A DNA stretch of 42,246 nucleotides from a virus. Of this stretch, positions 1 through 42,246 are shown piece after piece. The DNA is taken from IMG/VR virus record IMGVR_UViG_3300047388_000065, positions 1-42,246 of that record. One strand, given 5' to 3'. Made by a program: the position numbers and the translations under genes. Each line of letters starts with the position of its first letter. Within the stretch, counting starts at the first letter, position 1. The notes under the pieces were generated by a model, which worked only from the letters and a program-made list of their open reading frames with translations, searched no databases and had not been told where the DNA came from.

Positions 1-127
1 ACCCGGCCGAGCACGGCGGGTCGATCCCGCGGGGCGAAGTGAACGCCGCCGTCGACCACCTGGCCCGCCATTTCAAGATCGTGCGGGCCTACTGCGACCC
101 GCGGGACTGGCAGTCCGAGATCGGCGA
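1..127. repeat. Terminal direct repeat, left copy (circular contig overlap)
   Basis: Bases 1-127 are identical to 42120-42246. The repeat falls inside the terminase large-subunit gene and joining the copies restores its frame, so this is most likely assembly overlap of a circular (or circularly permuted) molecule of about 42,119 bp rather than a biological terminal repeat. Confidence 0.95.
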
Positions 128-449
128 TTGGGCGCTGCGGTTCGGTGAGGACGTATTCCTCGAGTGGGCGACGTACCGGATACGGCAGATGCACGACGCG
201 CTCGCCCGCTCGGTGACTGACCTCGCGTCAGGCCGGTCGACGCATGACGACTGTCAGACGACTGCGGCGCATGTGGCGAACGCTAGGAAGATCGCGAAGC
301 CGGGTGACCGGTACATCCTCGCTAAACCGAACGACCACCAGAAGATCGACATGGCGATGGCCGACACCCTCGCGCATGAAGCCGGCGAAGACGCGATCGT
401 GGCTGGTTGGGGCGTTGAGAAGCCTGTCTATTACGTCTATACCGCCTAG
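1..449 (+). CDS. terL: Terminase large subunit, C-terminal part (continues from the right end)
   Basis: This is the 3' end of the packaging motor gene whose 5' part lies at 40928-42246. Across the circular junction the protein is about 546 residues. This part carries the end of the RNase H-fold nuclease: a conserved CDPRDW segment and a late acidic motif (KIDMAMAD) that, with the earlier GFDGS motif, would bind the metal ions that cut concatemeric DNA. An internal ATG at position 39 also gives an open frame, but it is not the true start. The stop at 447-449 sits 9 bases before the portal gene, whose AGGAGG ribosome site overlaps it. Confidence 0.93.
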   Translation, partial: PAEHGGSIPRGEVNAAVDHLARHFKIVRAYCDPRDWQSEIGDWALRFGEDVFLEWATYRIRQMHDALARSVTDLASGRSTHDDCQTTAAHVANARKIAKPGDRYILAKPNDHQKIDMAMADTLAHEAGEDAIVAGWGVEKPVYYVYTA

Positions 450-458
450 GAGGGCTGC

Positions 459-2036
459 GTGTCATTGACCCCCGATCAGGCGATGGCACTCGGCCGCCGA
501 ATGTGGCAGCAGATTGAACGCAGACGCTTCTCTGGTGGCGCGGGTGGGCTCGTCCATCCTGCCGGTATCCGCGGCTGTCTCGACTATTACCGGGGCTTGC
601 ACAACCTCCGGTTCGTATCGGATGAGTTCACGGAGCATTTCAAGCAGCGGTTCGTCGGGTTCTCCGACAACTGGTGCGCACCCGTCATCGACTCGACCGC
701 AGAGCGGCTGAACTGGATGGGTCTACGCCTGGACGACGACACCGACGAGGGTGGCGCGCGAGACCAGGACCGGCGCGAGGCCGACGCCGACTTCCAGCGC
801 GTCATGGAAGCCAACGACGTGCAGTCCGGCATGTCCGAAGCGTTCACAGTCGCGTTGGCCGCTGGGCGGTCGTTCGCGCTCGTCTGGGGCAACCCGGACG
901 ACGAGCAGACGCCGATCGTGTCATTCGAGCACCCGGAGTTCTGCACGCTCGCGATCAACCCCGACACGCGCCGGACGACGGCGGCAGCGAAGGGTTGGCT
1001 TGACGGCGGGAAAGGATTCCTGACCCTTTACACCGCGGATGAAGTGTGGAAGTGGCAGTGGTCGGTTTCGGATTCGTTCCAATACGACCCGCGTAAGCAG
1101 CCGCAATGGGAACCCCGCCCGGAGCCGGACGAGACGTGGCCGATCCCGAATCCGATGGGCCGGGTTCCGATGGTGGAGTTCCGCAACCAGACCCTGCTCG
1201 ACGACATGCCGCTCTCCGATCTTGCGGGTGTGGCGGCGATGCAGGACGCGATCAACCTGACCTGGGCGTACCTGTTCAACGCGCTGGACTTCGCGTCGCT
1301 GCCGCAGCGTGTCGTCACCGGCGCGGACGTGCCGAAACGGCCGATCCTCGACGATAGTGGGCAAGTGATCGGGTCGACACCGGTCACGTTGAAGGAACTG
1401 AAAGAAGATCGGCTGCTGTGGGTCACCGACCCCAACGCGAAGACCAGCTCATGGCCGGCCGCTGACTTGCAGTCATTCGCGAAGATCATCGAAATGGCGA
1501 TGCAGCACGTCGCCTCACAAACCCGCACCCCGCCCCACTACCTGATGGGGCAAATGTCGAACATCGCCGCCGAATCATTGACCGTCGCCGAAACGGGACT
1601 GGTCGCGAAGGTGATGCAACGCCAGCAGTACTTCACCCGGCCCGTGCGTGATCTGCATTCACTGGTAGCGCTCGCACAAGGCGACACGGGTAAGGCGAAA
1701 GCCGCCGCCACGGGCAAGGTTGTCTGGTCCGACCCGCAATACCGGTCGCTGGCGCAGAAGACCGACGCGTTCCTGAAACTCGGGCAGGCCGGTCTGCCGT
1801 TGCAATACCGCCTCGAATGGTGGGGGCTCGACCCGTCCGACGTGGAGCGGGTCATCGAAATGGCGAAGGCCAACCCCGAACTGATGGTCTCCGGCACACC
1901 GATCCACGCCGCCCCCGGACAACCGCTGCCGCGCGGATTCAACGAGATCCAAGCCGAATCCGCCACACCCGACGAGACCGCACAAACCACGAGTACATCC
2001 CCTGACGTAACACCTACGTCGCGCAACGCGGCGTAG
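459..2036 (+). CDS. Portal protein (SPP1 gp6-like)
   Basis: 525-residue portal protein forming the dodecameric ring at the capsid vertex through which DNA enters and leaves. It follows terL directly, the standard position. The sequence has the usual portal pattern: an N-terminal region with a YYRGLHNLRF motif, a central helix-rich region (AAMQDAINLTWAYLFNALDF) and a late segment around RTPPHYLMGQ that is typical of actinophage portals. The GTG start at 459 is preceded by a strong AGGAGG site. The C-terminus is a Thr/Ser/Pro-rich tail. The length fits the family. Confidence 0.93.
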   Translation: MSLTPDQAMALGRRMWQQIERRRFSGGAGGLVHPAGIRGCLDYYRGLHNLRFVSDEFTEHFKQRFVGFSDNWCAPVIDSTAERLNWMGLRLDDDTDEGGARDQDRREADADFQRVMEANDVQSGMSEAFTVALAAGRSFALVWGNPDDEQTPIVSFEHPEFCTLAINPDTRRTTAAAKGWLDGGKGFLTLYTADEVWKWQWSVSDSFQYDPRKQPQWEPRPEPDETWPIPNPMGRVPMVEFRNQTLLDDMPLSDLAGVAAMQDAINLTWAYLFNALDFASLPQRVVTGADVPKRPILDDSGQVIGSTPVTLKELKEDRLLWVTDPNAKTSSWPAADLQSFAKIIEMAMQHVASQTRTPPHYLMGQMSNIAAESLTVAETGLVAKVMQRQQYFTRPVRDLHSLVALAQGDTGKAKAAATGKVVWSDPQYRSLAQKTDAFLKLGQAGLPLQYRLEWWGLDPSDVERVIEMAKANPELMVSGTPIHAAPGQPLPRGFNEIQAESATPDETAQTTSTSPDVTPTSRNAA

Positions 2037-2062
2037 CACACCTTCCGCAACGGGAGACCCGC

Positions 2063-2722
2063 ATGTCCGCACCAACCGCTGAAGAACAGGCCGCCGCCGC
2101 CGCAGAGGCAGAAGCCGCCGCAACTGCCGATGAGGTCGACGACGAGGCGACAGCCCGCGCAGCCTTGGCTGACAAGGGCAAGCAGGCCCTCGACCGGATG
2201 AAGGCCGAACGGAACCAGGCGAAAGCCGACCTCGCGAAGTACAAGGCGCTCGGCCTCGACCCCGACAAGCTGCAAGAGCTCATCGGGAAGTCGGAGACCG
2301 ACAAGCAGGCCGCCGAAGCGGAGCGGGTACGCCGCGAAGCCGAATCGGCCGCGCTGGCGAAGGCGAACGACCGCCTCATCCGTGCACAGGTCACCCTCGC
2401 CGCGACCGGGAAACTCGCCAATCCGGCGATAGCGCTGCGACTGCTCGACCTGTCGTCATTCGACGTCGATGACGACGGGGAAGTCGACGCCACAGCCATT
2501 GTCGCGGCGGTCGACGAACTGCTCGCGAAAGAGCCCTACCTCGCGCAAGGCGAGAGCAAAAGATTCCAAGGCGGCGGCGACCAGGGCCCGAAGGACAGCC
2601 CTGGCGGCGGCGCGCAACTCACGCAAGCCGACGTGGACCGCATGTACGCGGCGCGTGACATCGCAGGAATCGAGAAGGCCCGCCTAGACGGCCGACTCAA
2701 CAAACTGCTCGGCATCACCTAA
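2063..2722 (+). CDS. Capsid scaffolding protein
   Basis: 219 residues, acidic and Ala/Glu/Lys-rich, predicted largely helical with coiled-coil character from about 15 to 115 (repeated AEA, ERNQAKADLAKYK and EAERVRREAESAALAK patterns). Its place between portal and major capsid genes, its composition and a C-terminal basic helix ending LNKLLGIT are the usual signs of a scaffolding protein that templates procapsid assembly and then leaves. No protease domain is visible. A short 75-bp gap with an AAGGGA ribosome site separates it from the capsid gene. Confidence 0.85.
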   Translation: MSAPTAEEQAAAAAEAEAAATADEVDDEATARAALADKGKQALDRMKAERNQAKADLAKYKALGLDPDKLQELIGKSETDKQAAEAERVRREAESAALAKANDRLIRAQVTLAATGKLANPAIALRLLDLSSFDVDDDGEVDATAIVAAVDELLAKEPYLAQGESKRFQGGGDQGPKDSPGGGAQLTQADVDRMYAARDIAGIEKARLDGRLNKLLGIT

Positions 2723-2797
2723 ACCAAACGCACGACCGCAGCCCGCACCATCCGGTGACGGGGCTTCACGGCGTGCCCGTAAGAAGGGAACGCCGTC

Positions 2798-3853
2798 ATG
2801 GCGATCACTCTGTTCCAGCCGACCATCTGGTCGGCACAGATTCTCTCGGTCCTTGAGAAGAGTCTCGTCTTCGGCGGCGCGCCTTGCAGCAACCGCAACT
2901 ACGAGGGCGAGATCACCGGGTACGGCTCGTCGGTGAAGATCACCGCGATCGGCACCCCGACCATCGGTGACTACACCAAAGACACCGACATGACCACGCA
3001 AGTCCTCACGGACTCGCAGCAGACCCTCACCATCGACCAGTCGAAGTACTTCAACTTCGAGGTCGACGACATCGACATGGCGCAGGTCCGTGCAGGCGGC
3101 GCGTTGATGGCTGAGGCGACCGAGAAGGCCGGTTACGCCCTGCGCGACGTTGCCGACCAGTACATCGCGGCGAAGATGGCTGCGGGTGCCGGCACGTCGC
3201 TGGGGCTCGTGGACGCGACAACGGTCACGAACGTCTACGACCAGCTTCTCGTCCCTGCGTCGGTGAAGCTCGACCAGAACAACGTCCCCACCGAGGGACG
3301 GTTCGCCGTCATCTCACCGGCCGCCTACGGCAAGTTGCAGCTTGACTCGCGGTTCATCAAGTACAACGAGTCGGGCACGTCGGCGTTGCACAACGGCATG
3401 ATCGGTGACGCCGCCGGCTTCACCATCATGAAGTCGAACAACACGTTCCAGGCCAACCGCGGCACGATCACGGCGACTACCCACTCCGGTACGAAGGTGA
3501 TCGACGGTGCCGCGGCTGGCACGTTCAGCCAGGGCGATGTCGGGCTGACCATCACGGGGACGGGTGTCGGCGCGTCGAACACTGTCGCGTCGGTCTCCGC
3601 AGACGGCACGTCGGTGACGACGACCGTCAACTCGACCGCGTCGGCGACGGTGGCGGATGTCGCGATCGCTGGTGGCGGGCAGCTCGCCTACATCGGTTCG
3701 GCGATGGGCACGTCCTACGCCGAGCAGATCAACAAGGTTGAGGCGTTCCGTCCGCAGAAGCGGTTCGCTGACGCCCTGAAGGGCCTGCACCTGTATGGCG
3801 CGAAGGTCGTCCGCCCGGAGGCACTGGTCGTCGCCTCGGTGAAGACCTCGTAA
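2798..3853 (+). CDS. Major capsid protein with inserted beta-rich domain
   Basis: 351-residue major capsid protein of the HK97 fold. The N-terminal part (about 1-215) and the C-terminal segment (about 298-345, with SYAEQINKVEAFRPQKRFAD and GLHLYGAKVVRP) match actinophage and P22-type coat proteins. Between them, residues about 221-294 form a Gly/Ser/Thr/Val-rich stretch (TKVIDGAAAGTF, LTITGTGVGAS) that looks like a beta-sandwich insertion, probably exposed on the capsid surface. An AAGGGA site lies upstream of the ATG. The gene is followed by a perfect hairpin. Confidence 0.93.
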   Translation: MAITLFQPTIWSAQILSVLEKSLVFGGAPCSNRNYEGEITGYGSSVKITAIGTPTIGDYTKDTDMTTQVLTDSQQTLTIDQSKYFNFEVDDIDMAQVRAGGALMAEATEKAGYALRDVADQYIAAKMAAGAGTSLGLVDATTVTNVYDQLLVPASVKLDQNNVPTEGRFAVISPAAYGKLQLDSRFIKYNESGTSALHNGMIGDAAGFTIMKSNNTFQANRGTITATTHSGTKVIDGAAAGTFSQGDVGLTITGTGVGASNTVASVSADGTSVTTTVNSTASATVADVAIAGGGQLAYIGSAMGTSYAEQINKVEAFRPQKRFADALKGLHLYGAKVVRPEALVVASVKTS

Positions 3854-3863
3854 CAACCCGGAC

Positions 3864-3895
3864 GGCGGGGAACCGACCCCCTTCGGTTCCCCGCC
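3864..3895 (+). terminator. Hairpin after the capsid gene (13-bp stem, no U-tract)
   Basis: A perfect 13-bp inverted repeat (3864-3876 with 3883-3895) encloses a 6-nt loop, 11 bases after the capsid stop. There is no T-run behind it, so it may be an attenuating or intrinsic terminator of the U-less actinobacterial kind, or an mRNA 3'-end stabiliser that lets capsid mRNA exceed downstream genes. Confidence 0.6.
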
Positions 3896-3921
3896 TCACC
3901 TTTCACGGAAGGGAGGCCCGC

Positions 3922-4191
3922 GTGAGCGAGCCCACCAACGAAACCGAACCCGAAACCGCGGCTGTCGATGCCCCGGTTGAGGATGACGGCCCGGACATGG
4001 TGACGGAGCGGCACACGTTCGGCGGCGAAGGCCCCGAAGGTCAGCCCGACACCGTTGACGAGACCGCCAGCGTCCCTCAGGACGAGGCTGAGTCTGCCGT
4101 GGAGCCGGTCGAACCCGACCCGGCGGCGGAAGTAGTCGAGCCCGTGCAGGAGCCTGTTGAGGCGCCGGCAGAGCCGCAGCCTGAGGGCTAA
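3922..4191 (+). CDS. Acidic Pro/Glu-rich protein of unknown function
   Basis: 89 residues, almost entirely Glu, Asp, Pro, Val and Ala, with no recognisable fold; it is probably disordered. The GTG start has a strong AAGGGAGG site in front, and the stop abuts the ATG of the next gene (TAAATG), so it is translated with the head-tail genes. Small acidic proteins in this position occur in other actinophages, but their role is not known to me. It could be a head accessory peptide or a linker for the connector genes. Confidence 0.7.
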   Translation: MSEPTNETEPETAAVDAPVEDDGPDMVTERHTFGGEGPEGQPDTVDETASVPQDEAESAVEPVEPDPAAEVVEPVQEPVEAPAEPQPEG

Positions 4192-4773
4192 ATGTTGACC
4201 CCGCTAGCCACTCAGGACGACTTGGACGACCGCAACATCGTCGTCCCTGACGACCTGAACGGTGATGTTCTGCTCGCGACCGCCGCGGATGCGGTGCGGG
4301 ACGCTGCGGGCTGCGCGATCACGCAAGAAACATCCACGGTCACGCTCGTCGTGGACGATTACCGGTCTTCGTTCGATCTTCCTGCTGGCCCTGTCACCGC
4401 TGTCGCGTCGATCACCGTCAACGCGGTTGTAGTGACGGGCTGGCGGAAGGTCGGCGACACCATCTACATGCCGACCACCTGGCAGCCCGACTGCTTACCG
4501 GTCGAGGTCACTGTCACCTATACGCACGGCCTGCCGATCGTCCCGACAGACATCGTTGACTTGGTGTGCGGGATGGTGTCGATCGCGTCGGCGCAGGACG
4601 GCTCCTACGGCGGTTCGGCGTTGACGCATCAGATCAAACTCGGCGACTACGCGGAGACGGCGATCAACCCGCCCGGTACCGAGTCACCGTCACCGTTCGC
4701 GCTGCCCGATTCGGTGCGTGAGCGGTTGCGGGTGCGGTTCGGGGCGTCGGCCGCTGTCGTCAAGGTCCGCTAA
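4192..4773 (+). CDS. Head-to-tail adaptor (connector)
   Basis: 193 residues starting MLTPLATQDDLDDR, followed by a helical region and a central beta region (YRSSFDLPAGPVTAVASITV). This is the usual pattern of the gp6/gp15-like adaptor that docks under the portal ring. It lies first in a run of four short overlapping genes between capsid and major tail protein, the standard adaptor, stopper, gp10-like, terminator order. Its stop overlaps the ATG of the next gene by one base. Confidence 0.82.
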   Translation: MLTPLATQDDLDDRNIVVPDDLNGDVLLATAADAVRDAAGCAITQETSTVTLVVDDYRSSFDLPAGPVTAVASITVNAVVVTGWRKVGDTIYMPTTWQPDCLPVEVTVTYTHGLPIVPTDIVDLVCGMVSIASAQDGSYGGSALTHQIKLGDYAETAINPPGTESPSPFALPDSVRERLRVRFGASAAVVKVR

Positions 4774-5090
4774 TGCGCGGCGTCGCGTCACTATTCACGC
4801 AGACAGTGACCGTGAAGACCTACCAAGGCGCCGGTGCTTACGGTGGCAGCTTCTCGACCCCCGTGACGGTGAAATGCTTCATCAACGACGCACGCAAACT
4901 CGTCCGCGCACCTGACGGCACCGAAGTCGTGTCCTCCACGACCCTCTATGCACCTCTCGCAGCGGTGGATGCATTCGCGGTCGGCTCCAAAGTGACAGTC
5001 AACGACCGTGAGGCGACCGTGCTCGGCGCCTACCGGCGCAACAGCGCAGGGCCAGCGTCGGCGTTCCACACGCAAGTGGATCTGACGTGA
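4773..5090 (+). CDS. Head-tail stopper (head closure protein)
   Basis: 105 residues, beta-rich, with the pattern TVTVKTYQGAGAYGGSFSTP near the start and VNDREATVLGAYRRN near the end. Size, order and motifs fit the SPP1 gp16-like stopper that plugs the connector after packaging. Its start overlaps the preceding stop (TAATG) and its stop overlaps the next GTG (GTGA), so it is translationally coupled on both sides. Confidence 0.8.
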   Translation: MRGVASLFTQTVTVKTYQGAGAYGGSFSTPVTVKCFINDARKLVRAPDGTEVVSSTTLYAPLAAVDAFAVGSKVTVNDREATVLGAYRRNSAGPASAFHTQVDLT

Positions 5091-5449
5091 GCGACCTCGT
5101 CCTCAACGACACGCTGCTGCTCGAGGTCGCGACAGCGCGACGGCGGGGGTTGAAGACGGGCGCGCAACTGATTCTTGCGCTCGCTGACGAGGGTGCGCCG
5201 CGTGAACCGGAGCCCCGTCACGGCGTCCACATGACAGAGACAGGCTTCACCCGGATTGAGGTCGGCCCGGACGGTGAAGACGTGGCAGCGATCGGTTACG
5301 GCGCGTTCTGGGCCGTGTTCCAGCATGAAGACCTCACCTACAACCACCCCCACGGCGGCCACGCGAAGTTCCTGAGTTTGGCGGTTGTTGAGGGTGAGCG
5401 GCCGGCGCTGGAAGCGGTCGCCGCAGGCATCCGCGAGTTGCTGGCGTGA
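5087..5449 (+). CDS. HK97 gp10-like head-tail joining / tail completion protein
   Basis: 120 residues. The central part (VAAIGYGAFWAVFQHEDLTY, then HPHGGHAKFL) matches the histidine-containing core of HK97 gp10-like proteins that sit at the neck. The gene is locked between the stopper and the tail terminator by 4-bp GTGA overlaps. The function is inferred from motif and order. Confidence 0.78.
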   Translation: MSDLVLNDTLLLEVATARRRGLKTGAQLILALADEGAPREPEPRHGVHMTETGFTRIEVGPDGEDVAAIGYGAFWAVFQHEDLTYNHPHGGHAKFLSLAVVEGERPALEAVAAGIRELLA

Positions 5450-5889
5450 GTACCAGCACGGATCTGCTGAGCGGCGTCGCTGGTGTGCTTCAGGCTGGCG
5501 GTGTCGTCACCTGGCGCACGGACGGCTCGGACTATCTCTCGTCCGAGACGGGGCTGACGTTCAAAGACATGCCGCCCGACCCTGACCGCCTCGTCGTGCT
5601 CACGACGTTCGGTGCGAGCGACAATCCGAAGCTCCCGCTCGGCCAGCCGCAGGTACAGGTCCGGTTCCGTGGCACCACAGACCCGCGCGATGTCGATGAA
5701 CTCGGCGACTCGGCGTTCGTACTACTGCACGGCCTCACCAACCGCGTCTTCGGGTCCTGCCACCTGATCCAGATGCTTCGCGTCAACTCGATCCCGCTCG
5801 GCATGGACCAGCAGTCACGACGGTGGGAACGCAGCGACAACTACGCGCTGGATGTCGACTACCCGACAACCGTGAACCGCCCGACCTAA
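5446..5889 (+). CDS. Tail terminator protein
   Basis: 147 residues, mixed alpha/beta, with an early LLSGVAGVLQAGG helix, a VQVRFRGTTDP strand and a late RRWERSDNYALDVDYP segment. These are typical of the terminator that caps the tail tube and joins it to the head. It is the last gene before the major tail protein, and the GTG start overlaps the previous stop by four bases. Assignment rests on order and pattern. Confidence 0.78.
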   Translation: MSTSTDLLSGVAGVLQAGGVVTWRTDGSDYLSSETGLTFKDMPPDPDRLVVLTTFGASDNPKLPLGQPQVQVRFRGTTDPRDVDELGDSAFVLLHGLTNRVFGSCHLIQMLRVNSIPLGMDQQSRRWERSDNYALDVDYPTTVNRPT

Positions 5890-5958
5890 TACAGCCCCTC
5901 TGACTCCCGCACGCGCCGCGTGACGGGTGTTTCGGCACGCCACAAGGAGGCACCCGCC

Positions 5959-6675
5959 GTGAGCACAACGCTTGCAAGAAAGTTCAAGATCGACGTGACG
6001 ACCGACCTGACGCTTGCGGGCGGATGGCTGGCTTTGAACGGCGTCGATGACTTCAACCCGTCGATCACCCCAGCGACGGAAGACACGTCCGCCTACGACA
6101 CGACCGGGTGGACGACGAAAGAGATCACGATGCAGGACTGGTCGGCGGTCGCGCAGTTCTTCCGCCGCGTCACGTCCGGCACCTACGACGCCGGTCAGGA
6201 ACTCGTCCGGGCCTGCGTGGGGCAGTTCGGCACCGCCGCACGCTGTGGCGTGCGCTGGTATGACCGCAACGGCGGCCCCGAAGCCTATTCGGGTGTGGCG
6301 TTGGTGCAGTGGGCGCGGACGAACACGGCTGTCGCGAACGTGGAGAAGGCGACCGTCACGTTCATGGCCACCGACATCCCGCTGAACCTGAACATCATCA
6401 ACCCGTATAACGTCGCGCTCGCCCCCGTCGTCGCCGGTGCTTCCCCTTCGGCTGCTGCGGCCACGACGAGCATCGCGATCTTCGGGCAGTACTTCACCGG
6501 CACCGTGGGCGCGTCGCACGTCACGATCGGCGGCACGAACGCCACGTCGTACAGCGTCATCAACGACGGCCTGATCTCTGCTGTGATGCCGGCGGGTTCG
6601 GCGGGTTCGGCCCCGATCGTGGTGACGAACGCAGTCGGCGCGTCGAACAGCTTCCCGTATACGCGGGGCGCGTAG
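5959..6675 (+). CDS. Major tail protein with C-terminal IPT/TIG-like domain
   Basis: 238 residues when started at the GTG at 5959, chosen because AAGGAGG lies just upstream; a longer frame from 5920 has no such site. Residues about 1-155 are the tail-tube domain (RKFKIDVTTDLTLAGGWLAL, with TTKEITMQDWSAV). Residues about 160-236 form an Ig-like IPT/TIG domain (SIAIFGQYFTG, VTIGGTNATSYSV, APIVVTNAVGASN) expected to project from the tube surface. Such domains are common decorations of siphovirus tails. The gene is followed by a 14-bp hairpin. Confidence 0.92.
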   Translation: MSTTLARKFKIDVTTDLTLAGGWLALNGVDDFNPSITPATEDTSAYDTTGWTTKEITMQDWSAVAQFFRRVTSGTYDAGQELVRACVGQFGTAARCGVRWYDRNGGPEAYSGVALVQWARTNTAVANVEKATVTFMATDIPLNLNIINPYNVALAPVVAGASPSAAAATTSIAIFGQYFTGTVGASHVTIGGTNATSYSVINDGLISAVMPAGSAGSAPIVVTNAVGASNSFPYTRGA

Positions 6676-6685
6676 TTCCTAGTCG

Positions 6686-6723
6686 GGTTGGTGGCGCGGC
6701 CCCGGCTGTCCGCGCCACCAACC
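6686..6723 (+). terminator. Hairpin after the major tail gene (14-bp stem, no U-tract)
   Basis: A perfect 14-bp inverted repeat (6686-6699 with 6710-6723) with a 10-nt loop begins 10 bases after the tail-protein stop. As after the capsid gene, no T-run follows. Both highly expressed structural genes are therefore followed by the same kind of structure, which fits attenuation or mRNA end protection. Confidence 0.6.
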
Positions 6724-6762
6724 TTCACAGCCGTCCAGCCGGGACAGCCGAAGGGCATTCAC

Positions 6763-7005
6763 ATGCTCAAAAATGTCGTCCTGCATATCACCGAGCCCGG
6801 TCGAGGCACCCTCGAGGTCGAGGGACATCCGCTCAAAGGCATCGTCGGGATCAGCCTCACGCACCGCGTGACAGAGTTCGCGCGACTTACGGTCGAGCTG
6901 GTCATGCATGAGATCGAAGTCGATGGGCAGATGCAGGTCATGGTTCCGGAAAAGACCCGTGACTCCCTAGTCGCGCTCGGGTGGGTTGAGCCTTATGCCC
7001 GCTAA
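6763..7005 (+). CDS. Small conserved tail-region protein
   Basis: 80 residues starting MLKNVVLHITEPGRG. The ATG at 6763 has a GAAGGG site; the longer frame from 6688 would run through the hairpin and is unlikely. The pattern (EVEGHPLKGIVGISLTHRV, then LVMHEIEVDG) is a compact beta protein. Proteins like this sit between the major tail protein and the tail chaperone in other actinophages. It is assumed to act in tail assembly; the exact role is unknown. Confidence 0.7.
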   Translation: MLKNVVLHITEPGRGTLEVEGHPLKGIVGISLTHRVTEFARLTVELVMHEIEVDGQMQVMVPEKTRDSLVALGWVEPYAR

Positions 7006-7537
7006 ACCGTGGGTCGTCCTCCCCCTCGTCCTACCGGTGGGGGACAAGGAATACAGGGTGCAGCCCGTCACCTATGAGGACGGGTTGACGCTGATCGCGG
7101 TCAACAACAGCGACTCGGAAACGATCACCGACAAGGACGACGACGAGACACTGTTCAAACTCGTCATGGGCGACACGTGGGCCGAAATGCTGACCGACCG
7201 CTGCCCCTATCCGGTGATGTGGCGTGCCGGGATGGCGTCCATGCAGTACCAGGCCGCGCTCGTCAACGGTCTCGACTCTACGTCCGCAGTGGAGATCGGT
7301 GAACGTGTCTGGAATTCCGGTATCGACCCGGAACTGATGGCCGCGATGGTGGCCGCGGCCGACTTCAGCAAGACCTCGAAGCCATCGACCAGTACGGGTA
7401 CGGCGTCAAAGACCCCGCCACGGGCCTCTACGAAGGCTACGAGGTCCCGAAAAGCCACCCCGCGAACCGCGACAGCAAACAAGCCGCCGGCACGCCGATC
7501 GAGTGGCCCGCGCTCCTCGAGCAGTGGCCGCTCCTGA
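6995..7537 (+). CDS. Tail assembly chaperone, upstream (G) frame
   Basis: About 180 residues in this frame; a TTG at 6986 is an alternative start. Residues 1-125 form a helical chaperone domain (VQPVTYEDGLTLIAVNN, DRCPYPVMWRAGMASMQYQA) that would bind the tape measure and the tail protein during tail assembly. After about base 7375 this frame turns into Ser/Thr/Lys/Arg-rich low complexity, while the -1 frame shows good coding character to 7701, so most of the tail here may be what is read when the ribosome does not shift. It overlaps the preceding stop. Confidence 0.8.
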   Translation: MPAKPWVVLPLVLPVGDKEYRVQPVTYEDGLTLIAVNNSDSETITDKDDDETLFKLVMGDTWAEMLTDRCPYPVMWRAGMASMQYQAALVNGLDSTSAVEIGERVWNSGIDPELMAAMVAAADFSKTSKPSTSTGTASKTPPRASTKATRSRKATPRTATANKPPARRSSGPRSSSSGRS

Positions 7538-7701
7538 CCGCTGACTTCGCGTCCGAATACGGCATCCGCCTGCACGAAACACCGTTGCGGTGGCCCGAAT
7601 TCGCGGCGCTGCTCGACGGGCTGCTGTGCGCTGACACGCGGCTGACCCGCCACTTCGCCCCACCCGAGCCCGAACAAGGCGGTGAGTCCGATCCCGGTTA
7701 G
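7303..7701 (+). CDS. Tail assembly chaperone, downstream (T) frame, reached by -1 frameshift
   Basis: The frame one base back is open from 7303 to the TAG at 7699-7701. From about 7361-7378 onward it has strongly G/C third positions and protein-like sequence (LEAIDQYGYGVKDP, IEWPALLEQWPLLTADF, LRWPEFAALLDGLL). It has no convincing start of its own and ends 20 bases inside the tape-measure gene, the classic lambda G/GT layout, so it should be made as an extension of the upstream chaperone. I find no canonical X-XXY-YYZ slippery heptamer in the overlap, so the shift site is undefined. Confidence 0.75.
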   Translation, partial: TCLEFRYRPGTDGRDGGRGRLQQDLEAIDQYGYGVKDPATGLYEGYEVPKSHPANRDSKQAAGTPIEWPALLEQWPLLTADFASEYGIRLHETPLRWPEFAALLDGLLCADTRLTRHFAPPEPEQGGESDPG

Positions 7702-10700
7702 CGTTGGCGAACTCGTCGCCTACATGAGGTTGGACTCGGCCCAGTTCGATCAGGGTGTCCGCGCCGCGCAGACACAGATGACCGCAGCGGCGGGGTCGGC
7801 TGACCGGCTGGCCGGCGCGGTGGACACGTCGGCGGCGGCGTTGAGCAACGCTGGACGGTCGTCAGCGGTCGGGGCGCGCGGTACCGCGTCGTTCCGTGCC
7901 GCGCAACTGTCGGCGGTGGCGGCGACGGAACGGTACAACGCACTGCTGAATCAGGAGGGTGTGTCACTGGGGCGTCTCGCCTCTGCTGAGGCGACCGCGA
8001 TCCGCGCCAATGAGCGGGTCACCGCTACCACGCGGGCGGCGGCGGCGGCGCAGGCGAAACAGGTCGCGGCGATCCGGGAGACGAACACAGCGGCTGTAGC
8101 GACGCCGGGGCTGATGGCGCGCAGCGCGTCAGGGTTCGCGTCCGCAGGTAAAGCAGCGCTGGGGCTAGGTGCCCTGTTCGGTGCGTTCGAGTTGGCCCGT
8201 AAGGCGCTGGACGTGACGAAGCAGGCGAACGAGTTTCAGCGGGCGATGGTGCAGGTACAGACCAACGCTGACGTGACCGCCGCGGAAGTGCATAAAGCGG
8301 CCGGTGCCCTGCTGGCGATGGCGGGCCCGGTCGCCGCCGCGCCCGCCGATCTTGCGCTCGCCTGGTATCACGCCAAGAGCGTCGGGTTGGATTACGCGAA
8401 GTCGATCGAGACGACCCGCATCGCCGCGGAGGGTGCGCGGGTCGGTAACGCGAACCTCGAAGAAACGATGAACGCCCTCACGTCGACCGTCGCGTCCGGT
8501 ATCCCCGGTGTGAAGGACATGTCGGGCGCGATGGGTCAGCTGATCGCGATCGTCGGTTCCGGCGACATGAAACTGTCCGACCTCAACCAAGCACTCGGCT
8601 CCGGAATCCTCACTGTGGTCAAGGGTTACGGGTTGTCGTTGACGGATGTCGGCGCGGCGTTGGCGACGTTCGGTGACAACAACATCCGCGGCGCTCACGC
8701 GGCCACCATGCTCCGCATGGCGGTGCAGGCGATGGCTGTGCCGGCGAAGGCGGCATCAGCGCTCATCGGCGATCTGGGCCTCACCAGTGAGGGTTCCGCG
8801 AAAGCGCTCGAAAAGGTTCACCTGACCACGTCCACGCTCGCGAAGGACATGCAGACCGGCGGGTTGAACAAGGCGATTCTCGACCTGAAGAAGCATCTTG
8901 ACGCTGCGGGTGTGACCAGTGTGCAGGTCGGGCAAGTGTTGACGGAGATGTTTGGGAAGAAGGCCGGTCCCGGCATCGCTGTGCTGCTCGGGCAGGTTGA
9001 CCGGCTCGAGTCGAAGTTCAAGATCCTCCGCGACTCGAGTGCGTCGTTCGGTGACAAGTGGCAGGCCACCACGCAAACCGCGTCGTTCGCGCTCGCCTCG
9101 CTCGGCCACAAACTCGAAGCGCTCGGCATCACCCTCACACAGAAACTCGGGCCGGGGATCGCACAGTCCGCAACATGGCTCGGCACCACGATCCCGTCCG
9201 CGCTGCACACGCTGGAAGTGATCCTCGCCCCGCTGATCCACACGGTCGGCGTCGTGCTCGTCGGCGCATGGCAGGCGCTAAAGACCGTGCTGGGTGTCGT
9301 CGGGTCAACGCTGAGCGCAGTCGGCGGGTATTTGGCGCGGAACAAGGAACTGGTCAAGGGCGTCACGACCGCCGTGCTGCTCATGTGGGGCGCGTTCAAA
9401 GCGTATGAGGTCGCGCGGTTCGCGATCGTCGGCGTCACCGCACTGATAAACCGGCTCGGCGCGACCGCCGAGACGACCGCGATGAGACTGTCCACAACCA
9501 GCGGGATGCTCGGCGGGCTCGCCATCGGCATGACTGCCGCCGCGATCGGCGGGTTCGCGCTCGAGAACGCGATCGAAGGCAGCAACAACGCCCTCACCCG
9601 CGCCGGGGCGCTCGTCAAATCGTTCGCCGACGAGATCACCGCAGCGGACCAAGCACAGTCGACGTGGCGGGACATGTTGCAGCAGTCCAACGGTGTGCTG
9701 ACCGACAGCATCCGGCTCAGCATCGCCAAGCAGCTACAGGACGAAGGGCTCGCTGAGGCGACCGGGAAACTCGGTGTGTCCCTCAATGACGTGATCGACG
9801 CCGTGACGGGCTCCAATGAGTCGTTCACGCAACTGATGACGATCATGAAGCAGAACGGGACGCTGACCGGGCAGCAGGTTACCGGCCTGATCGAGTTGTA
9901 CGGCGCGTATCACACTGCGGGCCGTGAAGCGGGGCAACTGAACACCGTCACCGCGAAGCACACGATGACTGTCGCTGCTGATACGTCGGTGATGCAGTGG
10001 AACATCGACGCCCACGGGCGGCTCGTCGAAACGTCCGCGAAGGCCGGTTCGGCCTTGGACAACACCACGGGCGCAATGGCACGCCAAACCCTCGCCTCGA
10101 CGATCCTGAAGAACGCGATCGACGCCCTGAACGGCGTGAACCTGTCTATCGAGTCAACCAGTGACGCGCTCAGCATCGCGCTCGGGAACCTCGCCAACCA
10201 CACCGCGCTCGCCGCGGGCGCGAACGGGAAAGTGTCCCGCTCACTCGACCAGTCGACGGTGGCGGGTGCGACGAACCGGCAGATGCTCGTCAGCCTCATC
10301 CAGGCCGCGAAAGACGAGGCGCAAGCGGTCGCGGACCAGGCGAAGGCGCACGGCTACGGGCTGCCCGCCGCGTTGAAGGCCGGTAACGCCGCGTTGGCAG
10401 CCAACGAGGAAAAGATCCGCGCCGCTGCGAGAGCGGCAGGCTTGAACGCCGATCAGGTGAACGCGCTCATCAACAGCATCGGGAAGCTCGCGATCATCCA
10501 CGTCCCCACCCCGAAACCGAAGATCGACCCGAAGCCGGCGCAGACACAGATCCAGAAATTGCAGGCCGAAATCAACGCGATCCGGCAAGGGAAAGTCCCC
10601 GGCCTGACCGTCGACATTGAAGCCGCGTATCAGCGGATCAAATACTTGGAGTCGCTGATCGCCGGGTTGAAGGGCGTCACGATCGGCATCAACGCCGGGT

Positions 10701-10891
10701 TCGTCGGCCCCGGCTCCTCCACCTACCGGTCACAGGTGCCGACCGCCCCCGCGATCGGCGGCCTGATCGGCGCTAAGCCGTCACCGACGAGCATCACCGT
10801 CAATCAGGTCATCAACAACCCGCTACAGGTCCCGTACACCACGTCCGGGCCTGCCGGTATCCGTTACGCCTCGACGGGGCTCGCGCGATGA
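7682..10891 (+). CDS. Tape measure protein
   Basis: 1069 residues, the longest gene here. It sets tail length and is likely involved in DNA passage at infection. The N-terminal segment (VGELVAYMRLDSAQFDQGVR) and the domain at about 185-360 (FQRAMVQVQTNADV, then the GSGILTVVKGYGLSLTDVG region) match TP901-type tape measures. Hydrophobic segments occur near residues 155-175, 505-550, 555-590 and 605-625. A proline/lysine-rich segment near 945 (PTPKPKIDPKPAQ) precedes a short helix. At roughly 0.15 nm per residue a tail of about 160 nm is expected. The GTG start overlaps the chaperone extension. Confidence 0.95.
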   Translation: MSPIPVSVGELVAYMRLDSAQFDQGVRAAQTQMTAAAGSADRLAGAVDTSAAALSNAGRSSAVGARGTASFRAAQLSAVAATERYNALLNQEGVSLGRLASAEATAIRANERVTATTRAAAAAQAKQVAAIRETNTAAVATPGLMARSASGFASAGKAALGLGALFGAFELARKALDVTKQANEFQRAMVQVQTNADVTAAEVHKAAGALLAMAGPVAAAPADLALAWYHAKSVGLDYAKSIETTRIAAEGARVGNANLEETMNALTSTVASGIPGVKDMSGAMGQLIAIVGSGDMKLSDLNQALGSGILTVVKGYGLSLTDVGAALATFGDNNIRGAHAATMLRMAVQAMAVPAKAASALIGDLGLTSEGSAKALEKVHLTTSTLAKDMQTGGLNKAILDLKKHLDAAGVTSVQVGQVLTEMFGKKAGPGIAVLLGQVDRLESKFKILRDSSASFGDKWQATTQTASFALASLGHKLEALGITLTQKLGPGIAQSATWLGTTIPSALHTLEVILAPLIHTVGVVLVGAWQALKTVLGVVGSTLSAVGGYLARNKELVKGVTTAVLLMWGAFKAYEVARFAIVGVTALINRLGATAETTAMRLSTTSGMLGGLAIGMTAAAIGGFALENAIEGSNNALTRAGALVKSFADEITAADQAQSTWRDMLQQSNGVLTDSIRLSIAKQLQDEGLAEATGKLGVSLNDVIDAVTGSNESFTQLMTIMKQNGTLTGQQVTGLIELYGAYHTAGREAGQLNTVTAKHTMTVAADTSVMQWNIDAHGRLVETSAKAGSALDNTTGAMARQTLASTILKNAIDALNGVNLSIESTSDALSIALGNLANHTALAAGANGKVSRSLDQSTVAGATNRQMLVSLIQAAKDEAQAVADQAKAHGYGLPAALKAGNAALAANEEKIRAAARAAGLNADQVNALINSIGKLAIIHVPTPKPKIDPKPAQTQIQKLQAEINAIRQGKVPGLTVDIEAAYQRIKYLESLIAGLKGVTIGINAGFVGPGSSTYRSQVPTAPAIGGLIGAKPSPTSITVNQVINNPLQVPYTTSGPAGIRYASTGLAR

Positions 10892-11355
10892 GCAGCCCAC
10901 CGGACACGCTGCTGATCGACGGCACCGACATCCGCTCCGTCGCGGGGGTGGAGATCGTCGGCGACATGAACCTGTTCGCACCGGGCACGCGCCGCGGCAA
11001 CGACGATGTTGTGCCGGGGCAGCGGGGAATGCTCGCAGCACCGGGACTCGTGCTCGATGCTTATGCGTTCACGGTCGATTTGAAGATCAAGGCTGCGAAC
11101 CGCGGCCAACGTGACGCCTATATCCTCGCGCTCGGCGCGCTGCTGGTCGGCACGAACAATGACGGGCTGATTGGGCTCACGCGCCGTCTCGCGAACAGTA
11201 GCGACACCGGTTACGACTCGTACACCGCGCAAGGCCGTTTCGTCACCGGCCTGAACTTCCAGGTAGTCAACCCCGGCATGGCGCAGACGCAGCTCCAATT
11301 CTTGAATCTGTCGGGCGCGTGGAAGAACGCGTCGAACGTGTGGATCATCCCGTGA
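10888..11355 (+). CDS. Distal-tail (Dit-like) minor tail protein
   Basis: 155 residues, beta-rich (LLIDGTDIRSVAGVEIVGDM, then RGNDDVVPGQRG). It follows the tape measure through an ATGA overlap, the position of the distal tail protein that forms the ring linking tail tube and baseplate hub. The RGNDDVVPGQRGML segment resembles the GxxGxxLxP-type loop seen in actinophage Dit proteins. It lacks an extra carbohydrate-binding insertion. Assignment is from order and pattern. Confidence 0.7.
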   Translation: MSSPPDTLLIDGTDIRSVAGVEIVGDMNLFAPGTRRGNDDVVPGQRGMLAAPGLVLDAYAFTVDLKIKAANRGQRDAYILALGALLVGTNNDGLIGLTRRLANSSDTGYDSYTAQGRFVTGLNFQVVNPGMAQTQLQFLNLSGAWKNASNVWIIP

Positions 11356-11371
11356 CTAGAGGCGGTTTCTG

Positions 11372-11791
11372 ATGGCTCTCGGATTCTCAGCCGCAACGTG
11401 GGACGCCATCTACCTCGCCCTCGTCCAAAACGTCCCCTGGTCAGTGCCCACACCGTTCATCAAGGTCCACATCGGTGACCCTGGCGGGGCCGGGACGGCT
11501 AACCCTGCAGCCGAGACACTGCGGCTCGCGTTGCTGGCGGCGTTCGCGTCGGCGACGCCAGGCGATGACGGCTCCGGGTTGAAGGAGCAGATCCAGAACA
11601 GTGCTGCCGCCCTCATATGGTCGTCCCCGCCGTCCGCGGAAACGTGGTCCCACTGGTCGATGTGGACCGCCTCGAGCGGCGGGACTTTCGTCATGTCCGG
11701 CATCGTCGTGACACCGGTCGCAGTCAGTATCGGCGTGCCCGCGACGATCCCGATCAGTCACCTGACGATCAAGGGCACGAAGGCGTCGTAG
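11372..11791 (+). CDS. Small tail fibre-family protein
   Basis: 139 residues. The segment KVHIGDPGGAGTANPAAET, followed by alternating hydrophobic strands and a late WSMWTASSGGTF motif, matches a widespread family of small phage tail fibre proteins. The gene at 17562 belongs to the same broad type, so this phage carries two divergent copies. It stands alone between the Dit-like gene and the hub gene. Exact role in the tail tip is unknown. Confidence 0.65.
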   Translation: MALGFSAATWDAIYLALVQNVPWSVPTPFIKVHIGDPGGAGTANPAAETLRLALLAAFASATPGDDGSGLKEQIQNSAAALIWSSPPSAETWSHWSMWTASSGGTFVMSGIVVTPVAVSIGVPATIPISHLTIKGTKAS

Positions 11792-11792
11792 C

Positions 11793-13574
11793 ATGCCCAA
11801 CTTCGACGGGCTCGCCGACCTCGGAACCGTCGAAGGTGACGCTTCGATCTGGCCCGCGTTCGACACCCTCGCCGACCTCGGTGGCGTTGACGGCGGCGCG
11901 GACTTCGGGGCCACCACGTTCGACGGGCTCGCCGACCTCGGTGGCGTTGAGGGTGTCGGGATGCTCGGCGTCGGCCCGAACCTACCCGCGGTACTTCCCC
12001 CCGTCGTGGCGCTCTACGACGAAGACGCCCAGTACATCTGCTCGATGACCGGAACCAACGGCATCCAATTCCAGGTGCAAGTGTCGGCACCGGGTTCGCT
12101 GTCGTGCCGCGTCCCTTTGGATGCGTCCTACGCCTCGGACGTGCACCGCAAACGGTGGCTGAAAGTGTTCTGGAAAGGCGCGGCACGTCAGGCCGCACGG
12201 ATCGACTCCGACGGCACGGATGTCGCGGTCGACGGCCGGATCTGGCGCGAATACTCCCAGATCCCCGGCGCGATGAACGCCCTCGCCGACGTGACGGTCT
12301 ACCCCGAGTACGGGTTGGATCGGCCGGCGGATACGCAGCGGGCGTTCGGGTTCATGTCAGCGTTCGGGCACTGGTTCACATCCGGCAACTGGACCGCCGC
12401 GCAAGGCTTCCCGTACTCCGATGACACGGGTTGGCGGAAGGGCAAACCTGGCGGGTTCGCCGACATGGACCCGTGGTGGATCGCGAAAAACGGGCCATAC
12501 AACGTTGAGGCGGAAGGGCAGGCGCAATATTTCTGGCGCCGCTTCTCCAACGGCTACTCGATGTCGTGGCAACTGTTCGCCACCGCCGACGACTTCCTGT
12601 CCGTGTGGGTGGACGGTTTGCAGGTCATGGCGCCGCCGCAGCAGGCTGCCGGGGCGTGGCGCACCGCGAACCTCGTCACCGGCACCTGGGTCGCTGGTGA
12701 GCATGTGATCGCCTGCTCTGTCGGCAACGCCAGGCATGACTATCAGGACAACGCGATGGCGCTGATTCTCGGGGTGCAGCAGATCGACAGCAAGACGGGG
12801 AAGGTGATCGCGAACCATTGGGCGACCACCGATGACCGTTGGCAAGTGTCGGACGTGTACCCGGGCTGGTACCGGGGCATGATCCCGCGGCAACTGCTGC
12901 TCGAGGGCCTGGCTCGGGGCGTGAAGGCGGCGGAAGTGATCTCGGTCGGTTATGGGCCTTTCACCGACTCGCGTGGCGCGGCGTGGACGGACACGCCTGG
13001 CGAGTATCAGTTCGGGATCGGGTCGACCGTGCTGGACGCGATCACGCAAATGGCGCCGCTCGGCCCTGACTACACGGTCAGTGCGTCTGATCTGAGCCTG
13101 AACGCCTACGTCCGGTTAGGCACTGATCGTTCCGGCAGTGTGGCGTTGCAGTTGGGTAAGGACGGCGGCGGGATCATCACGCACCGTGTCGACGTGGTGC
13201 ACGGCCGGTTCAATGTCGCCCTGACGCAGCTCGCTGACGGCCGCTACGTCGAACAGTCCGATTCCGGGTCAGTGTCGCTGTATGGGCGGGCTGAGGTTGG
13301 GGTGTCGCTCGGCTCCACCGGCAACCCCGGCACGGGTAACGACACGGTTGCCGCGCAGATCGCGGAGAGTGCGCATCAGGCGATCACGTTCACCACGACC
13401 CATTCTGATCTGACTGGGCCGCAGCCGTTCACGAGCTACCACCTGGGGGATTCGATCACCGTCCCCGACGAGACCGCGACCGGCACCTACAAGGCGCGAG
13501 TCATCGCGATCACGGTGGACTTCACTGGTGAGCGCCCCGTCATCACGCCCGAGTTGAGTTACGACCCGTCATGA
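11793..13574 (+). CDS. Minor tail protein (tail-tip hub) with N-terminal triple repeat
   Basis: 593 residues. Residues about 4-62 hold three copies of a roughly 20-residue unit (FDGLADLGTVEG, FDTLADLGGVDG, FDGLADLGGVEG), also visible as near-identical DNA. The remaining part has a hub-like region (LYDEDAQYICSM, then RVPLDASYASDVHRK), a central Trp-rich lectin-like section (about 190-330) and a C-terminal beta region (FTSYHLGDSITVPDETATGT). Size and position fit the tail-associated hub or Tal-type protein. No peptidase motif is evident. Confidence 0.75.
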   Translation: MPNFDGLADLGTVEGDASIWPAFDTLADLGGVDGGADFGATTFDGLADLGGVEGVGMLGVGPNLPAVLPPVVALYDEDAQYICSMTGTNGIQFQVQVSAPGSLSCRVPLDASYASDVHRKRWLKVFWKGAARQAARIDSDGTDVAVDGRIWREYSQIPGAMNALADVTVYPEYGLDRPADTQRAFGFMSAFGHWFTSGNWTAAQGFPYSDDTGWRKGKPGGFADMDPWWIAKNGPYNVEAEGQAQYFWRRFSNGYSMSWQLFATADDFLSVWVDGLQVMAPPQQAAGAWRTANLVTGTWVAGEHVIACSVGNARHDYQDNAMALILGVQQIDSKTGKVIANHWATTDDRWQVSDVYPGWYRGMIPRQLLLEGLARGVKAAEVISVGYGPFTDSRGAAWTDTPGEYQFGIGSTVLDAITQMAPLGPDYTVSASDLSLNAYVRLGTDRSGSVALQLGKDGGGIITHRVDVVHGRFNVALTQLADGRYVEQSDSGSVSLYGRAEVGVSLGSTGNPGTGNDTVAAQIAESAHQAITFTTTHSDLTGPQPFTSYHLGDSITVPDETATGTYKARVIAITVDFTGERPVITPELSYDPS

Positions 13575-13846
13575 CGCTTCCACGGAGGTTGCGGCCAGGT
13601 TCGGACGAGCGGCAACTCGCGATCAACAAGACCGCGGGAGTGCTGTCCGCTCGGGGAGGGGTCCCGTCCGCGCGGCCCGTGCAGATGGGGCAGGCAGCGC
13701 AGTTCCTCACCGGCAACATCCAGATCATCGTCCACGGCGATGACAACACCGTGGAGCGGCCGGTCGCTGACCTCGTGTTCTGGGTTGGTGCCGCGACACC
13801 GGACAACGGCCTCGATTTCGACCTGTGGTATCCGGCTGACATCTGA
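13571..13846 (+). CDS. Small minor tail protein, function unknown
   Basis: 91 residues, overlapping the hub gene (ATGA) and the next gene (one base shared between stop and start). The first 30 residues are basic; the second half is beta-rich (NIQIIVHGDDNTVERPV, VFWVGAATPDNG). I do not recognise a family. The tight coupling places it with the tail-tip proteins. Confidence 0.65.
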   Translation: MTLPRRLRPGSDERQLAINKTAGVLSARGGVPSARPVQMGQAAQFLTGNIQIIVHGDDNTVERPVADLVFWVGAATPDNGLDFDLWYPADI

Positions 13847-14577
13847 TGCCGACATCGACCGTCAAGTTCGTCGACTTCAACATCGACCCGCTACCGTCCC
13901 CGAGCCTGATTAGCGGCGCGTCAAGCGTGAGCCGCGGCACAGTCATCGGCTCAGGAAACGTGCTCGACACCGCGGACGGCGACGCGTCCTACATCACGAT
14001 TGGAGAGTCGGCCGGTGACTTTTCGGTCGTGACATTCCGCGCGGTCTGCGACCCACCGATCCCGCCAGGCTCGGTCATTCAACCCGGTGGCCTGCCTGAC
14101 GCGGAGGTAGATTATGCGGCCTTCCAAGAGCAGATGCGTTATCTGGTTGCGCCAACGATGCCGTCCGTCCCGCCGAATGCGCCGATAAGTCCACGGTTCA
14201 TCATCTTTAGTAGCAGCGGCACATGGTGCGGCGGGTCGGCAACTGAAGGTCGCTCGAACGCCAACACTGCATGGGGCACGTCATATTGGGATCAGACCAA
14301 CGCAGGCACCACAGGTGGCCCGCCCGTTTTTAGTTTCTCTCTAGGGCTATTTGAGGCAGGCTTCTTCGCTTTCCCTGGCCCCACCGACTATTTCTTCGTC
14401 TACACGAATGAGGGCGACGGACTCGCTATCAGCCAGATCGTCGGACAGATCACATGGCAACCAGGCGCAGTCGCCTGGCACACGGTTGGCGGCAACTTCG
14501 CCACGGTCGGCGGGGTGACGCCGCAGATATTCACACCGGGTGTCGGCTGGGTCGATGTTGTCGACGGACCCGCATAG
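13846..14577 (+). CDS. Putative minor tail protein, function unknown
   Basis: 243 residues, rich in Gly, Ser, Thr, Pro and aromatics, with a likely beta-sandwich pattern (FSVVTFRAVCDPPIPPG, FFVYTNEGDGLAISQIVGQI). Its coding sequence looks less GC-biased around 14100-14350 than its neighbours, which may reflect recent exchange, as expected for host-facing tail proteins. It is coupled to the upstream gene. I recognise no enzymatic motif; it may be a receptor-facing tip protein. Confidence 0.65.
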   Translation: MPTSTVKFVDFNIDPLPSPSLISGASSVSRGTVIGSGNVLDTADGDASYITIGESAGDFSVVTFRAVCDPPIPPGSVIQPGGLPDAEVDYAAFQEQMRYLVAPTMPSVPPNAPISPRFIIFSSSGTWCGGSATEGRSNANTAWGTSYWDQTNAGTTGGPPVFSFSLGLFEAGFFAFPGPTDYFFVYTNEGDGLAISQIVGQITWQPGAVAWHTVGGNFATVGGVTPQIFTPGVGWVDVVDGPA

Positions 14578-14673
14578 TTCGCAAGGTTCGGGGGGTGTCC
14601 AAGCGCCTGACAGTGTGCGCGCCAACACGAAGAGGGAGCGGCGATGTGCACGGTCTCCGATGAGGCGGAATGA

Positions 14674-14883
14674 GTGACGCGGCGGCGCTGGCGAATCAGC
14701 CTGACACGGGACCTGATCTTGTATATCGTCGCGCTCTCTGGATTGATCTACGAGATCGTGAACCCGGGCAGCAACGAGTCAGAAGTGATAACCGGCTGCG
14801 TGGCGATCCTGCTCTCGCCGGTAGCGCTGAACGACGACAGGCGGCGCCTAAGACGACGGCGACGCCAGGACGACGAGCCATGA
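14674..14883 (+). CDS. Small membrane protein of the lysis region
   Basis: 69 residues: a basic N-terminus (MTRRRWRISLTRD), a membrane segment (LILYIVALSGLIYEIV), a second weakly hydrophobic stretch (VITGCVAILLSPVAL) and a very basic tail. It could be a two-segment holin-like protein. The GTG start follows a mini-frame of nine codons (14644-14673) and the stop overlaps the next ATG (ATGA), so it heads a string of short membrane-protein genes leading to the endolysin. Confidence 0.65.
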   Translation: MTRRRWRISLTRDLILYIVALSGLIYEIVNPGSNESEVITGCVAILLSPVALNDDRRRLRRRRRQDDEP

Positions 14884-14966
14884 TCCGTTTGCTGCACGAC
14901 TACCCCGAAACGTCTGTGCTGCTGCTGCTGACGCTGATCGCGATCCTGATCGAGATCCTGGCATGA
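14880..14966 (+). CDS. Very short membrane peptide (28 residues)
   Basis: An open frame MIRLLHDYPETS followed by a pure Leu/Ile/Val membrane segment of about 16 residues. It overlaps the upstream stop and the downstream start by four bases each (ATGA), which strongly suggests it is translated in the operon. Short single-pass peptides of this kind can modulate holins. No homology is claimed. Confidence 0.6.
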   Translation: MIRLLHDYPETSVLLLLTLIAILIEILA

Positions 14967-15622
14967 CCGAGCCCGAACTCCCGGCGCGGTCGGTGGTTGG
15001 GCCGTGGCTGCGACGGCATTGGGCTGCGCTCGTTGAGTGGTGGCACGACCGGCCGTTCTTCTCCGCGCTGGTCGTGATGGCGTTGATCGCGTCGGCGGGA
15101 TGGTGGTCGATCGCGAACATTCTCGACCGGCAGAACACCGACGAACTCTGTCTGCGTAGCGTTGTGGCGGCGCAGATCGACCGCTCCGCCACGCTGTCGA
15201 AGCTGGACGCGGAGCGGACGGCGGCGGCGAAGAACCGGCAGGCGTGGACGACGGATCAGCAGAGGCTGTTCGAGCGTGCACTGTTGCCGTTGACGAAGCC
15301 GCAGACGCTGCAACTTCGCCGCAGTTTCAAGCACGCGCTAGACGGCTATCTGGCTGCTGACTCGCTCTGGCAGCGGCTCAACAGCGAGTACATGGTCGCG
15401 GCGAAGCGTCAGCCGGTGCCGAAACTGTCGTGCGACTCGCGCAACCTCGACAAACCGATCCCGGCTGTGACCAGGACGAAGACGTTGCGGGTGACGAGCA
15501 CGATGCCTGCACCGAAGGCGAAGACGATCCGTAGGACGAGCACTGTCACGCGCCCTGGCCCCGTCGAGACGAGGACGGCAACGGTGACCGTCACGGCGCC
15601 GCCGGGAAAACATCGGCGGTGA
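14963..15622 (+). CDS. Single-pass membrane protein with long Thr/Pro-rich C-terminal domain
   Basis: 219 residues. One membrane segment at about 32-52 (FFSALVVMALIASAGWW) is followed by a helical region with conserved Cys and Lys/Arg/Ala-rich coiled character, then a basic Thr/Pro/Val-rich tail (about 155-219). The topology (N-in, large outer domain) could suit a spanin-like or wall-interacting lysis accessory, but actinophages rarely need spanins, so the role is open. It is coupled to the 28-residue peptide upstream. Confidence 0.65.
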   Translation: MTEPELPARSVVGPWLRRHWAALVEWWHDRPFFSALVVMALIASAGWWSIANILDRQNTDELCLRSVVAAQIDRSATLSKLDAERTAAAKNRQAWTTDQQRLFERALLPLTKPQTLQLRRSFKHALDGYLAADSLWQRLNSEYMVAAKRQPVPKLSCDSRNLDKPIPAVTRTKTLRVTSTMPAPKAKTIRRTSTVTRPGPVETRTATVTVTAPPGKHRR

Positions 15623-15691
15623 CGAGCCCGTCGCCATGCCCGATAGCGATCAACGGCGTGTGCATCACACTCCCACCGCTCGGAGGCTGAC

Positions 15692-15769
15692 ATGCCCCGC
15701 TGGGTAGCGATCCTGTTCGGCATCCTTCTCATCCTGCTGATCCTCGGCATACTCGGCGCCCACATCTGA
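15692..15769 (+). CDS. Very short membrane peptide (25 residues)
   Basis: MPRWVAILFG followed by an Ile/Leu-rich segment to a stop that overlaps the next ATG (TGATG). A good GGAGG site lies 6 bases upstream of the start. It is nearly all membrane segment and is one of several tiny holin-region peptides here. Real translation is likely from the ribosome site and coupling. Confidence 0.6.
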   Translation: MPRWVAILFGILLILLILGILGAHI

Positions 15770-16191
15770 TGGCTGGCACCGATTGGACAGTCGACACCCT
15801 CAAAGAGCACTTCGACTCCCTGCGCATCGCTGACGGAATCGCCCTCAAAGCCGCGCTCGACGCCGCAGAGAAAGCCACGGCCGCAGCACTTGCCGCCGTC
15901 GACAAAGCCAACACCGTCGAGAAGGTAACCACCGACCAACGACTGCATCTGCTCAACGAACTCCGTTCCGGCGTCGCAACGCTGGCCGCGCTCGAGGCGT
16001 TGGAGAAGGTCGTACAGGACTTGACAGTCCGGGTCGTTCGGCTCGAGGAATCGAATTCCAGTGCAAGCGAGCAAGTGACCCGTACCAGCTCGTCACGCCA
16101 GTTGCAGGTTCTCGTCGGCGGTCTCGCGGTCGGGTTCCTGACAGCGATCATCGCGCTGATCGCTGTCGTCCTCAAAGCGAAAGGTCTCTAG
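15769..16191 (+). CDS. Holin-like / XhlA-like membrane protein
   Basis: 140 residues: a helical, Ala-rich coiled-coil region from about 20 to 100 (ALKAALDAAEKATAAALAAV, ALEALEKVVQDLTVRVVRLE) and one C-terminal membrane segment at about 113-136 (VLVGGLAVGFLTAIIALIAV) with a short basic end. This coiled-coil plus tail anchor layout recalls hemolysin XhlA-type lysis accessory proteins. It lies directly before the endolysin gene, three bases apart. Confidence 0.7.
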   Translation: MAGTDWTVDTLKEHFDSLRIADGIALKAALDAAEKATAAALAAVDKANTVEKVTTDQRLHLLNELRSGVATLAALEALEKVVQDLTVRVVRLEESNSSASEQVTRTSSSRQLQVLVGGLAVGFLTAIIALIAVVLKAKGL

Positions 16192-16194
16192 CCG

Positions 16195-17016
16195 ATGACC
16201 GACACGTTCTGGGCTGATATCTCCACTTGGCAGGCCGTCGCGAACGACCAGTACCCGCACCAGGTGCTCGCGTTCCGCGCCGACTTCGGCACCGGCACCG
16301 ACGGCAACGCTGCAGCGAACTGGCGCTACTGCCAGTCCAGTTTGCAGATCAAGGCGGCGATCGCCTATGTCGTGTTCAAGCCGGACGAGGTCGCTGGGAT
16401 CGTGACGCGAGTCAAGGCGCTGTTCGGGGCGAAGTGCCCACCGAAACTCGTCTTCATGATCGACATGGAGTCAGGTGCCGAGTTCGCAGGCGGCGGCGAC
16501 CATTCCGCGCAGGCGAACGCGCTCGCGATCCAACTCGCCGACTACACCGGGTCGCAGCGCCGCGTTCTCGCCTACGCCAACCGCTACGACTACCAGGAGT
16601 GCTGGCCGGCGATCCTGCCATGGCTGAAGAAGGTCACAGCCTCCTACGGCACTTCCGACCCGGGGACGTGGGGCTGGCAGTACTACGGCGGCGTCGCGGC
16701 GAACCCGTCACCGAACGGCTATCCCCGCTCATGCGCACCGTTCGGCGGCAACGTCGACATGAACGTCTCGCACAGCAACCTCGCGCAGTTACTTACCGAC
16801 CTTGGCCTCACAACCCCGACACCAACACCGGAGGACGACATGGCTTGGACCGATCACGTACCCGCAGACTGGCAGCGCAAGTACTACCCGACCGTCGACC
16901 CGGCGAAGACACCGCTCACCTACGGTCAGGTGTTCCTCGACACTGCCGGCCGCGTCATCACCGACCTCGGCGTCGACCGCGCGGATTACACCGTCGACCA
17001 GAAGCCTCCGGCATGA
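16195..17016 (+). CDS. Endolysin, GH25-type muramidase
   Basis: 273 residues. It should cleave MurNAc-GlcNAc bonds in peptidoglycan at lysis. Catalytic-type motifs of glycoside hydrolase 25 are present: DISTWQ with Asp8 near the N-terminus, MIDMES with Asp90 and Glu92, GWQYYG, and NVDMNVS at the end of the barrel. A Thr/Pro linker (TTPTPTPEDD, about 206-215) leads to a 58-residue C-terminal domain (from Met216) likely to bind the wall. That domain has its own ribosome site and ATG inside the gene. No signal peptide, so holin-dependent export is expected. Confidence 0.9.
   Translation: MTDTFWADISTWQAVANDQYPHQVLAFRADFGTGTDGNAAANWRYCQSSLQIKAAIAYVVFKPDEVAGIVTRVKALFGAKCPPKLVFMIDMESGAEFAGGGDHSAQANALAIQLADYTGSQRRVLAYANRYDYQECWPAILPWLKKVTASYGTSDPGTWGWQYYGGVAANPSPNGYPRSCAPFGGNVDMNVSHSNLAQLLTDLGLTTPTPTPEDDMAWTDHVPADWQRKYYPTVDPAKTPLTYGQVFLDTAGRVITDLGVDRADYTVDQKPPA
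16830..16842 (+). promoter_or_regulatory. Internal ribosome site and ATG in the endolysin gene
   Basis: GGAGG at 16830-16834, five bases, then an in-frame ATG at 16840. It falls exactly between the Thr/Pro linker and the C-terminal domain. Translation from here would give a free 58-residue wall-binding domain (16840-17016), as established for some other phage endolysins. Confidence 0.6.
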
Positions 17017-17255
17017 ACCTGCTGCGCAAGCTGTGGGCGAAAGAGCCGGTGCTCGTCTCCACGGTCGTGCCGCTGCTCGCAATCGGCGGCGTCATCACCG
17101 CCGACCAAGCCTCAGCGTTGACGAACACGATCGCGGGTGTCGTGTCGGCCGTGGTGACGCTGCTCGCCGCGTTCAGCGCACGTAGCAAGGTCGCGCCAAC
17201 CAAGCCGCCCCCCGCGCCGCCTGCCGCGCCTCCCGCTACGCCAGTAGCGACCTGA
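17013..17255 (+). CDS. Holin, two membrane segments
   Basis: 80 residues starting MNLLRKLWAKEP. Two hydrophobic segments (VLVSTVVPLLAIGGVIT and IAGVVSAVVTLLAAFSA) with a short turn, then a Pro/Ala-rich tail. Its ATG overlaps the endolysin stop (ATGA). Size, topology and position directly after the lysin make it the best holin candidate among the membrane proteins here; it would open the membrane and release the muramidase. Confidence 0.78.
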   Translation: MNLLRKLWAKEPVLVSTVVPLLAIGGVITADQASALTNTIAGVVSAVVTLLAAFSARSKVAPTKPPPAPPAAPPATPVAT

Positions 17256-17284
17256 CCCACCGCCCCCTCGATGAGAGGCCTGAC

Positions 17285-17560
17285 ATGACATCCGAATCAC
17301 CAGCACTCGTCACGACAACCTGCGCCGGCTGCGGCCAGACCGACGACCACCCGGTCGCGTCATTCCACGTTGGTGTGGCGACCGTGTTCGGCGAGAAGAC
17401 CTTCCACCCGAAGGACCTCGACCAGGACGGCTACCTCGACTACCACTTCGACTGCGTCCCGGAGCAGCTGCTGCACCTAGTCGACCCAGCGCACGTCGAA
17501 GCGGCCACCAGCGGCACGCACGGCGACGCGCTGCGCACCCTGATCACGACGGAGGCCTGA
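17285..17560 (+). CDS. Hypothetical protein with zinc-knuckle-like N-terminus
   Basis: 91 residues. CAGCGQTDDHP near the N-terminus, a central GEKTFHPKDLDQDGYLDYHF segment and a Cys in HFDCVP may bind a metal ion. The start follows a GAGAGGCCTGAC leader; almost the same leader precedes the next gene. It lies between the lysis and tail-fibre genes. No family recognised. Confidence 0.65.
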   Translation: MTSESPALVTTTCAGCGQTDDHPVASFHVGVATVFGEKTFHPKDLDQDGYLDYHFDCVPEQLLHLVDPAHVEAATSGTHGDALRTLITTEA

Positions 17561-17561
17561 C

Positions 17562-17954
17562 ATGGCAAGCGGCATCGACCAGACCACCGCGAACCTCGTC
17601 CTCGCCGCGCTGAACGGCGGCACGGCGTTGTCGATCACGTCGCCGATCAAGCTGAAGCTGATGTCGGCCAACGGCTCGGACACCGCCAGCGGCACCGAGC
17701 TCTCCACAGCATCCGGTTATACGGCGGGCGGCAAGACAGTCACGTTCGCCTCGGCCTCGGCCGGTTCGCAGGCCTCGAACGCTGACGTGACGTGGACGAA
17801 CATGCCCGCCGTCACCGTCGTCGGCGTCGAGCAGTGGGACACCGCAGGCACCCCGAAGCGGACCTTCTGGGGCGCGCTCACCGCGAACAAGACCACCAAC
17901 GCAGGCGACACCCTCGCGGTCCTGTCGGGCACCCTCATCGACTCCTTGGCGTAA
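17562..17954 (+). CDS. Small tail fibre-family protein (second copy of the type)
   Basis: 130 residues, Thr/Ala/Ser-rich beta protein: IKLKLMSANGSDTASGTEL, a TAGGKTVTFASASAG strand pair, VTWTNMPAVTVVGVEQWD, and a late DTLAVLSGTLIDSLA. This ordering of strands matches the widespread small tail-fibre family that the 11372 gene also resembles. A GGAGG site overlaps the upstream stop. It starts the adhesion gene block and probably makes part of a side or tip fibre. Confidence 0.68.
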   Translation: MASGIDQTTANLVLAALNGGTALSITSPIKLKLMSANGSDTASGTELSTASGYTAGGKTVTFASASAGSQASNADVTWTNMPAVTVVGVEQWDTAGTPKRTFWGALTANKTTNAGDTLAVLSGTLIDSLA

Positions 17955-17960
17955 CCGGCG

Positions 17961-19382
17961 GTGTCCGCCTACACGAATGCTGTCCTGGCGGATTCGCCGT
18001 TCTTCTACCTGCGGCTCGGCGAATCATCCGGCACTGTCGCCGCGGACGCTTCCGGTAACAGCCGCACTGGCACCTACGCCGGGTCGCCCACCCTCGGCGC
18101 CACCGGCGCGCTCGCCGCGATCGACACGAACACGGCGCTGCAAACTGACGGCACCAACGACGTCTGCACCATCACCGGCAGTACCGCGTTCTTCCCTGAA
18201 ACCAATGCGGGCGGTGCGCTGAGCATCGAGTTCTGGCTCAAAACGACCGCGACCGGCGGCGCGGCGAACGTCACCGGTGGGCTGGTGTGCTGCAACGTCG
18301 ATGCGAGCAATAAGCGCTGGTGTGTGGATCTCGACGCGACCGGGCACCTGTTGTTCCGGTCGGGTGCGTCGATGACGACGATCGTCACATCCACGATCGT
18401 CGTGAATGACGGTGTGTGGCGGCATTTCGTCGTCACCATCACATCCTCAGCGTCCACGACCCTCTACATCAATGGCGTGTCGAATGCGACCGGTACCTAT
18501 GCTGGCGGCGGTTCGGGGACGCCTGCTATCACTGTGGGGGAGAATCCGCGGGCTACGACGCCGTTCACGGCGGCGACGTTCGACGAGGTCTCGCTCTACA
18601 CGACCACCCTGTCAGCCGCGCGGGTGCTCGCGCATTACATGGCCGGCGCGGCCGGGGCGTTGAAGGTTCAAGGCACCACGGTCGCGACAACGACCACCAC
18701 GACCCTCACGAACAACGCCTGGGGCTCCGCGCCGGTCGCGGGCAACTGGCTGATCATGGTCGTGCTGATAAACCGCTCGTCCGCTGTCGCGTCGGCAAAC
18801 GCCGTATCTGGATGGACCGGCCCTATCTCTCTCTCGGGTGGCAACGAGGCGATCAACAGCACCCGCCACATCTACTTCGGCATCTACTACCGGCAAGCGA
18901 CCGGCGTGAACACCGCAGGCAACGATGCAGCCCCCGCTGTCACAGTGTCGAACAACTCCGGTTGCGTCGGATGGTGCGACGAATTCCCGCTACTCGGCGG
19001 GCATGACGCTGACGGCACAGTGCAGGACACCAATGCAACGTCCGGCACCATCACCCCGAGCGTTGTCGCCAGCGCGGCTAGCGACCTCTGCTACACCGTG
19101 GCCGCCGGCAACTCGGGCGTCATCCCCACAACCTGCTCATTCGCGGGCGGCGCGATCGGTGACCGCGCGGTCGCGTTCTTCAACACCGACCTCTACTACG
19201 CCTCCGCATACCAGGCAGCCGCCGCGTCAGGCACCATCTCGCCAACCAACACCGTTGCGGGCATCGCCTCCACCGGGCTGCCGATCATCGGCGGCGTCAG
19301 TGTCGCGTTCCTCGCAGCTACCCCGAAGTCCCTTGTTCTCGACGAGCGGCGCATCCGCCGAAACAGTCTGCTGAGGAGATAG
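17961..19382 (+). CDS. LamG/concanavalin-like tail adhesin
   Basis: 473 residues. Residues about 10-230 form a laminin-G/concanavalin-type jelly roll: FFYLRLGESSGTVAADASGN at the start, LSIEFWLKT, WRHFVVTITSSASTTLYING and TFDEVSLYTTTLS. This fold binds glycans and is common in phage receptor-binding proteins. The second half is another beta-rich domain ending in a basic tail (DERRIRRNSLLRR). GTG start, six bases after the previous stop. Likely contacts host surface sugars. Confidence 0.82.
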   Translation: MSAYTNAVLADSPFFYLRLGESSGTVAADASGNSRTGTYAGSPTLGATGALAAIDTNTALQTDGTNDVCTITGSTAFFPETNAGGALSIEFWLKTTATGGAANVTGGLVCCNVDASNKRWCVDLDATGHLLFRSGASMTTIVTSTIVVNDGVWRHFVVTITSSASTTLYINGVSNATGTYAGGGSGTPAITVGENPRATTPFTAATFDEVSLYTTTLSAARVLAHYMAGAAGALKVQGTTVATTTTTTLTNNAWGSAPVAGNWLIMVVLINRSSAVASANAVSGWTGPISLSGGNEAINSTRHIYFGIYYRQATGVNTAGNDAAPAVTVSNNSGCVGWCDEFPLLGGHDADGTVQDTNATSGTITPSVVASAASDLCYTVAAGNSGVIPTTCSFAGGAIGDRAVAFFNTDLYYASAYQAAAASGTISPTNTVAGIASTGLPIIGGVSVAFLAATPKSLVLDERRIRRNSLLRR

Positions 19383-19384
19383 CG

Positions 19385-19879
19385 ATGATCGGTATTGGCC
19401 GCGCCTACGTGGTGGAGTTCCACAACGTCAGCATCTCCGCGCAGCAAGATTTATTTTATGTGAAACCTGCGGCTGACAAGATTTGCGTGATCGAGGCGCT
19501 GTACCTGTCCAACGTCGGCGGGGCGGCCGATGCCGGTGACGCGCAGGAGGAGCTGTACCGGATGGAAATCATTCGGCTCCCCGCGACCGTCACCGTGGGC
19601 TCGGGCGGCGGGTCGATGACGCCGAACCCGACCGCGACCAACGACGCCGCCGCGGGCTTCACCGCGCGGATCAACGACACCACGGTCGCCACCACGAACG
19701 GCACGGCGTTGAACTTGCACTCGGACGGCTGGAACGTCCGCGTCCCCTACGTGTGGATGCCGCCGCCCGAGCACCGGCTGCTGATCGCGAACGCTCAGGC
19801 GGTCGTGGTGCGGCTCGTCACGACCCCAGCCGACGCTGTGACCTGCAACGGCACCCTGATCGTGCGCGAACTGCCCTAA
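19385..19879 (+). CDS. Conserved tail-tip protein, function unknown
   Basis: 164 residues, beta-rich: GRAYVVEFHNVSISAQQDLF, CVIEALYLSNVGG, WNVRVPYVWMPPPEHRLL and a final LIVRELP. I recall similar proteins among actinophage tail genes, but no function is established. A GGAG site precedes the ATG. Placement between two fibre genes suggests a structural or fibre-attachment role. Confidence 0.68.
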   Translation: MIGIGRAYVVEFHNVSISAQQDLFYVKPAADKICVIEALYLSNVGGAADAGDAQEELYRMEIIRLPATVTVGSGGGSMTPNPTATNDAAAGFTARINDTTVATTNGTALNLHSDGWNVRVPYVWMPPPEHRLLIANAQAVVVRLVTTPADAVTCNGTLIVRELP

Positions 19880-19885
19880 CCCGTC

Positions 19886-21256
19886 ATGGGCGTTTATCGT
19901 CGCCGCTACTGGCAGGTCCGAGGGCGCCCGAACCGCCAGTGGATCGGCACGAATGCTGCCGCCTCTCTGACGGCGACGGCCACCTGTACCGCCGCTGCGT
20001 CGATGACGGTCGGTGCGGCGGACTCCGTGTTCCCGGCCGCTACCTGCGCCGCTGTAGCTACGGTTACGGTGGCTAGCGCTGATTCGACGTTCCCCGCCGC
20101 AACCTGCGCCGCGCTGGCCTCAGTAAGTGTGGCCGCGCTGGCCTCGACCACGGGCGCAGCCAACATCAGCGTGAACGCACAAGTCACCGTCGCCGCGCTC
20201 GATACCGAACAGGCTGCCGCGACCTGTTCCGCTCTCGCGACCCTCACCGCTGCACCGCTGGTCACCGAGCAGCCTGCGGCAACCTTGGCAGCCATCGCGG
20301 CGCTCGCTGCCGACACGCTCAACTCGACGTTCCCCGCCGCCACGCTCGCAGCGGTCGCGTCCGTCGTCGCGGCTGGCGCGGACTCGACCACCGCCGCAGC
20401 CACCCTGAACGGCCTCGCCGCCGTGAGCGTGGATGCGCTCGACACCAGCAGCGCCGCAGCTACATGCATAGCGCTGGCCAGTGTCGTCGTCGCCGCCAGT
20501 GACACCGAGGCCGCAGCGACACTCCTGGCCTCTCTCGCGACCTTGTCCAGCGACACCCTTGTCACCGAGCAGCCATCAGCCACCCTCAACGTGCTCGCAT
20601 CCCTGGCAGCGGACACCCTTGACACCAGCAACCCCGCTGCGGTCCTGGTCAGCCAGGCGGCGCTCGCTGCCGACACGCTCAACGTCAGCAGCGCGGCGGC
20701 GACCATCCAAACCACAGCGTCGGTCACCGCAGCAGCATTAGACACCGACCCCGCAGCAGCGACACTGGCTGCCTTCGCGGCACTAACCGCTGACGGGTCC
20801 ACATCCACGCCAGGCGGCGCGACACTGACCGTCACCGCCAGCGTCTCGGCCGACACCCTCAACACGGCACCGGCCGCAGTTCAACTCGCCGCACACGCCG
20901 CGATAACCGCCGCCGCGCTCGACATTGCGGCGGGTTCTGCGACCCTCGCCGCAGTCGCCGGCATCGACGTGCAAGCCGTCGCAACGCTCGTGTTCGCAGC
21001 CGTGCTGCAAGCCGTCGCGACGCTGACCGCATCCGGCACCATATTCAACCCCACCCCGACACCGCCCGACCGGGTTCACAGCGTCCCGGCCGAGCACCGG
21101 TTCACGCTCGTCGGCGCCGAGAGCCGTACCGCGTCAGTCGGTGCCGAGCAGCGCAGTCACAGCATCAGCGCAGAGCCGCGCACCGCCTCGATCCCGGCCG
21201 AGCACCGCTTCGCATCCGTCCCCCGCGAGCAGCGCGAAACACCGACAGGCAACTGA
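19886..21256 (+). CDS. Ala-rich 20-residue-repeat fibre protein with C-terminal nonapeptide repeats
   Basis: 456 residues. After a basic N-terminus (MGVYRRRYWQVRGRPNRQWI), residues about 33-375 are built from about 16 units of 20 residues on the theme TLAALASVxxxALDTxxAAA, giving a regular Ala/Thr/Val/Leu pattern expected for a beta-solenoid or another extended repeat fold. Residues 399-452 hold six 9-residue units (SVPAEHRFT, LVGAESRTA, SVGAEQRSH, SISAEPRTA, SIPAEHRFA, SVPREQRET). It probably forms a fibre shaft, with the short repeats as an attachment or tip segment. The next gene is a fibre-tail adaptor type. Confidence 0.75.
   Translation: MGVYRRRYWQVRGRPNRQWIGTNAAASLTATATCTAAASMTVGAADSVFPAATCAAVATVTVASADSTFPAATCAALASVSVAALASTTGAANISVNAQVTVAALDTEQAAATCSALATLTAAPLVTEQPAATLAAIAALAADTLNSTFPAATLAAVASVVAAGADSTTAAATLNGLAAVSVDALDTSSAAATCIALASVVVAASDTEAAATLLASLATLSSDTLVTEQPSATLNVLASLAADTLDTSNPAAVLVSQAALAADTLNVSSAAATIQTTASVTAAALDTDPAAATLAAFAALTADGSTSTPGGATLTVTASVSADTLNTAPAAVQLAAHAAITAAALDIAAGSATLAAVAGIDVQAVATLVFAAVLQAVATLTASGTIFNPTPTPPDRVHSVPAEHRFTLVGAESRTASVGAEQRSHSISAEPRTASIPAEHRFASVPREQRETPTGN
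19982..21010 (+). repeat. About 16 imperfect 60-bp units coding a 20-residue repeat
   Basis: Successive 60-bp units encode TCAAVATVTVASADSTFPAA-like blocks. Several are close at DNA level, for example the CGACGTTCCCCGCCGC segment around 20085 and 20328. The units are diverged, unlike the near-perfect array at 26674. Confidence 0.75.
21080..21241 (+). repeat. Six 27-bp units coding a nonapeptide repeat
   Basis: The nine-residue motif S-(V/I)-x-A-E-x-R-x-x occurs six times in a row at the C-terminus of the Ala-rich protein. The A-E-x-R core is invariant in five of six copies. Confidence 0.7.
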
Positions 21257-21269
21257 AACGGAGCAACCA

Positions 21270-21593
21270 GTGCCCAGCTTCCCTAAAGTGACGTTCCCGC
21301 TGGCGGTGAAAGACAAAGACGCCGTCCTCGACTGGGGATTCAACTGGAACGACCCGACTGCGGTCGGCGGCCCGTGGCTCGAGGAAGGCGAGACGATCAC
21401 CACGTCGGAGTGGATCGCGCCGGATGTGGTTGACGGCATCGTGATCGACTCCGACACCAACACGACCACGACCACGACCGTCTGGATCTCGGGCGGCACA
21501 GTCGGCGTCGTCTATCTTCTGACCAATCGCATCACAACGACCGGCGGTCGCATTGACGACCGGTCATGGGAGATCAAGGTCGTGGACCGATGA
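21270..21593 (+). CDS. Fibre-tail adaptor-like protein
   Basis: 107 residues starting at GTG 21270 (GGAG upstream); a longer frame from 21141 reads through the preceding gene and is rejected. The motif KDKDAVLDWGFNWNDP, GETITTSEWIAP and a final DDRSWEIKVVDR match a common small Ig-like phage protein thought to link fibres to the tail. The stop overlaps the next ATG. This supports the view that the flanking genes are fibre components. Confidence 0.75.
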   Translation: MPSFPKVTFPLAVKDKDAVLDWGFNWNDPTAVGGPWLEEGETITTSEWIAPDVVDGIVIDSDTNTTTTTTVWISGGTVGVVYLLTNRITTTGGRIDDRSWEIKVVDR

Positions 21594-22648
21594 TCTACAC
21601 ATCCGACCTGTACTCGCAGGACGTGATCGCCGGGACATCGGCGGAACTGGCGGAGGCGTTCGCGGCCACCCCACCGGACGGCGGCATCGGTCTGGCCTAC
21701 ATCCCCCGCAAACGGCAAGTGATCGTGAACACGGATACGGGTGAATTCTTCGTCGGCAACGGCACGACACGCGGCGCCGACCTGACGCCATTACCTGGCG
21801 GCGGGGGTTCGTCCTCGTTCGATAACTGGCTTTACGGTGACGGCTCGCAAGGCGCACACGTCGCCACGGACGGCGAATACTTCCGCAGCGGCTTCTACAC
21901 CGACTACACCATCCCGCTAGGCGTCACCGTGAAAGTGCCACGCACCTACGGCGACGGCGACGGCGGCGTGGTCGAGGATGGGTCGGAAGACCCGGCGAAC
22001 CCGCCACCGTTCATCCTCTACTGCACCGGCACATTCACCATCAACGGCACCCTCGACATGTCGAGCGCGAACTCGGTCGGCCGGCTTGACCCGAGCGGCA
22101 CCGGCAGCATCACCGGCGACGCGAGCACGGGTGCCGGTGGCATCACCGTCCCGCATCTCGCGTTCTTCGCTGACGGTGCAGGCGGCTCGGGCGCGGCCGG
22201 TGCGGGCGACGTGGCACCTGTAGCGCGACCTGTGCTGCGTAACCCGCTGCGGCTGCTGACCTACGTCCCCCACGTCGGCGGGTTCAGCACTGTGAGCGCG
22301 GGCGGCAACGGCGCAGGCGATAACACCAACTATGGCGGTTCCGGTGGCGCTCCTGGCCGCTGGTGCGTCATCGTGGCCCGCCACATCGTCCACGGCGGCA
22401 CCAACGTCTACAACCTTCAAGGCGGCAACGGCGGGGACGCCGGCGATGACGGTACTGGCTCGACCGGTCACGGTGACTGCGGTGGCGGCGGCGGCGGCGC
22501 GGGCGGCTGGTGGGTCACCATCTCCGACACCCTCACCGGTAGCGCGGTGATCGTCGGCCACGGCGGCACAGGCGGCACGGGTTGCGGCACCGGCACGAAC
22601 GGCACCAACGGGCAGGACGGGACGGGTATCCACTACGTCGCAGCCTGA
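21590..22648 (+). CDS. Gly-rich tail fibre/tip protein
   Basis: 352 residues from the ATG at 21590 (ATGA overlap). The N-terminus (about 1-75) reads like a fibre attachment domain (GGIGLAYIPRKRQVIVNTDT, EFFVGNGTTRGADLTPLPGG). The middle (about 130-160) is beta-rich. The C-terminal third is extremely Gly-rich (GGGGGGAGGWW, HGGTGGTGCGTG), resembling polyglycine-helix adhesin tips of other phages. It ends the late operon and is followed by a strong terminator, so it is a good receptor-binding candidate. Confidence 0.75.
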   Translation: MIYTSDLYSQDVIAGTSAELAEAFAATPPDGGIGLAYIPRKRQVIVNTDTGEFFVGNGTTRGADLTPLPGGGGSSSFDNWLYGDGSQGAHVATDGEYFRSGFYTDYTIPLGVTVKVPRTYGDGDGGVVEDGSEDPANPPPFILYCTGTFTINGTLDMSSANSVGRLDPSGTGSITGDASTGAGGITVPHLAFFADGAGGSGAAGAGDVAPVARPVLRNPLRLLTYVPHVGGFSTVSAGGNGAGDNTNYGGSGGAPGRWCVIVARHIVHGGTNVYNLQGGNGGDAGDDGTGSTGHGDCGGGGGGAGGWWVTISDTLTGSAVIVGHGGTGGTGCGTGTNGTNGQDGTGIHYVAA

Positions 22649-22664
22649 CCCCCAGCATGAACGA

Positions 22665-22700
22665 CGCCCCGAGCCTCACGGCTCGGGGCGCGTTTTATTA
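22665..22700 (+). terminator. Rho-independent terminator ending the late operon
   Basis: An 11-bp perfect GC stem (22665-22675 with 22680-22690) and a 4-nt loop are followed by CGTTTTATTA. This is the only hairpin in the window that I see with a proper U-tract. It lies 17 bases after the last fibre gene and separates rightward late transcription from the leftward genes beyond. Confidence 0.9.
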
Positions 22701-22725
22701 TGTCAGCCGGGATCGAAGCAGGCCA

Positions 22726-22845
22726 TTACCGCAACATCCCCCCGCCACGCGCCCACTGCAGCCACAACAGCCCAGCGAACAGCCCAGCGTAGTAACTGAC
22801 CGCCCCGACCACCCGCAACGGCACGAACAGCAGCCAGAAGATCAC
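22726..22845 (-). CDS. Short membrane protein, second gene of a leftward pair
   Basis: 39 residues on the minus strand: VIFWLLFVPLRVV, then a second hydrophobic stretch (YYAGLFAGLLWLQW) and a basic end. The GTG start overlaps the stop of the gene upstream of it (22842) by four bases, so the two are co-translated. It could anchor at the membrane in the lysogen. No family recognised. Confidence 0.55.
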   Translation of the reverse strand: MIFWLLFVPLRVVGAVSYYAGLFAGLLWLQWARGGGMLR

Positions 22846-23105
22846 CGCTCGCCCGCAAGCCACGCCTCGAACCGCATCTCATACGCCTCACGCACGACAC
22901 GCCGATCCAACACGTTGAAGTGCTCCTCACCCGCTGCCTGACGCACGGCCGGGTCGAGCGCACGCCGGTATACCACGTCGAGCGCTGTGATTACGTCATG
23001 GCCGTTGTAACGCCAGATCGCGTAGGCCGCGCGGGCTACCGCTTCGGTGAGTTCTGTTGATGTTGGCGCTGTGAGCCGCGCCGCTGCTTGCCCCCGAATG
23101 GTCAT
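22842..23105 (-). CDS. Leftward gene of unknown function in the lysogeny region
   Basis: 87 residues, helical, starting MTIRGQAAARLTAPTSTELT and continuing with AVARAAYAIWRYNGHDV and EEHFNVLDRRVVREAYEMRF. No DNA-binding motif is evident. The ATG is exactly six bases after a TAGTCT -10 element whose -35 (TTGACT) is 17 bp further up, so its mRNA is probably leaderless. It is divergent from the HTH gene at 23123, and the promoters overlap. Confidence 0.65.
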   Translation of the reverse strand: MTIRGQAAARLTAPTSTELTEAVARAAYAIWRYNGHDVITALDVVYRRALDPAVRQAAGEEHFNVLDRRVVREAYEMRFEAWLAGER

Positions 23106-23122
23106 GTGACTAGACTAGGCAT
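23088..23122 (+). promoter_or_regulatory. Rightward leaderless promoter for 23123-23362
   Basis: TTGCCC (23088-23093), 17 bp, TAGACT (23111-23116), 6 bp, GTG at 23123. The same design as its divergent partner, with which it overlaps. Confidence 0.55.
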
Positions 23123-23138
23123 GTGACTAGCCCTAGTC
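23103..23138. promoter_or_regulatory. Operator-like repeats between divergent promoters
   Basis: An 11-bp direct repeat CATGTGACTAG occurs at 23103-23113 and 23120-23130. An inverted repeat GACTAG-CC-CTAGTC spans 23125-23138. These cover the -10 elements and one -35 of both divergent promoters, a natural site for a repressor such as the HTH product of 23123. Confidence 0.6.
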
Positions 23139-23140
23139 AA
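23106..23140 (-). promoter_or_regulatory. Leftward leaderless promoter for 22842-23105
   Basis: On the minus strand: TTGACT (23140-23135), 17 bp, TAGTCT (23117-23112), 6 bp, ATG. The -10 to start distance leaves no room for a ribosome site, so transcription should begin at or next to the A of ATG. Confidence 0.65.
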
Positions 23141-23362
23141 GAGACAAGCCGTAGGCACCTGTCTAGCGTTCACCCAGTGAGCGACTGGTGCGGCGCCGCT
23201 GAGATCGCGGCCATGCTTGGCGTCTCACGCCAGCGCGTGCAGCAGCTTGTCAACTCGCGCGACTTCCCTGCACCCGAGTTCGAGCTCGCGATGGGCAAAG
23301 TCTGGTCAACAGCGAAGGTCCGGGCCTGGGCGAAAGCCCGAGGCCGGCACCTACACGCCTAG
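23123..23362 (+). CDS. MerR/excisionase-type HTH protein
   Basis: 79 residues. Residues about 22-77 form a helix-turn-helix domain (DWCGAAEIAAMLGVSRQRVQ, then FELAMGKVWSTAKVRAWAKA) of the HTH_17/AlpA/Xis type. The GTG at 23123 fits a leaderless promoter; a GTG at 23177 would give a 61-residue core. It may regulate its divergent neighbour or act as a directionality factor for the integrase. Its end touches the convergent lipoprotein gene. Confidence 0.75.
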   Translation: MTSPSQETSRRHLSSVHPVSDWCGAAEIAAMLGVSRQRVQQLVNSRDFPAPEFELAMGKVWSTAKVRAWAKARGRHLHA

Positions 23363-23808
23363 CCGCCGAGTGTGAGCGAGACGTTCCCGAGATCCGCTTC
23401 CGACTCCTTCAGCGTCCCGCGATGCGTCACCGTCACCCCGTAGAACCCGAGACCACCCGGAACCTGCACAGTGAACAGGAATCGGCATTGGAAGCCGCTC
23501 GTGAGTTTGCCGCCCCGTAATGACGTGATCGCCAGCGTCTTCCCCGCATCGTCGCTGACGACGACCTGAGCACCGCCGTTGATGTCGCTGAAGCCGCCCG
23601 TCCCGTGACACGCCGCGCCGACGCTCAGGTCGCCGCCGGATTCCCAGCCGTTCGGGTCAGCGAGCGAAACAGTCCCGACGACGCGGGCGAGCGCGGCAGT
23701 TGACGAGGACGACGATGCGCTTGATGCCGGCGGGCTGCTCGCTTTGCCAGCACTCGGCGAACATCCGGCGAGCAGCAGCGCAGTAAAGATCAGCCCCCAC
23801 CGCCCCAT
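23359..23808 (-). CDS. Lipoprotein, superinfection-exclusion candidate
   Basis: 149 residues. A signal peptide MGRWGLIFTALLLAGC with lipobox LLAGC (Cys15) is followed by a Ser/Ala/Pro linker (about 16-40) and a beta-rich domain (VVGTVSLADPNGWESGG, GAQVVVSDDAGKTLAI, two Cys). It should be anchored outside the membrane. It has its own promoter and lies next to the integrase, typical of lysogenic-conversion genes; blocking DNA entry of other phages is a plausible role but only an inference. It is convergent with the HTH gene. Confidence 0.75.
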   Translation of the reverse strand: MGRWGLIFTALLLAGCSPSAGKASSPPASSASSSSSTAALARVVGTVSLADPNGWESGGDLSVGAACHGTGGFSDINGGAQVVVSDDAGKTLAITSLRGGKLTSGFQCRFLFTVQVPGGLGFYGVTVTHRGTLKESEADLGNVSLTLGG

Positions 23809-23844
23809 GCGCGCGAGGCTAGGCGGTTACCCACCCTGAGACAA
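23809..23844 (-). promoter_or_regulatory. Leaderless promoter of the lipoprotein gene
   Basis: On the minus strand: TTGTCT (23844-23839), 17 bp, TAGCCT (23821-23816), 7 bp, ATG (23808). It is the same layout as the other lysogeny-region promoters and would allow expression in the prophage independently of the repressor-integrase unit. Confidence 0.6.
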
Positions 23845-23850
23845 GAGGGG

Positions 23851-24786
23851 TCAGGACGCTTCATCTAGTTGCAGCTTCGACGCGGCCTCAACCATCTCAG
23901 CACGGGCCTGGTCGGTACCCTTGATGTACACGCGTGTCGTCGCGATGGTGCGGTGCCCCATTTCGGCCTGCACCGACACCATGTCTTTCTTGGCCCGGTA
24001 GCTGGACGTGCCGAACGCATGACGCAGCGCGTGCAGCGTTTGGCCGCGGTCAACGCCGACCTTCTCGTGCAGGAACGCGCCGGCACGCTGACTGATCCGC
24101 GCCGCAGTGTTGTAGCCCGCTCGGCCGTCCACGCACGGTATGACAGGCCCGGAGCGACCGGGGACAGCCCGAAGAATCTCAACGAGCGGCGTCGCCAAGT
24201 GCACATCGCGGCTGTACCCGCCTTTACCCTCACGGACGGTGAGTTGGGCGGGCTTGGCGCCGAGTCTGAGGTCGCGCCAGTCCAGCCGCGCTATTTCGCA
24301 GGCCCGCAACCCGGCGTAGCGCGCGAGTGCGAGGATCGCTGCCATGTGCGGCTCTGCTTCTTCGAGCGCGGCGGCGAATATCTTGTCCTCGAGCGGGCGT
24401 GCCTCGTAATCCTTGCGCTTCGGCATGACAAGGCGACTGGTGGGATCGTCGTTGCGGAGTCGCTCGCGAACTGCCCAACTGTAGAACTCGCGGAGATGCG
24501 AGACCTCGACGCGCTGCGATGACGATGCGATCGGCTCGTGCTCGGCGTCGCCGACCGATCGCCAGACTTGGTAGGCGGCGAGCTGCTCCTCGGTGAGGTA
24601 GAGGACCGGGCCTTGCGCCCATTTCGTGAGCCGCACCAGGACGCGCTCGCGGGCATATATGGTCAGAGGGCGCTTGTTGGACAGTCGCATCCAAGCTAGG
24701 TGCCGGTCGATGAGTGGCTCAATTTCCAATGCCCCGTCCTCCGAACTGTAATAAACGCGCATTTCACGCGCCCCGAAGTTCGTCAC
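23851..24786 (-). CDS. int: Tyrosine integrase
   Basis: 311 residues from a GTG at 24786 that overlaps the repressor stop; an ATG eight codons in is an alternative. Residues about 20-115 form the core-binding domain. The catalytic set is complete: Arg161 (GLRACEIARLDW), Lys188 (REGKGGYSR), His252-x-x-Arg255 (LHALRHAFG), His278 (EMGHRTIATT) and the nucleophile Tyr287 (RVYIKG). It has no long arm-binding N-terminal domain, so it is of the compact type. No obvious attP lies downstream, where the lipoprotein promoter occupies the 42-bp gap. Confidence 0.93.
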   Translation of the reverse strand: MTNFGAREMRVYYSSEDGALEIEPLIDRHLAWMRLSNKRPLTIYARERVLVRLTKWAQGPVLYLTEEQLAAYQVWRSVGDAEHEPIASSSQRVEVSHLREFYSWAVRERLRNDDPTSRLVMPKRKDYEARPLEDKIFAAALEEAEPHMAAILALARYAGLRACEIARLDWRDLRLGAKPAQLTVREGKGGYSRDVHLATPLVEILRAVPGRSGPVIPCVDGRAGYNTAARISQRAGAFLHEKVGVDRGQTLHALRHAFGTSSYRAKKDMVSVQAEMGHRTIATTRVYIKGTDQARAEMVEAASKLQLDEAS

Positions 24787-25127
24787 GCTACGTCGCGTCT
24801 TTTCCTGTGTCCAGGGTGTGTGTTTCTGCGCGGAGTTGTCGGCCTGGTGTGGGAGGATTCATTTCCGTGGAAATAGAGGCTCATATCTAGGTTAGCGCTG
24901 TCCCCGTACAAGTCGCCCACGGACACGCCTAACTCGCTGGCCGCAATCGCTACCTGACGGGCCGACCACGCCGATTCGCCCCGCAGCTTCTTACTCAGGA
25001 CGCTTGGCGTGAGCCCCAGCGCGAGCGCTAGGCTGGTCTGCCGGCGCCGCTGGTCCCAGAGCAACGTGTGAATGCGGCGACCGATCTCGAAATCGACGTC
25101 GCTGACGTGCTTTGACGCGCTTGTCAT
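24783..25127 (-). CDS. XRE-family immunity repressor
   Basis: 114 residues from the ATG at 25127, which has an AGGGAGA ribosome site; a TTG at 25184 upstream has none. Residues about 20-75 are a Cro/CI-type HTH (RQTSLALALGLTPSVLSKKL, then ARQVAIAASELGVSVGDLY). The C-terminal 35 residues are basic and low complexity, ending RKRRDVA, with no peptidase-like self-cleavage domain. Transcribed away from 25265, with TGACA half-sites all around its start, it should be the lysogeny repressor. Its stop overlaps int by four bases. Confidence 0.85.
   Translation of the reverse strand: MTSASKHVSDVDFEIGRRIHTLLWDQRRRQTSLALALGLTPSVLSKKLRGESAWSARQVAIAASELGVSVGDLYGDSANLDMSLYFHGNESSHTRPTTPRRNTHPGHRKRRDVA
24845..24874. 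other. Possible attP core inside the repressor gene (weak)
   Basis: On the minus strand an inverted repeat ATTTCC-AC-GGAAAT is followed by GAATCCTCCCACACCA, which resembles the 3' end of a tRNA gene ending in CCA. It codes for repressor residues about 85-94, after the HTH. Such a place fits phages whose attP lies in the repressor gene, but the T-arm match is incomplete. Confidence 0.25.
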
Positions 25128-25234
25128 GACAGTTCTCCCTACCCTCGGTAATGACAGCGTGTGCCACCCATTGACAGATGTCAACTGTGAGTAGAGGGTT
25201 CGTCATCTAAGACATGCCGTGTCATCTGTTGACA
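25122..25234. promoter_or_regulatory. Operator region: cluster of TGACA/TGTCA half-sites
   Basis: Seven half-sites in 113 bp: TGTCATGACA (25122-25131, over the repressor start codon), TGACA (25152-25156), TTGACA-GA-TGTCAA (25171-25184) and TGTCA-TCTGT-TGACA (25220-25234). The last overlaps the -35 of the rightward promoter. This is the natural binding region for the XRE repressor and the Cro-like protein. Confidence 0.7.
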
Positions 25235-25264
25235 AGATCAGACGCAGGGGTTTAGCGTCGCCAC
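25229..25264 (+). promoter_or_regulatory. Early rightward promoter (leaderless)
   Basis: TTGACA (25229-25234), 18 bp, TAGCGT (25253-25258), 6 bp, then ATG at 25265. The -35 is part of a TGTCA/TGACA inverted repeat, so repressor binding would block it. It is the likely main early promoter for the rightward genes. Confidence 0.7.
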
Positions 25265-25474
25265 ATGCCCAGCGTGTCACCACATGACGAACTCGTCACC
25301 ATCGCAGAGGCCGCCGCACTACTAAACGTCTCAATACGGACAGTCGCGCGGCTGCAATCAGACGGCACGCTCCCCCCCGTCTACCTCACCCCCGTTCGCA
25401 AGGCCCGCATCCGCCGCTTCCGCCGCATGGATGTCGAGCGGCTCCTGCCCGCGCCGATCAAGGCCGCGTCATGA
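25265..25474 (+). CDS. Cro-like / excisionase-type HTH protein
   Basis: 69 residues: a single HTH_17 domain (TIAEAAALLNVSIRTVARLQ, then VRKARIRRFRRMDVERLL). It is the first gene of the early rightward operon, divergent from the repressor, the usual place for a Cro or Xis protein. The start follows a leaderless promoter, and the stop overlaps the next ATG. Confidence 0.8.
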   Translation: MPSVSPHDELVTIAEAAALLNVSIRTVARLQSDGTLPPVYLTPVRKARIRRFRRMDVERLLPAPIKAAS

Positions 25475-25560
25475 CCGCCGCTCTGATCGTCGTTGCCCTG
25501 GTGTTCGTTGCTGCTGGTGTCGCTGGGTTGATGCGGGAACAGAACGGCGACGACAAATGA
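25471..25560 (+). CDS. Short membrane peptide (29 residues)
   Basis: MTAALIVVALVFVAAGVAGL followed by a charged end (MREQNGDDK). It overlaps its neighbours on both sides by ATGA junctions. A single membrane segment is all that can be seen. Confidence 0.55.
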   Translation: MTAALIVVALVFVAAGVAGLMREQNGDDK

Positions 25561-25739
25561 ACGCGCGCGAGTTGACGGTGAAGATCAGCACCGACACGAC
25601 AGCGTTCGACAAGGCGATGCGTCGCGTGCGTCGGCAGACGACGTTCGCGCGGCTACGGATGCAGTTCTGGCTCGCGCTGTATGCGGCTGCCGTTACCGGT
25701 GCCGCCATCGCGCTCGCTGTCGTGGTGATCGTGCGATGA
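25557..25739 (+). CDS. Small membrane protein (60 residues)
   Basis: A basic N-terminal half (MNARELTVKISTDTTAFDKA, MRRVRRQTTFARLR) resembling the first residues of tape-measure proteins, then a membrane segment (WLALYAAAVTGAAIALAVVV). Started at 25557 by ATGA overlap; the upstream extension to 25431 is rejected. The role is unknown. Confidence 0.6.
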   Translation: MNARELTVKISTDTTAFDKAMRRVRRQTTFARLRMQFWLALYAAAVTGAAIALAVVVIVR

Positions 25740-25957
25740 GCGCGAAGCGGTACGTCGTGATCTACCTCGACGGCCTCACCGAATACGCCGCAGGGCCGTT
25801 CACGTCAGAGCGGTCGGCTGACCGCGCGCTAGGTCATCTGCGCGGGATCGACCCCAAGTGCCACATGTTCGAGTTGATCGGCTGGACTGCGGTGCGCGAT
25901 TTTTATGCGCTCGACTTCGCTGCTGGTTCTTTTCGTGACCCGGAGACACAACGATGA
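25736..25957 (+). CDS. Small protein of unknown function
   Basis: 73 residues, compact alpha/beta: RYVVIYLDGLTEYAAGPFTS, ADRALGHLRGIDPKCHMFEL. It might be a small nucleic-acid or partner-binding protein, but I recognise no family. ATGA overlaps on both sides show co-translation with the early operon. Confidence 0.6.
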   Translation: MSAKRYVVIYLDGLTEYAAGPFTSERSADRALGHLRGIDPKCHMFELIGWTAVRDFYALDFAAGSFRDPETQR

Positions 25958-26331
25958 GCGGCCGGGTTTGCACTTGTGCTGGGACTGCTCCCGGCTATCC
26001 GCAGCACGAAGACTGGTGCGGCAAACCGGAAGTCGACGAGCCCCCAATTAGGACAGTCGCTGAGGGCATGGGTGTGCGGGTGTGCGCCGCTGATTCCCGC
26101 CTGGCGCTCGGAGCCAATCTGACCGAGGCCCTGACAGTCCGCACCGATGGAACGGCGTTCGGTGGCGTGGCGCACGCGCTGACCGATCGCACCCCTCATT
26201 GTCCCGCTGCTGCTAGTGCCCCCCGCCCCAGCAGCAGCGGGCCGCTTACTTCCCTCGCCGCGTTTGACCCCCCTCGACGCGGCGAGGGAAGCACCAACGA
26301 AGGCGCGGGCGGTTCCCGTTTAGCCCGGTAA
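25954..26331 (+). CDS. Cys-rich early protein whose 3' third is folded into hairpins
   Basis: 125 residues. The N-terminus VCTCAGTAPGYPQHEDWCGK has Cys/His spacing suited to a zinc site. The last about 45 codons coincide with three large inverted repeats (26203-26339), so their Pro/Ser/Gly-rich sequence may be constrained by RNA structure rather than protein function; the TAA lies inside the third hairpin. It overlaps the upstream stop. The early part is more convincing than the late part. Confidence 0.5.
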   Translation: MSGRVCTCAGTAPGYPQHEDWCGKPEVDEPPIRTVAEGMGVRVCAADSRLALGANLTEALTVRTDGTAFGGVAHALTDRTPHCPAAASAPRPSSSGPLTSLAAFDPPRRGEGSTNEGAGGSRLAR

Positions 26332-26339
26332 CCGCCCGC
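26203..26339 (+). ncRNA. Three tandem hairpins, each with a 15-nt loop
   Basis: Perfect stems: 12 bp (26203-26214 with 26230-26241), 14 bp (26249-26262 with 26278-26291) and 10 bp (26305-26314 with 26330-26339). Every loop is 15 nt, the first two with a run of six C. Spacers are 7 and 13 nt. No U-tract follows any of them. Alternatives: tandem attenuators before the repeat gene, a structured regulatory RNA, or a replication or protein-binding site. Confidence 0.5.
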
Positions 26340-26364
26340 CACAACCCGCCAAGGAAGGAAACCG

Positions 26365-28005
26365 ATGGCGAGTAGTAAGACGAAGCCTACCGCCGAGAAA
26401 CGCGGACGATGGCTCACCACACTCACCCCCGAACAGGAAGCGATCCTGCCGGCGAAGCGTGACGAGTGGATCGCGCACGGCCTTAGCACCGAGCGAGCAA
26501 ACCGCCCGGAGGCTGAGCGCGGCGTGCGACTCACCTACCGAGCCGCGGGACTCGAGCCGCCCGTGTTCATGATCTGGGTCGATTCCCCGTTCGCTGGTGC
26601 TTACGCACAAGCGCTCGCCCCGGAGTTGATCACTAGGGCAATGAGCGCCTTCGGCGCACCGACCCACCCCGCCACGGCTCAGGTCGGGGCTCAGGTCACG
26701 GATCAGGTCTGGGCTCAGGTCTGGGCTCAGGTCACGGATCAGGTCACGGATCAGGTCACGGATCAGGTCACGGCTCAGGTCACGGATCAGGTCCGGGATC
26801 AGGTCGGGGATCAGCTCTGGGCTCAGGTCTGGGATCAGGTCACGGATCAGGTCACGGTTCAGGTCACGGATCAGGTCTGGGCTCAGGTCTGGGCTCAGGT
26901 CACGGATCATGTCACGGATCAGGTCACGGATCAGGTCACGGATCAGCTCCGGGATCAGGTCCGGGATCAGCTCCGGGATCAGGTCCGGGATCAGCTCCGG
27001 GATCAGGTCCGGGATCAGCTCCGGGATCAGGTCACGGATCATGTCTGGGATCAGCTCCGGGATCAGGTCACGGATCATGTCTGGGATCAGGTCACGGCTC
27101 AGGTCGGGGTTCAGGTCGGGGATCAGCTCTGGGATCAGGTCCGGGCTCAGGTCACGGATCATGTCTGGGATCAGGTCCGGGATCAGGTCACGGATCAGCT
27201 CCGGGATCAGGTCCGGGCTCAGGTCACGGATCATGTCCGGGCTCAGGTCCGGGCTCAGGTCACGGATCAGGTCACGGTTCAGGTCACGGCTCAGGTCGGG
27301 GCTCAGGTCGGGGTTCAGGTCGGGGATCAGGTCGGGGATCGAGCGAAGAACTGGGGAAACGGTCTGATCAGTGACTACTACGCGATCTGGTGGTCCTCAT
27401 GGATCGACACGATGCGCGAGCTGGGCGTCACCGGTCTCGACGCGTGGGAGGGGCAGGAAGTCTTCGCGCGCAACGCGTACTGGTGGTGGGCGTTCAAGGG
27501 CTTCGCGGTTCTGTCCGAGCGGCCTACAGCGATCGTTCGTGATCCGCAGGGCAGGCTGCACAACCCGTCTGGCGCGGCGGTCGCGTTCCGTGATGGCTCC
27601 GCGGTCCACGCGTGGCACGGCACCCGCGTCCCTGCTGACCTGATCGAAACAGGTTGGGACACGCAGCGGATCTTGAAGGAGCCGAACGCGGAGATTCGTC
27701 GTTGCGCGATCGAGCGGATGGGTTGGCCCGCGTTCATCACCGATGCACGGTTGAAGCAAGTCGGAGCGACCGTCGATGACCCCGGTAACCCTGGTCAGAC
27801 GCTCGCGCTGTACGACGTGCCTGAACGCATCTACGACGCGCCGATCCGTGTCCTGATCTGCATCAACGCCACGGTTGAGCGTGACGGCACGCGGCACACA
27901 TTCGGGCTCACCGTGCCCGAGCACATCGCAACCCCGCTCGCTGCTGCGGCGTGGACATTCGACATTCCCGAATCCGAGTACGTCGCACTAGACGCGGCCT
28001 GCTGA
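26365..28005 (+). CDS. DUF6745-like protein carrying a 55-unit tetrapeptide repeat
   Basis: 546 residues. The N-terminal part (about 15-95) has LTPEQEAILPAKRDEWIAHG, ERGVRLTYRAAGLEPP and a WVDSPFAG motif. Residues 104-323 are 55 tetrapeptides of form (T/W/R/G)(D/A/V)(Q/H)(V/L). The C-terminal part (about 325-545) has YYAIWWSSWIDTMRELGV, YWWWAFKGFAVLSERPTAI, GRLHNPSGAAVAFRDG and a WHGTRVP motif. Both ends match a large actinobacterial family I recall as DUF6745 (number from memory); its function is unknown. AAGGAAGG precedes the ATG. The partner gene at 28032 follows. Confidence 0.8.
   Translation: MASSKTKPTAEKRGRWLTTLTPEQEAILPAKRDEWIAHGLSTERANRPEAERGVRLTYRAAGLEPPVFMIWVDSPFAGAYAQALAPELITRAMSAFGAPTHPATAQVGAQVTDQVWAQVWAQVTDQVTDQVTDQVTAQVTDQVRDQVGDQLWAQVWDQVTDQVTVQVTDQVWAQVWAQVTDHVTDQVTDQVTDQLRDQVRDQLRDQVRDQLRDQVRDQLRDQVTDHVWDQLRDQVTDHVWDQVTAQVGVQVGDQLWDQVRAQVTDHVWDQVRDQVTDQLRDQVRAQVTDHVRAQVRAQVTDQVTVQVTAQVGAQVGVQVGDQVGDRAKNWGNGLISDYYAIWWSSWIDTMRELGVTGLDAWEGQEVFARNAYWWWAFKGFAVLSERPTAIVRDPQGRLHNPSGAAVAFRDGSAVHAWHGTRVPADLIETGWDTQRILKEPNAEIRRCAIERMGWPAFITDARLKQVGATVDDPGNPGQTLALYDVPERIYDAPIRVLICINATVERDGTRHTFGLTVPEHIATPLAAAAWTFDIPESEYVALDAAC
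26674..27333 (+). repeat. 55 perfect 12-bp tandem units with no synonymous variation
   Basis: The unit is NNG-GNT-CAK-STC: codon 1 is ACG, TGG, CGG or GGG (23, 10, 15, 7 copies), codon 2 GAT, GCT or GTT (36, 15, 4), codon 3 CAG or CAT (50, 5), codon 4 GTC or CTC (47, 8). All differences change an amino acid. CAT occurs only in TDHV units; CTC is always followed by CGG or TGG. There are 36 GATC sites within 660 bp. No stop arises in several other frames, giving spurious long frames. Confidence 0.97.
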
Positions 28006-28031
28006 CCAATCAACCGAAAGGGCTTCACATC

Positions 28032-28445
28032 ATGAGCATCACTCTTGAGCAGGCCATTGACCGTCACGGCGTGGACGTTCTCGACTACCTCGACCGCACC
28101 GCGAGTATCCCGATGATCGGTAAGGCGGGGCGTCAGGGTGACGTGATCGTCCTGGCGCGTAAGGGGCGCAAGGCTGCGACGGTTGCTGTGCCTGCGGCGG
28201 GGTTCCCGGTTGTGCGTGGCGAGAACGGCGGCAACACGCATCTGCTGATCGCTGATGGGTTCGTGTGCTTCGATCCGCTGCCAGTGTCCGCGACAGCGCT
28301 CGACCTCGGCACGCTCACCGTCGCTCCCGGCGCGACCGCGTACCTTGCGCACCCTGAGCACGGGTACATCGGGATCACGCCTGGCACGTATGCGGTTCGC
28401 CGTCAGCGGGAGCAGGCTGATGAGTTGCGTTTGGTTGCGGACTGA
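28032..28445 (+). CDS. Partner protein of the tetrapeptide-repeat gene
   Basis: 137 residues from the ATG at 28032 (AAAGGG upstream). Beta-rich: GRQGDVIVLARKGRKAATVA, AAGFPVVRGENGGNTHLLIA, then YLAHPEHGYIGITPGTYAVR and a final RQREQADELRLVAD. I recall very similar small proteins beside DUF6745-type genes in actinobacterial chromosomes, so the two genes look like one conserved module. Function unknown; its cupin-like beta pattern suggests binding rather than catalysis. It overlaps the next gene by one base. Confidence 0.78.
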   Translation: MSITLEQAIDRHGVDVLDYLDRTASIPMIGKAGRQGDVIVLARKGRKAATVAVPAAGFPVVRGENGGNTHLLIADGFVCFDPLPVSATALDLGTLTVAPGATAYLAHPEHGYIGITPGTYAVRRQREQADELRLVAD

Positions 28446-28783
28446 TGACGGCCCGTCGTCTCACCCCTGTCCCCCCAACCGCCCGAACAGCGGCAGAGCG
28501 CGCCGAAGACCGCTGGGCGTTCGACGTGACGAATGACGGGCTGATGCTGGCCGCGTTGGAAGCCTGCGATCCGACACCGCCCGACCTCGCGCGCTCGCTG
28601 TACTTGGCGACGAAACGCGATGCGGAACGACGCGCCGAAGCAACACCGCTGTTTGATGCGGTAGCGGCTGAACTGCACCGCCGCGCACGCCTCACCAAAC
28701 TGCGGCGCGCGGTCGTCGGCTGGGCTGCCGTGGTCCTTGTCGGTGCTGCGTTCTGGCTCGGCGTGTGGGAGCTGGCCCGATGA
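28445..28783 (+). CDS. Tail-anchored membrane protein of unknown function
   Basis: 112 residues. A charged helical region (TAAERAEDRWAFDVTNDGLM, DLARSLYLATKRDAERRAEA) is followed by one membrane segment at about 91-109 (VVGWAAVVLVGAAFWLGVW). It is coupled to the gene pair upstream (TGATG) and to the next gene (ATGA). It may belong to the same functional unit. Confidence 0.62.
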   Translation: MTARRLTPVPPTARTAAERAEDRWAFDVTNDGLMLAALEACDPTPPDLARSLYLATKRDAERRAEATPLFDAVAAELHRRARLTKLRRAVVGWAAVVLVGAAFWLGVWELAR

Positions 28784-29064
28784 CCGCCGTCGAGTCGAAG
28801 GACACGGAGGATCTGACGGTTAAAGTGACGCTGACGATCACGCACTCCGTATGGGTGAAGGTCAACGCCGAGAGCGACGCGACAATGAACCAACTCAAAC
28901 AGGCCGCGCTCGACGAGTACCACCGCGACCCGAACAACCGAGGGATTCGCCGCAACGACGACACGTGGCGATTCCAATTCACCAACCGCAGCAACATCGA
29001 GGTCGGCTCCGAGCGCGTCACCATCGCGTCGATTGAGTCGAAGCCGCGTGGTGAGTGGGAATGA
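28780..29064 (+). CDS. Small conserved early protein
   Basis: 94 residues from the ATG at 28780. Beta strands LTVKVTLTITHSVWVKVNAE, a helix (MNQLKQAALDEYHRDP) and NIEVGSERVTIASIES. No family recognised. Overlaps on both sides place it in the early operon. Confidence 0.62.
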   Translation: MTAVESKDTEDLTVKVTLTITHSVWVKVNAESDATMNQLKQAALDEYHRDPNNRGIRRNDDTWRFQFTNRSNIEVGSERVTIASIESKPRGEWE

Positions 29065-29249
29065 ACCGCCAATCTCTGCTACTGACCGCGAAGGCCGACG
29101 CCGCATGGGAACGCGAAATCAAGGCCGCACGGCTGCCGTCAAACGACCCGCACCGCCTGCCGTACCCCGAAGCCGTACAGCGCGCGATGCGCGCGTGGGC
29201 TCCGCTTCACGCTGCCGCTGAGCGCGCACGTCGGACGGTTGCGTCGTGA
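29061..29249 (+). CDS. Small helical protein
   Basis: 62 residues (MNRQSLLLTAKADAAWEREI, AVQRAMRAWAPLHAAAERAR), wholly helical and Ala/Arg-rich. Start at 29061 chosen by ATGA overlap. Function unknown. Confidence 0.58.
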   Translation: MNRQSLLLTAKADAAWEREIKAARLPSNDPHRLPYPEAVQRAMRAWAPLHAAAERARRTVAS

Positions 29250-29314
29250 GGGTTCTTGCTGCCTGCGCAGCCGCCCTCACCGCCGACGTTCTGCTCGCAT
29301 GGTGGCTGTCATGA
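29246..29314 (+). CDS. Tiny hydrophobic peptide (22 residues)
   Basis: A GTG-started frame encodes VLAACAAALTADVLLAWWL, overlapping both neighbours by four bases (GTGA, ATGA). It could be a membrane peptide, or may serve only to couple translation between its neighbours. Confidence 0.45.
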   Translation: MRVLAACAAALTADVLLAWWLS

Positions 29315-30282
29315 CCCTGTTCGCCGAGGTCTACGAGGGCGACCCGATCCGGCCCGACATGGAGACGCCAACGCCGCTGGATGTGGTTGCCGCACTGTCC
29401 CGTGTGGACCGCGCACGACGTTTGCAACACCTGATAGCGCAGGCGCACGAGATCCATCACGCTGCGTTAGAGACGCATCTACGCGGCCGTTCATTGGTCG
29501 CGGAATGCGTGCTGTTTTCCGGCGGGAACGACTCGACCACGCTGGCCTACCTGTTCCGTGACATCGCGACACACGCGCTCATGGCGAACACCAGCATTGG
29601 CATCGAACAGACACGCCAGTACGTCCGCGACGTGTGTGCGTCGTGGTCGCTGCCGCTCGTCGAAGTGAAGGCCGAGGATTCCTACCGCGATCTCGTGCTC
29701 GGCAACGTGAAGACGAAAGGCGCGGGCGAGGACGTGTGGGCGGGTGGATTCCCTGGCCCTGGCGCGCACGGCACGATGTATCAGCGGTTGAAAGAGCGGG
29801 CGTTCGACCGCGCACGGCACGAGCTCGGGTTCGCTGGTTCGCAGACGAAGGCCGCGACGTTCATCGCCGGACGCCGCCGCCAAGAGTCGAAGAAGCGTGA
29901 AGACGTTCCGCTGTTCGAGCCAGACGGCACCGTGATCTGGGTGTCGCCGCTCGCGCTCTGGACGAAACTCGACATGGCCCAACTGCGCATCACCTACCCC
30001 GACGTGCCACGCAACGAAGTCTCAGACCTACTGCATATGTCCGGCGAATGCTTGTGCGGGGCCTACGCCCACCCTGGCGAGCTAGACGAGATCGGCGAGT
30101 GGTTCCCCGACGTGCGCGCCGAGATCGAGGCGTTGCAGGACGAGGTTCGTGCTGCTGGCTTCGCTGAGCCGTTCTGCACCTGGGGACACGGCCAAGGCAA
30201 ACCCGGTAAGTCTGGTCGGCTATGCGGCTCATGCGAAACGCGTGCAGTGGTTGGTCAACTCGCGTTTGACGTGGCGTCATGA
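29311..30282 (+). CDS. PP-loop (PAPS reductase-like) enzyme
   Basis: 323 residues from the ATG at 29311. Residues 70-75 SGGNDS in VLFSGGNDSTTLAY form the PP-loop of the ATP-pyrophosphatase/PAPS reductase superfamily. Later: GTMYQRLKERAFDRARHELG, FIAGRRRQESKKR (the basic R-R-x-E-S motif of this group) and WVSPLALWTKLDMA. Cys pairs occur in GECLCGAYAH and RLCGSCET. Family members include DndC, which supplies sulfur for DNA phosphorothioation; no other dnd gene is present, so the substrate is open. Modification or counter-defence is possible. Confidence 0.82.
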   Translation: MTLFAEVYEGDPIRPDMETPTPLDVVAALSRVDRARRLQHLIAQAHEIHHAALETHLRGRSLVAECVLFSGGNDSTTLAYLFRDIATHALMANTSIGIEQTRQYVRDVCASWSLPLVEVKAEDSYRDLVLGNVKTKGAGEDVWAGGFPGPGAHGTMYQRLKERAFDRARHELGFAGSQTKAATFIAGRRRQESKKREDVPLFEPDGTVIWVSPLALWTKLDMAQLRITYPDVPRNEVSDLLHMSGECLCGAYAHPGELDEIGEWFPDVRAEIEALQDEVRAAGFAEPFCTWGHGQGKPGKSGRLCGSCETRAVVGQLAFDVAS

Positions 30283-30524
30283 CCGCGCTCACCTGGCTCG
30301 CCCTCAGCCTCATCTTCGGTGCGTTCTGCTCGATCCCGTGGTGGAGCGAACGACGACACAAGCCGCGTGTCGTCGGAATCAACGCCGCCGAAACCGGCAA
30401 CCCGACAACGCAGCAAGTCGTCGAAGCGCTCGACGGATGCGACTGCGAAACCTGCGCGTACTGGCGTGAGGTCATCGGCCTTGAATACCTGTTCCGTGCT
30501 CCGTCAGCGGGACGTGCGTCATGA
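30279..30524 (+). CDS. Small membrane protein with Cys cluster
   Basis: 81 residues. An N-terminal membrane segment (LTWLALSLIFGAFCSIPWW) is followed by VVEALDGCDCETCAYW, where C-x-C-x-x-C could hold a metal. ATGA overlaps on both sides. It lies between the PP-loop enzyme and RecT. No family recognised. Confidence 0.6.
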   Translation: MTALTWLALSLIFGAFCSIPWWSERRHKPRVVGINAAETGNPTTQQVVEALDGCDCETCAYWREVIGLEYLFRAPSAGRAS

Positions 30525-31270
30525 CGCTCGCTGTACGGCACGCCACGCTTCCCGAGAAGATCCAGTACGCGAAAGCGATGGCCGAATCGAACCTGCTGCC
30601 CTCGCATTACAAGCGGCAGCCGGCGAACCTGCTGATCGCGTTGGAGTACGCGGAAGCGTTCGGCATCGCACCGATCAACGCCATCAGCAGCGTGTTCGTG
30701 ATCGACGGCAAGCCCAGCGCATCGGCTGACCTGATCGCCGCCCTGATCCGCCGCGCTGGGCACAAGCTCCGTGTCGTAGGTGACGACACATCCGCTACCG
30801 CGACCCTGATCCGCGCCGACGATCCCGACTTCGAATACACCGCGACGTGGGACATGACGAAGGCGAAGCAGGCGAACCTGCTCGGTAAGGGGACGTGGAA
30901 GTCCTACCCCGGCGCGCTGCTGCGTGCACGGGCGATCACGGAAGTCGCTCGTATGGGCGCATCCGACGCCTTGTTTGGTGTCATCTACACACCGGAGGAA
31001 GTCGGTGCCGAAGTCGACGAGACAGGCGAGCCCGTTGCTGCCGCTGTAGTGGTCATGGAGTCGTCAGATCGTGACTGGTCGCAGGAAGCGGTCGAAGCCA
31101 AGAGCGTGGATCATCTGCGGGAGTTGTGGCGCGAAGCCGACGCGTGGGGCGAGCTGACGGACGTGCTGAAACAGCAGATCACTGCTCTCGTCGATGCGTT
31201 CGACAAGCCCACCGAAGACGGCCCTGTGCAGATCGAGGAACTGCCGCTACCTGAGCCGGTGGACGCATGA
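30521..31270 (+). CDS. recT: RecT-family single-strand annealing recombinase
   Basis: 249 residues. The core (about 10-165) matches actinophage RecT proteins: NLLPSHYKRQPANLLIALEY, FGIAPINAISSVFVIDGKPS, ADLIAALIRRAGHKLRVVGD, WKSYPGALLRARAITEVARM and DALFGVIYTPEEVGAE. It anneals homologous single strands during replication and recombination. The C-terminal 80 residues are acidic and variable. No RecE/YqaJ-type exonuclease partner is seen beside it, which is unusual. Confidence 0.88.
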   Translation: MTLAVRHATLPEKIQYAKAMAESNLLPSHYKRQPANLLIALEYAEAFGIAPINAISSVFVIDGKPSASADLIAALIRRAGHKLRVVGDDTSATATLIRADDPDFEYTATWDMTKAKQANLLGKGTWKSYPGALLRARAITEVARMGASDALFGVIYTPEEVGAEVDETGEPVAAAVVVMESSDRDWSQEAVEAKSVDHLRELWREADAWGELTDVLKQQITALVDAFDKPTEDGPVQIEELPLPEPVDA

Positions 31271-31569
31271 CCGCCCACAACGCGAGGGCGGTGCGTGAGA
31301 CCGGACCCGGAGGCGTCGGACGCGGGTGGCGGGTGAAGTGCTCGTGCGGGCTGAATCAGAAAGCTCCGACGCGAGAGGCCGCAGAATCCGCCGCGTCGTT
31401 CCACAACGTCAGCCATGCCGAACCGCAGACCGTCGCCGAACTGCTCGAATCCGCGCGCCGCGAACTACGCAACGGCTGCACAGGCTACGACCCGGTGACG
31501 ATGGAATACCTGCCAGGTGCGAACTGCCTGCACTGCCGAATCGCCGCGCTTTTGGGGCGTGCGGCATGA
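31267..31569 (+). CDS. Small zinc-finger-like protein
   Basis: 100 residues. WRVKCSCGLNQKAPTREAAE followed by a His-containing segment (SFHNVSHAE) resembles a treble-clef-like Cys/His arrangement, and a late ANCLHCRIAALLG adds a CxxC pair. Probably DNA or protein binding. ATGA overlaps with RecT and with the next gene. Confidence 0.62.
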   Translation: MTAHNARAVRETGPGGVGRGWRVKCSCGLNQKAPTREAAESAASFHNVSHAEPQTVAELLESARRELRNGCTGYDPVTMEYLPGANCLHCRIAALLGRAA

Positions 31570-31838
31570 CTGCGCACCTTCACCTTGTGCGCCCTGACGA
31601 GACGGTCATCGCCAGAGACGCAGCGCGCGAGCTCGCGGCGAAACTCTGGGACGAGTGCGCCGAACTCACCGACATGATTCAGCACGCGAGGGACTGGATC
31701 AGCGACGAACCCTGCACATGCACGACCGGCTTGATTCACCAGCAAGAGGGCATAGGTTGGGAAGAAGTCGAACCCTGCGCTCGGTGCGTCAGCCTGTCGA
31801 TCCTGACGCTGCCGGACCCGTACCGGGTGAAGCCGTGA
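31566..31838 (+). CDS. Small Cys-motif protein
   Basis: 90 residues from ATG 31566. A helical first half (DAARELAAKLWDECAELTDM) is followed by CTCTTGLIHQQEG and EPCARCVSL, which may bind zinc. Coupled with both neighbours. Function unknown. Confidence 0.6.
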   Translation: MTAHLHLVRPDETVIARDAARELAAKLWDECAELTDMIQHARDWISDEPCTCTTGLIHQQEGIGWEEVEPCARCVSLSILTLPDPYRVKP

Positions 31839-32119
31839 AGCGCTCCCCGATCCGCCGCGTCTCCCCACAGCGCGCCGCCGAGCAACGCATCTACACGAAA
31901 CGCCGGCGCGTGTTTCTGGCTGAGCGTGAGCGCTGCGAATGGCCGCTCGGCTGCGAACAGGCAGCGACCGAAGTGCATCACCGTCGCGGGCGAGTAGGCG
32001 CGCTGTACTTGGCCGTTGAGCACTGGTCCGCCCTGTGCCACGACCACCACACGCATTGCACGCAGAACCCGGCTGAGGCCTACGCGCTAGGCATCAGCGA
32101 ACGGCGGGTGTCGGCATGA
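31835..32119 (+). CDS. HNH-type nuclease (small)
   Basis: 94 residues from GTG 31835. RIYTKRRRVFLAERERCEWP with Cys34 and Cys40, then EVHHRRGRVGALYL (His48-His49) and ALCHDHHTHCTQNP form an HNH/treble-clef core as in many phage HNH and recombination nucleases. Located downstream of RecT, it may process recombination or replication intermediates. GTGA and ATGA overlaps. Confidence 0.75.
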   Translation: MKRSPIRRVSPQRAAEQRIYTKRRRVFLAERERCEWPLGCEQAATEVHHRRGRVGALYLAVEHWSALCHDHHTHCTQNPAEAYALGISERRVSA

Positions 32120-32310
32120 TCCTTGACGACATTGCCGTGTGGGGCATCCGGCACTACAACGCATTCGGACTCGACCCCGAAGTCACCCAATACCCCAGCG
32201 AAGCACTCGCGAGACAGCGTGTCGCCGAATGCCACGACGCGGGCCACGGTTGCGTGCTGCTGTCCCGTTCGGTGACGCCTTGGGTTGTCGCAGGCGGTGA
32301 CGCAGCATGA
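32116..32310 (+). CDS. Small protein of unknown function
   Basis: 64 residues: ILDDIAVWGIRHYNAFGLDP, RVAECHDAGHGCVLLSRSV. Overlaps both neighbours through ATGA. No domain recognised. Confidence 0.58.
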   Translation: MILDDIAVWGIRHYNAFGLDPEVTQYPSEALARQRVAECHDAGHGCVLLSRSVTPWVVAGGDAA

Positions 32311-32642
32311 GCATCGAAGGCTACGTGCGAGAACTCGACAAGACGCAGGACACGTGGGCGACGTGGCGTGTTGCACCGCACGCCTTCCGCCTAGTCGTTG
32401 TCGATGAGTTCCAGCGGCGCGGCGGCATCGGTTGGCGTCGTCTATCTCAGCCGCGCAATTGCCGGTGGACGACCGGGCCTGGGCACTTGAACTGCGGGCG
32501 CCCTGCCGTTGTCGAGCTAGCCCGCGGATCGAAGGCGCGTCCGCAATATTGGGGCTACTGCGCACAGCACCTGTACGGACGCCATTGGGAGGCGCCGCGC
32601 CTGCTCTCGGTGGTCGCAGTCGCTGAGGACGAGCAGCCGTGA
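32307..32642 (+). CDS. Small protein with possible zinc-binding residues
   Basis: 111 residues. The second half has NCRWTTGPGHLNCGRPAVVE and QYWGYCAQHLYGRHWE, whose Cys/His spacing suggests a metal site. The first half is mixed alpha/beta. Coupled to both neighbours. No family recognised. Confidence 0.58.
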   Translation: MSIEGYVRELDKTQDTWATWRVAPHAFRLVVVDEFQRRGGIGWRRLSQPRNCRWTTGPGHLNCGRPAVVELARGSKARPQYWGYCAQHLYGRHWEAPRLLSVVAVAEDEQP

Positions 32643-33061
32643 GCGCGCTGCGCAAGGTCGAACTTTGCCCCGTTTGCCGCAACGAAAACGGCTGGCACGC
32701 CGACGAGTCCACCGACCCGCCGACCATGACCCGCTGCCCCAACTTGACGCGAGCGAAGGCCGAAGTCTCCGGTATGGACATCGCCCGCCTAGCGCACGAG
32801 TCCGCGTTCGACCACGCCTGCCGGCTCATCACCGAAGCCGCCCGCAACAACGCAGAGTTGGACGCGAACACCGTCCGTGAAGTCATGACCCTCGCAGACA
32901 TCCCCGGCCCCGTCATCGGTGCGGCTTTCGCTAAGTGCGCGCGGGACGGGCTGATACGGGAGATCGGCAGGGTGCCGTCGTCGAAGGCGAACACGAACGC
33001 CCACCGCATCGCGAAGTACGCATCGAAGCTGTACGGCGGGCAGCGGAGGGCAGCGTCATGA
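32639..33061 (+). CDS. Zinc-knuckle plus winged-helix-like protein
   Basis: 140 residues. ELCPVCRNENGWHADES and a later Cys (MTRCPN) form a possible zinc knuckle. Residues about 60-125 look like a winged helix (NAELDANTVREVMTLADIPG, AAFAKCARDGLIREIGRVPS). DNA binding in replication or regulation is likely, but the exact role is unknown. GTG start overlaps the previous stop. Confidence 0.62.
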   Translation: MSALRKVELCPVCRNENGWHADESTDPPTMTRCPNLTRAKAEVSGMDIARLAHESAFDHACRLITEAARNNAELDANTVREVMTLADIPGPVIGAAFAKCARDGLIREIGRVPSSKANTNAHRIAKYASKLYGGQRRAAS

Positions 33062-33201
33062 ACCACGACTGCCCGCTTCCGAACGCGTGCCGTAAGTACC
33101 GGCATCGACTGTGGATCTGCGATTGCGGCAAGGCGTACACCGCGTTTCTCGACACCAACTGGGCCGCTTCGATCTGGACGTGGAAGCGGTGGAAGCCGTG
33201 A
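33058..33201 (+). CDS. Small zinc-ribbon-like protein (47 residues)
   Basis: HDCPLPNACRKYRHRLWICD continues into CGKAYTAFLDTNWAAS, giving four to five Cys with His, a typical tiny zinc protein of actinophage early regions. ATG at 33058 overlaps the upstream stop; the stop overlaps the methyltransferase GTG. Confidence 0.58.
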   Translation: MNHDCPLPNACRKYRHRLWICDCGKAYTAFLDTNWAASIWTWKRWKP

Positions 33202-33962
33202 CCGCGCTGTATTACCAGGACGAGTCGGTCACGCTCTGGCATGGCGACTACCGCGACGCACTCACCCGCTACAGACGCGACGACTTCGACCTTGTGATCG
33301 CAGACCCGCCCTATGCGGTGACATCGCTCGCCTGGGATCGCTGGCAGACCGAGTGGCCCGAGATCGTCGCGAAATACGCGCGGTCGATGTGGTGCTTCGG
33401 GTCTCTGCGGATGTTCATGGATCGCGCCGCAGAGTTCGGCGACTGGAAGCTGTCACAGGACATCGTGTGGGAGAAACACAACGGGTCATCTCTGGCTGCT
33501 GACCGATTCCGCACCGTGCACGAGCTGGCCGCATTCTTCTACCAGGGCGCGTGGAGTGACATCTACACGAACGTACCGACAACGAGCGACGCAACACCAC
33601 GCAGCGTCCGCCGCAAGGCCCTACCACTACAACACCAGGGCGCCCGCGGCCCATCTGTGTACGAATCGCAGGACGGCGGACCACGCCTCATGCGATCGGT
33701 CATCTACGCCCAGTCGATGCACGGGCAGGCGATCCACCCGACGCAGAAACCGGGTGGCCTCCTCGAGCCGATGATCGAATACGGCTGCAAACCAGGTGGG
33801 CGCGTGCTCGATCCGTTCGCAGGCTCCTGCGCGGTCGGTGTCGCTGCTCGGTCTCTCGGTCGTCGCACCGTATGCGTCGAGGCCCGCGAAGAACAGTGCG
33901 AAGCGGCGGCGAAGTGGCTGTCTAACGACACGCTGACCTTCGGTTCGGAGCGTGTCTCATGA
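33198..33962 (+). CDS. Beta-class DNA methyltransferase (N6-A or N4-C)
   Basis: 254 residues from GTG 33198. Motif IV DPPY at 36-39 comes before motif I (DPFAGSC, 205-211), the order of the beta class; HPTQKP at 180-185 is also typical. Motif I ends Cys rather than the usual Gly. It uses SAM to methylate adenine N6 or cytosine N4 in a target that cannot be read from the sequence. No cognate restriction enzyme is adjacent, so it is an orphan that likely protects phage DNA or marks it. Coupled to both neighbours. Confidence 0.88.
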   Translation: MTALYYQDESVTLWHGDYRDALTRYRRDDFDLVIADPPYAVTSLAWDRWQTEWPEIVAKYARSMWCFGSLRMFMDRAAEFGDWKLSQDIVWEKHNGSSLAADRFRTVHELAAFFYQGAWSDIYTNVPTTSDATPRSVRRKALPLQHQGARGPSVYESQDGGPRLMRSVIYAQSMHGQAIHPTQKPGGLLEPMIEYGCKPGGRVLDPFAGSCAVGVAARSLGRRTVCVEAREEQCEAAAKWLSNDTLTFGSERVS

Positions 33963-34129
33963 GCCATACCCATGCTGTCGCATCCCGATCCCAACCTGCT
34001 GCCGGTCAGTGCTCGTGGATTCATTCGTGGGAGGACGTAGATATCCGCTGCACCGACGAAGTAGTGCCGGGTGAGCGGCTGTGTGCGGAGCATCTGATCG
34101 CGGCAGCGAAGAAACGGAGCCGACCGTGA
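33959..34129 (+). CDS. Small protein following the methyltransferase (56 residues)
   Basis: MSHTHAVASRSQPAAGQCSW then DIRCTDEVVPGERLCAEHLI; three Cys and a His in the second half could form a zinc knuckle. Overlaps the methyltransferase (ATGA) and the next gene (GTGA). Function unknown. Confidence 0.55.
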   Translation: MSHTHAVASRSQPAAGQCSWIHSWEDVDIRCTDEVVPGERLCAEHLIAAAKKRSRP

Positions 34130-34599
34130 CCGCACGACGAATGGGACCGCTCAGCGTCTCCGAGTACGAGCGCATCGAAGTGGAATGTAAACGCGCTCTC
34201 GGCTGGACAGCGGAGAAGATCGCGCAGCACTGCCGCATCCCGCTCGTCCGCGTCGACGCCGTATTCATGGCACAAGACGCGCTAGCCCTGGTCGACACCG
34301 CGATCGACATGTACGTCCCCAACCCCGGCCAGAAGCGGCATCACTTCTGCCGTAGTGGTCGCCACGCCCTCACCGACGACAACGTGTACCAACGCCCCAA
34401 CGGTGACCGTGAATGCACTTCCTGTCGCAATGAGCGTAAGCAGCTAGAGCAGCAGGAGGCCACCAGACGGAACGCGGAGAAGACCGCAGACCGCAACGCT
34501 GCGCTCGCAGCCGTCGATGGCCCGCGTGATGCTTTGTACGAGGCCGCGATGGCCGAGGTTGCCCGCATCTACTCCCGCCCAATCTCGAGGAGCGCCTGA
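34126..34599 (+). CDS. HTH plus zinc-finger protein
   Basis: 157 residues from GTG 34126. The first about 65 residues suggest a helix-turn-helix (IEVECKRALGWTAEKIAQHC, RIPLVRVDAVFM). Residues about 70-105 (HHFCRSGRHALTDDNVYQRP, GDRECTSCRNER) form a Cys/His zinc motif common in phage HNH-like and DNA-binding proteins. The rest is a charged helix. It directly precedes an HNH gene and may act with it. Confidence 0.68.
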   Translation: MTARRMGPLSVSEYERIEVECKRALGWTAEKIAQHCRIPLVRVDAVFMAQDALALVDTAIDMYVPNPGQKRHHFCRSGRHALTDDNVYQRPNGDRECTSCRNERKQLEQQEATRRNAEKTADRNAALAAVDGPRDALYEAAMAEVARIYSRPISRSA

Positions 34600-35297
34600 T
34601 GGCTGTCAGCAAGAGACTCCGGTTCGAGATCCTGCGCCGCGACAACCACGCCTGCCGCTACTGCGGCGGCGTCGCGCCGGATGCCGTGCTGACGATCGAC
34701 CACGTCGTACCCGTCACGCTAGGTGGCTCTGACGACCCGTCGAACCTCATCACAGCATGCCGCGACTGCAACGCCGGCAAATCGTCGGTGCCCGCTGAGG
34801 CATCCCTCGTAGACGACGTGCAGCAGGACGCGTTGCGATGGGCGCGCGCCATGACGATCGCCGCCGAGCGTGCGAACCTCGACCGCCAACAGCGCCAGGA
34901 GCGCCGCGAATGGTTCGAGGACGTTTGGAACGAGTGGACGCATGGCGGCGCAATGAAGAAGCCCATCCCTCTCGGCGGAAATTGGGAGAACACGGTCGAC
35001 CGGTTCTTCGAAGTCGGCCTTGCATGGGAGGACTTGCGTGATGCGGTCAACGCCGCGATGTCGTCAAAAGTCCCACCGGACGCGACATTCCGATACTTCT
35101 GCGGCGTCGCCTGGAACATGGTTCGACGACGCCAGGAAGAAGCCAAGGCGATCCTCGACGCAGATGACACTGCGGAGCCGGTTGCGCGACCCTATGACTG
35201 GCTGAACGTTGCAGAGAGCCCAGAGGCCATTTGGGCTCTCGACCAGTTCGCTGCGCTCGCGGCGGTATGCGATGGCCCGAGGTGGGCCGGTGCGTAA
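34599..35297 (+). CDS. HNH endonuclease with C-terminal helical domain
   Basis: 232 residues. The HNH core occupies about 8-62: ILRRDNHACRYCGG (Cys19, Cys22), TIDHVVPVTLGGSD (Asp34-His35), NLITACRDCNAGKSS (Asn49, Cys54, Cys57). The remainder (about 75-230) is helical and acidic, with WFEDVWNEWTHG and FRYFCGVAWNMVRRRQEEAK, perhaps a replication-loader-like segment. It lies just before the replication protein; its stop overlaps that gene. Confidence 0.83.
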   Translation: MAVSKRLRFEILRRDNHACRYCGGVAPDAVLTIDHVVPVTLGGSDDPSNLITACRDCNAGKSSVPAEASLVDDVQQDALRWARAMTIAAERANLDRQQRQERREWFEDVWNEWTHGGAMKKPIPLGGNWENTVDRFFEVGLAWEDLRDAVNAAMSSKVPPDATFRYFCGVAWNMVRRRQEEAKAILDADDTAEPVARPYDWLNVAESPEAIWALDQFAALAAVCDGPRWAGA

Positions 35298-36093
35298 TTA
35301 CGGCAGGTTCACCACGAGCATCTGGCAGGACTCCGACTTCACGAGCCTGACGCAGCCGCTACAGGCCGTGTACTTCACGCTCGGCCTGCAACCCGACGTG
35401 ACCGCCGCCGGCACGCTAGCGCTCACTGTGGGCCGCTGGGCGAAACTCTCCGCGGGCGTCACGCGCGGTCAACTGCTCGAGCAGGTGCAGCAGTTGTGCG
35501 AGCACGCCGGGCGCCACCTTGTCATCGATGAGGACACCGAAGAGCTGCTGATCCGCAAGTTCATGAAGTGGGATCAGGGCTGGTCGAACTCGAAGCGGCT
35601 GCCCGTCGTCATCGATGCGGTAAGCGCTATCTCGTCTGTCCACATCCGGGATATCGCTGTGGACGAACTGCACCGGCTTGCCGCATCGCCTGCCACATCC
35701 GACGAGCAAAAACGATCTCGGGATGCCCTATCCCATGCACTAACCGCTTTTGACAGGTTAAGGGTTACGTTAGGTGACCACATACCCGAACCACATTCCG
35801 CAACCCACGACCCCGAACCTGAGTCCCTACTGGGGGAGCCTCCCGACGCAAGCGCCGGCCCCCCGTCGATGTTCTGCTCCAAACACCCAGACGGCACCGA
35901 GAAACCGTGCGGCCCCTGCGGCACGGCAAAGCTGCGATACGCAGCGTGGGTGAAGTCCACCGCAGGGCGTGAGGCCGAACGTCGCGCGCAGAAGCGCCTC
36001 GAGCAAACCAACGCGCTCGTTGCTGACATCGCGCAGGCGAAAGCCGCTGCCGTGTCGATGCCTTCGGATTTGCGGGCTGGGGTGGCGTCGTGA
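35272..36093 (+). CDS. Replication initiation (RNYGRF-type) protein
   Basis: About 273 residues from ATG 35272; a GTG at 35290 (MRNYGRF) is equally possible. The N-terminal part VRNYGRFTTSIWQDSDFTSL, then ALTVGRWAKLSAGVTRGQLL and DEDTEELLIRKFMKWDQGW matches winged-helix replication proteins of actinophages. The C-terminal part has FCSKHPDGTEKPCGPCGTAK, a Cys/His zinc knuckle, and a charged helix. It likely binds the origin and loads host replication factors. Locally AT-richer DNA around 35720-35800 could be part of an origin. Confidence 0.75.
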   Translation: MARGGPVRNYGRFTTSIWQDSDFTSLTQPLQAVYFTLGLQPDVTAAGTLALTVGRWAKLSAGVTRGQLLEQVQQLCEHAGRHLVIDEDTEELLIRKFMKWDQGWSNSKRLPVVIDAVSAISSVHIRDIAVDELHRLAASPATSDEQKRSRDALSHALTAFDRLRVTLGDHIPEPHSATHDPEPESLLGEPPDASAGPPSMFCSKHPDGTEKPCGPCGTAKLRYAAWVKSTAGREAERRAQKRLEQTNALVADIAQAKAAAVSMPSDLRAGVAS

Positions 36094-36389
36094 CTGCTTT
36101 CGCGGTGTTTCTTGCTGCTCTCCGAGTCGCTAAAGAACGCACCGAGGACGCAGCGGGCGGGCCTGCCGGGTCGTCGGATCGTCTGGCCGGAAGGAAACAG
36201 CGAATGAGCACCGAGATCCGCGTTCTGCATCCACACGATCGGCTCAGCGACGCCGACTATCACGAATGGTGGGGGCCGAAGGCGTTCCGCTACCTCGACG
36301 CTCTCGGACGGTCAAATAACGGTGGCCTGACTCGCTGGTCGGTCTGGACGTGCAACAACCGAACTTCGAGCACGGCGAGCCAGTGCTAG
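36090..36389 (+). CDS. Small protein of unknown function
   Basis: 99 residues from the GTG at 36090 that overlaps the upstream stop. An ATG at 36204 with a GGAAGGA ribosome site would give a 61-residue protein starting MSTEIRVLHPHDRLSDADYH, which looks like the conserved part; both forms could be made. The final residues overlap the next gene in another frame. Confidence 0.55.
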   Translation: MTAFAVFLAALRVAKERTEDAAGGPAGSSDRLAGRKQRMSTEIRVLHPHDRLSDADYHEWWGPKAFRYLDALGRSNNGGLTRWSVWTCNNRTSSTASQC

Positions 36390-36823
36390 CGATGGGCCAA
36401 GGCGTGCCAGACAAGCGCGTTCCGGTAGACCCCGGCCCCGCAAGCGGACCGTTCACGATGACTCAGCGGATGTGTGACGACGACGGCATGGTCAGCAACA
36501 CCTATTGCGATCCGCCCATCCCGAACATGAACTTGACCTACCTTCAGATACACAACAACATGCGGAGACATCACGATCCGCGCGGCGGGATCATTACCGA
36601 GCCGTTCGCCTGCACTGGTTCGGCACACATGTCGGGCGAGCACATTCTTTGCACTTCACCAGCCCACACGCGGGTGAGCCGGGAATCTAACGAGGGCAAC
36701 ATCACCTTGTCGCCGCGTATCACGATCCAGGGACTCGTAAGCAACCAGAGGCGGCTGCTAGCCAACGGCTCGTCCTCGCTATCGAACTTGACGCCCCCGC
36801 GATCCGTGAGGCTGTCCGGGTGA
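36350..36823 (+). CDS. Protein of unknown function
   Basis: 157 residues from GTG 36350, or 143 from ATG 36392 just after the previous stop. Pattern: GQGVPDKRVPVDPGPASGPF, MVSNTYCDPPIPNMNLTYLQ, EPFACTGSAHMSGEHILCTS. Codon use is less GC-biased than neighbours, suggesting a recent arrival. The stop overlaps the next GTG, which supports translation. No family recognised. Confidence 0.55.
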   Translation: MQQPNFEHGEPVLAMGQGVPDKRVPVDPGPASGPFTMTQRMCDDDGMVSNTYCDPPIPNMNLTYLQIHNNMRRHHDPRGGIITEPFACTGSAHMSGEHILCTSPAHTRVSRESNEGNITLSPRITIQGLVSNQRRLLANGSSSLSNLTPPRSVRLSG

Positions 36824-37266
36824 CCGGCGAGCTTCGACCCCTCGACACGCCAAGCGCGGAACAGATCGCGGAATGGCGACGACTCGCAGACGCAGCAACA
36901 CCCGGACCGTGGCGCGCGCTCACCGACGATCATGGATACAAAGGCATCGAGCACGCACTATGGTCGGGCGAGTTGAACGCGATGGGCTCATACGTCGCTG
37001 AGTTCATGGTGACCCGCGCCGATGCAGACTTCGCGGCTGCTGCTCGTGAAGCTGTGCCTGCGCTCATCGCTGCGCTGGAAGCCGCCCACACACAACTAGC
37101 AGAACTGCGCATCGAGTACGGCGTGACGCTCAACGAGTGGTACAAGACCGCTGGCTCGCTGGCGATGGCCGAAGCGATGTGCCGCGATAGGGAGACCGTC
37201 TCGCAGCGGCTTGTCGGGCCGTGGCTGCCGGTTGCTGTGTCAGGCACGGAAGGAGAGCCGACGTGA
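36820..37266 (+). CDS. Ead/Ea22-like protein
   Basis: 148 residues. EWRRLADAATPGPWRALTDD near the start, and ADADFAAAAREAVPALIAAL followed by a helical end, form the TPGPW plus AREAVP pattern of Ead/Ea22-like phage proteins, an accessory family of unknown function common in early regions. GTGA overlaps on both sides. Confidence 0.72.
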   Translation: MTGELRPLDTPSAEQIAEWRRLADAATPGPWRALTDDHGYKGIEHALWSGELNAMGSYVAEFMVTRADADFAAAAREAVPALIAALEAAHTQLAELRIEYGVTLNEWYKTAGSLAMAEAMCRDRETVSQRLVGPWLPVAVSGTEGEPT

Positions 37267-37559
37267 CTGATCGCGCGTGCGGTTCATGCCGCCACTGGAA
37301 GCCACCGAGTGAGCGCACCGACTGGCGCGGGCCGATCGACATCGAATGGGACGGCATGGCCGACACATACGCCGAGCGGCAGCGCATAGCCGACGAAGCC
37401 GACAAGAAACTCGGCGAATGCCACGGCATCCCGATGCACCCGACCGTAGCTCAACTGCCCACGCCTGCCGCTGCAGTGATCGACGGAAGCGACTACTTCG
37501 CCCAGGTCTACACCGCTGCTGAGTTCTTCTGTGCTCTTTGGGGGGCATCGACCGAATGA
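37263..37559 (+). CDS. Small Cys/His protein
   Basis: 98 residues from GTG 37263: RACGSCRHWKPPSERTDWRG and later KKLGECHGIPMHPT; this Cys-x-x-Cys plus Cys-His set occurs in many phage early proteins. The C-terminal part is helical and aromatic (YTAAEFFCALWG). Coupled to both neighbours. Function unknown. Confidence 0.62.
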   Translation: MTDRACGSCRHWKPPSERTDWRGPIDIEWDGMADTYAERQRIADEADKKLGECHGIPMHPTVAQLPTPAAAVIDGSDYFAQVYTAAEFFCALWGASTE

Positions 37560-38308
37560 GCGGCGAGGCGACCGTCTGCGAACGATGCGGCGCGTGGGGC
37601 AGCCTCGACCACGAATGGGTTGAGGGTGACTGCGTCCTACCACACCGCTACGACAAGAAGACCCACCCGCCGCAAGCGAAAGTCGGCTGGTGCTGCCACG
37701 GTTGCATCCAACGCCACATCAACACCCTCACGCAGGTTGTGGACATGTACGCGATGCTCGGGGATGTGCTGTTGGCCGGCTCAATCCCCGATGACACCGC
37801 CGAACATTCTCATGTGAAGAAGCAGCCCGCGTCGCCGTCGCCGTTGCGGTTGGAGGCGTGGGCGATGCTGCTCGACACCGACCGCTTGCACGCAGGCGGC
37901 ACACGTAACCCGGACGGGACGTTCACGGGCGGCGAACCAGCCGACCTCCCCGACCCCGCCGCAGTCCTCCAAGCATGGGCCAACAACGCTAGGGGCACAT
38001 TCGACGTGCCGTTCACCGTCGCCGGTGCCGCGAACGCCCTCACCGCGCACGCTGAGACCATCGCAGCCTCACCCTGGGTCGACGAGTACGACGCGGAGCT
38101 GCGATGGCTACACAGGCACCTGAAAGCCGCGTCAGGGACGTTCGACATCGCCGCGCTCGGTGACTGCATCACTGTCACTGACGGCCGCGACTGCTACGGC
38201 CAAGTCTGGCCCGCACCAGACGGGGATAAACCGAAATGTGACCGTTGCGGACGCCGATACGGCACACTTGACCTAGTTCGTTTGAAGCGGATGCAGGAGG
38301 CGTCGTGA
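37556..38308 (+). CDS. Multi-zinc-knuckle early protein
   Basis: 250 residues from ATG 37556. Three Cys pairs: TVCERCGAWGSLDHEW, GWCCHGCIQRHINTL and KPKCDRCGRRYGTLDLVRLK at the C-terminus. Between them lie helical regions (LRLEAWAMLLDTDRLHAGGT, AAVLQAWANNARGTFDVP). The final zinc finger with a basic helix suggests nucleic-acid binding. Similar proteins occur in actinophage early regions, but no function is known to me. Confidence 0.65.
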   Translation: MSGEATVCERCGAWGSLDHEWVEGDCVLPHRYDKKTHPPQAKVGWCCHGCIQRHINTLTQVVDMYAMLGDVLLAGSIPDDTAEHSHVKKQPASPSPLRLEAWAMLLDTDRLHAGGTRNPDGTFTGGEPADLPDPAAVLQAWANNARGTFDVPFTVAGAANALTAHAETIAASPWVDEYDAELRWLHRHLKAASGTFDIAALGDCITVTDGRDCYGQVWPAPDGDKPKCDRCGRRYGTLDLVRLKRMQEAS

Positions 38309-38736
38309 ACACCGCCGAACTCGACGAATGGTTCGCCCGCGCTGATGACGTGCTCGACAACTGGCATCCAAGCCAGGATGCGATGGTCGCGCGTGTCGAC
38401 GAAGAGGACGCAGACATTCCGGCGGCCGACTCATATTACGAGCAGGGCTGGGCGCGCGCAGACAGGTGGTTCATTGAGGCGGTCGATCACCTAATCGTTG
38501 GCGATATTCGTCGTCCGCCGACACCGTTCATTGGCATACAGCACGACTTATCCCAGGCGCTCGAGATCGTCTACAACACCTACGAGTGGTCGCTGCCGCC
38601 CGTAACCGTCACCCGCTATTACGTGTTCGATGAGACGAAACTCCACGAGACACCATTCGAGCGCGCGATACGGCTAAGGCGTGAACGAAACACCGGCCCG
38701 ACAAGCCGTATCGGCCTTGACGGGCACCACAGATGA
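38305..38736 (+). CDS. Acidic protein of unknown function
   Basis: 143 residues (ELDEWFARADDVLDNWHPSQ, ADRWFIEAVDHLIVGDIRRP, YYVFDETKLHETPFERAIRL), acidic and Trp-rich in the N-terminal half and basic at the C-terminus. GTG start and stop are coupled to the neighbours. No domain recognised; a partner-binding or mimic role is possible but unsupported. Confidence 0.6.
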   Translation: MNTAELDEWFARADDVLDNWHPSQDAMVARVDEEDADIPAADSYYEQGWARADRWFIEAVDHLIVGDIRRPPTPFIGIQHDLSQALEIVYNTYEWSLPPVTVTRYYVFDETKLHETPFERAIRLRRERNTGPTSRIGLDGHHR

Positions 38737-38960
38737 GCCGCGTCCCGCTCACCCAAGCTGCCGAAATGTGCGGCGTGAAACCCGCCACGATCCGCCGCTG
38801 GGTACATGACGGCCATATCACCCGCCATTGGAACGGCTACGACTTCAACGAACTCATCGACTACCGCGACACCCGAAACCTCGACGCACTCGCCGTCCGT
38901 GCTGGCTGCCCCGGCTTCGGCGTGTCACTTGCGTCCACTAAACACGCGTGTAACGCTTGA
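38733..38960 (+). CDS. MerR-type HTH protein
   Basis: 75 residues. PLTQAAEMCGVKPATIRRWV followed by GHITRHWNGYDFNELIDYRD forms a compact HTH_17/MerR-like DNA-binding domain; the rest is a short tail. It closes a long run of coupled genes and is followed by a 95-bp gap, so it may regulate the late-early boundary. Confidence 0.75.
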   Translation: MSRVPLTQAAEMCGVKPATIRRWVHDGHITRHWNGYDFNELIDYRDTRNLDALAVRAGCPGFGVSLASTKHACNA

Positions 38961-39055
38961 CCCCTACCAGCGCGCCCAAAACCAGGCCTCGACTTCGCAA
39001 ACTGAGCGGATCGGGGCCTTTCGTCATTCCCGGCCCGAGGCTGAGGCGGTGAGCG
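38961..39055. other. Short gap between operons
   Basis: 95 bases with no open frame I can support. The run of four-base overlaps stops here, and a GAGG site lies before the ATG at 39056. A promoter could lie here, but no clear -35/-10 pair is seen. Confidence 0.4.
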
Positions 39056-39241
39056 ATGACCCTCGACGAACTCGACGGCAAGATCGCCACGTCACGCGCC
39101 AACTACCTCCGCGCCTACTGGCGAGGCGCGATGAGCGAAGCCGCGTTCTACACCAAACGCATCGACAGGCTCCTCGAAGACCGCGTCAAACTGACCGGCC
39201 TACCCGTCGCAGATCAGCACCGACCCAAACCAGCCGCATGA
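39056..39241 (+). CDS. Small helical protein
   Basis: 61 residues: TLDELDGKIATSRANYLRAY, FYTKRIDRLLEDRVKLTGLP. The pattern suggests a helical hairpin. GAGG lies upstream and ATGA overlaps the next gene. Function unknown. Confidence 0.58.
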   Translation: MTLDELDGKIATSRANYLRAYWRGAMSEAAFYTKRIDRLLEDRVKLTGLPVADQHRPKPAA

Positions 39242-39375
39242 GACGCGCCGTTCACCAGCTCGCGTCGCTGCTGTTCTGGGAACGCAACACCCGCCGATGC
39301 GCACACCGCGGCCACACCTTCGACACCAGCACCGAACCCGCAACCTGCCGCTGCGGCGCACTCCAATGGAGATGA
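39238..39375 (+). CDS. Small zinc-ribbon-like protein (45 residues)
   Basis: MRRAVHQLASLLFWERNTRR, then CAHRGHTFDTSTEPATCRCG gives a C-x2-H and C-x-C arrangement. ATGA overlap with the upstream gene. Function unknown. Confidence 0.55.
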   Translation: MRRAVHQLASLLFWERNTRRCAHRGHTFDTSTEPATCRCGALQWR

Positions 39376-39379
39376 ACCC

Positions 39380-39541
39380 ATGCACGCTTGCCAAGTAGCC
39401 GCATTCATCTGCTACATCGTGGCTGTAATCCTGATGCTCATCAGCAAGCGCGTGCCTGACGCAGCCCACTACGCCCTCGCTTTCGTCGCTGCCGGCTTGG
39501 CGTTCCAGGTCGCACCCGCAGTGTTCGAGCTACACGGCTAG
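39380..39541 (+). CDS. Small membrane protein (53 residues)
   Basis: Two hydrophobic segments (VAAFICYIVAVILMLI and YALAFVAAGLAFQVAPAVF) separated by SKRVPDAAH. ATG four bases after the previous stop. Its role is unknown. Confidence 0.58.
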   Translation: MHACQVAAFICYIVAVILMLISKRVPDAAHYALAFVAAGLAFQVAPAVFELHG

Positions 39542-39552
39542 AGCCTCACCGC

Positions 39553-39909
39553 ATGGCACGAGCCGCCCGCACGTGCTCGAGCTGCCCGACGATCATCACC
39601 ACAGGCTCACGCTGCCAGCAATGCACGGCCAAGGCCGAGCGGGCACGAGGCAGCGCAGCACAACGCGGCTACACCGGCACAGGACACCGACAGTTCCGAA
39701 CCGCAGTCCTCGCACGCGACCCCATCTGCAAACGCTGCAACGCAGCATGGGCCACCACAGCAGACCACTACCCGGTGAGCAGACGCGACCTCGTAGACGC
39801 AGGCGAAGACCCCAACGACCCACGCCACGGACGCGGCCTCTGCCACCACTGCCACTCGATAGTCACAGCAGAGCATCAACCCGGCGGCTGGCACGCCACA
39901 GCAACCTAG
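39553..39909 (+). CDS. HNH endonuclease (terminase-associated)
   Basis: 118 residues. Two zinc sites: RTCSSCPTIITTGSRCQQCT at the N-terminus, and CKRCNAAWATTADHYPVS with GLCHHCHSIVTAEH as the HNH core (Asp71-His72, His101). HNH proteins encoded beside the terminase are known in several cos phages to be needed, with TerL, for cleavage at cos. This location, upstream of TerS, fits. Confidence 0.83.
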   Translation: MARAARTCSSCPTIITTGSRCQQCTAKAERARGSAAQRGYTGTGHRQFRTAVLARDPICKRCNAAWATTADHYPVSRRDLVDAGEDPNDPRHGRGLCHHCHSIVTAEHQPGGWHATAT

Positions 39910-39924
39910 GCGGGAGACGAGCAC

Positions 39925-40281
39925 TTGCCAGCCCTGTCGCCCGCCTATAAGAGCCAACTGCGCCACATCGAACGCGCCTCCGCGATCCTCGACGAACTGA
40001 AGCTCACATCAGGCTGTGTCGACTGTGGCTTCAATACATGGCCGGAAGCTCTTCACTTCGATCACATCGACCCGATGACCAAGCATCGGTCGCTCGGCTG
40101 GGTCAGTGATCGGTCACGACTCACTAGCAAGGGCAGGCTCGCCCGCTACCTCGATCACATCAGCCGGTACTGCGTCATCCGATGCGCCAACTGCCACGCA
40201 CACCGCACCAAGCAAGAGCAACAGTGGCTCGTCCGACGTGGCGACACCGCACCACTCGCAGACGACCCACGACTCTTCTGA
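39925..40281 (+). CDS. HNH endonuclease (second terminase-associated copy)
   Basis: 118 residues from a TTG at 39925, preceded by GGGAGA. Core: SGCVDCGFNTWPEALHFDHI (Cys31, Cys34, Asp46-His47) and VIRCANCHAHRTKQ (Cys87, Cys90, His91). It belongs to a different HNH subtype from its neighbour at 39553. It may be the packaging nuclease or an independent homing-type nuclease near the packaging site. Confidence 0.8.
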   Translation: MPALSPAYKSQLRHIERASAILDELKLTSGCVDCGFNTWPEALHFDHIDPMTKHRSLGWVSDRSRLTSKGRLARYLDHISRYCVIRCANCHAHRTKQEQQWLVRRGDTAPLADDPRLF

Positions 40282-40467
40282 CACCCCCGTGGGGCATGCC
40301 CCCTTCGGCACGTTGGGGAGCGAGACCGCGCGGGGCGCTTCCGTTTGGTCGGGCAGGTTCAGTGAATGTCGGACCCCGGACCTCGATCCGGTTTGATCTT
40401 GGGCCTTCCGCGCAACGCGGTTTGGCTGCCGAATGCCGCGCAAGGCGGCTGATCGGAGTGAAACACG
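40282..40467. other. Intergenic region before TerS: cos/pac candidate
   Basis: 186 bases without a supported gene, unusual in this compact genome. It contains the palindrome GGGGCATGCCCC near its start, GGACCCCGGACC and a pair of near-identical short hairpins (40408-40448). Location between HNH and TerS genes is where packaging sites usually lie. The exact ends cannot be read from sequence alone. Confidence 0.5.
40408..40448. repeat. Repeated hairpin CCGCGCAA(C/G)GCGG upstream of TerS
   Basis: The 13-mer occurs at 40408-40420 and 40436-40448, 28 bp apart, differing by one base. The first copy forms a perfect 5-bp stem with a CAA loop. Such paired sites could bind the small terminase subunit. 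Confidence 0.5.
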
Positions 40468-40941
40468 ATGCCTCGAGGTGGAGCAAGGGTTAATTCTGGG
40501 CCGCCGCCGGACCCGGATGCGTTGCGCCGTGACCGTCCGTCCGACAAAGACGGATGGACGGACCTTCCGGCGAAGGGTCGTGCGGGTGATCCGCCGAAAT
40601 GGCCGCTGTGCGGGCTCGAGGACGGGCTGCCTGACCGTGAGTCGGTGTTGTGGGCCTCGATTTGGGTGACTCCGCAGGCGGCGGCGTGGGAACGGCTCGG
40701 CTGGACGCTTGAGGTCGCGCTGTATGTGCGGCTGATGGTGCTCGCTGAGGCGGGTGATGTGAAGGCTGCTGCGGAGTTGCGGCAGTGGTCGGACCGTTTG
40801 GGGTTGAATCCGGCGGCGATGCTGCGGAACAGGTGGCGTGTTGCGGCCGATCAGGTCGCGGCGAAACGTGCTGCGGTCAAGGCGAACCCGGATGGGTCGA
40901 TGCGTGACCGTCTGAAGGCGCTCAACGGTGGGGGAGCGTAA
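40468..40941 (+). CDS. terS: Terminase small subunit
   Basis: 157 residues. The N-terminus MPRGGARVNSGPPPDPDALR and GWTDLPAKGRAGDPPKWPLC, then VTPQAAAWERLGWTLEVALY and PAAMLRNRWRVAADQV, closely follow the actinophage TerS family. It recognises the packaging site and recruits the large subunit. Its stop is 14 bases inside the terL start region. Confidence 0.9.
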   Translation: MPRGGARVNSGPPPDPDALRRDRPSDKDGWTDLPAKGRAGDPPKWPLCGLEDGLPDRESVLWASIWVTPQAAAWERLGWTLEVALYVRLMVLAEAGDVKAAAELRQWSDRLGLNPAAMLRNRWRVAADQVAAKRAAVKANPDGSMRDRLKALNGGGA

Positions 40942-42246
40942 CGATCAGACGCTCGCGATCGCGCCGGCATGGGTTGAGGCGCATTGTGTGGTGCCTGACG
41001 GGTTCCGGCGCGGCGCGCCGTTCCGTCTCTATGACTACCAGCTCCGCTATTTTGCCTCGTTCTACCTGATCCGGGGCGAGACGCGGTGGATTCCGGGCGC
41101 TCCGGTGCTCGCGCCAGCGTTTGTCTATCGTCGCGGGCTGCTGATCGGGCCTCAGAAGCTCGGGAAAGGCCCGCACACCGCCGCGCATGTCTGTCTCGAG
41201 GGCGTCGGGCCGGCGTTGTTCGCCGGTTGGGCCGAATCGGGCGACGGATATATGTGCGACGGCTCGCAAACGTCGTGTTCGTGTGGCTGGGAGTATGCCT
41301 ATGAGCCCGGTGAGCCGATGGGGATGCAGTGGCCGACGCCGCTCATCCAGATAACGGCTGTTTCCGAGGAACAGACCGACAACATTTACGGCGCGCTTAG
41401 GCCGATGATCGAATATGGGCCGTTGGCCGACGTGATCCGCAAGACGGGTGAGGAATTCATCCGTCTACCGGGCGGCGGACGGGTTGACACGGTGACCTCG
41501 AGCGCGCAGTCCCGTTTGGGGCAGCGGATCACGTTCGCGCCGCAGGATGAGATCGGTTTGTGGACGCCGACGAACAAAATGACGAAGGTCGCGGACACGC
41601 AATACCGCGGCCTGGCCGGTATGGGTGGTCGGGCGTCGGCGACCTCGAACGCGTGGGATCCGTCAGAGAATTCGGTCGCGCAGCAGCAGTTTGAATCGTC
41701 CGCCAGGGACATTTACCGGCAGATGACGCAGGCGCCGCCGAATCTGTCGTACCGGAACAAGGCGGAGCGGCGGAAGATCCACCGGGTCGTGTACGGCGAG
41801 GCGTTGAAGGAGCTCGGCGGGCATATCGACTTGGATTCGATCGAGGCTGAGGCTGCGGATCTGATCCAGCGTGACCCGGAGCAGGCTGAGCGGTTCTTCG
41901 GTAACCGGCTGGTGCACGGCAAGGGCGCATGGATGCCCGACGACCTGTGGGAATCCCGCAAAGTCGAGCGGCCCGTCCCGCTTGCTGGCACGGAAGTGTG
42001 TCTCGGGTTCGACGGGTCGGAGTCAAATGACTGGACCGGTATCCGCTTGCGCATGCTCGACGGCTACAGGTTCACCCCGACCTACCCAGTCGGTGATGAA
42101 CAACGTCCGACGTGGTGGAACCCGGCCGAGCACGGCGGGTCGATCCCGCGGGGCGAAGTGAACGCCGCCGTCGACCACCTGGCCCGCCATTTCAAGATCG
42201 TGCGGGCCTACTGCGACCCGCGGGACTGGCAGTCCGAGATCGGCGA
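40928..42246 (+). CDS. terL: Terminase large subunit, N-terminal part (runs off the window)
   Basis: Starts at GTG 40928, overlapping terS, and stays open to the window end; the frame matches that of 1-449 across the 127-bp overlap, giving about 546 residues. ATPase: Walker A-like GPQKLGKGP (74-82) after VYRRGLLI, Walker B ITFAPQDE (201-208). Nuclease: Asp362 in CLGFDGSESNDW. The middle (YRNKAERRKIHRVVYG, DPEQAERFFGNR) is typical of this actinophage family. It drives ATP-dependent DNA packaging into the procapsid. Confidence 0.95.
   Translation, partial: MGERNDQTLAIAPAWVEAHCVVPDGFRRGAPFRLYDYQLRYFASFYLIRGETRWIPGAPVLAPAFVYRRGLLIGPQKLGKGPHTAAHVCLEGVGPALFAGWAESGDGYMCDGSQTSCSCGWEYAYEPGEPMGMQWPTPLIQITAVSEEQTDNIYGALRPMIEYGPLADVIRKTGEEFIRLPGGGRVDTVTSSAQSRLGQRITFAPQDEIGLWTPTNKMTKVADTQYRGLAGMGGRASATSNAWDPSENSVAQQQFESSARDIYRQMTQAPPNLSYRNKAERRKIHRVVYGEALKELGGHIDLDSIEAEAADLIQRDPEQAERFFGNRLVHGKGAWMPDDLWESRKVERPVPLAGTEVCLGFDGSESNDWTGIRLRMLDGYRFTPTYPVGDEQRPTWWNPAEHGGSIPRGEVNAAVDHLARHFKIVRAYCDPRDWQSEIG
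42120..42246. repeat. Terminal direct repeat, right copy
   Basis: Identical to bases 1-127. It marks the closure of the circle inside terL. Confidence 0.95.

What the first reader, a model, noticed from the sequence alone, without database searches (positions are those of the whole stretch)
26674..27333. 55-unit 12-bp array that varies only at amino-acid-changing positions
All 55 units fit NNG-GNT-CAK-STC. They encode (T/W/R/G)(D/A/V)(Q/H)(V/L) with many amino acid differences and no synonymous difference in 660 bp. Ordinary decay of a repeat would leave silent changes. Simple slippage of one ancestor would not create four first codons, three second codons and linked variants (CAT only in TDHV; CTC always before CGG or TGG). 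Either a small set of variant units is being shuffled by recombination, or the array is diversified under strong DNA- or RNA-level constraint. The surface of the repeat domain would then differ among phage relatives.
Basis: seen in the sequence. Interest (0 to 1): 0.85.

Follow-up and report, generated by a model that had tools for sequence, protein, structure and literature searches.

The report
Hypervariable four-residue repeat array in phages
Many phages carry a protein built from dozens of four-amino-acid units that are identical except at two positions, and the number and order of units change completely between near-identical phages, as if the array were a rapidly rewritten specificity code of an undescribed two-gene system.

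Summary
In detail: 55/55 units fit NNG-GNT-CAK-STC, 15 unit types, no silent difference. The array lies inside a DUF6745 gene (26365-28005), between an N-terminal domain and DUF6745. It is not a one-off. I found 111 comparable arrays (2,999 units); 85 have no silent variant, with 437 distinct amino-acid variants against 40 silent ones (about 24% silent expected; p=5e-19; p=3e-13 in the set ascertained without using array DNA). The silent codon 'dialect' is fixed within an array but differs between arrays, so a general DNA/RNA constraint is not needed; founder unit, homogenising turnover and selection for diversity at residues 1-2 explain it. Near-identical prophages (1 mismatch in 6.5 kb of flanks) carry different arrays; one further relative and a Nocardia pair have unrelated order. 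Two extensions: DUF6745 nearly always sits beside an uncharacterised small beta protein (109/110 viral, 76/77 cellular loci; window 28032-28445), and some phages with array-less DUF6745 carry arrays in trans as nearby small genes, in two loci 7-8 ATGA-coupled genes. Best reading: a hypervariable specificity module of an undescribed two-gene system, TALE-like in logic but not related. The target is unknown.

The parts
26365..28005 (+). Gene of 546 aa: N-terminal domain + 55-unit array + DUF6745 domain (stop included)
   Evidence: the ORF listing; Pfam PF20530 117.7 bits against cut-off 27; 37 protein relatives in viral contigs
26365..26673 (+). Conserved N-terminal domain (LTPEQ...GLSTERANRPEAERGVRLTYRAAGLEPP...WVDSP)
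   Evidence: Conserved in relatives; AlphaFold pLDDT about 90 or more over residues 20-90
26674..27333 (+). 55 x 12-bp units coding (T/R/W/G)(D/A/V)(Q/H)(V/L)
   Evidence: modelled as helix with low confidence, pLDDT mostly 40-65
27334..27345 (+). Degenerate last unit (GGGGATCGAGCG, GDRA)
27433..27984 (+). DUF6745 (PF20530) domain, residues 357-540
   Evidence: E=5.3e-34; pLDDT mostly above 90; no PDB fold match
28032..28445 (+). Partner gene, 137 aa small beta protein (QGD ... H ... EHG ... PGTY..RRQRE ... VAD), no named family
   Evidence: Profile from neighbours of other DUF6745 genes finds it at E=7.7e-29; phrog_27831, unknown function; no Pfam, NCBIfam or PADLOC match of weight; AlphaFold pLDDT 92, no PDB fold match

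Best explanation
The array is the hypervariable specificity module of a phage-borne two-gene system (DUF6745 protein + small beta partner). Each 4-aa unit has a fixed framework (Q-V here; S-V, Q-L, A-V or S-L in other phages) and two variable residues (mostly Gly/Trp/Arg then Asp/Ala or Asp/Gly). Unequal recombination or slippage adds, deletes and copies units and blocks, which keeps silent and framework positions homogeneous in each array; new residue variants arise by single-base steps at codons 1 and 2, and selection for a diverse or changing residue sequence keeps them while silent variants are lost. The rewritten residue sequence then decides what the protein recognises. Shown: anatomy, family-wide excess of amino-acid over silent variants, per-array codon dialects, rapid change of order and number, obligate-looking partner, arrays in trans. 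Inferred: that selection is for recognition, and of what. Most likely in my view is recognition of a variable target, or of a matching array, that separates self from competing phage or host.
For:: 111 arrays, 437 distinct amino-acid against 40 silent variants, p=5e-19; array-blind set (found through DUF6745 alone) 185 against 11, p=3e-13; 85/111 arrays without silent variants; Arg at residue 1 is all AGG (61 arrays) or all CGG (28), mixed in 4; three M. abscessus prophages with 0/640 downstream gene-flank mismatches, one mismatch in about 6.5 kb compared, and arrays of 46, 19 and at least 20 units sharing blocks (z about 5); a fourth with 1/880 mismatches has 62 units of unrelated order (z -0.2); two N. 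farcinica with the same N-terminal protein sequence and 4/640 mismatches downstream have 38 and 15 units, unrelated order; repeated unit blocks exceed shuffles, z about 14; array-wide dialect changes on the DUF6745 tree; partner gene; array cassettes in trans, 7 and 8 ATGA-coupled genes in L287 and L296. Precedent: RVD codon pairs of TALEs, 25 of 26 single-nucleotide changes nonsynonymous (PMC4753510).
Against: No target, binding or phenotype was shown. The array model is of low confidence. The same data could come from selection for irregular sequence (solubility, avoidance of aggregation or of perfect DNA repeats) without recognition. Several array-less viral DUF6745 genes show no trans array within the few kb held (L237, L244, L253, L255, L294, L302). 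Most sister arrays are from short-read assemblies whose copy number may be wrong.
Confidence: 0.6

Rival explanations
1. Structural filler: the array is a spacer or oligomerisation stalk whose exact order does not matter; residues 1 and 2 vary because they are tolerant, and concerted evolution removes silent variants by chance.
For: Unit order is close to random at lag 1 (0.195 against 0.194 shuffled); length varies from 8 to 62 units; helix-like model.
Against: Drift and homogenisation treat silent and tolerated amino-acid variants alike, yet silent types are 8% of variant types against about 24% expected. The same restricted alphabets recur in arrays of different dialect. Separate sets of array-only genes are hard to see as a spacer.
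Confidence: 0.2
2. DNA- or RNA-level element: the 12-bp repeat is conserved for a nucleic-acid function such as binding sites or an RNA structure, and the coding sequence follows.
For: An exact DNA pattern of four units hits 111 stretches of viral contigs. The window array uses GAT in 36/36 Asp codons although other window genes use it in 20%.
Against: Silent codons differ freely between arrays, and TCG or AGC can replace CAG. In almost every array checked the pattern is in the NNG-GNT-CAG-GTC frame of an open reading frame. GAT throughout is one founder draw, not 36.
Confidence: 0.06
3. Programmed mutagenesis (diversity-generating retroelement or similar) writes new bases at the variable positions.
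For: Variation is confined to fixed nucleotide positions, mainly base 1 of codon 1 and base 2 of codon 2.
Against: No RVT_1 in the window or 14 other records from this family (controls positive). Random writing of base 1 of NGG would give AGG and CGG together; only 4 of 105 arrays mix Arg codons. No other 12-bp array in the window that could be a template.
Confidence: 0.05
4. Assembly artefact: collapsed or scrambled repeats.
For: Arrays often sit at contig ends. The window array holds a stretch alternating RDQL/RDQV (26950-27033).
Against: The same fixed-silent pattern appears in over 100 arrays from many contigs; N. farcinica NCTC11134 carries a 38-unit array in two records with the same unit order apart from a break of frame in one; prophiGD102-1 comes from 300-base paired reads, with Nanopore reads in some cases (PMC8092301). 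Artefacts would not avoid silent changes.
Confidence: 0.04

Closest known systems
TAL effectors / TALE-likes (repeat-variable diresidues)
   Same: Tandem framework repeats with two adjacent variable residues per unit; changes in their codons overwhelmingly nonsynonymous (PMC4753510); unit number and order differ between relatives through recombination; sets of paralogous arrays in one genome (compare the trans cassettes).
   Different: 4-aa not 33-35-aa units, no sequence relation, DUF6745 context with a conserved partner, phage-borne, no known DNA target.
Pfam DUF6745 (PF20530)
   Same: The C-terminal 180 residues are a clear member.
   Different: Cellular actinobacterial members examined have no array, apart from apparent prophage or plasmid copies; the domain has no known function and I found no paper naming it.
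Diversity-generating retroelements of phages
   Same: Fixed scaffold, diversified residues, phage context.
   Different: No reverse transcriptase found and the base spectrum does not fit.
Phage or surface VNTR proteins (tail-fibre collagen-like repeats, surface antigens)
   Same: Unit number varies between isolates.
   Different: Not in a structural operon (neighbours include RepA-like, ERF, HTH and WhiB genes); unit variation is ordered at two positions with fixed silent sites.

Membership tests
DUF6745 (PF20530) | Profile score above the curated cut-off | tested here: met
   117.7 bits against 27
DUF6745 + partner module (defined here) | Small QGD...PG.Y..RQRE protein gene next to DUF6745 on the same strand | tested here: met
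   Window 28032-28445, E=7.7e-29; family-wide 95/110 viral and 66/77 cellular adjacent
TALE / TALE-like | 33-35-residue two-helix repeats | tested here: not met
   4-residue units; Pfam, NCBIfam and PADLOC show no TALE match
TALE / TALE-like | One repeat reads one DNA base | not testable with these tools
   Needs binding experiments
Diversity-generating retroelement | Reverse transcriptase gene nearby | tested here: not met
   PF00078 absent from 15 records of this family, controls positive
Diversity-generating retroelement | Adenine-directed substitution to any base | tested here: not met
   AGG or CGG but almost never both in one array; the A of CAG almost never varies
Known anti-phage defence systems (PADLOC) | Profile match of either gene | tested here: not met
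   Only weak hits to the repeat, E above 0.01; none for the partner
Toxin-antitoxin or immunity pair | Two adjacent co-oriented genes conserved together | tested here: met
   this alone is not diagnostic
Toxin-antitoxin or immunity pair | Toxicity of one gene neutralised by the other | not tested
   Experiment needed

The most novel reading that the evidence does not exclude
The unit sequence is a readable protein code: each tetrapeptide's variable pair contacts one element of a target (a base, or a unit of another array through Trp-Gly and Arg-Asp complementarity), and phages with tandem trans cassettes keep a repertoire of such specificities used by one DUF6745-partner machine, a protein-coded counterpart of a spacer array.
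Probability: 0.2. Interest if true: 0.97.

Novelty: categorically new. Interest (0 to 1): 0.86.

Why it matters
If the array is a specificity code, it would have by far the shortest repeat unit I know of for a modular recognition protein (4 residues, about 6 common unit types in most arrays), already diversified by nature in many phages, and tied to two protein families without known function or fold match. Even without a code, it is an unusually clean natural case of diversifying selection acting inside a concertedly evolving array, because every array serves as its own silent-site control. The next questions (how fast arrays are rewritten, whether order matters, what they bind) are directly testable.

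Tried and rejected
Alignment of 16 diverse DUF6745 domains was too divergent for collection scans; a narrower alignment worked. Foldseek of the whole protein and of the partner against PDB gave nothing usable; the viral library returned only other DUF6745 and unnamed phage proteins. Paper searches for DUF6745, tetrapeptide hypervariable arrays and STM4011-4015 gave no description; the library lacks preprints and most subscription journals, so absence there is weak. Considered and rejected: gas-vesicle GvpQ, trigger factor, YpjP and plasmid-stability hits, all weak and on the repeat itself. The reverse-strand ORF across the array (26320-27234) follows from a 12-bp period and is not evidence of a gene. 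An all-against-all of 80 cellular loci timed out and was repeated with 17. The DNA-pattern scan is biased to one codon dialect, so statistics are also given for loci found through DUF6745 alone; in those 43 arrays the dialects are far more mixed.

Full report
Observation. They lie in frame in a 546-aa gene, 26365-28005, whose C-terminal part is DUF6745 (PF20530, 117.7 bits). The gene is in the non-structural half of the genome; a portal gene lies at 459-2036 and HTH/excisionase-like genes at 23.1 and 25.3 kb. AlphaFold gives two confident domains on either side of the array and a low-confidence helix for the array.

A family-wide pattern. Protein and pattern scans brought in relatives, and an array-blind scan with DUF6745 alone brought in 80 bacterial and 80 viral loci. 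Phage members mostly carry 8-62 tetrapeptide units; typical actinobacterial chromosomal members carry none. In 111 arrays of at least 12 units (2,999 units), 85 have no silent variant at all. Counting each variant type once per array gives 437 amino-acid against 40 silent types where about 24% silent is expected (p=5e-19); in the 43 arrays of the array-blind set, 185 against 11 (p=3e-13). The window alone would not be significant (p=0.13), so this is a property of the family. These tests treat arrays as independent; some are related.

Silent positions are fixed inside an array but not between arrays. Dialects include CAG GTC, CAG GTG, CAG GTT, CAA GTC, CAA GTT, TCG GTC, AGC GTC, AGC GTG, CAG CTC, CAG CTT, GCG GTG and TCG CTC. 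Arg at residue 1 is all AGG in 61 arrays, all CGG in 28, all CGC in 11. On a tree of 93 DUF6745 domains the framework dipeptide changed at least 12 times, the third base of codon 2 at least 15, the Arg codon at least 21. That is concerted evolution from a founder unit, and it argues against a general DNA- or RNA-level constraint. The residue alphabets are sets of one-base neighbours (NGG: Gly, Trp, Arg; or NRC: Asp, Tyr, His, Gly, Arg), which suggests that variants arise by point mutation and spread by recombination.

Tempo and mode. Three M. abscessus prophages (prophiGD102-1, L241, L242) have no mismatch in the 640 bp downstream of the array and one mismatch in about 6.5 kb compared, but arrays of 46, 19 and at least 20 units. 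Their arrays share blocks (z about 5) and differ by block indels and unit replacements at residues 1-2. A fourth relative (L243; 1 mismatch in 880) has 62 units in unrelated order (z -0.2). Two N. farcinica loci with the same N-terminal protein sequence and 4/640 mismatches downstream have 38 and 15 units in unrelated order. L007 and L008 differ by one unit. Repeated multi-unit blocks exceed shuffles (z about 14) while neighbouring units are no more alike than chance. Sequencing behind prophiGD102-1 was Illumina 300-base paired reads with Nanopore in some cases (PMC8092301). The module looks accessory: among sequenced phages only prophiGD102-1 matches this array gene, while syntenic M. abscessus prophages match only parts of the region.

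Partner gene. The most frequent neighbour of array-bearing DUF6745 genes is a gene of about 100-137 aa on the same strand. A profile of it finds the window's next gene, 28032-28445, at E=7.7e-29. Of DUF6745 genes with 900 bp of flank on both sides, 109/110 viral and 76/77 cellular loci contain it; 95 and 66 have it adjacent. Five positions are invariant among 64 sequences, two of them His. It has no named family (phrog_27831 is of unknown function), a confident all-beta model and no fold match in PDB. In actinobacterial chromosomes the pair often lies near genes that I recognise from memory as the STM4011-STM4015 group (radical-SAM and hydrolase-like sequences); this assignment was not tested with profiles.

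Arrays in trans. Several phages whose DUF6745 lacks an array carry a set of small genes near it (3-12 found per locus), each a constant head (MKLKSV, MKSL, MNSV, MKTLGKPV), roughly 5-20 xxQV or xxSV units and a constant tail. In L287 seven and in L296 eight such genes follow one another, each overlapping the next by ATGA. xxQV arrays also occur in another protein (L105, L128, L132, L074, L114); no DUF6745 was found in the whole records of the two tested, L105 and L128.

Mechanism. Shown: framework and variable residues, excess of amino-acid variants, homogenised silent sites, fast change of order and number, a conserved partner, a trans form. Inferred: that diversity is kept because it changes what the protein recognises. 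Recombination between units supplies the change; selection supplies the contrast between residues 1-2 and silent sites. A diversity-generating retroelement is unlikely: no reverse transcriptase in 15 records of this family and AGG/CGG exclusivity. The closest logic is the TALE array, whose diresidue codons also change almost only nonsynonymously (25 of 26 single-base cases, PMC4753510); membership fails on unit length and sequence.

Limits. No function was tested. Ascertainment by DNA pattern favours one dialect; the array-blind subset removes that. Many contigs are short-read assemblies. The literature library holds only open PMC papers, so novelty is judged mainly on absence from Pfam (beyond the DUF), NCBIfam, PADLOC and PDB.

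Noticed in passing
window 28032-28445: Uncharacterised small beta protein that accompanies DUF6745 in nearly all viral and cellular loci examined; no named family, no PDB fold match.
   Followed up: yes
L287:6498-7787; L296:4692-6274; also L278, L288, L300, L307, L034, L035, L082: Tandem runs of small genes made only of xxQV or xxSV units with constant head and tail; in L287 and L296 all overlap by ATGA. They lie near an array-less DUF6745.
   Followed up: partly
L105, L128, L132, L074, L114: xxQV arrays inside another phage protein ending ...SYWAVK..LGL...GVMIV...VFGKKGKYLGEYD; no DUF6745 or partner in the locus held.
   Followed up: partly
L174, L200, L220 and other actinobacterial loci: Chromosomal DUF6745-partner pairs lie near what look like STM4011-STM4015 family genes (radical SAM, hydrolase, ATP-grasp); assigned from memory, not by profile.
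   Followed up: no
L309 / L310: N. farcinica NCTC11134 has near-identical DUF6745-array copies on two deposited plasmids; one copy is broken by frame changes, possibly a sequencing error or a duplicated record.
   Followed up: partly
window 29239-30282, 33111-33962, 34599-35297: PAPS-reductase-domain protein, N6/N4 DNA methylase and HNH endonuclease genes in the same phage region; PAPS-reductase-like genes also occur at the matching place in relatives of prophiGD102-1.
   Followed up: no
window 20029-20140, 39533-39588, 8717-8753, 21175-21217: Other short tandem repeats reported by TRF, none with a 12-bp period.
   Followed up: no
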